Assembly (NCBI GenBank): GCA_963681505.1
Contig: OY811971.1
Span: 3,937,711 to 4,001,710 of the forward strand
Direction of reading: 5' to 3'
Length of the DNA stretch: 64,000 nucleotides
Source of the DNA: Eunapius fragilis
Taxonomy: Eukaryota; Porifera; Demospongiae; Spongillida; Spongillidae
Part shown: positions 1-64,000 of the stretch, one piece after another
How positions within the stretch are numbered: position 1 is the first letter of the stretch
Layout of the letters: each line of letters opens with the position of its first letter
The notes under the pieces: model-generated
The model's input: the letters and a program-made list of their open reading frames with translations, nothing else
Database searches by the model: none
Told to the model about the DNA's origin: nothing
Made by a program: the position numbers and the translations under genes

Positions 1-100
1 TCCTCCCCAGCCCCTCACTTGGCTCCTCTCCAGTCCCCTCACTTGGCCCCTCCCCAGCCCCCTCCCTTGGCCCCTCCCCAGCCTTACACTTGGTGTGAAG
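1..100. repeat. Short tandem repeat, C-rich ~25-bp unit
   Basis: Three to four imperfect units of about 25 bp, built around cctccccagcccc and cacttggc, open the window and may continue to its left. A very similar unit lies in a TTLL intron at 62,733-62,766. I see no coding potential. Confidence 0.7.
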
Positions 101-897
101 TAGCCAATGTTATCAGATTCTCCCAAGGCACCATGCACATGTGAGATACACGTAGCCTAATTACAAATCACGCTACTACAATACGGTATTATGTATAAAT
201 AGGATATGCAATTGTTTCACATATATACACCACAATCCTCCCTTTCATTCAGACATCGGGATCTGAGTAGCGTGCTGGTTTCTTGATCGTCCGTCCATAC
301 CTAGTGATAATTGTACTGCGTGTCTGCAATGGAATCCTTCGCCAGGTTCATCTTGTCGTCATGGTTGTCTTTGCGGGAATTCTGCATGCAAGACTGTTTA
401 CTCGATCTTAGTCCGTAATATATAGTGTGTTTATATATAGGCTGTGCATACTGACTCTATTTTAACATCTGTTGGATGTTATAATTATTGAAAAATTCAT
501 ATCGGAACCTATATATAGGCCTATGGCCCGACCGGGCTACGGGAAGTATATGAATGATGAGGTATGATGAAGTCATTTTAAAAAACGTAATGTATACATG
601 CATGTCTAGCTACGTCGGGTTTACTAAGGGGAATTTGAGGATAACACAAAGCTGCAACCGCTGCATGCATCGAGACATTGTACATGTAATTGATCGAGCT
701 TAGTCTAATTATAAATGCAGGAACTGAATATTGTACTTGTAAGCTTGAAAGTTTTGAATCTGTTCTGCATGCAGCTCATGATGGACTATAAGCGACGCTA
801 TAGTGCCAGTTTGCAAAGTTGCTGAGAATGCATGCATGCCTAACTAAACAAACTGTCGCGTTGTGTGAGACCGCCGCTGATGCATTTTCCCTTAACA
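101..897. other. No gene recognised
   Basis: AT-rich sequence without a convincing exon. A TATA-like stretch at about 190-205 is followed by a C/T-rich segment. This could be part of a promoter or an old terminal repeat, but nothing here allows a choice. Confidence 0.4.
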
Positions 898-908
898 GGG
901 GCGCGCGT

Positions 909-1130
909 AGTTTCGTACCCAGACCCAGATTCCCAACAGCTGCGGGTGGATTTAGATTACATCCCGCTACGTGGAAGTGGGTCTGGCGCATAGATCGAAC
1001 TATTCGCCACTACGAGCTGCAATCTGATTGGTTCTCCAAAATCTAGGATCCACAGAACCAAAAAGTTCGATCTATGCGCCAGACCCAATTTCCACGGCAG
1101 CTGTTGGAAATCTGGGTCTGGGTACGAAAT
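909..1130. repeat. Nested foldback (two inverted pairs)
   Basis: Two inverted pairs lie one inside the other. The outer pair is 909-941 with 1098-1130 (core cccagacccagattcccaac). The inner pair is 971-1004 with 1060-1093 (core gcgcatagatcgaact). The transcript could fold into a long hairpin. This looks like a small foldback or MITE-type element, but no target duplication was identified. A long G-run follows at 1182-1218. Confidence 0.7.
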
Positions 1131-1245
1131 CTGGCAGTTTGAAATGAAACCCCCGGATATCTCCCACCGCCCGTACGGAATCGGGGGGAGGGGGGGGGGG
1201 GGGGGGGGGGCCGGGGGGGTCGGGGTTGACATTGATAGGTGCGCA

Positions 1246-1603
1246 CTTAGAAATCGAGCGTGCTGGCTGTGGCAAACCGCTTGAGTTCCAATCCATTTAT
1301 GCGTCAGGCCCGACGCACAGGGCCAAAAGTTGGTGCGGCCAATGTCAAGGGCGTAGCAGCCCTCCCGCGAACGCGCGAAAGGTTAATACTAGTCAGGGAA
1401 ATCCACGAATGAACACAACTGAGTTGTACTTTTGAACGGGAATCGCTTATAAATTATTTTGTTTATTATCCTATTTGCGTTTACTATAAAGCATAAGCCC
1501 CCAACCCCTAAACTATTCCCATCGAAAAAGTGACTCATTTAGCCCTTGAACGCGGAAGATGATTTTTGCTACCTAAGACGCGTCAATTGCAAGTAGCCCT
1601 GCT
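1246..1603. other. No gene recognised
   Basis: A short open frame crosses the first part, but it has no recognisable domain and no splice-site context. I see nothing else. Confidence 0.4.
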
Positions 1604-1796
1604 GGATTCATAACCAATCGTGATTCAAGTGAACTTTCTTTAAAGGCTTTCTACGACAACAGGATGAGATAGTAGTCCCATGAGCGGCAATGATTTCTAC
1701 TGACTACATTGCAGTAGAAATCATCATTGCCGCTGCATGCATGGGGATCTTAAAGCCTTTAAAGGATGTTCACTTAAATCACGATTGGTTATGAAT
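1604..1796. mobile_element. Foldback/MITE-like element, ~190 bp
   Basis: The ends are inverted copies of one another (left core cataaccaatcgtgatt, right core aatcacgattggttatg). An inner inverted pair includes gcggcaatgatttctac and its complement. It has no coding capacity. The outer limits are approximate and no clear target duplication is visible. Confidence 0.75.
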
Positions 1797-2093
1797 GCAA
1801 TGAATTATACTGTACATGTACACATGTAAACAGCAGTCCATGCGGAATTGTTGACTCATCTTGATAATTGACTCATCCTCTTAATTAAATGCAGCTCTTA
1901 ATTTAAACAAAACGATCAGTATAAAATAATTACATAAATATATTATTAGCGGTACTTCATGGTACATATTACTTCTAACGCAAGAGCACACATCATATGC
2001 AATCAGACAAGCGGGCCCAAATTGGATACGCCCATATTTTGGGATAGAAAGTTGGTGCCGTACCAACCGTACCGTGTGCGCTGGGCCGGGCCT
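1797..2093. other. No gene recognised
   Basis: AT-rich sequence with no supported feature. Confidence 0.4.
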
Positions 2094-2357
2094 GTGCGTG
2101 CACAACGCTCTAGAGCATGAAGGTGTATGGTGTCTGGGGTTAGCTTAATCTGAAACGCAACCCTTCCTTTTTGATCTCTGCACACGCGCAGGTGTATCGA
2201 ACATGCAACCCCCTTGTAGCTACATGTATTTATCAACATGCAGTACACTCTCATTGGCCTACTAAAACCTGTTTCTTAATTGTTTAATTTATCTTCATTG
2301 GTGAACCAATTATAAATACATGTATTTGGTTCTACAAAATAAAATCCATAGGTCACA

Positions 2358-2421
<64 letters not shown>

Positions 2422-2716
2422 CACACACGTGCACTCACATACATACACAACCCCAGATCAGAGCAACTGGTGTCATTTACATGTAATTCTGTCAGAATGC
2501 TCCCACATGCTTAGCTTGTAATTGGTGTGTGCTTGGTATGGTTGGCTGTTTGCCCAAAAGGGGTCAAGCGACAGTGGGTGTGCTGTCCCCTACCCTGAGT
2601 GTGACTAGAACCAAAGTTACCATTTGGTTATCCCACACCTTGACGCTGGTCAAGGTAAGGTGGTTAGGTAAGGGAAACACCCAAAGGGTGCTGCCTGCCA
2701 TTGGTGTATAAACAAT
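2094..2716 (+). repeat. Left arm of an inverted duplication (uninterrupted copy)
   Basis: Read on the minus strand, this segment matches in order 4838-4911, 5761-5876 and 12321-12575. Shared landmarks include ccttaccttgaccagc, gaccccttttgggcaaac and aaaaaggaagggttgcg. It therefore shows what the right arm looked like before transposons entered it. The arm also contains a (CA)n tract at about 2361-2419. It may be a dispersed repeat family present twice or one inverted duplication event; the window alone cannot separate these. Confidence 0.85.
2361..2419. repeat. (CA)n microsatellite
   Basis: About 30 nearly perfect CA dinucleotides. The open frames across it (His-Thr repeats) are artefacts of the repeat. 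Confidence 0.95.
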
Positions 2717-3286
2717 AACACCTGTAGCAATGCATGTATAAGCACAGCCAATGCACAAGTGGTAAGCTATGCAGCTGGCATTTAGCTGTAAACGGAGTGA
2801 TTGCAGCCCACCTCTACCATCCTTTACATATACATGTGTGACCTGCAACCACACCAGGTGTCAATATTTTGGGGACAGTGTGTTGGATTGGGTATGACTG
2901 AAAGTGAGAGATTTAGTTAACCGATTAAGTCCTGTAGCCGCAAATTCGCGTCATATGGTTGTTTACAGCTACCAAGGTGTTTTGGGGGACATGACCACAA
3001 ACCACAGAAAGATTATACCAATTTGAAATCCTTCAAGAACACGGCTTCAGCGGGTATCGTTGGATTACCCCTTCCTGCCACAAAACATTTTTAGTGACCA
3101 CATTTAAGATCAAATAACCTCTACATAACAAACCATATTTAGGCCTTAATCGGTATGGAGGGGAGGCTTTCCCAGACTTTTAGGCTCAGGGTTGAATGGA
3201 AGTGAGGCTTTCCCAGGGGATACTCCAGGCTAGAATCTAGGTGGGAATTAGCTGAATTTAGTGTACTGCGATGTTGCCATGTGCAC

Positions 3287-3323
<37 letters not shown>

Positions 3324-3858
3324 ATGGGCAGTCAATGGGCAGTCAGTCATTCACACAACAACATCAATGCTTTGCTTTCCTATTTGTCCACCTACAGACA
3401 AATACAAAACTGCCTTTAGCAGTCATTCTATTCATCATGTTTCACTTTGTATCTAAATTTGTATTTCTATTGGAGCATTTGCTTTTTCTAAATTGTCTTG
3501 TGTTTCACTATCACATTTGTGCATGCACACACATACACACCACACACAAGCACTAGCATACACTTGCAACTGCAGCCACATGTTTATTGTTTGTGCAAAT
3601 TTGTGTTTCTTTGCTCTGGCAATATTATTAACAATTACCAATAGGTCTTCTTGTTACCTTTTGCACTCTTAGACATATGCATGCACATGCACACACACAC
3701 ACCCACACATGTACACAAACCCACATGCACATGCTCACATTCATGTACACACACAGGAGTATGCTTCAATCACAAACATACATGTATGTGCATATGCACA
3801 AATAAAATGGTTTTGGCAGTCATTCATCTTACCACACACACACACACAAACACACACA

Positions 3859-3895
<37 letters not shown>

Positions 3896-4171
3896 CCACA
3901 CACACTTGTAAATTTGTGTTTGAATTATTATCTAATTTCCCTGTTGTCTCTTGTTGCTATGTGCACATTTAGATGTGAGCCTGTAGTAATACAAGAATGC
4001 ACACTTATGCACACATGCATGCATGCACAAACACACACACTCACACAAACAAACAAACCAACACACATATACACCTGTGATCTATTGAAACCCCTAATAC
4101 AATGTGCCTATGTGTGTGACCCAGATCATAATAATTGGTGTCATAAAACCGGCATATTTTTGATCTTTGTG
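2717..4171. repeat. Non-genic stretch with CA microsatellites
   Basis: CA tracts lie at about 3289-3322 and 3835-3905, with shorter ones at about 3526-3548 and 3685-3750. Between them I see no exon or recognisable element. Confidence 0.7.
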
Positions 4172-4207
4172 GTGTGAGTGTGTATGTATGTATTTGTTTT
4201 GTACATG

Positions 4208-4294
<87 letters not shown>

Positions 4295-4336
4295 TGTGTG
4301 TGTGTGTGTACACAGCATGCCTGGGCAGCATGCTGT

Positions 4337-4384
<48 letters not shown>

Positions 4385-4421
4385 CATGTACAAAACAAAT
4401 ACATACATACACTCTCACACA
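4172..4421. repeat. Large near-perfect palindrome with TG and CA arms
   Basis: The left arm starts at gtgtgagtgtgtatgtatgt and the right arm ends with its complement. Between them lie a long (TG)n, the centre acacagcatgc..gcatgctgtgt (about 4313-4340) and a (CA)n. Nearly the whole 250 bp can pair with itself. The unique outer arms (tatttgttttgtacatg and its complement) show that the symmetry is not only due to TG meeting CA. Confidence 0.9.
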
Positions 4422-4583
4422 CTAGGTCCAAATGTATAAAAGGCATGGAATACATGGAATTTAGAGAGGTGGTGACCAGCTTATAGCTGATACCTCTGTA
4501 CCTTAGCAACAAGTGGAAAATTGGTGTCTTTGAACAGGTTCATTTTTGGCAAGCCAGCCCTGCTGTAGGGTCATGGCATGAGT

Positions 4584-4652
4584 GTGTGAGTGTGTGTGTA
4601 TGTGTGTGTGTGTGTGTGAGTGTGTGTGTGTGTGTGTGTGTTTGTGTGTGTG
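4584..4652. repeat. (TG)n microsatellite
   Basis: Interrupted TG tract, non-coding. Confidence 0.9.
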
Positions 4653-4911
4653 TGAAGTGCACATGACAACACCAGACATTTGTAACCAGATGTTTAAAAA
4701 ATGGTTCTAGACCTGTTCATCATCTCTTGATAACTGTGGGGCTGCCCAGGCCACAAAGGTCCAAACGTGTTCTTTTAGTGTTTGTTTATGTAGATGTATT
4801 ACAATCTATATATCATTGACTGAACTTGTACATGTTTATACATCAATGGCAGGCAACACTCTTTGGGCTTTTACCCTTACCTAACCACCTTACCTTGACC
4901 AGCATCAAGGT

Positions 4912-5760
4912 CACGGGCGCCGGAGCCGCCGGACCAATATTTAAAAAACAAGATATTATTATTAAAATTAAACACAAAGAGGTAATGTTGGTTGCTGTGA
5001 ATAGAAAACGCAGTATACATTCATGTGTATGTAATACGCGCACGCATAATTTATCGCTACGTGTACATCAATGCCGCCAGTTAATTAAATTACTGTAACT
5101 AAACACACCAATGGATCAGCACCTGTCGTCATCGCTACCATCGTCCTCTTTGACTAAGCCCACTGGCTTATCGATTGCATCGATGCCAGAGAAATTTCAC
5201 CCCCCGATGTCTTTACTTTTACCTAAGCGTGCCTTTGGATCGAAGGACGAGATGAGCTCGTTTCGAGCCGAATGGTGTGAAAAATACTAGTACATTACAG
5301 CTGGCTCCATTACGATAATTCTACAGATTTCGAATCGAACTCATTGCTGTGATTTTTGGGCGGCAAACCGCGAACTGATGAAAGTTTAGGACATTAACAC
5401 AGCAAAAAAACTCGTAGAATCAATTCTTGATTTTCGATTGATTTTCCACTAACATTCTGGTACATATTGTTAACAGTTTGTACCAGGTGTGTAAACATTT
5501 TGTACCAGAATGTAAGTGGCAAATCAATTGAAAATCAAGAATTGATTCGACGCGTTTTTTTGCTGTGTAAAAACGCACAACTTGCAAAGCTTCTGGGGCT
5601 CCGCCCCAGGCCCCAATGGGGGAGCTTACAGCGCTCCCCCATGCCCCCTGGCTGGGCGGGAGGGGGTAAAACCCCCTCCCGCACCCACCCCCTTAGTCTC
5701 CGCCCACCTAGTTATTTATTCATTTGCCGGACCAATGTTTTATACCTTCCGGCGCCCCTG
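4912..5760. mobile_element. Non-autonomous DNA transposon, 849 bp, 5-bp target duplication
   Basis: The ends read cacgggcgccgg and, inverted, caggggcgccgg. The element is bounded by the direct repeat aaggt (4907-4911 and 5761-5765). The uninterrupted host copy has a single aaggt at this point. The motif gccggaccaat occurs near both ends in the same orientation. Inside are a 172-bp foldback and a GC-rich block with short hairpins (about 5585-5700). No transposase frame is present. CAG..CTG-like termini with 5-bp duplications would fit a hAT-like family with short duplications, but this assignment is inference. Confidence 0.8.
5397..5568. repeat. 172-bp foldback inside the 849-bp element
   Basis: It starts acacagcaaaaaaa and ends with the complement tttttttgctgtgt. 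Inner segments (aatcaattcttgattttc, ccactaacattctggtac) also pair. It is either a separately inserted foldback element or the native core of the host element. Confidence 0.85.
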
Positions 5761-6090
5761 AAGGTGTGGGCTAACTAAATGGTAACCTTGGTTCCAATAA
5801 TGCTTAGCGCCTGACTAGCTACTGGCTGGCTGTTGCCTGACCCCTTTTGGGCAAACAATTAACTGTGCCATGCAAGCAGCCCCAATGAGAGGGGGGGGGG
5901 GGGGGGGCGGGCAAAATCCCCGGGCCCGGGCCTCAATGGGGCCCGGGCCTTTAGAGCCACGCCCTTTATTAGTCACTAGGCACGCCCCCACAGGCCTGGT
6001 CGACTTAGTTGCTAATTAGTTTCGGGGCCCAGATCGTTGTAACCAATCAGCGTCTTGATTTACACTTTCTGTTTAACGAGCGGCAAGAAT

Positions 6091-6188
6091 GAGCTACCAT
6101 CACAAATCAGGCGCCCAGAAAAGAAGGGAAAAGGCAATGCGTGCTGAAGGGGTCAAAGGGCAGAAAACGCTAAAACAACATGGGTTTG
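6091..6188 (+). pseudogene. 5' fragment of a hAT transposase (zinc finger MYM/TTF-type N-terminus)
   Basis: From an ATG at about 6091 the plus strand reads MSYHHKSGAQKRREKAM followed by a short basic stretch with KGQKTLKQ. An N-terminus with SGAQKRREK is typical of hAT proteins of the ZMYM1-like/TTF-type group (family knowledge). The frame runs into the end of the first inserted MITE at 6189. No body of the transposase (RNase H fold, dimerisation domain) remains between the hAT ends. This is therefore a remnant of an internally deleted or interrupted element, not a working gene. Confidence 0.6.
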
Positions 6189-6527
6189 CAGTGGCGGATA
6201 CAGGGGGGGGGGGGGGGGGGGGAGGGGGGTGAAACTGGGTTTTGCCCCCCCCCCCCCCCCCCCCGCCAAGTTAGAAATTAAATATTCATAGCTACAAGGG
6301 GCGGTGTCTTACGTCGCCCTGATGATACAAATACAACGAAAACGCCGAAGTAACATGATAACAGTAAAAAGCGGCTGGGGCGAAGCCCCAGACCCCGGGT
6401 ACATCTTCCTCTCTAACGCGCAATATTTCGTAGCCACGCCCAAACCATGATTATTAACGTCCCTCCCCTTTGCCCCCCCCCCCCCCCCCCACCCCCCCCT
6501 CGCAAAAAAATTCTGGATCCGCCACTG
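6189..6527. mobile_element. MITE with cagtggcgga ends, 5-bp target duplication
   Basis: The left end is cagtggcggatacag and the right end ctggatccgccactg, flanked by gtttg (6184-6188 and 6528-6532). Long G and C runs lie just inside both ends and can pair. There is no coding capacity. The same termini recur in the 45,469-45,578 element. Confidence 0.85.
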
Positions 6528-7102
6528 GTTTGCAGGGGCGTATACAGGATTTTCCAAAAGGGGGGGTTGAGATCCGCGATCGCTTCAGGTCCGATACGAA
6601 AAGCGTAGGGGGGCACAGGGAAATTATGCGTCAAATCATATTATGATTTTACAAATGATTTGTCAGATGATTCATATTATTTGAGTATGATTCCGAATCC
6701 ACTAAAATCAAGCGTTGATTCTTTAAATCATGTGGAAAATCACTATTTTATTTTACGCATTTGTTCCCCAGAAATAACGTTGTGATTTTTAAAACGATTT
6801 GTCATATGATTCATGCGATTTGAATATGATTTTGAATCCACTAGTGTAAATTTTTTAATTCATGTTCATGCAGCATACACATGTACATGTTTTTATACCA
6901 AATCAATTCCATGCATCCATTCTAAGGATGATTTTGAAATCAAAAGCCTTTGATACACATCCATGACATTAATTAAAACTTAAAAATATATATCCATGTG
7001 TTATTGTCAACATTGTAATTCACAGGGGAAGTTCACACACATAGAATGATGATGTTTTCCCTGCAACTGGAGCTAGAATACAACGGTTCACAAAACGCCT
7101 AG

Positions 7103-10100
7103 CTAGCTTGGACTTAAAATTCTATCACGTTCATAGAATGTGTTATTCACCATGAAAAGGCCAGATGTTTTATCTTTGCTAGGTGATCTAAATGTCAGCC
7201 ATGTCACATAAGCAAATAACTTGTCTTCCATCACAGTTTGATTAATCCCATTGATATTGCATTGCAATGTAAAGTATACTTTGAAATACAATCGAACCAC
7301 CCCAAAGTAAGGATGAATATCATTGCTCTCTTTCAATGCAAACATGGATTTGACGACTGATCCTCTGTCTGTTGAATTGTACTCAGAGGAAAATGTTTGT
7401 CCATTAACAAAGCAACGCCCAAACTTATCTATTAGTGGCAATGCACTTACATCAGTGCTGTACAACATCCTCAAATGTTCTTCTAATTCTCCTATAAACT
7501 CATCACTCACTCTTACTCTCAATTGACTAGGACGAAGAAGTTCAATTGGCCAATTCAAAACATCTCCTCTGTCTAACTTTATTTGAAACTGAAATCCATC
7601 TTCAGGTGGTTTAAGCAAATTTGATATCAAAAGTAAATTATCACTGAATGATGTATCACTTTCATTGCCTTTAGTAATCATTGAAACGTCTTCTTTTGTC
7701 ACAGAACTTATATCAATATCTACAACCTGTGATGAGAATTGCTGAAGAAATTTGTTCATGATTTGAAGCTCGATATTTTGATTGTTGTTAGGAATATCGG
7801 ACAAGAACCCATTTAAGCGTTCATATGCAAAGCACCAGTATCCATGGGATGGCCCAAAGTCATAAATCACATCAGGTATATGTAAGGCCATATGATAATT
7901 AATTGTAACTTCCCACTTCCCATACACTGTAGCAAACAATTTGTGATGTTCATTTAACAATCTAAAGAGTTCATCAATTTCTTCACTAGCAAAGGTAGGC
8001 TTTATCAATAGTTCAATTATTTCACACAGTAGACAGTAACTTTTGTATGCATTGGCAGATATCAACCCTGACAGACATGGCCTAGCATATATACATGCAA
8101 AATTTTTCCACTGCTGAGCTGTGAGCCCTGAAAGCCCTTCACTGATGTTGATGTTATTTGGTAGCCTTCCCATATCATAAGGCACTTTTATGTTTTTCAA
8201 ACGTTTATAAAACTCTGATAGTTTTGTGCCTGAAAGAGATGATAAACAAAGTTTTGTTTCATTTTGGACCATTCCTAGCAAAAACGTGTGCATTGGGTCT
8301 GTAATTGTCATCCTTACAATGTCAAAGTATGGTAACCTAAGCAGTTCACTGTATCGGATGCCATTTTTTCTTTGAATGTTCTGTGCCTGTGTTAAGGACT
8401 CAGCAGATTGATATTCCTTTGCTTGTATCAATGTTTGGGCTTTCGTTCTTTGTGGTGCATACAACCGTGTGTAATAACTCATCTTCCCTGATGCACCCTG
8501 TTTGCCTGGTTCACGTTCTGCCTTAAACGTGCAACGGGAGCACCCTAAGTCAGCCTTGTGACCTAGGAATTGTGCAACTTTTCTCAAAGCAGGCATATCT
8601 GCTGAAAGGCCAAGTAGAGCGGCTTTAACATTACCTCCATTGGGAAGTAAATCCAAACCATCCTTCAATAACAAAAGATCATCAACCAGTGGAGCTAGGA
8701 AGGTGTTTATATTACCCTTTGGTTCTGATGGACCAGGAATCACTCCTACAATCATAGTCCATTTAGTCTTACAACGTTCTTGCCTTGGTAAGTTGAGAAC
8801 AGAGATCATAATTGCAGAAACCTTGTACTCAGAACGCTTAAAAGGTTTGAACCAATCAATGTTTAGAAGCAGACCAATGTTATTTGATGTTAAGAAGAAT
8901 GGTTCAGATGTGCTTTGATCAATGACAAAAGTTTTCCAAATATTTCCATCATGCACATCTTTTAAGACATCTCCAGGTGATTCAAAACCTTGCTTTGAAC
9001 TGTCAATAAACTTACAAAACTGCGGATCTTTGAACATGTACTTTAACCATGTGGATGGAGGTAGAAAATGGTATTTCTTGTAGGGCGTCCTTTTTGTTCT
9101 ACTAAATGCTAGACTTCTTTGGTAACCATGCTTATGCCCACAAGGTTTTCCAAATATAACATTAGCACAGGTTATGGATGTTTCTGCATCAATAGAACTG
9201 TACAGTTTGTTACATTTGTTATTTGGACACACTGTGTATATCACCATGTCCATATGAGTGACACCAATAGTCTTATATAGTCCTTTTAATGTGGTTGGGA
9301 AAATCTCATACAGTGGATGAGCAATTAATTTTAGTAAAATTGAAATTAGTCCACAAAATGCTATAAGAACTGCCTTGGATAATCTAAACTTGAAGTATAT
9401 TTGTAACAACATTGCGCACATCCATTTAAGAATTGCTCCATGAGATATATGTGAATTAGTCTCATTTTGTTTATCTTCATTACTTGATTGCTCATGTATT
9501 TCGCCAGTTAATGCAGTAGGAATTGTGCATTTATTTTCGTGGCTTTCATTGTCTACAGAAGTAAATATGAAGTGAATTATAAAATAATGTAACTCTGTAT
9601 AGTATTTAATTTTATTTCCTTAGATCTGTCCCATTAATATTTATTTGGTAGCATTTTATTTATTTTAAAACTAGTGTCTGTCTACATGATAACAGCATGC
9701 TATTTGAGTAAGTTACCTGATGGCAGGTCTTCACCTTCTTCATGAGTGCCATCCATTAGCTGCATTTCAGTACCTGTATCATGATATATAGGGTGTTCAA
9801 ATCAACTCCATCAGCAATATTTCAATACATCACAACACAAACAAACTGACAAAAGACACAAGTACAAAAAATTGAATGAAACCTGGATAATTATAAATTA
9901 AATAACAGCACACTGTTACTTTTCCAAGATTGTGTACCATGCCTGTATATGCAAAACATTAAACTTTGTCATACCTTGCTCAAATGGTGATGAAGTATCA
10001 AATAAATTTGATTCTGAGTAGGAATCCAACTGAACACCATCTAGAAAAAAATAAAAATCACATACATGGATGTAGTTAAAAAAAAGAAAAGTACCTGAAT

Positions 10101-10528
10101 CAGAATCAGATGAAAGGCTTGAAACGGAAGCATGTGTATGATCAACAGTACCATTTTCATCATTCTCTGTATTCATCAAAGCCGTACTGCTTGTGGTTGT
10201 CGCCTGATCACATTCATCAACCACTTGTTAGTATTAAATATAAAATTCATATATGTGCAACTATAACGATAATTACCATACCAGTGACTGTATCATCAGT
10301 GACCAAAGGCTCGGTTGTACAACCAGCATCGCAGGATGGATGAAAAGTAGTAGACGTCGATGTCATGTGCATCTGTTGCGCACGTGCACTTGTCGATGCT
10401 GAGGAAGACAACGCTAACAGGCCATATATGGCACGATGTCTTTGGCGCGTGGGATAAGAACAATAATGCTTATTTTGACACTGTGAACAGTCACACAGAA
10501 ACTGCAAACTTTTCTTTGACGTCGACAT
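7103..10528 (-). CDS. CACTA/EnSpm transposase (TNP2-like), five exons
   Basis: Exons by eye: 10282-10528, 10095-10223, 9975-10040, 9717-9773 and 7103-9552. Together they give 983 codons with consistent phase and no internal stop. The product should cut the element at its CACAG ends and reinsert it. The N-terminus starts MSTSKKSLQFLCDCSQCQ, a cysteine-rich segment that may bind zinc. It is followed by acidic, Ser/Thr-rich linkers. The last exon holds the catalytic core of the Transposase_21/TNP2 family: LNIDWFKPF (first Asp), the block LSADMPALRKVAQFLGH with a CSRC motif, ITDPMHTFLLGM (second Asp) and FAYERLNGFL (likely catalytic Glu). An internal Met in the last exon gives a 772-residue frame, but the upstream exons continue it in phase, so the longer start is preferred. 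Its start codon lies about 50 bp from that of the divergent second gene. Confidence 0.88.
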
Positions 10529-10579
10529 CTTGCATCTGCACGCATGCGTAAAAATCACATGTCCATTCTAATGAGAAAA
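10529..10579. promoter_or_regulatory. Putative bidirectional promoter of the CACTA element
   Basis: The two start codons face away from each other across about 51 bp that includes the palindrome cgcatgcg. No TATA box is evident. If the second gene uses its farther upstream in-frame ATG (10544), the gap shrinks to 15 bp and the 5' leaders would overlap. Promoter function is inferred from position only. Confidence 0.45.
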
Positions 10580-11748
10580 ATGGCGCGAAGACATGAAGGA
10601 CGTAAAACTAGTACTCCAAAGAATAGTTTCACCGATACACCGGCAAGTTTTCGTGAAGAATTAAGACTGTTGAAAGAAAGAATTGTACATCTTGAAGCAA
10701 TCGTGGACAAGATTGATGATTTGGAAGAGAAAATAGAGGAATTGATTAATAGAGGTATGTTCAGTTATACAGCGTATGATTCTTGAAATCATTGCACTGT
10801 GTTGTGCGCTTAAATCCTTATAACACACGCATTTTAGAGCCCGCCGTACTGGATCCTAACCTTGAATCATCCTTAAGCGCTACAGGAAGGCCGGTTGAGG
10901 GCGCAAAGGACGTCGTGCCACTGGTGCGTGTATACATGTATTCACGTACGTTCACGCTGGTCTATCTGTTTCGTTTTCTCATTGGTAGATGATATTGCAA
11001 GACGCATTTTCGCAGCAACCACGTTTGAAAGAACTGATGACAACGACTCCATGGAGTTAGCTTGACTCTCAATCAAAAGAACAGCTTGCTACATCTGTGG
11101 AAGCTGCGCTGAGGTACAATAAGTGCAAGATTCCTACAAACAAGCGTATCCTGCAACGGATTAAGGTACGTATATGCTAGCTATAGTGTATGCATTTCGT
11201 AACTGGATTCACTGATCGATTGTTGCAAAGGCCTACTATTCTATGCGTCGAACGCCTGAACTGGCAAAAGCTGATCCTGTTAAGCTACATGAGCGGAAAC
11301 TGTGCATGAAGAGGAGTAGACTTACTTATGTAAGTACATTGAAATAGAATGTGAAGGTTGACAAAATTATTTAATTTAGGTGGCTCGAGACAAGGCTGTA
11401 AAAGAAGCCATTTCCAAAGGAACAGTACAATCTGGAGATATGGAGAGCATAACAAAAATACGAGACTCTGTTAAGCCAATACCACTGGAAAATCTAACAA
11501 TAGAAGTTGCTGATCATGAAGATGGTGCCAGCAAGGTGCGACGGCTTGAGAGTATTTCTAACGCTCGAGAGGCAAGATGGAAAAAACATAATGTGTGCAC
11601 ACGCGACTCAGATGCAACTGATCAGGATGTTGAAGAAACTTGTAGTACTGCGGCCAGCAGAGATCAGTATCCCCCTCAATCCCAAGTACAAGAAAGTGCA
11701 TCTGCTGGCAGTGAAAATTATCTCACTTCAGGATCAGATGTAGACTGA
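10580..11748 (+). CDS. Second CACTA-encoded protein, ~300 residues, coiled coil
   Basis: Exons by eye: 10580-10754 (in-frame ATGs also at 10544, 10559 and 10571), 10838-10927, 10989-11165, 11231-11329 and 11380-11748. Exon 1 is basic (MARRHEGRK) and then heptad-like (LRLLKERIVHLEAIVDKI), a probable coiled coil. The middle part reads CKIPTNKRILQRIK and MRRTPELAKADP. The C-terminus is acidic and Ser-rich, ending SGSDVD. I recognise no named domain. CACTA elements commonly carry a second gene for an accessory DNA-binding protein (TNPA-like in plants), so a helper role is a reasonable guess. Exon 3 shows an apparent one-base frame break near 11,065, which could be a mutation, a sequencing error or unrecognised splicing. 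Confidence 0.6.
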
Positions 11749-12575
11749 ACTGAACTGTACTCCTTTCATTTCATTTCTAAAAGAAATGCATTCGTGTTCG
11801 TGATTACAAATAATTATTTGTATGTGATTTGGTATATGATTTCCTTTAAAAATCATCAAGATAATCATTGAACGATTTTTTGTGATTTTGAAATGATTCT
11901 ACTGTACATTTCTGTATAAAATCACTACTAAAATCTCTGAGTTATTTGGGAATGATTTTATAAGGATTTCACAGTTGATTTTTCTCTGAAAGATCATAAT
12001 CTGATTTCACAGACGATTTCAAAAGCTAAAATCGTGTGAAAAATCATAACATGATTTGACGCGAAATTTCCCTGTGGGGGGGGGGGGGGGGGCTGTCCGG
12101 CGCTTCAGGCCCGATATAAAAAGCGGGAGGGGGGCTGTTTAGCAGAAGAGGGGGCGGTACCTTATATGAAAGGGGGGGTTGCAACCCCCAAACCCCCCCC
12201 CCCCCCCCCCCCCCCGATCCGCCTCTGGTTTGATGTGATAGCGTTTAAAGATTAAATGAGATTGATGAGATTCATTAGGCTAGGGGCCCGAGAAAAAATT
12301 TGTGGCTCTTGGCGGCCCTGCATGCAAGCACAATGGGAATTACACCAATTGCAAGCTAACGATGAGGGTCACTGAGGGAGCATTTTGAATGAAGTAAACG
12401 ACCCCAATTGCTCTGATGTGGAGTTGTGCGTGTATGTGAGTGTGTGTAGAGCTACAAGGAGGTGCATGTTTGATATAATGTGCGTGTGCTGAAGTCAAAA
12501 AGGAAGGGTTGCGTTTCATATTAAGCTAGCCCTAGACACCGTGCACTTTCATGCTCTATAGCGTTGTGCACGCAT

Positions 12576-14822
12576 AAATGGTTGGAACTCACGCAGTTTG
12601 ACCGAGCCAACACGCTCGATTTCTACGTATGCCTACGCGAACGTACAGTGTTGTGTATGCTGATGACAGCTGAATCCACGTAGTACGAATCTTTAGCTTC
12701 TGTTCGCTATGAAGAAGGGGAACAGAACCAGATGTTTGCAAGAAGCGAAAACGCCTTACTTGTTGTATTACAGCGTATAGATGGGCGGTGACATATGGCC
12801 GGGTGGAGACATAGTTATTTAACATGAAGTAATTGCATATTACTAATGGTTCTTCTGAGCTACAGCAGTACCATTGCAGTCAAATGTTGTGAACCACCTA
12901 CTATGCAGGTGTTTCTGCAGGCAATCTTTCAAGACCATTTCTGGTCTGAAAGACCTTGGTGAGAAGTTTCGATGTCCCTCTGCATGATGTGACAAGAAAT
13001 TTGTGACCAGGAGTGGTTTGGGATATCTTCTCCTACTCCCAAGATTCAAATACAACGACCAATGCATGATGCATAACAAACAAGAGTGTACACATTACTA
13101 GTGTAACATGAAACGGAATGTATTGTGCACAGTAATACAGTATGTGTGTCAGTGTAAAAATCTCCATGGATACTTGTAATTCAGTGCTGTCTGTATTGGT
13201 TTTGGTTTTATGGTTGCCTTTAATCTGTAACCATGCCTACCCCTGCCACACCTGTTAGATGGATCACCATGCCAACTGCTCCTCCCTTTTTAAGCACCAG
13301 GAAATACAAAGGCAGGAGTGTAATGGAGGGCTTCTCACCTGCACTGCCTCACATTGGTAGGATTTTACATGTATGTTGTTCGTGTGCTAAATATAGGACT
13401 ATTACATTTCCCTTATTATTAGACCCTTGTTTCCTTCCTTTTAACACTACTATTGGCTTCAAGTCATATACACCATCGACTTTCTCATAGAGAATGTTTT
13501 TACATTTACTTGTTTTCATTCTTTTTTTGTGTGTGTGTGTTGAAATTACTAACTCCATGTGCAATTGATCGTTGTATACCCATGCAGACTAAAAATGAAC
13601 AGGAGTCGTTAAAGCTAAATGTAGGTGCATGGCTTACCTTACAGTGGTTAATTATGAGCACAGACCTATAGTACATCTACACCACTATTTAGAATGGAGA
13701 CTGTTCTAAAGCAAATAGGAACTGTATCCGATCGTCGAGAGTCCTTTCGGGTGCAGGACGCATTAATATACGTTAGTCAGTTGCTAACATAACCACCGTT
13801 ATATAGATGCACTGCCTCCAAGACTATTATACCACTGAAACGACTATGTGGAAGAATTGTGATTAGTGTTCCTGTCCTGAGTTATAAAGAAAAACCAGGA
13901 GAAAAATGGGAGTACGGAGTACCACCTTTTTTTGCGCACCATGTTTTGACATTGGACAAACGCAAAACTGCTTATTTCGTCTTCTCGTTTGGTATTTACA
14001 CCAAGCTGAACGATCAGATCGTCGGTTTCCCTGATAAAAACAGGTCTCGGTATTTTAATGAGTTCATATACGAGTCAAATCCTATATGAGGGTTACAAAC
14101 GTAACTCTCAATAGCTGGTATTACCATATGGACTGATATGGTCCTTCAATTCTTTACTAAAGTTACGACTCTTTTTGGCTGGGAGCCATAGTAGCCTTAT
14201 AATTGGTTTTGTTTTGCAAACTGGCCGGTACATGTGTATATAGATTACACCGTATGAATGTAGTGCATCAATACAACATATGCCTTATCCAGAATTTTAG
14301 TGCACCATTATTAAAAATCAACATGCCATGTAAGAACTTGTGATCCTTGTTAAAGGGAAAATGCCTTTTTCAAATTTAGGACTTATTTGCACTATTGAGC
14401 CTAGTCTGGAATGGTGCTGCACATGCAGTGAATGGCAAATGTGACTGGAACAGAATACTGATTTCAATTATTTCTTCATTCAGCTTTTTATATCCACAGA
14501 AAAGAGCAAGAACACCAATCAGGCATTTAATGATGCGTGAAATGAGGCATTCTTCCACAACTGATTCATTATCTATTGCATTTAGAAGGCCCTTAACAGC
14601 ACTTGCTGAATTCCAAGAATGAAAGTTACACTTTAATCAAAATTGCTTAATACATTATTTTAATATACAACTTCGCCAAATATTATGTACATAAACTGCT
14701 AAATGGACGAAGTAAAAGCAGCTATTTAATAAAGCAATTCCAACTATGCAACTATTATACCAGTTAAACTTGACAATACATGTTAGCATTCCAATCCAAA
14801 CAGCTTTCGTATTCATCGATTT
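12576..14822. other. Downstream flank of the CLC gene, no gene recognised
   Basis: Several short open frames (for example 13233-13490 and 13859-14089 on the plus strand) have no recognisable domain. The only supported item is a dispersed repeat at about 13,386-13,490. Confidence 0.5.
13386..13490 (+). repeat. Dispersed repeat shared with 41,640-41,745
   Basis: The two copies share attagacccttgtttccttc and the surrounding ~100 bp, including actttctcat near the end. They are probably fragments of one interspersed family that I cannot name. Confidence 0.7.
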
Positions 14823-17800
14823 TCAGTGCTTCTCCCTCGTCAATTCATGCAGCTTCGTATGTGATATATCATGTCTGGTAATAATGCCAGCAAGCTGCAA
14901 ATAGTACCACAGCAATTACGTATGCAATAAGAATCGAATTCATAACAATGATGCATGAAGCCATATATTTCATTCACATGTTCCTTTCATGTGCTTCATA
15001 AATTCACTAACAGTGATCACCGCTACCACATTAAATAATTATATTGCATCTGGAAATAGGTCTTCTTTAAATAGTTTCAGTATATTCAAGTTAGCAACAT
15101 TTGAATAAACAGGTCAGGGGAACTGAAATCATTTTCATCAGTGCCTCTCTATAGCTGTACTGTGAGGTAATAGTGCTTCCATCATGGGTACTTTGTGATA
15201 CTGACATTTCAATATTGGCACATATACGGGTTTTGTGTTTATGTGTGTGTGTATACTCAACATGTCCGTTATGTCTATTAAATAATTAATATAGAGAAAA
15301 AGACTTTGGTGATTAAAAAAACTTCGTTTCACAAGATTATCACACTAAAGCATTAGTAGTCACTAGATAACTGATGTTAGGAAGTGCTAGTAACATGCAA
15401 AACATGATAACTTACTAGTCCTGAAGCTTTGATGACAGGCAAATGACGGAGCCCCATTGTTCGAAACAAGGTGAAGACTTGGGGAAGAGGAGCTTGGTTA
15501 GAGACCGTGAAGGGACATGGAGTCATGTACAGGGTCAGGTCCTTAGGAAGGGAAAAAACTAAAGGTAGACGGCGGGCATTGATTTAATGCACTCATATGG
15601 CAATCATGCTACATACACAAAATAGAAATGATAGTTCAAACTGGCAGAATGTACGGTCTGTACAATACTCCTAAATTGGCTTGACTTATAACATGACAAT
15701 AATTTCCTATTAGAAATCAACAAACACTACAAATAACTCCAATGAAAAGTGTTAACATCATCATTTTATATTATAATGACGATTTTAATTCTAATGGAAT
15801 AAGTTGGAAATGTAACTTGTAACCTGATGACATGATGCTAGTCCTTTGCAGAGGTGGATCCAAATATCATGGATGACAGGAGCTGCTTCCATTGTTGGAG
15901 AGTGTTTGAATACCATTGACAGAAACAATTGGATGTCCAGTAACTTATGTGATATTAATTCCCCAAAACAAGATAAAAAGTGTCAACAGGTAATGCTACT
16001 ACCGGTAACCCAATGATGCATATCCACAGCATACCAATTCTAACCCACTATCACATGATACTTGTATTGACTCATCACCAACCAAATTAATATCAAACCA
16101 CCACAAGTGACCGAAATCTACTCCCATATTGGACTAGTAATGCTAACTGTGAGTCCATGGTCATCTATATATAATTTGATATAATAAATGAGATGAAATT
16201 GTCATAAAGTCACGCATCTTGTTTGTATGGAAAGCCGAAATTTATAAAAGTTAAGAATTCAATTTCCTTTATGAAGACAGCAAAGGTCTGATTTTACTAC
16301 CATACTGAATCTTATAAAGTTTGTAGCCAATGAGATCTAATAGTGAATCAGTAAGAAGTAAAACTTCTAATTACCACCTATCCATGTTGCTACAAGTAGG
16401 TGCTCTTATGATGTTGCATTGCCAACCGAACTATGTTAGAAGCCCTGCTTGAGCAAAGTACATGGATTCTCTTATATTCTTTGTGTGGAGTTGAAATGCT
16501 AGTACAGATAACCACACAATAAATTTATCAAACTGAGAATAGTTAAAACTTGCACTTTCTCCTCCCTTCTACCCTTAGACTGAAAATACACTTATGCGGA
16601 AGGGACTGCTCACACCAAATACTATACTACTATTAGGTTAGACCAAAACCACAGCAATTGATGGGATCTTAACTAACCATTAGCATCTGCTTATTTTCTT
16701 CACTGATATCTATATCATTTATGGAACAAAACCTTGGATAGTCAGCCATCATTTCCTTATGGGTAAGCACCTTCTGTGAGTCGGGCTATAATATTAAAAA
16801 GATGAAGCAATCACAATTGGGATGCTATATGGGATGCAAAAGGGACCTACGCATATTTTTTCAAGTTTTCAAATTATTCTGTCAATCCCTGGAGTTACAG
16901 GAACCTGATTTTTTTATTACGCGTACATTTTAAAATGCACCTATCAACTCTGATGCTCCTTTGTGTGAAATTTTTATTATATGCGCTAGGTCCCTTTTTG
17001 CTACCTTGACACCATATATATGTGTGTGTTTGTGTGTGTGCGCACGTGTGTGCATGTGTGTGCATGTGTGTGCACATGTGTGTGGGTATGGGAAACATAT
17101 GCAAAAAACCTTATTAGTGTATTTGGTGTCATTGAAGAACTATGAACTGATATGCTCAGCACCAACATTTAGAATAAATATCACACACATACACTCATAT
17201 GCACCTTCACACACACAGACACATCTTAAATTCAAATCAATATGCTAGCATGTGCAGAAAAGCGAGTGGATTAATGGAAGAGCGTGAGATAAGTAGGGAT
17301 GATGTGCAGCATGCATGTTTACTCCTATTAATACAATGCTTTGTCTAAATGCATAAAAGCCTTCTATTAGGATTTAGTAATAGAAATATGCGAGATAGGA
17401 TTACAAAGCTCTAGAGCTATTTACTTCATCAATAAGATAACACCATCACGGAGAGGATAAATATTTAAAATGCTAAAGCCAAATTGAAGGCTTCATGCAT
17501 TTGGATAAATATGTACACTGCACACTAATATCCACTCCTGGTTCGTCTCCTGCCTTGCCATTGATCTCCACCACTTTTCTGCAGCCTCTGCATGATATAT
17601 AGCATTAGCAGATACTCCTATGCATTTCTGTGGGTACAAGTTCCTCTGAGATGGCTTTGAGGTCCCTTAGACAGAAACATATCACAACCTCAGATACCGA
17701 GCCCACACCTATCCGGAAGCCTTCTGTGCAAATTGTTTATTTGAATTATAGAATATGTGTGTGTATGTGTATGAATTATAAATGTTGGTGCTTCAGTTTG

Positions 17801-20800
17801 TCCTATAATGATCACAAAGCCACTAAGGTTTTGATATGTGAAATCCATGGGATAAATGCTACCAAATCTGATTAAAAAAATTCTAATTCAATCCTGATGG
17901 ACACTCGTTTCATGCCTTACCTGATCATGTTCAGTAAAGTAAACTTTATTTTTGACCAATGTCACCAGTTGTGATCGTAATATCATACCATGGAGTACTA
18001 GATATTGCTGTTGAGGTTTTTCAGTATGATGTGCTCTGGATGGAGTTGCTTCAACTGAATATGAATAGCTTAATCCATTTTCATCTTCATACTGTGCTGC
18101 AATTTCTTCCGATTCACCAGTAGTCCTTCTTTGGGTTCGCCTTTGGTAGGTGGAACGAGTGCGATCTTTGAATGTAGTTCTTGCTCGCAAAACAGATGGC
18201 TCATTGCTTAAGTTGTGTTGATGAACATCACGATCTACATGTTTGTACAGCACAGGAACATGTTCAATTGAGACATTTTGCGGTGGCTTTGTGAATTTAT
18301 TGAATGGTGTTACAACAGGAAAAGCATTATAGTGTGTCGTTTTCAAAAGTTCAACGATGGATGAAACCCTTGTTATTGGGTAGAGGAAACTTAAATTCTT
18401 GCTCATCACATCTTCTGCTATCAAACTGTAATTGCATCACAACATGTGAGTTTAGATATATGTGTAGACTGTACAACTCACCTATCCAATTGCTCTGGTG
18501 TCTCCCAATCCAAATAAGGATACTTTTTCAAATGAATGCCAATATGATATATCCCATCATTAAAGAGATCACCAACCCATTTTGAAACCTTAAATAGGAT
18601 ATTGGTGATAAGAATGGACTACTACTACATTTACACAGTGACACAAACTAGTTGATAATAGCATGTGTGTCTGATCACTAATATTAGACACTGAGTCTAT
18701 TTCCATCTCCATTGTTGTGTTGTCAGGTTTTTATATTAAATCATCAGCAAACATCCAGCTCTTCAGAAAAATTTTTGACCCATATTAATATTACATTTAC
18801 AAGCATTGTATGAAAAATAAGTATACTCCATTATTTTTTACTTATTTACATTATAATAATTAGTCCATTGCTTAGACAGGCATATTATGCATAAATGATG
18901 TTTATATACATTAACTTAATTCAGTGCACAGTTATACAGAATAAAAGAAATATGTCTATATCTCACCATGACAGTGATCATGATTGGTAGTCCAAATTGA
19001 ATGAGCTGTGTTGCCTCAATCATGAGAACAGTGAGACTGATGTTCATCCTAATTGTTCCACCCAGGAATGCTGCAGAGCCAATCACTGCATAGGCACCAG
19101 GGTATATGCTTGTAATGAATGAACTAAGGCCTGGCAGAACATTATTTCTGAAAAAAAAAAATTGGCATAGTAATTGAAGCAATGTTTATTTTAAATGGTA
19201 TAGGTTAAAAGACGATGTTATTATTATTCATGTGAGGAGAGGGTCATGCAACCATAATAATGTCATATGAAGTTGTTCAACATAGACTTTCTCTGGTCAC
19301 TCGTGTTATGTCATATTACTTTCTGTTACTTAGAATCTCATTGCATACAATTAATACCGCGCGTCGAGCGTTTAGGGTACCGTATTAGGCATTCATAGAC
19401 ATGTCTAATCGCAGTCAGCCCAGCCCACAAAAAAGTTCGCAAACGCTAACACAGCTTGGTAAGTCTCGTTGCTGACTTACCAAGCCTTTCAAGAGGTGGT
19501 TGCCATCGTTCCCTCTCCAAAATAGTTAACAATCAGATAAGGAACGAATCGGATCCTCTGCTGCCTCCAAGACATAAAGCATGTTCTAAAGAAGCACAAA
19601 GATCCGTTGGAATACTTGGCAACTCGTGTGTCAGCTAGGAGATTTCAAGGGTGCTATTAGACTATCTACATCTGTTGATACAGAGATCGAACGCCACTAC
19701 CTTCGCTGATATGCTACAGAAACATCCAAGTTTACACCCCGATGCTGTGATTCCAAATCTGGCAAGTGACCCACCACCAAGTGTGCCAGTGACTTTTGAT
19801 GAGATTGTCAGAGCCATCCAGCTCTTCAATTCCCTTAATTGTGGCTGTGCTGGAGGGCCTGATGGCCTAAGGCCACAACATCTTAAAGACATGGTCAGCC
19901 TATCCGCACACTCAGGTGGCACAACCCTAGTTGAAGCCTTACAATCCATTATCAGTTTGATCCTCTCTGCACTGAACAAACACCGCTCTCAAACAGGCCT
20001 TTTCTTTTTGGCGCTTCTCTGATTGCGTTAGAAAAGAAAGGAGGAGGAATCAGACCAACAGCAGTTGGCTGAACTCTCCGTCGCCTTGCAGCAAAGGTGG
20101 CCAGTGGAAAAGTGATGGTTGAAATGGCCACATTGTTATCCACACGGCAACCTGGTTATGAAGTTAGCCAGGGAGCCGAAGCAGCCGTCCATGCAGCAAG
20201 ATTAAACATTGGTTCCAGCAAAGTATTACTGAAGATGGACTTCAGAAATGCTTTTAATTCTATTCGCAGGGATAAAATGCTGGAGGCGGTGCAACACTTG
20301 GCTCCCAGTATTTATCCATTTAACCATTCTGTGTATTCTTCCCCCTCCTGAGTGACAAAATCATCCAGTCATCAGAGGGGATCCAACAAGGAGATCCTCT
20401 TGGGCCACTCCATTTCTGCCTCACAATTCATCATGTGTACTCCCTGCTGAAGTCTGGATTGTGCATTTTCTACCTAGATGATGGCACTCTCTGGGAGGGT
20501 TCTGTCAGACGTTCTTCATGACATTGAGGTGATCAAGAAAGAAGCTGGAGTTCATGGGATTCACGAAGAGTATCCTCTATTGTAGACACACTATTCTCTG
20601 ATCAAATGCACAGCGGTCATTTCCTAGCGGCATCTTGTAAGGAGTATGGTGCATGGTTAAATGCCCTACCAATATCTTCACTGGGACTACGTATGGATGA
20701 TGCCACTTTGAGAATCTCTATGGGACTACATGTATGTCTAGGACTACCTCTATGTAGAAGTCATACCTGCCAACACTGTGGGGCAGAGATTTCTCAGTTT

Positions 20801-23800
20801 GCCATACATGGCTTAAGCTGCAGAAAGAGCACAGGACAGTACCACCGCCATTCAGCTGTCAATGACATCATACACAGAGCTTTGGCTGCGGCACATGTTC
20901 CATCACATTGGAGCCTTCTGGTTTGTATCACTCAGATGGGAAGCGACCTGATGGTGTCTTTATTGTCCCTTGGAAATGTGGTCAACTTCTAGTGTGAGAT
21001 GCAACGTGCCCAGATACTTTTGCACCATCTTACTCTACAATTGCTGCACAGCAAGTTGGAGCAATTGCTCAACAGGCTAAAGAAAAGAAGATGAAAAAAT
21101 TAAAAAAACTTGACTCATGCCACTTTTTCACTCCAGTGGCAATAGAGACAACTGGAGTATTTGGACCAAGGACAACTGAGTTCCTTAAAGAGTTGGGCCA
21201 TCGGTTGAGGCAGGTGTCTGGTGAAGCTAACTCCTATGCTTACCTTACCCAGAGACTATCAGTTGCCGTCCAACGGGGCAATGCAGCTTCCATGTTGGGG
21301 ACAGTGAAGGTGGACGGTGAGGATGAAGAGTTTTTCCCCTCTTGGACATGTGCAGGTGGAATAGTCCAAAGGTCACAAACACTACACTCGTCCCCCATTA
21401 GTTCCAAACTTCAGAGACGATCTGGTGGACGATGTACACGAGTAGAACGTCTGAGTACAACTGGTTCAGGAGCTTCTGTTGGCTTCACAGTGGGTTCTGC
21501 TCAATGTTGTTGGGAAACACTCCAGTCACTGCCTGTGCAAATGTGCTGTACTCCAAAGTACCATGCCAGGTTTACTTACTTCATTTACTAAAGTCCTGTA
21601 CGTTATTGAAGGTTTTTGGTTATATATGCATGTACATTGCAATAAAACTAGACATAGACTGTCAGACTTACAACTTGGCAGAGTTCTGATTTCAGTGATG
21701 TCTTGTTAAAGAATGTATGGTTCTGTATACCACAAGAATGATTTCATAGGCTGCCCTATGACCACACCCACTTGCCCATACTTACTCTATAGACATTAGT
21801 ACTGACCACAGGTGAATTAACTGTGGGGGCGGGGTTAGATGTCTCCTTCTCTGGTACAGGCAGTTTAGGATACATCTTGGGGAGGGGAGGGGCACTTGGC
21901 TGAACTGGTTGGTCACACTTAGCAGGTGGGGCAGTTGGAGAATTGACCTCAATGTCCTCTTTGGACGCGAAGGGGCATCAGGAACTGGTTCTGTTAGGGC
22001 CTGTGGAATGGGTTCTGCTGGAACATCCTCTGAAGTGTCAAGTGTCCCTCTTCGGAACACCTCATCCTCAGATGTAACGGGTACCACTTCTTCACACCCA
22101 CGAGCACGTACATTATTAATATGACATCGCACTTGCTGACCATCACTAAGAATAATACACTGGACCTGTCATGGCAACCACCTTCCCTGATACCCATTTT
22201 GTACCATTGCCACTGAAGTTGCGAGCATACACCAGGTCACCCGTTCTGAACGTATGAGTCTTAGTGTGCTCATCATGCCTCTTCTTCTGGTGTTCTTGCT
22301 CTTTCAGGACTATGATTCCCACCTCTGGGAACAGGAAATCAAGGTGTGATCTTGGCTTATGACCAAACAGCAGTTCTGCCGGAGAATGACCTGTAGTAGA
22401 GTGAGGAGTTAATCTGTATTGGAAAAGGAATCGGGATAGGTGAGTATCCAAATCCACCCCAGTAACCATCTTCTTCATGGCTTCCTTGAAAGTTTGCACT
22501 GCCCGTTCGGCTAGACCATTACTAGCTGGATGGTAGGGAGCACACCTGATATGTCTAACCCATTCCTTTTAATGAAGGTAGCAAAATCCATACTGGTAAA
22601 GGCAGAACTATTATCAGTGACGAGTAGAAAAGATATGCCTGAGAGCTTTGATAGTCTGCTGCGATGAAGGTGTAGACATTGGTACTACCTCAAGCCATTT
22701 AGAGTGTGCATCAACAAGAATTAAGAAAGTCCTACCCATGAACGGACCAGCGAAGTCTGCAAATGTTCCATTTCTGAGGATCCTGAAACCAGGATATCAT
22801 CTATGTACACACTAACATTGGAGATGCCCTGTAACAGACTCTCTATGGTCCACTGAAAGATGGCAGGCGCAGAGGCGACACCAAACGGAAGCCTGTTAAA
22901 GTGGTAGAGGCCCTTGTGTGTTGAAATAGTGACATACTTCTTTGAGTCCTCTTCTAAGGCTAACTGTAAATAAGCATCTGCCAGGTCAAGTTTGGAAAAC
23001 AATTTTCCTTTTCTCAAAGAGGCCATTAAATCTTCAATATGAGGTAGAGGGTAGGTCTCTACATGTGCCACTTGATTAATTGTCAACTTGAAATCTCCAC
23101 AAATCCTGATTCCTCCATCTTGCTTGACAATTGGTAACCACAGGAGCTACCCAGTCCGAGAACGGAACAAGTTCCAGGACTCCACACGCCACCAGTCTAT
23201 TCAGCTCCTCTTCCATCCTTCCCCGTAGAGCATATGGCACTGTACGATGCTTTCAAAATATAGGGCGCACATTTGAATCCACCCGGAACTTAACAGTGAG
23301 CCCCTTTGCAAGGTCTAGTTCCTCTTTGAACAGAGAAGCATGCTTGTCTAGTACTTCCTGTAACCGGTAGAGAATCGATTACAAGAATTTTAATCTTCGG
23401 TGGGCCCCCCCCGGGGGACTACCCAGAGCAAAGAGGGTATACGCTTGCTCCTCCCCATCATCGGACTCTGGGCTATCCTTTGCCAAGGGCTTGGGTACCC
23501 GCTCCGGGATCTGATGAATACCCGTAAACACCGCTTTGTTGTTCCGGATTTCCTCGCCTTTACTTGCGGCTGTCGATCAGCCGCCTTGCTCCGACACACT
23601 CGCGCTAAATGTCTCACCTTGCCACAACTGTGACAGACCGCCGTCTTAAATTTACATATAAGGGCCATATGGCGACCCCACAACGGTGGCAAGCAATTCC
23701 GTTTACGTCTTTGTCAACAGCATGGACTTGGTCTTGGGTAGCGATATGGGTCTGCGTGTTCTGAAGGTCCCTCACATTTTTCTCCACCAACTCTGCCGCG

Positions 23801-26800
23801 ACTGCCAGGTCCAACGCCTTTGAAAAAGTTAAATTAGATTCAGCCAATAACCTGCCAATTAATAACCTGCGCTGCAGGCGAACATCCCGAACTCCACACA
23901 CCAGCCTGTCTCGCAACATGCTGTCCAACGTTGTCCCGAACTCACAATACTCCGAGACCTTCCTCAGTTCTGCCACGTACTGCATCATAGTTTCGGAGTC
24001 CTTTTGTACGCGAGAGTTGAAATGGAAGCGCTGAACAATACTTGACGGTGGCGGCGATACAAAATCTTCCACCAGCTTAACGAAGACAGCGAGCTCCTTA
24101 TCTGCGTATTAGTTGGTAAGTGGCACTGCCACACACGCTCAGAAAAACGGCGCACTGTTTTACTTTATCGTTCGCCAAAAAGAACTGCTGCAGTCTTCCC
24201 CGGTATGATTTCCAGTCGTCCGTATCACTGTCAAATCGCCCCACCCAGCCCAGTACAGCCATGCCACCAGCTTGTAGTTCCTCGTCGCCAAAATGTAGTG
24301 TATGGCCTAACCCGCGACCTAAATGCGCAGCGTCTAGCCAAGTGTCAGTTAGGACTGCCAATCACTATAGCACAGCAGAATATACAAAGGGTACAATACA
24401 CACCCTTAAATACTATAATACAATAACAGGTTTAGCCAGTCTAACAGGTTTAGCCAGTCTCTAAGTCTTGGACATGCATGCGCAGGTGGAATAGTCCAAA
24501 GGTCACAAACACTACACCATTGTATACTACTTTAATAAAGTTACTCAATAATCAATCATCATAAATTGGACATTTATTTGGTGTTTGTGAAGCATGTTCA
24601 TGCAAACTGGTGATTTACTAATCCCACCAGTACTAATATTGATTTAACTCAATTCGTTACCACAATCAAGTGGTTCAAAAATATGCTTTGATCTTGGTAC
24701 AAAAATCTTCCACCCCACCTTCCCTCCCATCATAAAACAATATTCAGGTGATATAATAAAAAGATATCAAACAGTTTTTATTAAGGTGGGAGCCCCATAA
24801 TTTTAGAACTACAAAGATGCATGTTAACCTTTAATCTCCTATTGTCCTATTTACGGAGCATGGTCCTTACATAAGGATGATGTTGAAGTATAAAATTATT
24901 GCATCAGCTTGGTAGCTAGAATTATCATCGAATTTGAAAGTCGTATGACTAAAGTTATTTATCACAGTCATCTGTCAAATTCTTACAAGGAAATTAAATG
25001 TGTCAAGATGGAATCAGTAACATTTGAATGGCAAGGCAGTACCATAGAACTGCATATTTCTCATACTGCAAGTTAACAGTGGCAATGAGGTTAGAGACCA
25101 AATCTATGATTTAATTCTTTCAAAACATGGCAAAACTTCAATTGCTGATAATATGTAAACCACATGCCTGATTTCCAACAAAAGCAATTTTTAATCATCC
25201 AGCTTTATGAAAATAATTTTATAGAAGTTTGTCATTCTGAATATTCTGTCAATATCTGCGTCGAAGTCATTGTTAAAAAAACGACCAGTTCCACTACTAT
25301 AGTATTGTTAAAATCAGTATAAATTAGCTGTACTTGATATACTTTATATCATCAAAGTTGAATGAGGAGTGACCTTTGTACAATCTGAGAATGAAATCAG
25401 CTGCTTTTAGTTACTCGTTTTCATGGCAACATAAGCACAAAAAATGCTTTCTTAATTAAGATGCTAACCACCCTTAAAAAAAGACGTCGAGAACATTATG
25501 GCTTGGGGATTTTCCCAGAATACAAAGAATGCTAAGGAAGAGTATTGGTATCATTTCTCATGCTGCGAGAGTTAAAGTGCACTCTATTAAATAGAGAGAG
25601 AAGTATTCTTTTGAACTCCTCACTCTCATTTAGTTAGTTTATACATGTAGAGCACACATACATGTTGCACATTGAAATGATAACTTATATTAATACAACA
25701 TACATATTCATGCACTAGATAATATAGTTTAACTCACATTGACATGTATTCAAATATTGTGACAAATAAGCGACCATACAGGGCTCCAACGAATATGCAT
25801 GGTACAAAGAATCCTATTGGAATCGCAGCTCCATATGTCCAGCAGAAAATAAAGTAATAGAAGATTAAAACAATACCAAGTGTGGTGATACTGAAGGCAT
25901 CTGAAATTTTAAAAGCACATATATACTTGGAATTCATTTTGTATGCATCATTAACATTCAAGCACACAAATCTCACTTTTCAGATGATATAGTTGTGGGA
26001 TTGCTGCCTCAGCAGAGTTCAGAAGTATGGTAGCAAAGTCATTAATATATGTAGGATCATTGGAGTCAGGACAGAAGAACATTCTGGTGCCTTTCTGAAT
26101 TTCAACAGATGCCTATGGTTTAATGGAATAAAATAAAGCAGGAAGTACAACTAATTAGGTATTTAAACCTGAATGCATAAATGCGTAATAAATACGAACA
26201 ACATCGGTATTTGATCAAGGAATACACAATGGTACCAGGCTATAATGCGAAATATAGCCTGTGTGCAAAGATTCAGCATAGTCTGCAGTCTTTTCAATAT
26301 CACAGCAGTGCACTGTATTAAAATTAATATTGGTAATAATGAAGCACAAATTTGCATGCGCATTTAATTTTTAAATGATAGATTATTTGTGAGGAATGTT
26401 CATATAGTAGTATTGATTAATATAAATGACTCCACCCCTGATCCTTGATTTTTTTTACAGTGAATTAACTATTTACCAAAAGAGATCAAATATAATTGCC
26501 CCGATTGTATTTATCCCTGCTAGGTAAATGACGTTGCAAATATAATTTAAAGAATCAATGACATGCAAATGACTGTTAAATTTGTACATGTTGACCATTA
26601 AAAATATAAAAATAGCATTACAAGATGTAGTGGGATCATTTCATCAAAAAGAGAAATAATGCAGTATAATAATACATTGCAGGATGGAACATCAAAATGT
26701 ATGCATTTTATGCATATTAATTTAAAATCCATTGTAACTCATTTTGGCTAGACCAATTACCAGTGCATAAAAAAGTTGTTATATCTCTTAATCAACATAC

Positions 26801-29800
26801 ATTCGTTCACATAATCCCACATTTATAAGCGTGCATTCTCTGAATTCTATCATGCACCTGCCAACTTGATCAATCATCTATGGTTCACCAAGGTAGTATT
26901 TCAAAAAACTTTACTTATCAATTTTACAATTACAATTGGTATTTGAACGACTTACCTCACTCTGTATTTCCTTTACAACACAGGTACTCAGGAACATGCA
27001 GCACAAATATCCTAACATCGTTGTTGCCATGACAATCATCAGGCCTTCTAGTACCCTGTTGGACAAGAAAGAAGTAATTAAATATACTGCTACTATTCCT
27101 CAATTGGTTTTTTTGCTGACATTATTCATACTGTATTGGCATATCACCATTTGAAGATATGGGCATATATGTCGCATGCGTATAAATTGAAAGCATATGT
27201 TCTGTATGGCACTAATAATGCCACACAAGTTTACTGATGTCTATTTTTTGAGACATTTGTCATTTTTTGGACTAAAAAATCATGGCATCAAGTGATTCCA
27301 TGAACCATTGTTTTTAATTCATATTGATCTATTAATGCAGATTGCTTTTGTGTATGTGAGTGTATAGGTGTATAATACCTCCATGACTTTTTATATTTTC
27401 TCTTCATCAGATACTTTGAACGATACAACTGCATTGAAATATATAGGCTGTTGTAAAGACTTCCCAGTAGACCTGCAATGACTGCCATAAATATAAACAC
27501 AAACAAATGAGGAATTGTCCAAAGTGTTCCTGTTTCCTGAAAAGAAAAGTATTTATCATAAAAACATTTTTTTAAATGAACCCTCTATGTGTCATTGTTA
27601 ATTTATTATATGTGATTAAATAAAGGGGGGGGGGGGGGGGGGCCTTGATGAAGGTATGACAGTATGAAATAAAACAGCTATTGTTCAGAAAATAAGAACA
27701 ATATTTCTCATCTTGAGCATGACAATTGGAAATATAACAAAATTTTTAATACAAACAAGTTACTAAAGTATCATGAGATGGCTAGGGCTAGTTTGATGGT
27801 TTTGAAAGAATGCCAAATGTGCAAGTATAAGGGAGACACCACATAGCTATGTGGATGATGAAATCAATTTCTTCCGGTATCCAATGGTTGTACAGTTTCG
27901 ACGTACATGAAAAGAGTGAATACATTAGGAATTAAGAATAGAATTTGACTGTTATCAATATTAAGTGAGTTAGAGCACTAGAACATGTATAATAACTGTC
28001 CTTTCTAGATGACTAAATTAGACTGATGATTCAAAATCATTATGGCATTCATACTTATTAATTTCAAAATTTTTGATGATTTGAGAGCAACTTAGAGAAA
28101 TTATAACTATCATTGCAGGTAGACATACGCTGTTGACTTTGTTGAAGGAACCAAGGTTAATCAATCCTGGAGAAGCGAGTACACCTGGCTGGCTGATGTA
28201 TGCAGACTGAAGGAGGTTGTATGTAAAGGTGGCACTGAAGGCACAGAACAGCTGGGAGAAGAAGTAATGCAATTATTAGACTCAGAAGTTCCAAGTCATG
28301 CAGCATATCTTAATTTCAATCCTCACTGTTGCATCAAAACTAGTGAAAATATGTAACACTACATACTGTCCTCCATGTTAAAGACTGGTTCCAGAATGAC
28401 GATGCTTCCTCCAGGCTCAAAAGAGTGCCACCAATTGGAGCACCAAATGCAGCTAAAGAATATTTGGTGAAGGTAAGGAGTGGTAAGTAACGATTAACAC
28501 TGCACCTGCAACACCAGCAGCAGCTCCATGAGTTGCAAAGTCACGTTTCTCTCTGAAAAATAATGGTAATGTAGGCAACATAAAACACGAATAATTAATT
28601 ACCTGTCAGATCGAAAGTAATCATACGGCAAAGGATATCGTTTAAGAACTGGTAGAAAACTGCGAAGCTGCATTCGTATATAAAGAAGAGTTTAACATCA
28701 GATGCATTAAAACATGATTAAAAGGTATAGCGGTATAGCTAAATGAATTTATGTATGTTTGAAAACCACATTTAGTTTATTACAAACCAAATTATTATCT
28801 TTAACATTCAGATGATAAAATCAAATGGTTTGCTATTAATAAATTTGATACAATAATTTAAAACAACATTTAAATCATAACATGATTTATAAACTGCAGA
28901 ATAACCTTGATGAAATTTTGAAAAAGGATGAAATTTGACCTAAACAACAAATCAAACCCCCTTGCCTTCATCCGGTATACAACCAGACAGCAAGACATCT
29001 AACTTGAACACAGAAAATGACAACACCACTAGCTATTGTCTGTCTCTCAAAATCTCTATGCATAGTGCATTGCAAATTTTTGCACAATTATGTTCCTAAT
29101 ACGATGACCTATGTCATACTACCACTGAATTACGGAGTAAAATTTACTGTCATACTGCATTCACTCTGCTGATTACATAAACCTTCACCAATATATTGCA
29201 TCATTACCTCATACCTGTGATATCCCTTCTCCAATAAATCCTCCCATGAACAGCATTGGACCTTCAATGCCAGCCAAGTAGCCTAAGTGTTAAGATCAGG
29301 CATAAGTTTGGGATCAACTAGTAGTGAACTAACATAGAATGGAGTGCCAATTTATTATCTTATTTCATATTGTGCTCCTATGTCAGTTATTGGATGCCTT
29401 TGCGGGCACCTAAAATCATCAGTTGTTCCTGGTCATGAAACGTACATAGCTATGAAATTGTACAATAATGCCCCTACAGTAGTGCATCATACAGAAGGTG
29501 CTTGGCAATATGGCATGCATATAAGGCATGTGGTTTGCGTAATCTACTACAACAAGAACAAGACATATCATTTTAAGGTAGTTAACAACATCAACAAGAC
29601 TATGGATATGAATAAGCACAGTCCATTTCACATATGCTTGTGATTACATAAAGCCCACAAGGTCAAACTTGCTGTATGGCTATATATAGCATACTCCCAC
29701 AATCTTTAAGGTGCCCAGTCTTATTGAAGACCTGCGACTGTACTACAGTGCAATATACATCATGCACCTTTTTATACAAGCCCCCTAAAGCTAAGATAAG

Positions 29801-32800
29801 ATCTCAAATTTGTCATTACATTGTATTTGTAATGGTAGGTGTGAGTAGAAAACACTATCTTTGATATATGTTCTCTGTTCGGCCTTTGAATTCCAGCTGA
29901 ATTCATGGCATATTAACTTACATCAGATAACAATGAACTTATCTTTATTTTACTGTAAGTTAACAAGATGTAAACATCATATCTTACCGCCAGCTGTACT
30001 AAATGTAAGTCCTACAGCTTTTGAAAATATGGTATTGAAACGACCAACAAGAGGAACCTTTGTCATAAATGGATTAGAAATGAGGAATTGGTCAACTGGT
30101 TTGCAAGTTTTTAATGACATACCTTAACGCCATTCAAATAACTCTTAATCTCTGGCACACCACTTCCACCAGATGCCGGCTAGAGTATAATGAAAAATAT
30201 AATGGAATCATTGCTGCAAAAAGGGACTGAAGCATATGGGTTTTAATGTTTTCAAAAAGCATGTGGTGTTATGACACGGAACCAACGCAAAACTGTTCGT
30301 GTTTGTGTTATTGCTTGATAGTGACAAAGAGGGAAATGATCTGATCTCCAGATGCGAGTCACTTTGTTGAAATGACTTCATTATGCGATATCAATCTTCT
30401 ATGGAACCTGCTTCCAGAGGTTCCAATTTTCAACTGATTAAACTGCTTAATACATGTAGGAAAGAAGCAGCTTGCTTTTATTAATTTTAAAATCCGGCAT
30501 CTAATATTAAAATGTTTTATCCTACATGGTATAAGGGTTACAATTACTATGCAGCAATTTCCATCCATTTATTATATTCATGTGCTTTAAAAATCTGACT
30601 GCTCAGGTTAAATTACCAAGCATGAGCATAATGAAAACTAAAAAAAATCATGAAATCACCAGATACCATAACAGCAGACATGCTATCACTGGATGGGACT
30701 GAGGAATGCTAGCTGCTCTGGACATCACCAATAGCATCACCTCTACCATTCCATTTTTGAGTGAGTCCTGTCAACTGTCTGACCATGACTCCACACTGTG
30801 ATGCTCAGGTGAGTATGACTACATAGGTCAACAACCACATGACAAAGGCAATTATTGGTATTGCATGCATCCTGATATCCAAGAGGCTGCAAGGAGAGCA
30901 GGAGGTGGCAGAGAAGAACACTCAAGAAAAGATTTGGTCTTCAATCCCCTCTGATATGATATTCAGGGAGACAGGGACTACTGTGGTGGTGTTGGAAGAG
31001 AGAACTGCGAGTTGTCATTATTGCATGCTAAAGATACATACATTGGCATGCTGCACTGGGCTTCAAATACATGTACTTTAACCATTAATTAAAGTGATTT
31101 ATAAGTTCCTTTTGTAATGCAAAGCAACAGCTCCACCATAAACGTGATAAACTTTCCTCACGGTTCATGAAAGGAATAGTGTAAACATGACAAGTTGCCA
31201 CTACAGAGTGTAGGTATGCCATCTGTGGCAAAAGGAACATTTGGCAAGAGTCTTAAGATAAAGTGAACAAAGAAAAAGAATCACAATGAGCACTTTTCTC
31301 CACCACACCTTTTACAGCAATTCAGCCACATATACAAGGAACAAGCACCATTATTGTAGGCATAAGAGTTGCATTCAAGAGAACTGCAATCTGAGGCCAG
31401 TAAATGCTCTGGATATGAAGAATATGTTTGAGTCTTAGTGTCTATATTTTAAAAGTGCATACCCAAACACTTCAATGATCGTCATCTATATGTAAAGCAT
31501 ATGTGACGCTTCATAAAATGTGCAGCGAAGCAGTGGCAAAGAGAAGATACAATAAGTCGTGCATCAGCTCTTCAGACAGAATGGTATGGACTTGTCCAAT
31601 ATCAGATATTGTTCCATGCTTTTGCCTACAGCAGAACAGGAATATCCCCATTAGTATTCCAAAGAAACCTCTGAAGAAGGTCTTCTCCACTCCAAATTGC
31701 CTGAGCTATCTTATCTTGTGGGTGCTCACTTCACCAATGAAGCAGCAACAGACGCGGTAGAATAGACAATTGTGGAGTGTCAGCAACAGCACTTTCAACG
31801 TAACACAGACTCTTCAAAAAAACGTTACAATATGCCTTCTTGGTTTTCTTAGGAAGAAGTAAGTATAGTTTTTTTTTTTGGATTTTATTATTCTTTAACA
31901 TAATCGAACACAATACAGTACACAACATAGACTTAGACCAAATAAATGCAACTAGGTAACGCATCAAGTGCCCAACATCAAGGGCCCAACACTACCTACA
32001 TTATGCGCATGGCCTATGTTACAGTAAATGCAGTCAATTAATGTGAATGACTTGCTGGCAAAATAGCTAAGAAGGTAACTTATGCTAACACAACATAGAA
32101 ATAAATATATGCACACTGAACAAATTATACACATGCCTGCTATTGTTGGTCACTTTACATGAAAATCACTATCTCTCACCTCCCAAGCTGTGAGAAGTAA
32201 AGATATGAGAGAGTACAGTATGTTGAATCCAAGGAGTACAAGTAGTCCCAAGACTCCAAACCCATATGGCACAGTAACACCAATTACTAAAGGAGGAAAG
32301 AAGCATGGCACCCATAAAGGCAGCATGCAGCCATTTCAAATAGAAAGGCAGTTGAAAATAACTGAACTTATGTATGATTGTAGCACACACAATTATATCA
32401 TGCAGGGACAAGCAAACTTGAAATAGCTAGAGGAATGAATGAAAAACTGATTAAAAGTATATTTTATTGAGAATTCCAGACTGCAGTTAATTAGCCACAA
32501 CACCTCCCTCCAGTCTTTACGTTGTCTGATCCAAGAAGAGATTTTCCTATATGTGTGTGCTCCCTGATTACTAGATAGCTTCACAGGCATAGATTACTCT
32601 CACACTGTTGCTAACTTATGTAATTCTTGTTCAAAAGCATAGTTGTTGCTGAAAATGGACAATGGAATCTTAGTAAAGTATCACATATTGGGATATTTTC
32701 AATCACACTGTCCATAGAATTTTGGGTTGGTAAAGCCCGTCTCCTCCATGGCCATGCAGGTGTGATTTTATCATGTAAGCAGCAGTTCAATGCTTGATAA

Positions 32801-35800
32801 TAGAATTTGGATTAGGTGACAAGCACCATATATTGGAAAACATATTTATTAAGTATGATGTTGCTGTGGTATTTTGAAAATGGGAAAGTTTATTTTCGTA
32901 AGTCATGATTCCAGTATATTGAGTGTTTCTAAGTCCAAAATTTTGAAAAATGCTATTTGCTATGAACATAAAATAATTTTTAAAAACATAGCTTAATCAC
33001 GCTTCGTTCAAATATAACAATAATTCACAAAAACGATCCTCAAATGATTAAAATACACATCATAATTATATTGCATTTTTAGCTGCCTGCTATTAGATTC
33101 CATTAATATTGAATTAATCTAAATTGATATGGCTCCACAATGAGCAAGCATAAGGAACTGCTTTTTGTATCATTAAACTGAAGACAGTTTTAATAATGAG
33201 GATCCTTTTCCCCCTATCTGCAGTTGCTGCCACCTTAAGTCCAGTTATGGAATAAAGCACTTCACCTGTTCATGTTGCATTCCTTCAGGAGCAGTTTGGA
33301 AAATTGTATATCAGGCCAAACGTTTATTAATTCTGACATTATCATAAAGACAAGAGAATTCAGTAAAAGTAAACCTTAAACTTATGAACTCTCACACAAC
33401 AATTGTCAGAATCAATGATGACATCCATAACAATAGTGGATTGTTCAATGATTCACATACCTTTTTCAACAGCATCATATTTCCATTCTCCAAGCTTTCT
33501 CCTGGAGATGTTTATTAGAAAGGCCACAAATCCTGTGACAACTCCAATGAGACAAGCAAGCACCCATCTCATCAATGTGACATGAAAGTAGGTCTGTAAT
33601 TGCAGATGAACATTTTAGTAAACGTTTTAATACAAAAAGTTCACATTAGAAAGCATGCATTCCCTAGTCATTATATACTGTTAAGACATGTAAAGAAATA
33701 GAGTTCATGGTAATGTGCTCAACCATGGTGATTTCACTGGCTTAAGTCACATTTTCTGATAAGATCTGAGATCTGTTCCAATCTATACATTCTATTCTAC
33801 AGAAAGGAACAGCTTCAATGAATAAATTCTACATAGGGTGCGAAATATTTTGATTAAAATCAAAATTAAAACCACTTCTCATTTCATCATGAAATTTCCA
33901 ATCTCTTTATTATCTAAGATATCTGTTTGAATACAGCAAACTTAAGGTTTTTTTGCTATAATAGTCATTATTGTTGTACTTTTTCAAATTCCATGTATGA
34001 TTTTGCGTGTTTTTCATGCATAATAATAATAATAAGTTTTTGGGGTCCAAATGTATTTATTTTTACTTGGATGTCTAAAGGCCTCAAATTGGTAGACAAC
34101 GGCTACACTTCCTTAATGTGCTACAATTCGTTTTAGTGATGATTCTTCTGATGTTGTGCTTGCTTTGTAAAGCAGCAGGGCCCAGAGAATATTCAATTGA
34201 ATGAGGCCACACCATCTGTGCAACTTATCTTGGGCCTTGGGTGCCTTGGTTGAGGCTTAACCAAGGCACCCCCCAAGATAAGTTGCATAGAAAAAATAAA
34301 TAAGTCTTTATGGAAGTCTTAGTGGGCATGGAACACCCATGCAGATCGTATTCGGAAATATAATGATATTGCTGGTCACAACAAAATGATGCTATAGGTA
34401 TTTGTAGGTATCCCCATATGATATCCATAACATGAATTGGACCTCTTAATGTCAAACAATCCCAGCGTATGTATGCCATTTGTTTTTCGTACTGTGATCC
34501 TGAACTAAAATATACAACAGCCAATGCAGGATTTGTATCTGTGGGCTAAAATATATAAGGTCAGTTTCCAGGGCTGTAATCAGAGGAATGCATAACCAAA
34601 GAAACCCATAAAATATGTGGTTTCCAATTTTCTGTGACAGCCACCTCTCTGTGGTCCAGGAAATTAATTGTAATGATTATTTATTTATTTACTTTACAGA
34701 CCAACAGTTTATCCAGGCAGTTGCCTGGGTTGTATGAGAGACACAAAGCATGATCCACAGATGATGCAATGCCATAGGGGTCTTGCATAACTACCAACAA
34801 AACTACCACCAAAACATTCTTTTGTTATGGCGTACTTGGGCTTTGAGGATTATCTAATATGCGCATTATGTGATGAGGTTCATTATGCATGTGTATGGCT
34901 TCACTACTGATCTCACTACATGCAGGCCTGTGCACACCTGGTGTGCATGCTGGTACAAAATAATTATGCTTTATTATTATTATTATTAGAATACATTATT
35001 GTGGTTCTCACGTGAATGACCTTGCTACTCATGGCCTTAGCTGTAGATGGAGTGAAGGTCGCCACTCCAGGCATTCTAGCTTAAATGACATCATCCACAG
35101 AGCACTGTCAGCTGCAAAAATACCTGCTCGTTTGGAGCCTTCTGGAGTAGCTAGATCTGATGGTAAAAGGCCAGATGGAATTTCAATGGTTCCCTGGAAA
35201 GAGGGGAAACTCCTTGTGTGGGATGCTACATGCAGAGACACCTTGGCACCATCATATCTCTCCACTGCTGAAAGAGGCCCAGGATTGGTAGCAGCAGAGG
35301 CTGAATCTCAAAAGAGGAAGAAGTATTCCTCTCTTGGAGCTAAATACTTCTTTGTTCCCATAGCATGTGAGTCTCTTGGTGTGTTTGGTGCTGAAACATT
35401 GTCCTTTCTTAAGGACCTTGGCCATCGTCTGCACAAAACCACTGGAGACTCACAATCCTACCAATTCTTACTCCAGCGCCTTTCTGTGGCAATCCAGAGA
35501 GGAAATTCTACCTCCGTCTTGGGAACATTAAGTTCCTTTGATGGTTTAGATGACTTTTAGTTCTGTGTGCGAGTGATCGAGTGTGTTAGTGTGCCAGTAC
35601 ATTGTATATGTTAGGTTGTGTTGTTGTTAGCCATATATGTTAGTTTATATAATAATGTAGTTCTGTATGTGCATTTATTCCTTTCATGTATTCTCTTGTA
35701 ACTTTATTATTACCTATAATCTACATTATTATGAAAAAAAAAAAAATAAAAATAAAATATTTCTCAATGTTAATTTAAAACATAAGCACTATAAATAACT

Positions 35801-38800
35801 AAAAGTCACAGCAAGTGTTTGGTGAGACACATCTGGCCAAAATTGCCCTGGCATTCTGCCTCATGAGGGTGAGGCTGAGGCGACTGTAGATGCCCGACAT
35901 AACCTCATTCAGAGGTTTTGTAAAGAAATGTTTTAGTAATTATGTAAAGACGGCTATCATTCTCTATAGCTAGTCCCTGTACAAAGTCAGGAGTATAATG
36001 GTGGTCTTGAAAAAAGCTCAGAAATCTGTACTGCAAGAGTGTCCATTGGACCTCCACCAGTGGATACCCTTGCTAGCTCCATCAAGGGACTTCCACACCA
36101 CTACAAGGCCACTAGTGGATGCTGTTACCTCCTCCACATCAGGCCTTCCATCTCAACCCCTACTCCACATGGGATTCCCCACCCCTATACCAGCATATAC
36201 ATCCCCCCATTTCCACCTCCACATGTAGACACCACTCCAAGGACACGAATGGATGCCCCTTGCTCCTCCACATCAGGGCACCCTCTTTTCCATAAATATC
36301 GCACTTCCATGTTGGGGCACCCCTTTCTTCCATTCCATCCAGTATACCTCACTCCTCCACAAAGTATATCCCTCCTTCAGAACTGCATAGCAGTTATATT
36401 GCAGGTATGAGAATGCTGAATAACACCACTAATGATTTTATTTCAAAATAGTCAGGTTATTATGTACCTAACTCTCATCTCATGAAGAAAAAAACTAATA
36501 ATAATAAAGAGCTAGGGTGGGTTTGCGTCCCCATGGTGGTTGAGGCATATGGTGCGTGGGGGACAGAAGCAATGGAGTCATTTTCACTTCTGGCCTCTGG
36601 CCTTGCAATTAGCTCGAAGGGCTAAGGCTGAGGTCCTGGCTGCCTTATATGGGAGGCTGAACCTCAACCTAGTTAGAGCCAACGCCACAGCCATCCTCTC
36701 AAGATGATTTGTCCCTGACTATTACCTATAGTAGGGTGCATTTATTTATCCTACTGCTGTATAATTGTGTTATATAAGTAAAAATAACATTGTGTATTAA
36801 AATTGCACATGAATACATACATACATACAATTCAGACACATTTATTTTAGTGAATCTACAGTTCTACTTACAAACATAACTAATAAACCTACAGTTCCAC
36901 TAGCCTACCCTTGGACAGTTTCCCTTCCCTAGATGGCCTTTGCCACAGACCTCACCAGGGACATGTTGAGGTGTCCATAAATTTCAGACAACTTTTTGGG
37001 TTTGGGGATGGCCTGGCTGATGGAAAGCAGAGAAGCAAGCCAGGAAAAAACACTCTGAGCCTCCTTCCCCCAATTGCCATACATTTTCACAGCTACATGT
37101 AAGGTGATACATAACCATCCCAACTCCTGGCACCTGGTATCGTTGGCTGCATGCTTTCTGCATTAATGTAATTTTTTTTTAAAAAGATGCTAGATGCCAA
37201 GCACTCAGATGATCATGCATTCCTCTTGCCATGGAAACGTTTGGAAATTGAGAAAGAGAGGTACAATGTGTTTTTTCTCGCTTGGCCACTCTGCTGGCCC
37301 TACGACAAGGTTGACCTAAGTGTACAGTCAGAGACATCTATGGTCACTTCAGCATCTCTCTGGTGAGGTCTGTGGCTAGGTCCATTATTGGAAGGGAGAA
37401 GCATTTGTAGGTAGGTTAGGCGTTTAACTTTTTGTGAATAGTTTATATCTCAATAATAAAAACCAGCCCTACCCCAGAAGGTTTTGTCAGAAATGATAGA
37501 GGACTAACTTTTTGCCAACTTGATGGATTCTTCTTCACATGCCAACAGAGCTCATCTCCTGTCGGTGGCAACCCCTCATTATTCTTCTTGGGGCTATCAG
37601 TGGTCCCTTCAACTAGTTTGGGCTTGCACCTCGAGTCCAATGAGTACCGGATGGCCATAAAGTGGTGGCCAGGACTGGACACTTCAGGTCGATCCATGTA
37701 TCCATTCTGCCCCGATACTACCCTAGATCCACTTGGTCATCATGCTGTGACCTGCAGGCATGAGGGAAATGTTGCCATATGCCACAATTGCTTGCGGGAT
37801 GAGATCTTTGACCTCTGTTGTCGTTCCCACCTGAGCGTTAGTGTAGAGAGAGGCCATGACCTCACTAGAGACCTTGATCATACCAGACCAGCTGACATTC
37901 TTATGGGACAGAGGCAAACCTGCCGCACTGGACATCACCATCACATCACACCTCTGCCCAGCCATCTTAGGTGAGGTCTCATGTCACCAAGCTGGGGCGG
38001 CAGCCTTAGCAGCAGAGGCCCATAAGCTATGATCCAATGGACCCATATGTAGGTTGGTCCTGCATCCATTGGCAGTTGAGACGTTTGGAAATCGGGGCAA
38101 AGAGGTCCATGATGCCATTTCAAGACTGGCATCTCACCTGGCCATTCACCAGTCTTCCCCCAAGTCATGAGTGTTGGCTGAGATCTATGGGCAATTGAAT
38201 ACTGCCCTGATGCGATCCATTGCCAAAGCCATCCTGGCAAAAGAGCTCTTACCATCCTAACTTCTTATGTTTGTGTTTGGTGTTTTGTTCATAAATACTT
38301 CATGTATTAATAATGGTAGCCACTTTCACCATCTCGTTTCTAATTCGCGATTGTCCTCTCACTCCAGAAGTGCACTGGGGGTGGTGGTGAGACTCCTGGA
38401 GCAGGAGCAGGAGACCATGCAATCAGAGTGCTTCCCTCTTCCGTCAAAGGTGTAGCAGCAAATAATTTTCCAGGCTCAAGTTTGCCTAACCTTGAAGATG
38501 TTTTCCTCCTTAATCAGCCCACTCATCGTTTCATACCCTTCAAGTCCCGGCCCGCCATTGCCCGAGCTCTATCATCTGCACTGAGAATAGTCATTCGGGA
38601 GAACTCTGAAGTAGCATGGCTGAAACTATTCATGCTTCCAAAGTGTGTTCTCCCCTCATCACGGTGGAGGGGGCTTCATGACAGACCCCTCTCAATTGAC
38701 ACACTTCGCAACATGTGGATTGAAAACGACCTTACATATCTTTGGAACTTAACCAAATCAAGTGTAGTTTGTCAAAATGAAGGCAAAAGTGGATCTTCAA

Positions 38801-41800
38801 GTAACCAGCATACTAAAAAAAAATTAACCAGGCTGTATCTTTGGGCAGATCAGACATGATGGGGAAAGCCTGTCGTTTCTTGCAGTCTGATGGCATTGCC
38901 CCAAATAATGAAGCAACATGGGAGTTTTTTCAAGCTAAACACCCAAGAGGCCCAGTCCCTTTAGTCCCTGCTACTCACTCTGCACCAGTTACATTAGAGC
39001 AAGACTTTAACATCTTACCTATTCTACACTCCTTCCCCAAGGACAGAGCTGCAGGGCCTTTGGGTCTGCGAGTGCAACACCTGCTGGATGTTGCTAGCAT
39101 CCCACTTCCCACACCTATTTGCCCCTTACTTCTTCAGGTAGTGAACATTTTCATAACAGGAAAAGCCCCCCTTTCTATCGCCAGATTTTTCGCTGGAGCC
39201 AGGATCATTGCTTTGACCATAATCAAAGAGGATTGCCCTCCTGATGTAAGGCCAATTGCGGTGGGAGAGACACTCAGGAGGCTGGCTGGTAAATGTGTAT
39301 GTGCCATCCTGAAGGAAAGGTTTGCAGATTTCTTTCACCCTTTGAAATATGGAGTGGCTTGTCAGGCAGGTGCAGAGAAGGTCATACATTAGGTTAGAGA
39401 TTGTATTGAGGAGCATTGGATGGATGATGATTTCATGTGTTTCAAGGTGGACATGAAAAAAGCATTTACAAACCGTCCTTGAAGAATGTGCCACTTTCTA
39501 CCCAGAGTTACTCCCATGGGTCTCATTACTGCTATGGGTCCCATCCTCTGCTATGGTACCCTCTTGGCAAATTACTTCAGAATTGGGAGTGCAGCATGGT
39601 GATGCCCATCTGGTGTTTCTTTAGCCCTCCACAAGTTGGTGTCTGGCATTGATGCAGATGATGGTTGTCTTGATTTACTGTTACAGGCCTGGTACTTTGA
39701 TGATGGGGTTCTTGCAGGTAGTCGTCCTGCAGTGCTTCGAGTGGTGCATCTGTTAGAGGAGTTGGGCCCCGCTCTGGGTATCCATATCAATCTGACCAAA
39801 TGTGAATTTTTTGGTAGGATGTGTAACCTCCTTCTGTAAGAAGTTCACTCGTGCCTAACCTTGACATCCTTGGGGCACCAATAGGCGATTACTTGCATTG
39901 CACCCACTTCATAAGTGGGAAAATTTCACAAGCTAAGGGGTTGCTATCAGCTCTGGTGGAGGTAGCTGCAGCTGATCTTCATGTGGCAACGTTTCTCCTT
40001 CGGATCTGTGGCAGTTTCTGAAAACTAGTTCACCTAGCAAGAACCACTCCTCCAAGTACTCCCCATGATTCCCTACGGTTCTTTGATGAAGAGGTAAGGC
40101 ATTGTTTCTCCTCATGCATGGCAGTCGACATTCCTGATGTTCATTGGCAGCAAGAACAACTTAGCCTCAGTTTTGGAGGTTTAGGTTTTCGTTCTCTTTC
40201 TCACCATTGCTGTGCTACTTTTTTTATCATTTTCAGGTATCGGTAGGGCTAGCAATAGGCACTTAGTGAGTGCCATTTCAAGGTTCAACATTCTTGTATC
40301 CTCTAGTGATGCCATCACAGTGAGAAGCTATTTTATCCTCTCCTCCTTCCCAGCATGCCTTGGGTAGGAAATTAGACAGTCATATTTTTCACTCAGTTTT
40401 GATGACCTCCTCTCCTGCTAACGAGGCTCGTCTTCTTTCCTCTTCTGCTGCTCATGCTGGCTCTTGGCTGTCAGTTGTTCCTTCTGTTGGTCTTGGATTG
40501 CATCTTGAATCTTATGAGTTCCATACTGCTGTGAAATGGTGGCTTGGCATGAACACTACTGCTAGATTGTCTTGCCCTTTTTGTCCAGACATTGCTTTGG
40601 ACCCACTTGGCCAACATGCAGTTTCATGCAGACATGGAGGTGATGTGGTCATTAGACACAACCGCTGATTTGTGCCGTTGTGCCCACTTATTGTACGAGT
40701 TGAAGTTGGTAGAGGGCTCTTAGGATCTCACAATTATGCACGGCCAGCAAATGTGCATGTTGATGGATGGGATAGGGCTAAGCCAGCTGCCTTTGATGTT
40801 ACTGTCATCTCTCCTCTTACCCCGTTCACCCCGAATGAGGCCAGCATCCATGAAGGAGCAGCAGCCTTGGCTGCCTAGACTAGGAAGCATGCAGCTAATG
40901 ATGCTAGATGCCAAGCACTCGGATGGTCATGCATTCCTCTTGCCGTGGAAACTTTTGGCAATTGGGGAAGAGAGGCCCAATGTGTTTTTTCTCGCTTGGC
41001 CACTCTGCTAGCCCTATGACAAACTCAACCTAAGTCTACAGTTGTCAGAGACAGATATGGTCACCTCAGCATCTCTCTGGTGCAGTCTGTGGCTAGGTCC
41101 ATTATAGGAAGAGAGACAGTTAATTAAAACTTTTGTAGGTAGACTAGGCGTTTAAATTTTTGTGAATAGTGTAGATCTCAATAATAATAGTAACTGTGAA
41201 AAAAAAAATAAAAAGTTCCCCTTCATCTTTCACGCCTTGCCTCTTGCCTGGTGGCTAGGCTAAATTGCTCCAAATCTCATACCACCTCAACACTTTATGG
41301 TAGGCACAACCTGGTTCTTGTCAGAGCAAATGCAAGGGCATCAGCTCTGACATCACGGCTTAAATACTAAAGCTGTCCAATCATATTTGTTGTGTATTTG
41401 GTGTGTGATAATAATAATAACAGTAACTGTGTAGCTTAGATCTGTAATAATGTACACATTCATTTATTCATGTATTCTCAAGTGTATAATTATTATTATA
41501 AGTAATAAAAACATACTCTATGAAAGAATAAGTGTATATAGGATTGAAGGCAATAATGAAGGAAACAAGGGTCTAATAATAAGGAAAAATGGAATTGTCC
41601 TATATTCAGCACACGACTTAACAACATAATGTCCTACAAATGTGTTAAATATTGGGCTATTACATTATCCCTTTATTAGACCCTTGTTTCCTTCCTTTTA
41701 CACCACTACTGCCATCCAATCCTGTTTACCACCAACTTTCTCATTTATTATTGTACAACCTCCTACATGTTAATAAACTTCAGCAATGCATAACAAATTG

Positions 41801-42713
41801 CAATATAAAGTAGTATTTTGGAAGCAATACTTACAAACTTTGTGTAGCTATTGAGTTTCACCTTGAGTGGAACATTGTAGCAGGTATCATAGTCCAAACT
41901 CTGATAAAGGAAAATAAGTTCAAACATGATTGTTTGAGTATGATAAAAAAGAACCACAAACATTTTCTGAATGATGAAGTCTATGCAATAGTGTACATTT
42001 CACAAATCAACCCCCCCCCCCCCCCCCCCTCCTTTCCAACTGTAGTATATTGATGAATCATTATTTCAATTGTCAAATAGGGTGAGTGAATGCAGATGAA
42101 TGGTGCATTTAGTAATCCTTATTGCATGTGAAAAGCTGCTTGTTTTAGTTAATATATTTTCATTTTTATGTCAGTTTTGATCATCATGAATCAGAATCCA
42201 ATCTCATGATGCTCAGCGAGCATAAACAAGAACTGTCACAGGTTTGATCATGCTGAGCTTTCGTTAGGTGTAAAAACATACAATTGATCAGTATAAGGAA
42301 CTATTACAGCTATTTAAAATCAAACTCCATGGGGCCAAGTTTTTAACCATTGCCCTGGAATGAAATTGATATAACAATTATAACTTGATTTCATCAGATA
42401 TGTAGTTCCAATGAAATTTATGGTAATATATATGGTGTCAGTACATGCTGGCAATGTACAATATACAGGATGGTGTCCACAAACAAAAAAGTATGATAAA
42501 GCATTCATTTGTGGACACATTGTATACGCATAAATGTGTGTGAAACAAGTCGATATTCGAGGAGTAATAATGACTACATCTAAACATGATTATTACTACT
42601 TTCTTTATCATTATTCACCTCATATTGAGTGGTCTTAGTCTTCATGCCATCACCTTTAATTTGGTAGACATCTGCATCGCCATCAGCATTAATACTCTCT
42701 TCAGGAATGACTC
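14823..42713 (-). CDS. CLCN6: CLC-6-like chloride/proton exchanger (21 exons recognised)
   Basis: Exons: 42619-42713, 41835-41900, 33461-33593, 32180-32286, 30123-30179, 29988-30057, 29215-29282, 28603-28667, 28506-28552, 28367-28452, 28129-28251, 27379-27536, 26956-27055, 25977-26112, 25738-25900, 18967-19147, 18482-18588, 17921-18425, 16678-16785, 15416-15541, 14823-14894 (stop). GT/AG sites and phases are consistent. The total is about 857 codons, against 869 residues for human CLC-6. The product should exchange Cl- for H+ across late endosomal membranes. Visible family marks: SLDYDTC before the membrane part, GSGVPE (anion-selectivity loop), GIEGPM with the gating Glu, [30 protein letters not shown] with the proton Glu, [19 protein letters not shown], then two CBS domains. 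The long CBS1 insert and [12 protein letters not shown] match CLC-6 better than CLC-7. Oddities: the usual Lys of GKEGP is Ile, and the following HSGS is FMGG. The initiating exon is not settled; 43,552-43,567 (MLFLMG) fits in phase but is only a candidate. Confidence 0.93.
16990..17090. repeat. TG-rich microsatellite in a CLC intron
   Basis: Imperfect (TG)n with gtgtgtgcatgtg periodicity in the intron 16,786-17,920. The rest of that intron shows no feature. Confidence 0.8.
17921..18425 (-). other. CLC exon coding CBS domain 1 and its long insert
   Basis: This is the largest exon of the gene. It begins with the CBS1 start ([20 protein letters not shown]). About 105 residues of low-conservation, charged sequence with a basic cluster ([13 protein letters not shown]) and Ser/Thr sites follow. 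It then returns to the conserved strand [12 protein letters not shown]. Human CLC-6 also has a long insert here while CLC-7 does not, which is the main reason for the CLC-6 assignment. The insert may be phosphorylated or bind partners (inference). Confidence 0.85.
19380..21346 (+). mobile_element. LINE copy with restriction-like endonuclease (family A), broken
   Basis: Reverse transcriptase motifs are visible in separate frames: [12 protein letters not shown] (motif A), [10 protein letters not shown] (motif B) and FYLDDGTLW (catalytic YLDD). Downstream come a C-x2-C-x9-H-x4-C finger (CQHC..HGLSC) and a C-terminal region whose family A relative at 35,012 reads [20 protein letters not shown]. 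This looks like the PD-(D/E)xK endonuclease of R2/NeSL/CRE-type LINEs. The reading frame changes near 20,020, 20,350 and 20,995, with stop codons after the YLDD motif, so the copy is dead. It lies antisense to the CLC gene. The 5' limit is approximate. The 3' end meets the gypsy fossil at 21,347, and 24,517-24,560 may be its displaced 3' UTR. Confidence 0.75.
21347..24516 (-). mobile_element. Ty3/gypsy LTR retrotransposon fossil, broken
   Basis: Read on the minus strand, the parts come in the usual order: gag-like region (about 24,361-23,610) with a cysteine zinc-knuckle region near its end, protease/RT region with [12 protein letters not shown] and [10 protein letters not shown] (about 23,090-22,720), and integrase C-terminal part (about 22,500-22,140). 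A short terminal repeat beginning TGTAGTGTTTGTGACC on the minus strand is present at both ends (about 24,516 and 21,393). The inner copy is preceded by a purine-rich tract. The element is broken, with at least five interruptions, and clearly old. It abuts the end of the family A LINE coding region and probably inserted there. Confidence 0.85.
30180..32179. other. CLC intron, no clear element
   Basis: About 2 kb between the exon ending in TAWE and the exon starting [10 protein letters not shown]. Several open stretches on both strands (for example 31,503-31,760) could be degraded element sequence, but I recognise no domain. A poly-T run is at 31,869-31,880. Confidence 0.4.
34218..34287. repeat. 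Inverted repeat hairpin
   Basis: Arms with cttggtt at the centre pair around a short loop, with outer arms gcaacttatcttgggc..cccaagataagttgc. About 30 bp per arm. It lies in a CLC intron. Confidence 0.8.
34999..35755 (+). mobile_element. 5'-truncated LINE, family A, C-terminal part
   Basis: An uninterrupted frame of about 180 codons runs to a stop at 35,560. It contains [17 protein letters not shown] (end of the CCHC finger), [18 protein letters not shown] and [16 protein letters not shown] (endonuclease core), and [12 protein letters not shown] near the C-terminus. A 3' UTR of about 170 bp ends in an A-rich tail at 35,732-35,755. The 5' truncation falls inside the finger. The intact frame and visible tail suggest a younger insertion than its neighbours. 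Confidence 0.85.
36515..36790 (+). mobile_element. LINE 3' fragment, family B
   Basis: Encodes only the last ~65 residues ([19 protein letters not shown], then [16 protein letters not shown] and stop), followed by a short 3' UTR. Severely 5' truncated; preceded by an ataataataa stretch. Confidence 0.75.
36908..37170 (-). mobile_element. LINE 3' fragment, family B, reverse orientation
   Basis: The minus strand reads [20 protein letters not shown] and ends [13 protein letters not shown] before a stop near 36,929. It is the only fragment in this intron pointing this way. It meets the next, forward fragment tail to head near 37,170, giving a small inverted pair. Confidence 0.7.
37185..37410 (+). 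mobile_element. LINE 3' fragment, family B
   Basis: Begins after a T/A-rich run with gatgctagatgccaagcac and is nearly identical in layout to 40,897-41,130. The readable part is [27 protein letters not shown], with an internal stop. It is a 5'-truncated copy of the same subfamily as 38,330-41,180. Confidence 0.75.
37470..38265 (+). mobile_element. 5'-truncated LINE, family B
   Basis: Carries the finger [20 protein letters not shown] and the endonuclease region with HTRPADIL, then a C-terminal part ending at about 38,260. The reading frame shifts at least twice (around 37,590 and 37,950), so it is not functional. Confidence 0.75.
38330..41180 (+). mobile_element. Longest family B LINE copy, broken
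   Basis: Contains, in several frames, an N-terminal segment (about 38,428-38,860), an RT region with [15 protein letters not shown] (39,240-39,300), FKVDMKKAF (motif A, ~39,440), a motif-B-like GVQHGDA (~39,590) and YFDDGVLAG (catalytic motif C, ~39,695). The finger [20 protein letters not shown] (~40,590) and the endonuclease segment [20 protein letters not shown] (~40,750) follow. At least six frame changes or stops separate these, so it is dead. An A-rich tract at about 41,198-41,212 may be its tail. Confidence 0.8.
41213..41400 (+). mobile_element. LINE 3' fragment, family B
   Basis: Starts just after an A-rich tract. It encodes [30 protein letters not shown] and a stop near 41,370, the usual family B C-terminus. 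Only about 50 codons remain. Confidence 0.65.
41545..41745. repeat. Foldback repeat, related to 13,386-13,490
   Basis: gaaggaaacaagggtctaat at about 41,558 is the inverted copy of the same sequence at about 41,678-41,698. The right half matches the repeat downstream of the CLC gene. Confidence 0.7.
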
Positions 42714-44090
42714 CTATAAGCTGAATATTCTAAGTACATACTCATGGTAAACTTGGCAACAATATTTAAAAGGTTTGTGCATATCAATGATGAGTGCTGC
42801 CTTTTTAAAAAGCATATTCAATGAACAGAATGTCACCTTTTTTATACAGAATCCTTCATTGGCAAGTATCGCAATACAAATTTAGTTGAAACAAGCATGC
42901 AAAATGCATTTATCCCTCCATTCTTGGCATTCATGAAAAACAAAAAGCATACCCTGTAATGTGATTTCAACCTTCTTCCTGACATTTTATGTAGTTTCCT
43001 GTCACTTTGCTTCCAGACCTGTATATTTGGTGGGGAGGTTAATGAGGTAATGATGCACTTGCTGTTTATGGGTGTGCTTAGCAAAGCAACTATAGACAGA
43101 ACTTTGCATTATGACAGTCTTCTATTCCAAGTAAGGCATCAATGATACACATGCTTATAACCTTAATTACATTTGTTGCAGCAAGTACATAGTTGGTTAA
43201 TATAGCTTAAAGCTAAGCTATCCCTGATTTGGTAAAGCCTTATGATATTACATGAACACTGTAAGTCAGATGTACAATCAGAGAAAATTCTGGTCCTCTG
43301 TGATGACCTTGTGGCTGCCTCCTAGTGTGGAACCCTTTGAGCCCACCGGGTCCAGGTTGCACTTATGGCTATAACATACTCTGACTTAACTGGATCCTCT
43401 GCATCCAACTTGATTGCATATTTTTGGGGGGCATGTAACTCGTTTTTTGCTTTTCCCGTTATTCAGCAATTCTCGAAAACCTGTACATTCGAATTGATTT
43501 ATGTTCTAAGAAACAAAATTTGGATTCTTCAATATGCTATGTAATCTTACCCATGAGGAATAACATGGGGAAATAACAATGCTAGAGACGCTGGCCTTAG
43601 CGGAGAGCTATGGACACTCTAGAGAAAGGATGGTCACTTGGACGTTTGAGATGCCTGCCAATGTTAGTGAATTGATCGAGAGCATCTCCAGTAGCCACCG
43701 GGATAATCCGAACATTATAAACTTGCGGCTTCAATCCTAGCGTCCCTTAGTGGCATGTACATGTAAGGCTGTGGCCACACAAGTGAAGTCCCAAAAAAGA
43801 CAATAACCAGAGTTCCACGGTTGCTTACCTTGAAATGAAGCACAGTGTTCTAACCCTTGAACTGCACTAAATAGTTACACGCACCATTTCATAAATGCGT
43901 GCTGGTTGTGATAGATATTTTATTGATGGTATAAGGGCACGTCGTGGTCACAAAAAAGGTTTTCAAAATACTTATCAGTTGTTAGGCTAGTTAACTGATG
44001 CATCTTGTGGGACCCTTCCATTGTTAGCATAAGAGGTTATACTGGATGTACAAATGCAGCAGTAAGTTAGGTTAATGTACAGTTAACTAC
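42714..44090. other. Upstream region of the CLC gene
   Basis: The CLC exon at 42619-42713 begins with two bases that complete a codon, so at least one more coding exon lies upstream. A minus-strand ATG at 43,567 gives MLFLMG followed by a GTAAGA donor in the matching phase. It has an in-frame stop upstream. It is very short and could be chance. I see no clear promoter. Confidence 0.35.
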
Positions 44091-44350
44091 CTGTTAGAAC
44101 CCCCCCCCCCCCCCCAACCCCCCCCCCCCTCTCCGCCTCCAACACAATATGGCTGTCCCGAACCACGTACGTCAGGTAAGTTATTTGACCTTGCCAGAAG
44201 TAATTCATGTCAGTGCGATGCGACACAGGTACTTTTTCCTGAAAGACATGGCATTCCTACAAATGTTTGATGGTTACTGAGATACGGTGATTTTAAAAAG
44301 TACGCATTATTTCAATCTCTCGTGTTGGGGGGGAGAGGGGGTTCTAACAG
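44091..44350. mobile_element. Foldback/MITE with ctgttagaacccc ends
   Basis: The left end is ctgttagaac followed by C-runs; the right end is its inverted copy gttctaacag. Inner arms (ctctccgcctccaacac and gtgttgggggggagag) also pair. The flanks are tac on both sides, a possible 3-bp target duplication. Total 260 bp. Confidence 0.75.
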
Positions 44351-45468
44351 TACATGTACATGTATTAAGATCACTTTGATAAAATTAATTGTATTCATTA
44401 CGAATGTGCACTATAGTATAGTATCCAAAGTGGTGAGGTCATGGATGTTACCTTACAGTTGTGGGTTTAAATGTTGTGAATGGTGTGGTATAATTGCTGC
44501 ATGGGAATTGTGGTGCACACACCCAGCAAAAGAGCATCGACATACATTTGCCATCTCATTGAAACCAATACAAGCAAGATGCCATGCATTTCACCATCCT
44601 CGCAACACTCTATGCATGCATGGCATGTAATTGAAACCAAATTAACAGCCAACTTGCCCCATCCAATGCGCTCATCGTAGGCTTAATGACAACATTTTCA
44701 AAAGTTATAGTCAACGGATTTAGACTTTATATTTGACCCACGCATTTCCAACCCGCATCTCGATCAGCCAGCACCTTGCCTTAATATTAAATAGACTAGC
44801 CAGTTGCAGATTGATACTAAATGATAATGATCATCAGTCGCCCCATTGCAACACAGGATTGGCTATTGTATACCAATACGAATACCAAAATCTCCGATGG
44901 CAGACCATGTCAGTGAATGAATTTTACCAGATATGGGCAAGTACCTCCACTTTGTGAAGTAAATTGATTTGCAATATTGTCAACTTAACACCTTGTGGGT
45001 AAACCATTCCACTTTTTGATCACTTTGTACATTTATTTTTAACAGCCACTGTCCCTTTCCGATATTTGTGATGAATCGATTAGTCACTTCAAGGATTCCC
45101 AATAAGGTGTCGGGTGTGCGGCGGCGGAATTAAAAAAAAAAAAAAATCTGTGTGCTTGGTATGAACATCTTGATTTCTTATCCCTAGGTGCCACAAGCAA
45201 GCGATCACTCACCCTGTTTGAGTTTTGTTTTGTTATGTTATGATGCATGCTGCTCCATTCAAACCGCACGTATTATTCCTAAAATACACACACGAAGCAC
45301 ACAAGATGCTGTCTCCACATCAGTATCTGAAGGTGACGTGGTTTACCTTCTTTGAGTGCTGTACTCACCCATCCGTACATCACTAGTACTCGTACTGCAT
45401 GGTACTACATGCAACACACAAATATTGCATGTATTATAGGTGGATTGTTTCCATAATGCTATAGCATG
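44351..45468. other. No gene recognised
   Basis: Short open frames without domain content, and a poly-A run at about 45,130. Confidence 0.4.
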
Positions 45469-45578
45469 CAGTGGCGGATCCAGGCATATTTTAGGCTCAT
45501 TAAAACCGGGCAATTACGGGCATGGGCCCATAATTGCCCGGTTTTAATGAACCTAAAATATGCCTGGATCCGTCACTG
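45469..45578. mobile_element. Palindromic MITE, 110 bp, 5-bp target duplication
   Basis: The ends cagtggcggatccagg and cctggatccgtcactg continue as a near-perfect palindrome through the centre gggcatgggccc. It is flanked by gcatg at 45,464-45,468 and 45,579-45,583. The termini match the MITE at 6,189-6,527. It is essentially two fused ends with no interior. Confidence 0.92.
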
Positions 45579-45785
45579 GCATGGACACGTCACTCACAGA
45601 CAGCTGCAGTTACTCTGTACCAGGACATCATACATTCTAGACTGATGCCCAGCAATACAGCAATCAGGGGTTAGTGTGCTACATGGGCAAGCACAAGGGG
45701 ACATAAGTTGGTCCGCTAGAATAGGATTATTACAATTGACAATGTACTTATTCATTGAGCACCCTGGAGGTGGGACTATCGCAAT

Positions 45786-46304
45786 GACGGGGGGGGGGGG
45801 GGGAGGGGGGAACTCGCAAATGGAGACTTTTCGCACCTCGCAAATGGAGAAAATACACAACATTCATAGCACCTTTACAATAATTGTCAGTTGATACACC
45901 CCTGCGACTTCAGTACCGCTTATAATATTCATAATTCATAATTCATTCATATTCATTTGTAATCCGCCCCTTTTTTCTGTTTTACGAGGCTATGTGTACC
46001 TAATACCCGCCTGTACGCTAACTACCAGTCATAATCTTCAACCTTGCTTTGTTACCGTGGTGGAGGCCTGAGTACCCAAGCTGTTGAAGCTCTTGTTATG
46101 ACTGGAAGTTAGCGTGCAGGCAGGTATTAGGTACACTAGCCTCGTATAATGAAGGTAAGCTATAGAAGTAGGCAGGGCGTGGAGAGGCAAGCTAGCAAAT
46201 AAATAGAAAAAAGGGGTGGATTGCGAAGCATTACGTTTCAGCATATTATAAGCGGTACTGATGACAGTTCTGCGAAAAGTCTCCATTTGCGAGTTCCCCC
46301 TGTA
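45786..46304. mobile_element. Large foldback element, ~520 bp
   Basis: The outer arms are ctcgcaaatggagacttttcgc and its complement, next to G- and C-runs. The inner arms include gtacctaatacccgcctg..gctaac and its complement, plus a pairing ccgcccctttttt block. The loop is about 46,060-46,090. No coding capacity and no clear target duplication. Confidence 0.8.
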
Positions 46305-47330
46305 AGGATTGCTGCAGTAATCTTAGGTGGGTTATTGTGGGCTGGACTGCTCCTGGGGTCCTGGGGATGTCTTTTGTAAATTCTTTTACCATATACATTT
46401 GACTGCTATGTGTGGTGTCCACTCAAACGGGAAGCTGTCTTTCCACCACACGAGAAAACGATTGCCCGCGTGTGGTTTTTACGGTCATAACGTCGGAGTT
46501 ATCTCATAAGCTAGCTCCCCCCCACCCAAAAAAAATTTTTAAAATAATTTTTCCCCCCATGCACAAGGCATGTTGCCAACAACGTGGCACCAACGAGTCC
46601 CGTATGCAAGGCTAGGGGGAGCCTTCCTCCCAGCTCCATTACGAGAGTAAATCACAACTTCTCCCAATCCATCCTGGTTTATTCAGCTATAGTTGTCAAA
46701 TTAAAGGGGTGAAGTGATACATGATCTCACAAACGCTTGCTGTTGTTATCTTCTGAACCCTCGCAAAGGATTCGGTCAAGAGGAAACAAAAGCCGTACAA
46801 AGCTTTTAACGTTTTTAAGAGCAACCGGGATTACATGCACTCGTGTTGTTGTACTAAGATTATACGGGAATGACAGTCACTATATTCGCGTCAATCGCTA
46901 TAACTTAACACAACGCATGTGTGCCCAGAATAAGCTCATACAAATTAATTTGCCAGCGTCTAACATAATGCATATGGCGTCATTGCGGCTGATGCTATAC
47001 ACAACGAACGGTTGTAAACCCGTCGCACAATAGTGACAACACTCACTTGATATTTTAGCTTCTTTGTTTAGTCGTGTTAAGTCGTGCTGAGGTGCTTCGG
47101 TTTGAATCCGAATATGATATCACGTCACATATTACAATTCATTGACATCCGCAAGTTTCGCCCATATAGGATTTAATTGACCCGGCTATGAATATAATTA
47201 GAAACCCATGCACGACCCTGACGAAGGACGGAAAGGTTTGAAACGGAAAGACGGAAAGGTTTGAAATACCAATTCATGTCCAGCAATTTCGGACATCCAT
47301 ACACGTCTATGCATTGAAAACGCATGTTAA
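46305..47330. other. No gene recognised
   Basis: One plus-strand open frame (46,737-47,033) has no recognisable domain and no splice context. I see nothing else. Confidence 0.4.
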
Positions 47331-47352
47331 TTTTTTTAAATATAAGTAATGC

Positions 47353-48770
47353 TAATTGTCTGATATATAAATACAGACAAAAACTTGTACAATACAGATA
47401 AACAAGCACATAACGTTATAAATTACCTACCACAAAGACTAAATAATATATCAGTAGCCGGTGTCTGAGATGGCCCTGGACAGCAGAGCCCTCACATTTG
47501 CCCTAACAAGGGTCATGCTCAACCTTTGATATAGGGCTGTGACAGATGCAGACTTTGGGCAGTTCTGACGTGTGGCCAAGCGAGAGGCTAGCTGCGATAT
47601 TGCCCACTTTGCTTCAGTGCCCCAACACCCATAGGTCTCCACAGCTATTGGGATGCATACCCAACCCAGTTCTGCACATTTGGAGTCATTGGCCTTATGC
47701 TTTCTCTCCTCTGCTGCCAAGGCTGCAGACCCTGCTGTCACACTCGCTTCAGGTAAATTACTTGAGGTTAGCGGTGATGTGACAGTAAAGTCAAATGCAG
47801 CAGGCTTTCCCATCATCCAGTTTGCTGCCAGGACATCAGCTGGTCGCGTGTGGCGTTCCTCAGATGTAAAGCCGTACCCAACCTCCACCTGTGCACTTAT
47901 GCAGGCTCTCCTACATGACTCTGCAAATACATCCCGAAGCCTGTTGTGGCGAATGACCACATCGCCCCCATGCTTGCATGTCAAAGCATGGTGGCCTAAA
48001 GGGTCCAAAGAATGAGCTGGACAGTGAGGACATGTGGCACCCTGAGAGCCTGAGATGCTAACACCAAGCCACCATTGTAAGGCTGCTTGGAACTCAGAAG
48101 GCTCCAACTGCAGATTGAGACCAGGAGAAGGAGCTGTGGAAAGCCATGCTGCAGCATGGGGAGATGAAACTGATAAAAGGCGAGCTCTGTCAGGCAATGA
48201 TGATTTTGAAAAAAGCTGTGCAAACAGGCTGTCTTCCAATTTGTTCGAAAGCATCTTTTGGCGGCATGATGTCTCCCTGATAGTTTCCAATGTAACTGTA
48301 TCCTCATTAGAAACATGTTCATTAAACTTATCGATGGCATTCAACAGGTGCTGATTGGTCTCAGAGCACATGCCAGCCATGCTTAGAGATGCTATATAAC
48401 AGGCAGATGAATGTTCTGAAAGCCGGCGCCGGAAGCCCTAAACCACCTCTGCTAAGGCTGAGTTGTGCCTGTTTCCAAGCATTGTTTGTGGTGTCTACAG
48501 CTGTAGATAGAGCAAAGCAGTGACGAACATCATTATCGAAGTACTCCAGTCCTTCGGCAATGAGAGAAGGGGGTGTAGATCTTGCCAGGTGCACAAGCTT
48601 ACAAAATCCGCCACACTGTCGTAACAGAAGCAGAGCAACTTGGGGGTCCACAGAACCAACCTCTTCCAGTTGGGAAAGTAATTTGGAGGCTGTAGCACAC
48701 TTCTGAGATACAATTTTGGCACAAAAAATTGCATCCCCAATAGGAGCTCCCAAGATCTCCAAATGAGGTA
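47353..48770 (-). mobile_element. 5'-truncated LINE, family B, nearly open
   Basis: Two overlapping frames cover the C-terminal half. 48,361-48,780 has QCGGFCKLVHLARSTPPS. 47,451-48,380 has the finger [19 protein letters not shown], the endonuclease segment RHTRPADVLAANWMMGKPA followed by AFDFTV, and the C-terminus LSMTLVRANVRALLSRAI. One frame change near 48,370 separates them. The sequence taagtaatgc borders both ends (47,343-47,352 and about 48,771-48,780), probably the target duplication. The short 3' UTR lacks a poly-A tail. Confidence 0.82.
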
Positions 48771-48925
48771 AGTAATGCATTCTTTATTTTTCGCTTTCAT
48801 TTTGCGAGCAGGAGAATCAACAACAAAACTAATTACTTTCGCTTTTTTAAATATAAGTAATGCATTCTTTTATTTCTAGCTTTCATTTTGCGAGCAGGAG
48901 AAACAACAAAACTAATTACTTTCGC
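48771..48925. repeat. Tandem duplication of ~80 bp
   Basis: Two copies of a unit containing taatgcattctt and tttcattttgcgagcaggag and ending aattactttcgc lie back to back. The LINE above inserted into the first copy. Confidence 0.8.
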
Positions 48926-49235
48926 TATTACGTAATAATTTTCTTTAGAGGTCAGTAATGTAACATATGGTGGGCGCGCCCTTATAGTGCAAATTATAAG
49001 TGCTGGTGCGTGTGTGAGTGGGAGGAGCGTGTCGTTTTCTAAATGCTCGTAAATGTGCCCTTGGTTCAATACATTTGAATATTTCTTTCATCGGCGTGGA
49101 TAGACGAACGTGCGCTCATCGGCGTGTATCTACCTGTTCGCTACGACTGCGTAAGTTAACGGTCCGTTCCTACATCTTGATACCTCATCCCGATATGCGC
49201 AATGACACACCACGCGCACACGCGCGCACACACAT

Positions 49236-49414
49236 TCCCACATACTCCCAGCTCTTTTTCCTGGGGTGCACATTAGTAAGAATCACTTTAGCTGATGCTG
49301 ATTAAATGGTTGGGTTGGTCTGTACCCAGGGCAAGAATGGGTTAAATATCTCTAACCGCTAGTCAGTTGTGTCGTCTGGGTGTGGCCTGTGTGTGTAAGT
49401 GTGTGTGTGTGTGT

Positions 49415-49490
<76 letters not shown>

Positions 49491-49852
49491 TCCCAGCTAT
49501 TTTTCCTAGGGTGTATATATTAGGAAGAATCTTTTTAGCTGATGCTGATGTAACTGTTGGGTTGATCTGTACCCTGGGCAAGAATGAGTTAGCTGCTAGT
49601 TGTGTCATGTGGCTGTGGTCTATACACTGGGTTAAATCTATCTAGTTGAGTTGCCTGGGTGTGACCTGTACCCTGGGCAAGAATGGGTTAATGTTTAAAT
49701 CTCTCAAGCTGCATGCTGGTCAGTTGGTCTGGGCAAGAATGCAGATTCTCTCTAGCCACTAGTCGTTGTAATGTCTGGGTGTGTCCTGTACCCCAGAAAG
49801 GGCCGCTGGTCATTGTAATGCCTGGGTGTGGTCTGTACACACGCACACGCAT

Positions 49853-49922
<70 letters not shown>

Positions 49923-49945
49923 TCCCAGCTCTTTTTCCTGCAGTG
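49236..49945. repeat. Tandem copies of a CA-containing unit
   Basis: The anchor acatactcccagct recurs at about 49,240, 49,487 and 49,917. In the first two units it is followed by tttagctgatgctgat, and variants of the phrase gtaccctgggcaagaatg recur through the region. Long (CA)n tracts occupy about 49,420-49,487 and 49,857-49,918. The unit spacing is uneven, about 250 and 430 bp. Confidence 0.8.
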
Positions 49946-49963
49946 TACTGTTTTGCTAATATT

Positions 49964-50511
49964 ATGCACCTATCAATGGTAACTGCAACCCCCCCCCATC
50001 CGGGACATATAGGGGATTAGTGGGGGATTTGACCGGCTAATCAGATTATTGCGGCGCATTTGACCGTACACGGGGATTTGACCTCGACCGCGAAAATGAA
50101 TATTAATCGTATAACAGCTTGTGACCTCCCCCTATCGGCGTGTTTTGCAGCTCAAAACTTGTGACGACCTTGGCACATTCACGGTACGTACGCAACATCA
50201 TACCTAGCCTGTACCTCACCGGATACAAGAACATGCGCTTTACCAAACTACTAGTACAATTATAACTACAACTCTTATAGCGGCACAATATCAGCTGTAT
50301 ACCTACAAAGGCTAACGCGCGTTCGTTTTGAATAGCAGGAACGAAACCGTAGGTTATAAAAGGTATCAAACAAGTAACGGGACTGGGTCGAGGAGGGGTC
50401 ATTTGACCAGTTATTAGTCCCCAACAGTGGGGCATTTGATTTAATAAATGTCAAATCCCCCTATGTCCCGGATGGGGGGGGGTTGCAGTTACCATTGATA
50501 GGTGCATTATA
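49964..50511. mobile_element. MITE with long terminal inverted repeats, ~548 bp
   Basis: Both ends read atgcacctatcaatggtaac..gcaacccccccc..atccgggacat in inverted orientation, about 55 bp each. The motif atttgacc recurs inside. The end sequence acattgataggtgc also occurs at 1,229-1,242, so a second relative may exist there. No coding capacity. Confidence 0.8.
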
Positions 50512-50790
50512 TTCATCTCCAAAGCCTATGTACATACATGTATATGGTTGTGTATTTGTCTGTTCCAGCTGCCTACATGTACCGATATCTGATTGTGGGA
50601 TACTTGTATTTGTTTTGAGGTCTCTATTTTTTATTACTGGGATAAATAAAGTACATCTTTCTCCCAGCTTGCTAGGTGATGAAGAGAAGCTTAGTGTGAC
50701 CACCCAAATATTGTACTGACACCTGTGCTCTCTTCAAGATAGTGGATGGCCTGTAACAAGATTGCTCTGGTTGTGAGTTCCATCTCTAAG

Positions 50791-50942
50791 CACTGTGTAT
50801 GTGTATGTCCCAATTCCCTCCTCCCCTCTGAAGGGCTTAGTGCAGGAGAGGACGTGTGGGGCACTCTGCTTTTCGTCGGGGGAGGAGGAGCATGGGACTA
50901 AGCCCTTCAGAGAGGAGGATGGGGTTGGGACATATAAATATA
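50791..50942. repeat. Foldback repeat, 152 bp
   Basis: Arms with cctctgaagggcttag and ctaagcccttcagagagg pair, and outer parts (tatgtccca and tgggacata) extend the stem. Confidence 0.85.
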
Positions 50943-53098
50943 CAGAAGGGGTTGGAAAGTGTAGAGGCAGTAAGCCTTCAAAGGATATTTCTACATCCAT
51001 TCTCCCTCCCCTACATGTATGATCAGATGATAAGGGTAATGTGATTGTAATGAATAAGAATGAGGTCACTTTAGCAGCTGCAGTTTAGCCTGGTAGTTCA
51101 CTTTTGACAGCTAGTCTGAGAAAACACTTTAGTTAATATAGTAATGGAGTTTAGAAGTACCTTTCACAATTATACTTACGTGCTTTTTATTTGCATCTTG
51201 CATTTGTTTTATCATGAGGGCTATTGAATGTGTTCCACCTCTACACATTGTGTATGCTTGTGTATATGTGTGTGTGTGTGTATGTGCATGCTTGTGTATG
51301 TGCGTGTTGCTTGCTTGCTTGTACCTTATGTACTGGCTCACCCAAGCAATCCTACTGACACCTGCTGCACATGCATGACCAGTGACAGCAGCCAAACTGG
51401 GTTGAGCAAAACAGCACCCAGGTCTCCTGGTTGTTCAGATTGGGAAACCTCCCCACGCCTATAGATACAACCGTGTATTTGCCCACACCTTTAAATACCT
51501 TCCTATTCATCTGATATGTAACACTATTCCCTGTACTCTTCTTATGTGCCCCAGGTGCCCAGGATGAGGTGGTACTTTATGTATGTGTGGGTACATGTAC
51601 AATGCACGCATGTTGATGTGGTGTGAACGTGCTACTGTACATGTAAGAGAATCAATTCTGCACTAAATTATTTACACCACTATTCTCATAGCGCTTACCG
51701 AAGGGAGGGGCCAACCCCACGAATGGCGCCAAAGTGGGAGGAGCATTATCAATTTTGCAATCTTAGTTATTTGTTAATCGCTATTTGTACGCTCAGGTGA
51801 TTGTTAGTAGCTGTTTTACATGTTGAACGAATCCGGACACTTAGACAGGTCGGGTATTATCACACAGTCATCGTGATTTGTTGCTGACAGGTCCAGTAAG
51901 CGTTTAACCTCCTTTACCTTTCCCAACTGTTCACAATTTGCTAGATCAAACGTGACTAGAAAGGTAAGCGTTGCCAATTTCGTTTTCATTTCAATGTCCC
52001 TGTTGTATCAACATGACAGTTCGCAAGGATACACGTGCGGTGAGTTAAATAATTTTGACGATAAGAATTTACAGTTGTTGTTCTGTACAGGCGACTTGGA
52101 ACGAAGTTATGCTGGATGTCACCTCGGACTGTTAGTTTGTTGTTCTGTTGTACTTGTGCAAATTATTTGGATTCTAAATTGGATCGGGAACGAGGGGTGG
52201 GAGTAGGACAAATACACGGAATATGGTGACCGACAACATAGCCACAAAGTGAATTCAAAGGCTTGCTATTAGACAGGAAATAAGCTCCTGTATAAATGTG
52301 ACATTTAATAGTGATTGGTGTGGCTACACATGGCGGTGGGTTTATAAGTGAGTGAAGGGGTTTTTGAGTCATTCTAAACGCACTTTGTGTCTTGCAATTT
52401 TTCCCTTGTGATGGTGAGTCCAAACAGGGTGCAAGTGGATGGTGGGGGATCTGACAGAAGCAGCCATTGTGATCTGTGCATGATGAGCAGTGTAGTTAGG
52501 AAGGTTTTTGTCCCAGGTGGTGGATTTTTCCTTAAGAAGGTTTTTCCACGGGGTTATTCCGAGATCAGGTGTGGGCTCACCTGTTCCGAATATAGTTAGT
52601 TAGGTTTAGGAGCTGGTTACTGCAGTGGAGAGGTGGAACAGTCTGTTTTGTGTGTTTGATTGGGTATGCAGTGTAATGCTGCTGAGATGCTGGCATTAAG
52701 ATGATGGTCAAGAGGGAGAGGGATGTGGTAACAATAGTCATGTAAGGCATGTGAAAGGAGCACTCGCATTGAAATGTATGGCTAATTATAAATAAATTCA
52801 GTGCCTAGTAACATTATGATGGATAGTCCAATTGAGAATGCGTAAGGGCCATTTAATAGAACCTTTTTGGAGTTTAGAGAAAATGAAAAAATTTGAAAAC
52901 ATGAAAAACAACCCAGAAGGGTGATTTTGCTGGACACTTCCATTATAATAGAGATATGGTCGCTTAATTGGCTAATCACATTGGATGTCCTCTTTTAAAT
53001 CGAGGGAATTCCCCCCCCCCCCACCCCAAAATCCCCTACTGCGGGGGAAAAAATTTAATCCCTACATTTCCGCTGGAAAGCAAAAATACAGCAACGCC
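50943..53098. other. No gene recognised
   Basis: Contains a TG-rich tract at about 51,255-51,305 and open frames such as 51,952-52,206 with no recognisable domain. Confidence 0.4.
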
Positions 53099-56000
53099 AT
53101 GGCATCCTCTAAAAGATGTAGTACTGGTAAGCTATTATTGTACGGTACAAAGACAAAAACACAAGGCCTCTACTAGTATTGTTCTACGGTACATATAAAA
53201 CGATGTAACCTGTATGTGTGCACTTCAGTACTGTGATTTCTCTGGTGTCATTGTAGACAAGAGGAGCTATACAGGAGGCTCTACTAATTCTCCAGGATTC
53301 GTGTACCTCATGGTGATGCCGGTGTCGGAGCAGATTCTGTCCCCCCGCAGATTTTGTCCCCCCGGACATAATCTGCTAGCGGAAATTGTCCCCCACGGAC
53401 ATAATCCGCTAGCAGATATTGTCCCCCTTCCGCAGATATTGTCCCCCCCCCCCCCCCCCCCCCCGGCCAACCGATGCTTGGCCGTCCCGGTTTTTTTTTT
53501 TGTTGACGTCAGGTCCTATAAGCCCCGCCCGCTTTTTTGCATCGAGCCAGTTTAGCACACACACCCCGGCCTCCCCCCTCCTCCTTCCCCCCATCAGTCC
53601 CGCAGTGCTATCAATCTATACCTTCCCGCCAGACGTCCTGGCCGCGGCCCTGAATATTGTCCCCTCCGCCCTTTTAAGTTGCACGTGGTGCGCTTTGCAG
53701 CTGCTATTATTCGCTATTAGCTTTCAGTAGTCAGCTGCAGCATTATGGATGAAGAAGAGTACGATGCCATTTTCAGCTTTCTGGAGTATGGTACTTAGTT
53801 CCCCTCTGCATGGCATCACAAGAACCTAAAGCGAGCTCAAGTGTGTGGACTATGCGGTCGATAGCGGCATAGATTATTTAAATAATCTATGATAGCGGCG
53901 TATACTGTACCGCAAAAAGGATAAAGAAAGAGGGAAAATTGAATACCTTCAAGTTCCTAGAGGCGTAGAAGAAATAGAACGAATCCTTCATTCATGCCAT
54001 CCGTCCAAAGAAAGTGAGTATGACTGCCATGCACGTATATACGTACACATCGGGGCTCGGTTAATCGAATTAGTACTTCATGATCGAAACCAACTATTTA
54101 CAACTTTTGCATTAGTCTTTACGCAAGCTGATTTTATACAATGCACGCGTGTAAACGATTGGTATAGATCACCATGGTCGATAACCAAGCGCCTGAAAAG
54201 TGTCCGAGGATTAACATTGACTCAAGCTAGGATCGATAATCAAATAGCGCTCAGTCTTTATTTGCGAAAGAACGCAACGCTTTATAACTCAGGATTGAAA
54301 TTTATTAACTGCTTGCAGTAGTTAGGCAAATACAAATAATCCAATTAGATTTCACATTATTGTAAGCGGTTAAGTAACTGTATCAAATCCCTCAAAAATC
54401 AAAATAATTCAAAGCCCTCTATTAACAAAGTTATTCAAGATTGTGGTTTGCGATAATTGATTCCAATAACTGATAATAAGTAACACACGATCTGGATATT
54501 CGGTGGAACAGTACTGATTTCAAGTTCCTAGGTTCAATAGTGAGTTATTCACATTTAAGACCATCATTTGCTTTAAAGTTATTAATGTTGAAGCTGTTGT
54601 GTGGTAAATATTTTTAATAACCATCATAAATTATTCCAGTATAAAATGAAGTACATAACACTAATTGATTTGGTAATGGATTATTTAATGGTGCGTTATT
54701 AAAACTCAACGTTAATAAAAACGTAGTGGTTATATAGCTTTTTCAAGTTTGATTTGTTGTTTTGAATATTAACTAGTAAAACGCCAATAAAATTTCATAC
54801 TTTTTCAAAGTCTCATCAATTCTATTCTGCAGTTTATAAATCACGTTATGAATTAAAAGTTGTCATACATTGTTTTGTGAGTTTAGTTGACTCCAAGCTA
54901 TTTGATTTTATTTTTTGAACGGCTAAAGATAAATGTAACAATGCGGTTAGTATTTGACATGGTTATTGTACGTTCATAAATTCATGATCCTATTAATGAA
55001 TTTTAAAGCGTTGCGCTCTTTTGCAAAGACCCTGTATAGGTGGACACCTGCATGGGAAGGGATAAAACAAGAGAAAATTAAGGTTTCATCGAGGTTCTTC
55101 TGGAAGACGCAGATGAAAGATGTATACATGAAGGTGCGTAAGTTCGTTAAGACGTGCGATGTTAGGCAAAGCACCAATGGTGCCAAGTTTATGAAGACCG
55201 TAGCCCCTCTGCATCCCATATACCCATACAACCTAGTGTTTGTATCAAGTTAGTTGCAATCAAGACTACCTTAAGCTAATGCATGCATGTATCAATTTAT
55301 GTTGGAATAGACCTGATTGGTTCTCTCCCAGAAACTGAACGAGGCAATTGTTGCATCATCACCTTAGTTGATTACTTTTCTAAGTGGCCTGAGGCTGAGC
55401 CTATAGCTGACAAGACTGCAAGAACAGTTGCTGCGTTTCTGTATAAGATTATATATATGCAGGCGAATGTATATGAATTATTAATTCAGTTTACATATAA
55501 GGCTATAAGCATATATGCATATCATAACATGTAACTTCTTTATAGGCATGGTTGCACCAATGTCACCGGCCATATCAGATCAAGGACGTGAATTTGTGAA
55601 CAGAGTCAATGCAGTACTGTTTCAATTAATGGGAACAGAACACAGGATAATCTACAGCATACCATCCTCAAACTAATGGTTTGGCATAATCAAACACTGC
55701 AATGATCCCTAAGGATGTTTATGCGTGTCTGATGCCTGACACCGCTTACGGAGACTTGGTGCAATGTGACACCCATCACAAATGGTTCCTTATCAAATGT
55801 GTTGGTATTCTCACACTTCCCAACACTGCATGACGACAAATGGTGTTGCTCTTCCTGTGTATGTGACTGAGATACTAGCTGATTTATGGTTGGATTGAAG
55901 CATTTCCAGCTTTTCTTGTAAAATTAATATGTATCTGAGCGTTTGGCGACCATTTCACCATACGAAGCTGTATGCCTACACACTCAGCTCGCTAATCGAA

Positions 56001-57048
56001 TGCAATGTTGGGGGGGGGGGGGGGGGGGGGGGTTACCTCTGGCCGCACTATGGCTCTGTTACCCCAGGCCTTACTATATAGCTCTGTTACCCCAGGTCTC
56101 ACTACGGCTGTTACCCCTAGCCTCACTACGGCTCTGTTACCCCTGGCATCACTATGGCTCTGTTACCCTGGCCTCACTATATGGCTCTGTTACCCCTGGC
56201 CTCATTATGAATTTGTTACCCCAGGCGCCTCACTATGGCTCTGTTACCCCAGGCCTTACTATGGCTCTGTTACCCCTGGCCTCACTATGGCTCTGTTACC
56301 CGGCCCTGGCCTTACTATGGCTCTGTTACCCCAGGCCTCACTATGGCTCTGTTACTCCTGCATGGCCTCACTATGGCTCTGTTACCCCTGGCCTCACTAT
56401 GGCTCTGTTACCCCTGGCCTCACTATGGCTCTGTTACCCCTGGCCTCACTACTCTTCCTGTGTGTGTGACTGAGATACTGATTAATTGTTTGATTGAACC
56501 ATTTCCAACTTTTCTTGTATATAATTAATATGTATCCAGCGTTTGCATGACGACCATTTCACCATACGAAGCTGCATGCCTACACGCTCGCTAATCAAAC
56601 GCAAATTATAGATTTATTGTTGGAGGGGGGGGGGGACACATTCTGCGGAGGAGGGACAGAATCCGCTAGCAGAACGGCGGATTTTGTCCCCCCGGACAGT
56701 GCCCGCTAGCGGATTGTGTCCCCCCGGACAGAATCCGCTAGCGGATTGTGTCCGGGGGGACACTTTTTGGGGGGGACAAAATCCGCTATGACACCGGCTT
56801 CCAAACCGTGTCTAAACTTTTCTTATTTAAAGATTCACTGGTCAAGCTAGATATCCATCTGAACGCTTAAAAGATCTTCAGACTGGAAATCCATTTCGTA
56901 TCGACCTCCGTGATAAAATTGCTGTACAACGGATGGCTGATGCGGAAGCCATTGCTCGCGGAGCAGTCGAACATCTCATCACTGCGACCAATGCCAGCCT
57001 GAGTGGAGGGAGGGAGTGGTTTGTGAGGAAAAACGAATGTACGAGCTA
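53099..57048 (+). CDS. Possible small host gene split by a transposon (unrecognised)
   Basis: Three stretches look like exons. 53,099-53,126 starts MASSKRCST and ends at GTAAGC. 53,257-53,312 encodes KRSYTGGSTNSPGFVYLM between AG and GT. 56,833-57,048 encodes about 70 residues (ARYPSERLKDLQTGNPFR, DLRDKIAVQRMADAEAIARG) to a stop. The last stretch has strongly coding-like composition. The phases do not fit cleanly between stretches two and three, so at least one border is wrong or an exon is missing. I do not recognise the protein. The gap between them contains the Ginger-like element. Confidence 0.35.
55855..56604. repeat. ~150-bp direct duplication flanking a minisatellite
   Basis: Copies at about 55,855-56,004 and 56,455-56,604 share tcttcctgtgt, gtgactgagatact and ccatttcaccatacgaagct. 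Between them lie a G-run and the 26-bp minisatellite. Confidence 0.85.
56035..56455. repeat. Minisatellite, ~26-bp unit, about 16 copies
   Basis: The unit is ctcactatggctctgttacc plus cctggc, with small length variants. All three forward frames stay open across much of it, giving spurious 100-180 residue proteins. Confidence 0.92.
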
Positions 57049-57774
57049 GTTAGTAATCTGGACAGCTATTTCAGGGACGTAGGAATAGGTACGGCAAGTC
57101 CGAATTTCGCCAGACCACTTTTCCCCCTGCACTTAATGTGCGTCTGTTCATTTTTTACTTTATAACAACCAGATCATTGCAAGTGCAAGTGAATCGAATC
57201 TAAAAAGGCGGAGTTACTAGATAAGTAGTAATAATTTTGTGAGTAGTTTGCAATGACGAAACCGATTCCTGATTCCTGTCATCTCCGATTCTGTACATAA
57301 TTGTCATTTGCTTCGACCCGATATGGCAACTTGTTCCATTAGCTGTTATGAAAAAAAATAATTAAATTCGCCGGACCACTCCTATAATGAGTGCTACGTC
57401 CCTAGCTGTATTTGTACTGCTCTTGCAAAAGAAAATCAGCTCGCACGTGGTGCACGGCGGTAGCGAACCGTGACTACGCCATAGATATTATAATATAATA
57501 TCTATGCTAACGCATACATGTGTATAGTTATGCGTATATCGGATCTGGAATGAGACCAGAAAGCCATAATACACTATATTTTGTATATTGCCAAATCGCA
57601 TGGTCTTAAATGGTGTTTCAATCCATTTATAGGGTCGACATGAATAACTAATAGGATAGAGGGTGCAGAAGCTTTTTGACACAGACTATCTATCCTTATA
57701 ACGTGGTATAGGCGGGGGGGGGGAGGGAGGAGGGGGAGCTCCAGACTCCCCGCCCCCCCGCATATGCCCTTGTG

Positions 57775-57814
<40 letters not shown>

Positions 57815-58032
57815 TGTGTGTGTGTGTGCTCACTGTGCTCTAGAGTCACTGTGTGTCGTGAAGATTAGCAGGTACTGCACCCCTCCCCCCCGGCCCAATT
57901 CCCATTTGTTTGAAGTCAATGAATCAAATGATTAAAAAATGCCAAATGACTGGAAATATTAATTGGTAGTATAAACTCATTTGCAGAAAATTTTGACCAC
58001 AATCTGACGGGGGTGGGGAGGTAGGCTGGGGG
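57049..58032. other. Intergenic stretch
   Basis: Contains a perfect 27-bp palindrome (57,480-57,506, catagatatt..aatatctatg) and a (GT)n tract at 57,774-57,827. No exon recognised. It is the 3' flank of the TTLL gene. Confidence 0.6.
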
Positions 58033-61000
58033 TTAAGGGTGTATGGAGGAGCCTTGCACGTACAGCTGAAGACTGATACTGTTGGGAGGCTCTATTTTGG
58101 CCTGGATGGGGAGGAGATGGGGGTGGGGTCATTGATCCCCCTCACCATTTCATCTGTACTTACCTGCTTGTATGCCAGTTCAAAGTTTCCTGTGGAACAC
58201 TTCTTGTCATCTCTTCTGTCGATGACCACTGCAGGGTGAGGGGTGTCTTAGGGGGGAGGAGCCATACCTGGAGGGGGGCGGTGCTAACCTTTGATGGTAT
58301 CTTCCAGTACTTCCCGGCACATGCGGGCCGTTACCATGGTGCTGCTCTCCATTGTAGGGCTGCAGTTGATCTCGATCTTTTGTTTGGGGGAGGAGGAAGG
58401 TTAAGTATAACCATTGCATGCCTTTGGATCAAGGACACTGGCAAATATGCATTGGAGGGGGGGGGGGGGGAGGAGTTGAGATGAAATTCACAATCGATGT
58501 ATGGACTCAACACCATGTATGGTGAAATTGATTGTATCTAACCCACCCCCCCCCTCCCCCTCTGTATCAGCCAGTGACAGAGAAGTTTGAAAACAAGAAC
58601 AGAGAACCTTAGAAAAACTACTGTAAGTCTGTTATGATGTTATGATAGTGCTACAGTACCTACATTTTTAAAAAAATTTTAGCACTGTACATTGGGTGAC
58701 GGCCTAATGGTATTGCAATGAACTAACGCTCATACTGTTCCTTCAGAGCTGACATCAGGTCTACTTACCTGCTGATTTATCATCTGCAAATCAAATGAAT
58801 ATACTCAGTAAACACTGAGAGCTTTTACTTGTGTTCATTTGAAGTTGCAGGTGATAAATTGGCAGGAAATTGACCCGTGTGTGTGTGTGCCAGCCTTGAT
58901 GTCATACACGTAGTCTTGTTCCTCTTACAAGCCAAGGTTTGAAGTCTTCAGTGAGCATAAAGTCAGCCCCAAATAGCTCAAACGTGTTCTGAAAAAAAAA
59001 AAAAAACACCGGCCAAATGATTTGCTGTGTTATGTTGCTATGGAGAGTGGGTGTGGCTGACCTTCCTATGCTCCACCTCATCCTGTGTGACCAGGAGGGC
59101 GTGAATGATGGCCTGTGTCATCCCAGGGTACACCCTGGACATCCACATGTCTCCCTCACCACGATCACTAGGGGGGAGGGGTGGGGGGGGGGGGGGGGCA
59201 GGATGAAGGGGGTGTGGTGTGGTGAGGTGCACTGGCCTACTTCAGGTAGTTCTGGAAGGTGATGCTGTCCCACATGTTCTCCTTGGGTAGCTCCTTGGCA
59301 CGGCTTGGGCTGATATCATAGTACTTCTGTATGCTGTTGTTACATAGGTGAATGCTCCTGTGTGTGTGGAGAAAATGAGCCAGAGATGCATATGTGTGCA
59401 TAAATACATGTATGTGTGTGTGTGTGTGCGTGTGTTCATGTGTGTGTGTACATATGTGTGTTCATGTACATGTGTACGTGTATATGTGTTGAGTGTACGT
59501 GTATGTGTAATTATGTGTGTACTTTTGTGTATGTGTGTTTATGTGTAAATGTATGTGTAATTATGTGAGTACATGTACGTGTATGTTTGCATGTATGTGT
59601 GTATGTTGGCGTACGTGTGTGTATGTGTGTGTATGTGTATGTGTGTGTACATCTGTGTATGTGTGTGTATGTGTATGTGTGTGTGTACATGTGTGTCTAT
59701 ATGTATGTGTGTGCATGTGTACATGTATGTGTTGATATGTGTGTGTGTGTGTGTGTGTGTTCCAAACACCCCAGCACATACAGGTTCAGGTCATCCAGGG
59801 AGTAGGGCTGGCCAGAGAACCTAAGGTAGCACTCCTGGAGTGGTGGTGGAAGGCAGAAAGATCAGGTGACATACATGTAGGCCCCTCCCCCATGTACAGT
59901 GTAGGAGGGTGTGGTGACGGTGACATAGGCCCCTCCCCCAGTGTACCTTGTACATCCACATGGTGAGGGGATTCCAGTCAGTCACCAAGAACCACTGCCG
60001 AATATCAAACTTGGTATCATAAATAAGCATTGGGCGTTCTGTATGGATGGTGGTAGGTGGGGAGGGAGAGGGGTAAGGATGGCAGGGTCTCGTCTCTCAC
60101 CTCTGATGGTACACAATCCCACCCTTACATATCGTGATCCCCCCACCTTACTAACCACCCCCCCCCACCTTACTAACCACCCCCCCACCTTACTAACCAC
60201 CCCCCCTCCACCTTACTAACCACCAACACCTTACTAACCACCCCCACCTTACTAACCACCCCCCACCTTACTAACCACTCCCCCCCCACCTTACTAACCA
60301 CCCCCCCCACCTTACTAACCACCCCCCCCACCTTACTAACCACCCCCCCCACCTTACTAACCACCCCCCCCACCTTACTAACCACCCCCCCCACCTTACT
60401 AACCACCCTCCACCTTACTAACCACCCCCCACCTTACTAACCACCCCCCCACCTTACTAACCACTCCCCCCCACCTTACTAACCACCCCCCCCCACCTTA
60501 CTAACCACCCCCCCCCACCTTACTAACCACCCCCCCCACCTTACTAACCACCCCCCCCACCTTACTAACCACCCCCCCACCTTACTAACCACCCCCCCAC
60601 CTTACTAACCACCCCCCCCACCTTACTAACCACCCCCCCCACCTTACTAACCACTCCCCCCCCACCTTACTAACCACCCCCCCCCCACCTTACTAACCAC
60701 CCCCCCCACCTTACTAACCACCCCCCCCCACCTTACTACCCCCCCCCACCTTACTAACCACCCCCCACCTTACTAACCACCCCCCCCCCCCCACCTTACT
60801 AACCACCCCCCCCCACCTTACTAACCCCCCCCCCCCCTTACTAACCACCCCCCCACCTTACTAACCACCCACCACCTCCCAATACCTCCTTACCAATGTA
60901 CTTCTGGATGACCCACTTTCCATCCCTGTGTACTCTACTGGCAGCCAACACCTCCAGAACATCCTCCAGCCTGACCTTACATGATATCCCTGAGCAGGGT

Positions 61001-63553
61001 GTGTGTGTGTATGTTTGTGTGGGTGTGGTGACATGTGCACATCCACTTGCAAGCTGACAGATACACCTGTAGCCCCGCCCACTAGCCTGTCATGTAGCTC
61101 CGCCCACTAGCCCATCATGTAGCCCCGCCCACTAGCCCTGCCCCCCTTAGCTCACCTCTTCCTCTAGACATAGCCCCTGGCTTCATGATCCAAATATTAT
61201 GGTAGCCATCTATGCAATACTGAGTGACCTGTACCTCCAACTGGTGTGTGTGTGTATGTGTGTGCATGTGTGTGTATGTGTGTGTGCATGAGTGTGTGTG
61301 TGTGCATGTGTGCATGTGTGTATATGTGTGTGTGCGTTTGTGTGTGCGTGTGCATTGTATAGACATGTCCCCTACATGTTCAATTCAAGCTCACCTGATC
61401 CAGCACAGCCTTGGCTTGTTGCACAGTTTGTGGCCCACAGGAGAACTGTCCATTGTTACTGAATGGTGTACCAGTATAAAGTGATGGCTCCTCCCACCCT
61501 CCCATCCTCCTCCTTCCCCAAATAAATTTCAACATACAATGAAGCGGTGTAAAAGTTTCTGATGATGACGTCCCATTCTTCACCAGTCAACTACATGTTG
61601 TGTGTGCACATGTGAACACACATGTATTATGTGTATGCACATGGACGGTATTACGCAAGCAAGCATGTGTGTGTGGATGTGTTGTGTACAGATTTATCCA
61701 TGTGTTGTTGATCTAATGTGGTGATGGTGGTATATGTATATTATGCAAGCAAGCATGTGTGTAGATGTGTTGTGGACAGATGTATCATGTTGTGTTGATG
61801 CAATGTTGTGATGGTGTGTGATGGCCAGTTAACATCAATGAGGGAGGGAGAGGGAGAGGGAGAGGGAGGGAGAGAGGGGAGGATGGGCCACACTCACGGG
61901 GTGATGATGGTGGCTGCTATCAATGTCCTTATGCTCCATGGAGTCCAGGTAAGCCTGGCACACCTTGATGGCCAGCTGCAGAGGGGGTTCCCCTATTGGA
62001 CCATCGTTACCCGGACCTTCGGCGGGCTTGGACGACTTGGCGGGCGATTTGGCGGGAACCTCGCCACCAACACCACCGTTCAGCACCCTCTTGGCTGGGG
62101 TCCTGGGGGATTTCTGCGTCGACGAGGACGATGGGGGAGGAAGTAGGGGAGGTGGAGGAGGGGGTGAAGGTGTGTGCTCTTGCTCGGATGGGTTGGAGGA
62201 GGAATTGGCCCCACGGATCACCAGCAGCTTCAGGAGGGACATGGCTGCAGTGAACCTGTAGTCATCTGATGGGACCAGTAAGAATGGGAGGAACAATCAA
62301 AACTTGCACACACACCCACACATGCACATGCATATAAGCATACACACACAACCTAAGACATGCCACACCCCTATATGACATCACTTGTCACTCATTGTTA
62401 ATGCAACAGAAGTCCCCACCAAGAGAGCCTTCATCATTACCTCATCATTACCTCATCATTACCTCATCATTACCTCATCATTAAGTACTACTAACATGGT
62501 CTCAGATAAACCACACCCACTTCCTCACCCACAAAAGCGTCTTTGTCTTCCTCACCGCCAAGCACATAACACCTTGGGTAGAAGCTGTCTGGGTCAGTGT
62601 CCCCAAACCACCTCGCATTCTGCAGGTTTGTGGTCAACCCCACCTACAGAAGAGAACATGCCCACTTACAGGTAGCCCCTAAACATGCTCCATTGACCAT
62701 CCTCCTCCCCCCGGATCAACAGACACCATGTATCCCTCCCCAGCCCCCTCACTTGGCTCCTCCCCCTCACCTTAGTGGTGATAGAGTAGGCCCTTCCAAA
62801 GTGGTTCACTATCTGGTCCTTCCTGAGGTGGTTGTATATTGCCGGCTCTCTCTTCAGGGTCCAGATGAAGTTGGGGTAGGCCATGTGGAGGTGCTGGGAC
62901 TGCAAGGGATGGGGAGGAGGCAGCAATGATGTTGCTTCATGGAGGGGAGGGGCTTCATGGAGGGAGGGGCTTCGTGGAGGGGAGGGGCTTCGTGGGGGAG
63001 GGGCCTCGTGGAGGGAGGGGCTTCATGGAGGGTAAGGGGAGGGATAGGGAAGGTAGTGATGAAGGGGAAGGGCAAAGTGAACTGTCAGGAGGGGGTGGAT
63101 GGGAAAGGAGGATAGGAGAGGGGAGGGATATGAGCAGTAGGACGCTCACCACCATACAGTACTCCTCCTCATCACTCCACTCCTCATCACTGCTCTCAGC
63201 CAATGGTTCGTCCACATCATCTCCCTCATCCCCATCCCCATCCCCGTCATCGTCATCGTTCTCCTGGTTCTTCCCTCTCTCCTTGGTGCCGTGGGAGGTC
63301 TTCTTTGGCGGGGTGACGGCGGGCTTTTCTTCCACGACCTTGTAGTTCTGCTCCACCCATCCCCTCTCCCTCAGTGTCCTCCTCAGGGCCCTGTACCCAC
63401 TCTTGACCAAGAACACCTTCTTACTCTGCAACACAGGAGACAAGGAAGATGAGGTAAGGGCATAAAGGCATCCACCATACGAGGAAGATGACACAGGGAG
63501 GGATGGGGGCACACTCACCATAAACTGGACAAACATGTCGATGTTACCAGCAA
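58033..63553 (-). CDS. Tubulin glycylase, TTLL3/TTLL8-like (17 exons, 5' partial)
   Basis: Exons: 63519-63553, 63150-63425, 62771-62899, 62529-62643, 61898-62265, 61538-61590, 61395-61458, 61156-61240, 60894-60989, 59947-60038, 59782-59834, 59241-59357, 59062-59167, 58929-58988, 58289-58376, 58164-58228, 58033-58101 (stop TAA). Phases agree; about 623 codons. The family adds the first glycine to glutamate side chains of axonemal tubulin. Family marks in order: [25 protein letters not shown], an acidic Asp/Glu stretch, [51 protein letters not shown] (ATP grasp), [68 protein letters not shown] and VVIDRR. These match TTLL3/8 rather than glutamylases. An exon-5 insert is Pro/Ser-rich with KSPRTPAKR. 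Earlier exons were not found before the window edge. TTLL3 and TTLL8 cannot be separated here. Confidence 0.93.
59396..59761. repeat. Long TG/TGTA-rich tract in a TTLL intron
   Basis: About 365 bp of imperfect tgtgtatg repeats fill nearly the whole intron 59,358-59,781. On the sense strand this is CA-rich and pyrimidine-poor, right up to the exon donor. Confidence 0.9.
60137..60876 (-). repeat. Minisatellite of ~35 splice-donor-like units in a TTLL intron
   Basis: The unit on the sense (minus) strand is gtggttagtaaggtgggggg, with a G-run of 4-12, repeated about 35 times. It fills most of the intron 60,039-60,893, immediately downstream of the donor of exon 60,894-60,989 (ATTG then GTAAGG). 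Each unit therefore carries a GTAAGG like the authentic donor, plus a G-run. The array is a likely G-quadruplex former on the sense strand. Confidence 0.92.
61241..61345. repeat. TG-rich microsatellite in a TTLL intron
   Basis: Imperfect (TG)n with gtgcatgtg steps, directly upstream of the exon that starts LEVQVTQYC. Confidence 0.85.
62430..62486. repeat. 11-bp tandem repeat in a TTLL intron
   Basis: About five copies of cattacctcat. Confidence 0.9.
62933..63035. repeat. G-rich minisatellite in a TTLL intron
   Basis: Four to five units of gaggggcttcRtggaggga, about 18-20 bp each. Confidence 0.85.
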
Positions 63554-64000
63554 CTAAAATAAAAGTGCACGTCTACCCGACCATTTATGGAGAGAGCCTT
63601 TTGGAATGACCTACACCAGCATTGTGTGTACTTTTTCACCCTTCATTGAATAGAATTTTAAAATTTCTAGCAAACATGTTTGTTTTTTACAGTTGTTTCA
63701 TGATACTTCATGATTAATTTACCATTTTTCAATTACCTTTTATATCACACCCTTGGTTCATACGATGTAAAACATGGATATGGTTTTAAAAAACGCAACG
63801 TGCAAAATATTTCATTGACACAGAAAGAAGTATGCCATGACAGCCATGTATGCCATGTATGACATGTATGCCATGTATGACATAAGCTCTTTAGAATGAT
63901 GTATGGGATGGTTAAAACAAACACGCTATTAATAATGTGTATGATATCCCATAAAGCCTCCCTCAAGACTGATGTGTGTGTGTGTGCTACTTCACACATA
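63554..64000. other. Upstream of the last TTLL exon recognised
   Basis: No further TTLL exon could be identified. A short tandem repeat of catgtatgacatgtatgc type is present at about 63,840-63,885. Confidence 0.5.

Follow-up and report, generated by a model that had tools for sequence, protein, structure and literature searches.

The 64-kb stretch of DNA analysed here (the window) contains a real nest of transposons, stacked insertions with clean scars, in which one MITE, M2, most probably did not enter its hAT-like host at this locus but travels within it as cargo. From sequence comparison, the outermost layer (layer 0) belongs to a dispersed element that has long inverted arms, of which it forms one. 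Piles of nested transposons are ordinary genome biology; with the outer repeat an arm of a larger element and M2 arriving, as we argue, inside its carrier, the history of this one differs from the first reading, given in an earlier note. The nesting, the broad family assignments and most boundaries of that note held, whereas its place for M2 in the order of insertion, its list of layers and its identification of the outermost layer did not. The duplications that it named were found, aaggt at 4907 and 5761, catgcaag at 5869 and 12321 (three occurrences in the whole window) and gtttg at 6184, 6528 and 12228, flanking both MITEs. Copies at other loci of the same genome (219 Mb) were compared with the window and searched for different ends, which would have placed these repeats inside the elements. 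The ends and same-length duplications recurred more often than by chance for hAT, M1 and CACTA, with exact duplications in 5/6, 24/29 and 4/5 other copies, so that these three families mostly agree with the window; the 849-bp element does so in part.

Features of the transposon nest, in window coordinates
Feature	Position	Ends or content	Target duplication or remark
Layer 0, left arm and core	1245..4837, as far left as traceable		broken at 1305-2094 and 2921-3154
790-bp inserted element	1305..2094	CAGGCCC...GGGCCTG	tgcgt 1300-1304 / 2095-2099
234-bp insertion in layer 0, inward of left arm	2921..3154	TIR about ACCGATTAAG	
Layer 0, right arm	4838..12841		split by 849 and hAT insertions; match to relatives ends ~12841
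849-bp element	4912..5760	CACGGGCG...CGCCCCTG	aaggt 4907-4911 / 5761-5765
170-bp element in 849-bp element	5398..5567	CACAG...CTGTG	taa 5395-5397 / 5568-5570
hAT-like element with cargo	5877..12320		catgcaag 5869-5876 / 12321-12328
M1, 339-bp MITE	6189..6527	CAGTGGCGG ends	gtttg 6184-6188 / 6528-6532
M2 MITE	6533..12227		at hAT gtttg site; split here by CACTA element
CACTA (EnSpm) element, 5,463 bp	6614..12076	in G-run of M2	ggg compatible
Open frame (stop to stop), 838 codons	7103..9619, minus strand	-	tnp2 (Transposase_21) domain, in CACTA

The hAT-like element has the 8-bp duplication and short TIR of its superfamily. The duplication was exact in all other copies fetched except the sixth, whose 3' end lies outside the fetched stretch. 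In the available text of PMC12730594, 8 bp is the usual target duplication of the hAT superfamily, which the element also resembles in its CAG...CTG ends; it differs in being non-autonomous, in carrying M2 as cargo and in its imperfect TIR. M2 was found at gtttg in four of the six other hAT copies fetched, each copy with its own TSD, and the site was empty in the other two. Orientation and start agree among the four M2 inserts read, and gtttg stands on both sides of M2 in the window and in 4/4 copies read, a 5-bp duplication as in the hAT5 group. The gtttg TSDs shared by the window and these four copies may all derive from one insertion. Genome-wide, the pattern of a filled gtttg junction (at most one mismatch) was matched at 32 places and its reversed control at none. 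The window alone reads CAGTGG, the M1 end, at this junction; 29 others read CAGGGG or CAAGGG, and two gave no letters. Among the other 31 places, four were read as M2 and at five more the M2 alignment begins exactly at the junction (coincidences compared by eye); at the remaining 22, the identity of the insert comes from its first bases (20) or from the pattern alone (2). The empty-site pattern was matched at 29 places (control, 0). When 40 hAT copies were scored, 17 ended at gtttg (window included), 22 continued through it and one did otherwise. Within one genome, the gtttg site of this hAT family occurs filled, empty and doubly filled, and M2 would have been carried rather than inserted afresh each time.

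M1 has an exact 5-bp TSD in 25/30 loci (window included), two others showing mismatches and three an end that was not found; the 5-bp duplications of both gtttg-flanked MITEs are borne out by other copies in the genome. At least two pairs of M1 loci seem to be duplicate copies of a single insertion. In the available text of PMC12730594, which cites Kapitonov and Jurka (2007), the hAT5 group has 5-bp target duplications, and those of M1, M2 and the 849-bp element (for the last, in the window and 2/5 testable relatives) are alike. These three, known here from duplications and ends, are candidate members of the group. The CAG...CTG ends of M1, M2 and the 849-bp element presumably resemble those of hAT5.

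At the hAT gtttg site, M1 was found in this copy alone (1/30 junctions with letters) and appears to be private to it. Some M1 copies also begin CAGGGG, which leaves room for a second hAT copy with M1 among the junctions. M1 and M2 have CAGNGGCG ends in common and adjoin across exactly one 5-bp duplication, as would be seen if a common transposase and common ends had directed M1 to the end of M2 in a tandem insertion with one duplication between. We regard this as unlikely: exact-end tail-to-head junctions with gaps of 0-25 are rare genome-wide, being found at nine distinct places, one with gap 5 and three with gap 1 (a count that leaves out the window's own junction, which differs by one base), and among the fetched loci gap 5 was seen at the window junction alone (window and three overlapping loci). 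As a family habit, such tandem insertion was rejected on account of this rarity. A hot spot, at which gtttg attracted independent M2 insertions in many hAT copies, would fit the presence of M1 on the same gtttg here, a site used at least twice; however, it is made very improbable by the varied TSDs of the M1 family (of the 25 loci whose TSDs are exact, the window alone has gtttg), by the single M1-type CAGTGG end among the lettered junctions and by the agreement of the four M2 inserts in orientation and start. That M1 and then M2 each entered this hAT copy once it was in place at this locus, the order first proposed from the threefold gtttg around both MITEs and matched by the empty gtttg of other hAT copies, is scarcely credible with M2 at the same base of four hAT copies at other loci that have 8-bp TSDs of their own and an insertion at the same gtttg in up to 31 other places, and for M2 it is already refuted unless the same base was struck independently many times.

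We consider it very probable that M2 came with the hAT copy and that the nest was built up as follows. The right arm of a layer-0 copy would have received the hAT5-like 849-bp element, later struck by the 170-bp CACAG-ended element, and the non-autonomous hAT-like element. The latter would already have held M2 at gtttg, like many copies of its family, and the two would have arrived together. M1 would have inserted precisely at the gtttg on the left side of M2, either prior to or following the move of the hAT copy, and the CACTA element in the G-run of M2. The left arm of layer 0 would have been struck by further elements. Each of these steps was presumably driven by a transposase. Direct observations are the boundaries, the occurrence of M2 in several hAT copies and the sites found empty of M2 and of the 790-bp and 170-bp elements. 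A layer-by-layer order of insertion fails for M2 if it came with the hAT copy; an order read from nested target duplications at a single locus can mislead, as an inner element may be cargo. The available text of PMC6887750 describes MER6, a mariner-type MITE of which one part derives from a SINE. There too one mobile sequence was multiplied as part of another, but MER6 holds a SINE piece in a mariner-type MITE, whereas here a MITE with both ends lies in a hAT element whose empty form is extant. The hAT family described here is a clean case for measuring how often MITEs move on their own ends and how often on those of a carrier.

Private substitutions per site were 2/634 for the 849-bp element, 1/280 for hAT, 1/246 for M1 and 15/5447 for CACTA (0.28-0.41%), in small samples of 8, 7, 30 and 6 sequences, respectively (window included). 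Dating of the inner layers by divergence was dropped, as the Poisson intervals overlap; the values are equal within error, and the order is thus given by nesting and not by divergence. Neither the 849-bp element nor the hAT element lies inside the other, so nesting fixes no order between them. The earlier claim of relative ages for four families is for both reasons too strong. It is possible, if somewhat doubtful, that M2, a MITE with its own complete ends, is a lasting hAT cargo and that the inner layers were inserted within an unresolvably short time. One piece of DNA could then be multiplied by two transposases, and several superfamilies (hAT5-like, hAT and CACTA) would appear as if active together.

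The outermost layer had been taken for a host repeat with an uninterrupted inverted copy at 2,094-2,716. Such a repeat was rejected in view of inverted pairs elsewhere, a common core and longer arms. Among the matches listed, at least ten inverted arm pairs lie elsewhere in the genome, each within 7 kb and oriented as in the window (on C1, C2, C4, C6, C8, C12 and C19); they comprise 21 of the 41 matches listed, the others being without a partner among those 41. These dispersed inverted arms around a common core are what a long-TIR DNA transposon would present, and we infer that layer 0 represents a transposon. In one other copy its arms reach some 1.5 kb or more; the arms extend outward and keep their similarity as far as the outermost fetched pieces, within which termini and TSD were not found. 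Once the 849-bp and hAT elements are removed, the right arm resembles the one at 2,094-2,716, and the BLAST blocks flanking the 849-bp element overlap by exactly five bases, aaggt. The left arm is itself broken by the 790-bp element and resumes at 1,245-1,304, which matches 12,570-12,628 of the right arm; position 2,094 is really the end of this insert. The 790-bp site is empty, reading ATTTATGCGTGCACAACG, in 12/12 fetched arm ends (six other copies) and in the window's right arm. At the 234-bp insertion, relatives give matches that adjoin at query 160/395.

Once its insert and the duplication of that insert are subtracted, the 849-bp element measures 676 bp. Its ends recur, and its duplication was exact in only two of five testable relatives, a count outside which two further copies fall. 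Among the misfits, L006 and L008 share four bases with a shift of one, and L005, a variant of 2 kb, has flanks that differ from each other. The 170-bp element inside it had gone unnoticed, and the list of layers was incomplete; its site is empty in 7/7 relatives. Its family is putatively CACTA-like, with CAC...GTG ends, and beside the taa of the window an exact 3-bp TSD was found in 2/4 other copies. A TA duplication was considered for this element and dropped; taa is consistent with a CACAGC end that is perfect.

Hallmarks of CACTA (EnSpm) elements are CAC...GTG ends, a duplication of 2-3 bp and a tnp2 transposase. The reading of a complete CACTA element in the second MITE proved sound, its ends being borne out by other copies and a tnp2-type transposase being present. 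The Transposase_21 match has an E-value of 1.1e-14 and 54.5 bits vs a curated cut-off of 28.6; the other CACTA reading frames tested gave no Pfam match above cut-off. The site lies in a G-run, so the element's own duplication is hidden in the window. Five other full-length copies, at 98-99%, have CAC...GTG ends, with a 3-bp TSD that is exact in all except L013, and no departure from the group was seen among the features tested. The TIRs are 48 bp long and 88% identical.

Each layer of the nest was set against its other copies in the genome (218.9 Mb, 24 contigs); DNA searches scored the best 40 candidates each, and copy numbers are therefore lower bounds ("at least"). The target duplications named in the earlier note were all found in place: aaggt is the exact overlap of two alignment blocks flanking the 849-bp element, and the hAT site with its flanks joined reads on into arm-like sequence. 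The outermost layer had been taken as a plain host repeat, whose inverted copy at 2,094-2,716 gave four alignment blocks along the two flanks of the nest (91%, 75%, 72% and 87% identity). Searching with 2,060-2,760 returned 41 rows (best 40 of 551 candidates scored): 21 formed 10 pairs, each with a minus match followed by a plus match and a total span of 2.9-6.1 kb (paired by eye), and the remaining 20, including the window's left arm, lacked a partner within 7 kb among the matches listed. The core at 2,761-4,837 matched inside such inverted pairs, in paired matches the sequence at 12,577-12,841 prolonged both arms away from the core, and a piece of 61 bases some 0.3 kb beyond it gave 7 inverted pairs within 7 kb among the 40 rows listed. 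The two "host repeat" copies are thus best read, from these alignments, as the arms of one dispersed long-inverted-repeat element, followed short of its true ends, with the right arm hit by insertions. The copy on contig C19 has about 1.5 kb per arm (left arm 2,006,400 to about 2,007,934), and its arms differ at 0/58, 1/61 and 1/61 bases in three outer pieces and at 2 in about 85 in a fourth (by eye). In the window the divergence between the arms is 9-28% per block, which makes this copy appear much older than its inserts; the arms may, however, have been unlike to begin with. At 12842 the right arm ceases to match relatives, whose own arms extend farther outward, perhaps owing to an insertion or a deletion in the window. 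The core also holds a large imperfect (TG)n/(CA)n palindrome (4224-4422), parts of which match core relatives.

The left arm had been called uninterrupted; it carries a 790-bp element, of which base 2,094 is the last, and resumes beyond it at 1,245-1,304. The site of this element was empty in 12/12 fetched arm ends (six other copies) and in the window's own right arm. Within it, 1603-1799 (about 200 bp) is palindromic, matching its own opposite strand at about 70%, and is perhaps another MITE. Left of the arm, at about 910-1130, lies another inverted repeat (TTTCGTACCCAGACCCAGAT...), perhaps also a MITE (by eye).

Features located in the window and at hAT junctions elsewhere in the genome
Feature	Position	Ends	Duplication	Remark
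790-bp inserted element	1,305-2,094	CAGGCCC...GGGCCTG	tgcgt	
234-bp insertion	2,921-3,154			absent in relatives, whose matches abut at that point
170-bp element inside 849-bp element	5,398-5,567	CACAGC...GCTGTG	taa	
M2 match starts at hAT junction	C1:7165639, C2:9203200, C8:5636714, C14:4184845, C17:5272915			by eye

Six other copies of the hAT were fetched; exact 8-bp duplications surrounded the same ends in five, and the 3' end of the sixth lay outside the fetched stretch. M2, the MITE split by the CACTA element, had been described as a separate insertion into this hAT copy, a view that the other copies make very unlikely: 4/6 bear M2 at exactly the window's gtttg and 2/6 are empty there. 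Genome-wide, the hAT-insert junction pattern (at most 1 mismatch) occurred at 32 places including the window (reversed control, 0), and the empty-junction pattern at 29 (matches given without letters). The window's junction reads CAGTGG, the end of the neighbouring 339-bp MITE M1; 29 places read CAGGGG or CAAGGG and 2 gave no letters. Apart from the window, 31 places are filled: the insert was read as M2 in 4, an M2 match starts exactly at the junction in 5 more, and the others are known by the first bases of the insert or just by the junction pattern. In 11 hAT copies the insert was about 200 to 490 bases long, a range partly due to an internal M2 repeat of about 50 bases, present as one to several tandem units in the copies read (including fetched loci L071 and L074). 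The shared gtttg and the junction counts indicate that part of the hAT family most likely descends from a copy that M2 had entered, both then moving together. The literature records hAT groups with 5-bp and with 8-bp duplications (PMC12730594) and, in MER6, one mobile sequence multiplied as part of another (PMC6887750); nested insertion as such is amply described there.

M1 separates gtttg from the end of M2 and shares the duplication. Comparing M1 rows with the listed hAT copies by eye, only the window's M1 sits at a hAT among the matches listed. M1 at the hAT gtttg appears, as far as seen, in the window's copy only, a reading based partly on end letters; some M1 copies also start CAGGGG. Exact tail-to-head junctions of such ends, with gaps of 0-25, occurred at 9 places genome-wide (each reported on both strands), with gap 5 once and gap 1 three times; this gives no sign that insertion beside a relative's end is a habit. 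At C2:4677594, C8:5759399 and C14:142551 (genome G000), two CAGNGGCGGAT ends stand one base apart, perhaps as excision or fusion products.

Relatives of the 849-bp element matched query bases 91-560 and then 731-923, and the gap between 560 and 731 marks a 170-bp stretch as a separate element. Its site was empty in 7/7 fetched relatives; four other copies of it have identical ends, 2/4 with exact 3-bp duplications. The proposed ends of the 849-bp element recur in other copies, with exact 5-bp duplications in 2/5 copies, out of seven, that allowed the comparison; among the inexact copies, two share 4 bases, shifted, and the third, a variant of 2 kb, has flanks that do not resemble each other. 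The CACTA element, lying in a G-run as described earlier, has an open frame of 838 codons (Transposase_21). Full-length copies of it, 98-99% identical, stand at five other places, 4/5 with exact 3-bp duplications.

Nesting upholds only part of the proposed order of insertion. M2 would have entered the hAT within that family's history, and hAT and M2 would then have inserted as a unit into the right arm of the outermost element; M1 and CACTA may have entered the window's hAT copy or its donor. The 849-bp element entered that same arm, and the 170-bp element entered the 849-bp element. Nesting does not order the 849-bp element against the hAT, nor M1 against CACTA, and private substitutions (0.32% for the 849-bp element, 0.36% for hAT, 0.41% for M1, 0.28% for CACTA) have overlapping intervals. 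Outside the nest, 13350-13511 and 41500-41744 hold one repeat in direct and inverted forms, 74-82% identical.
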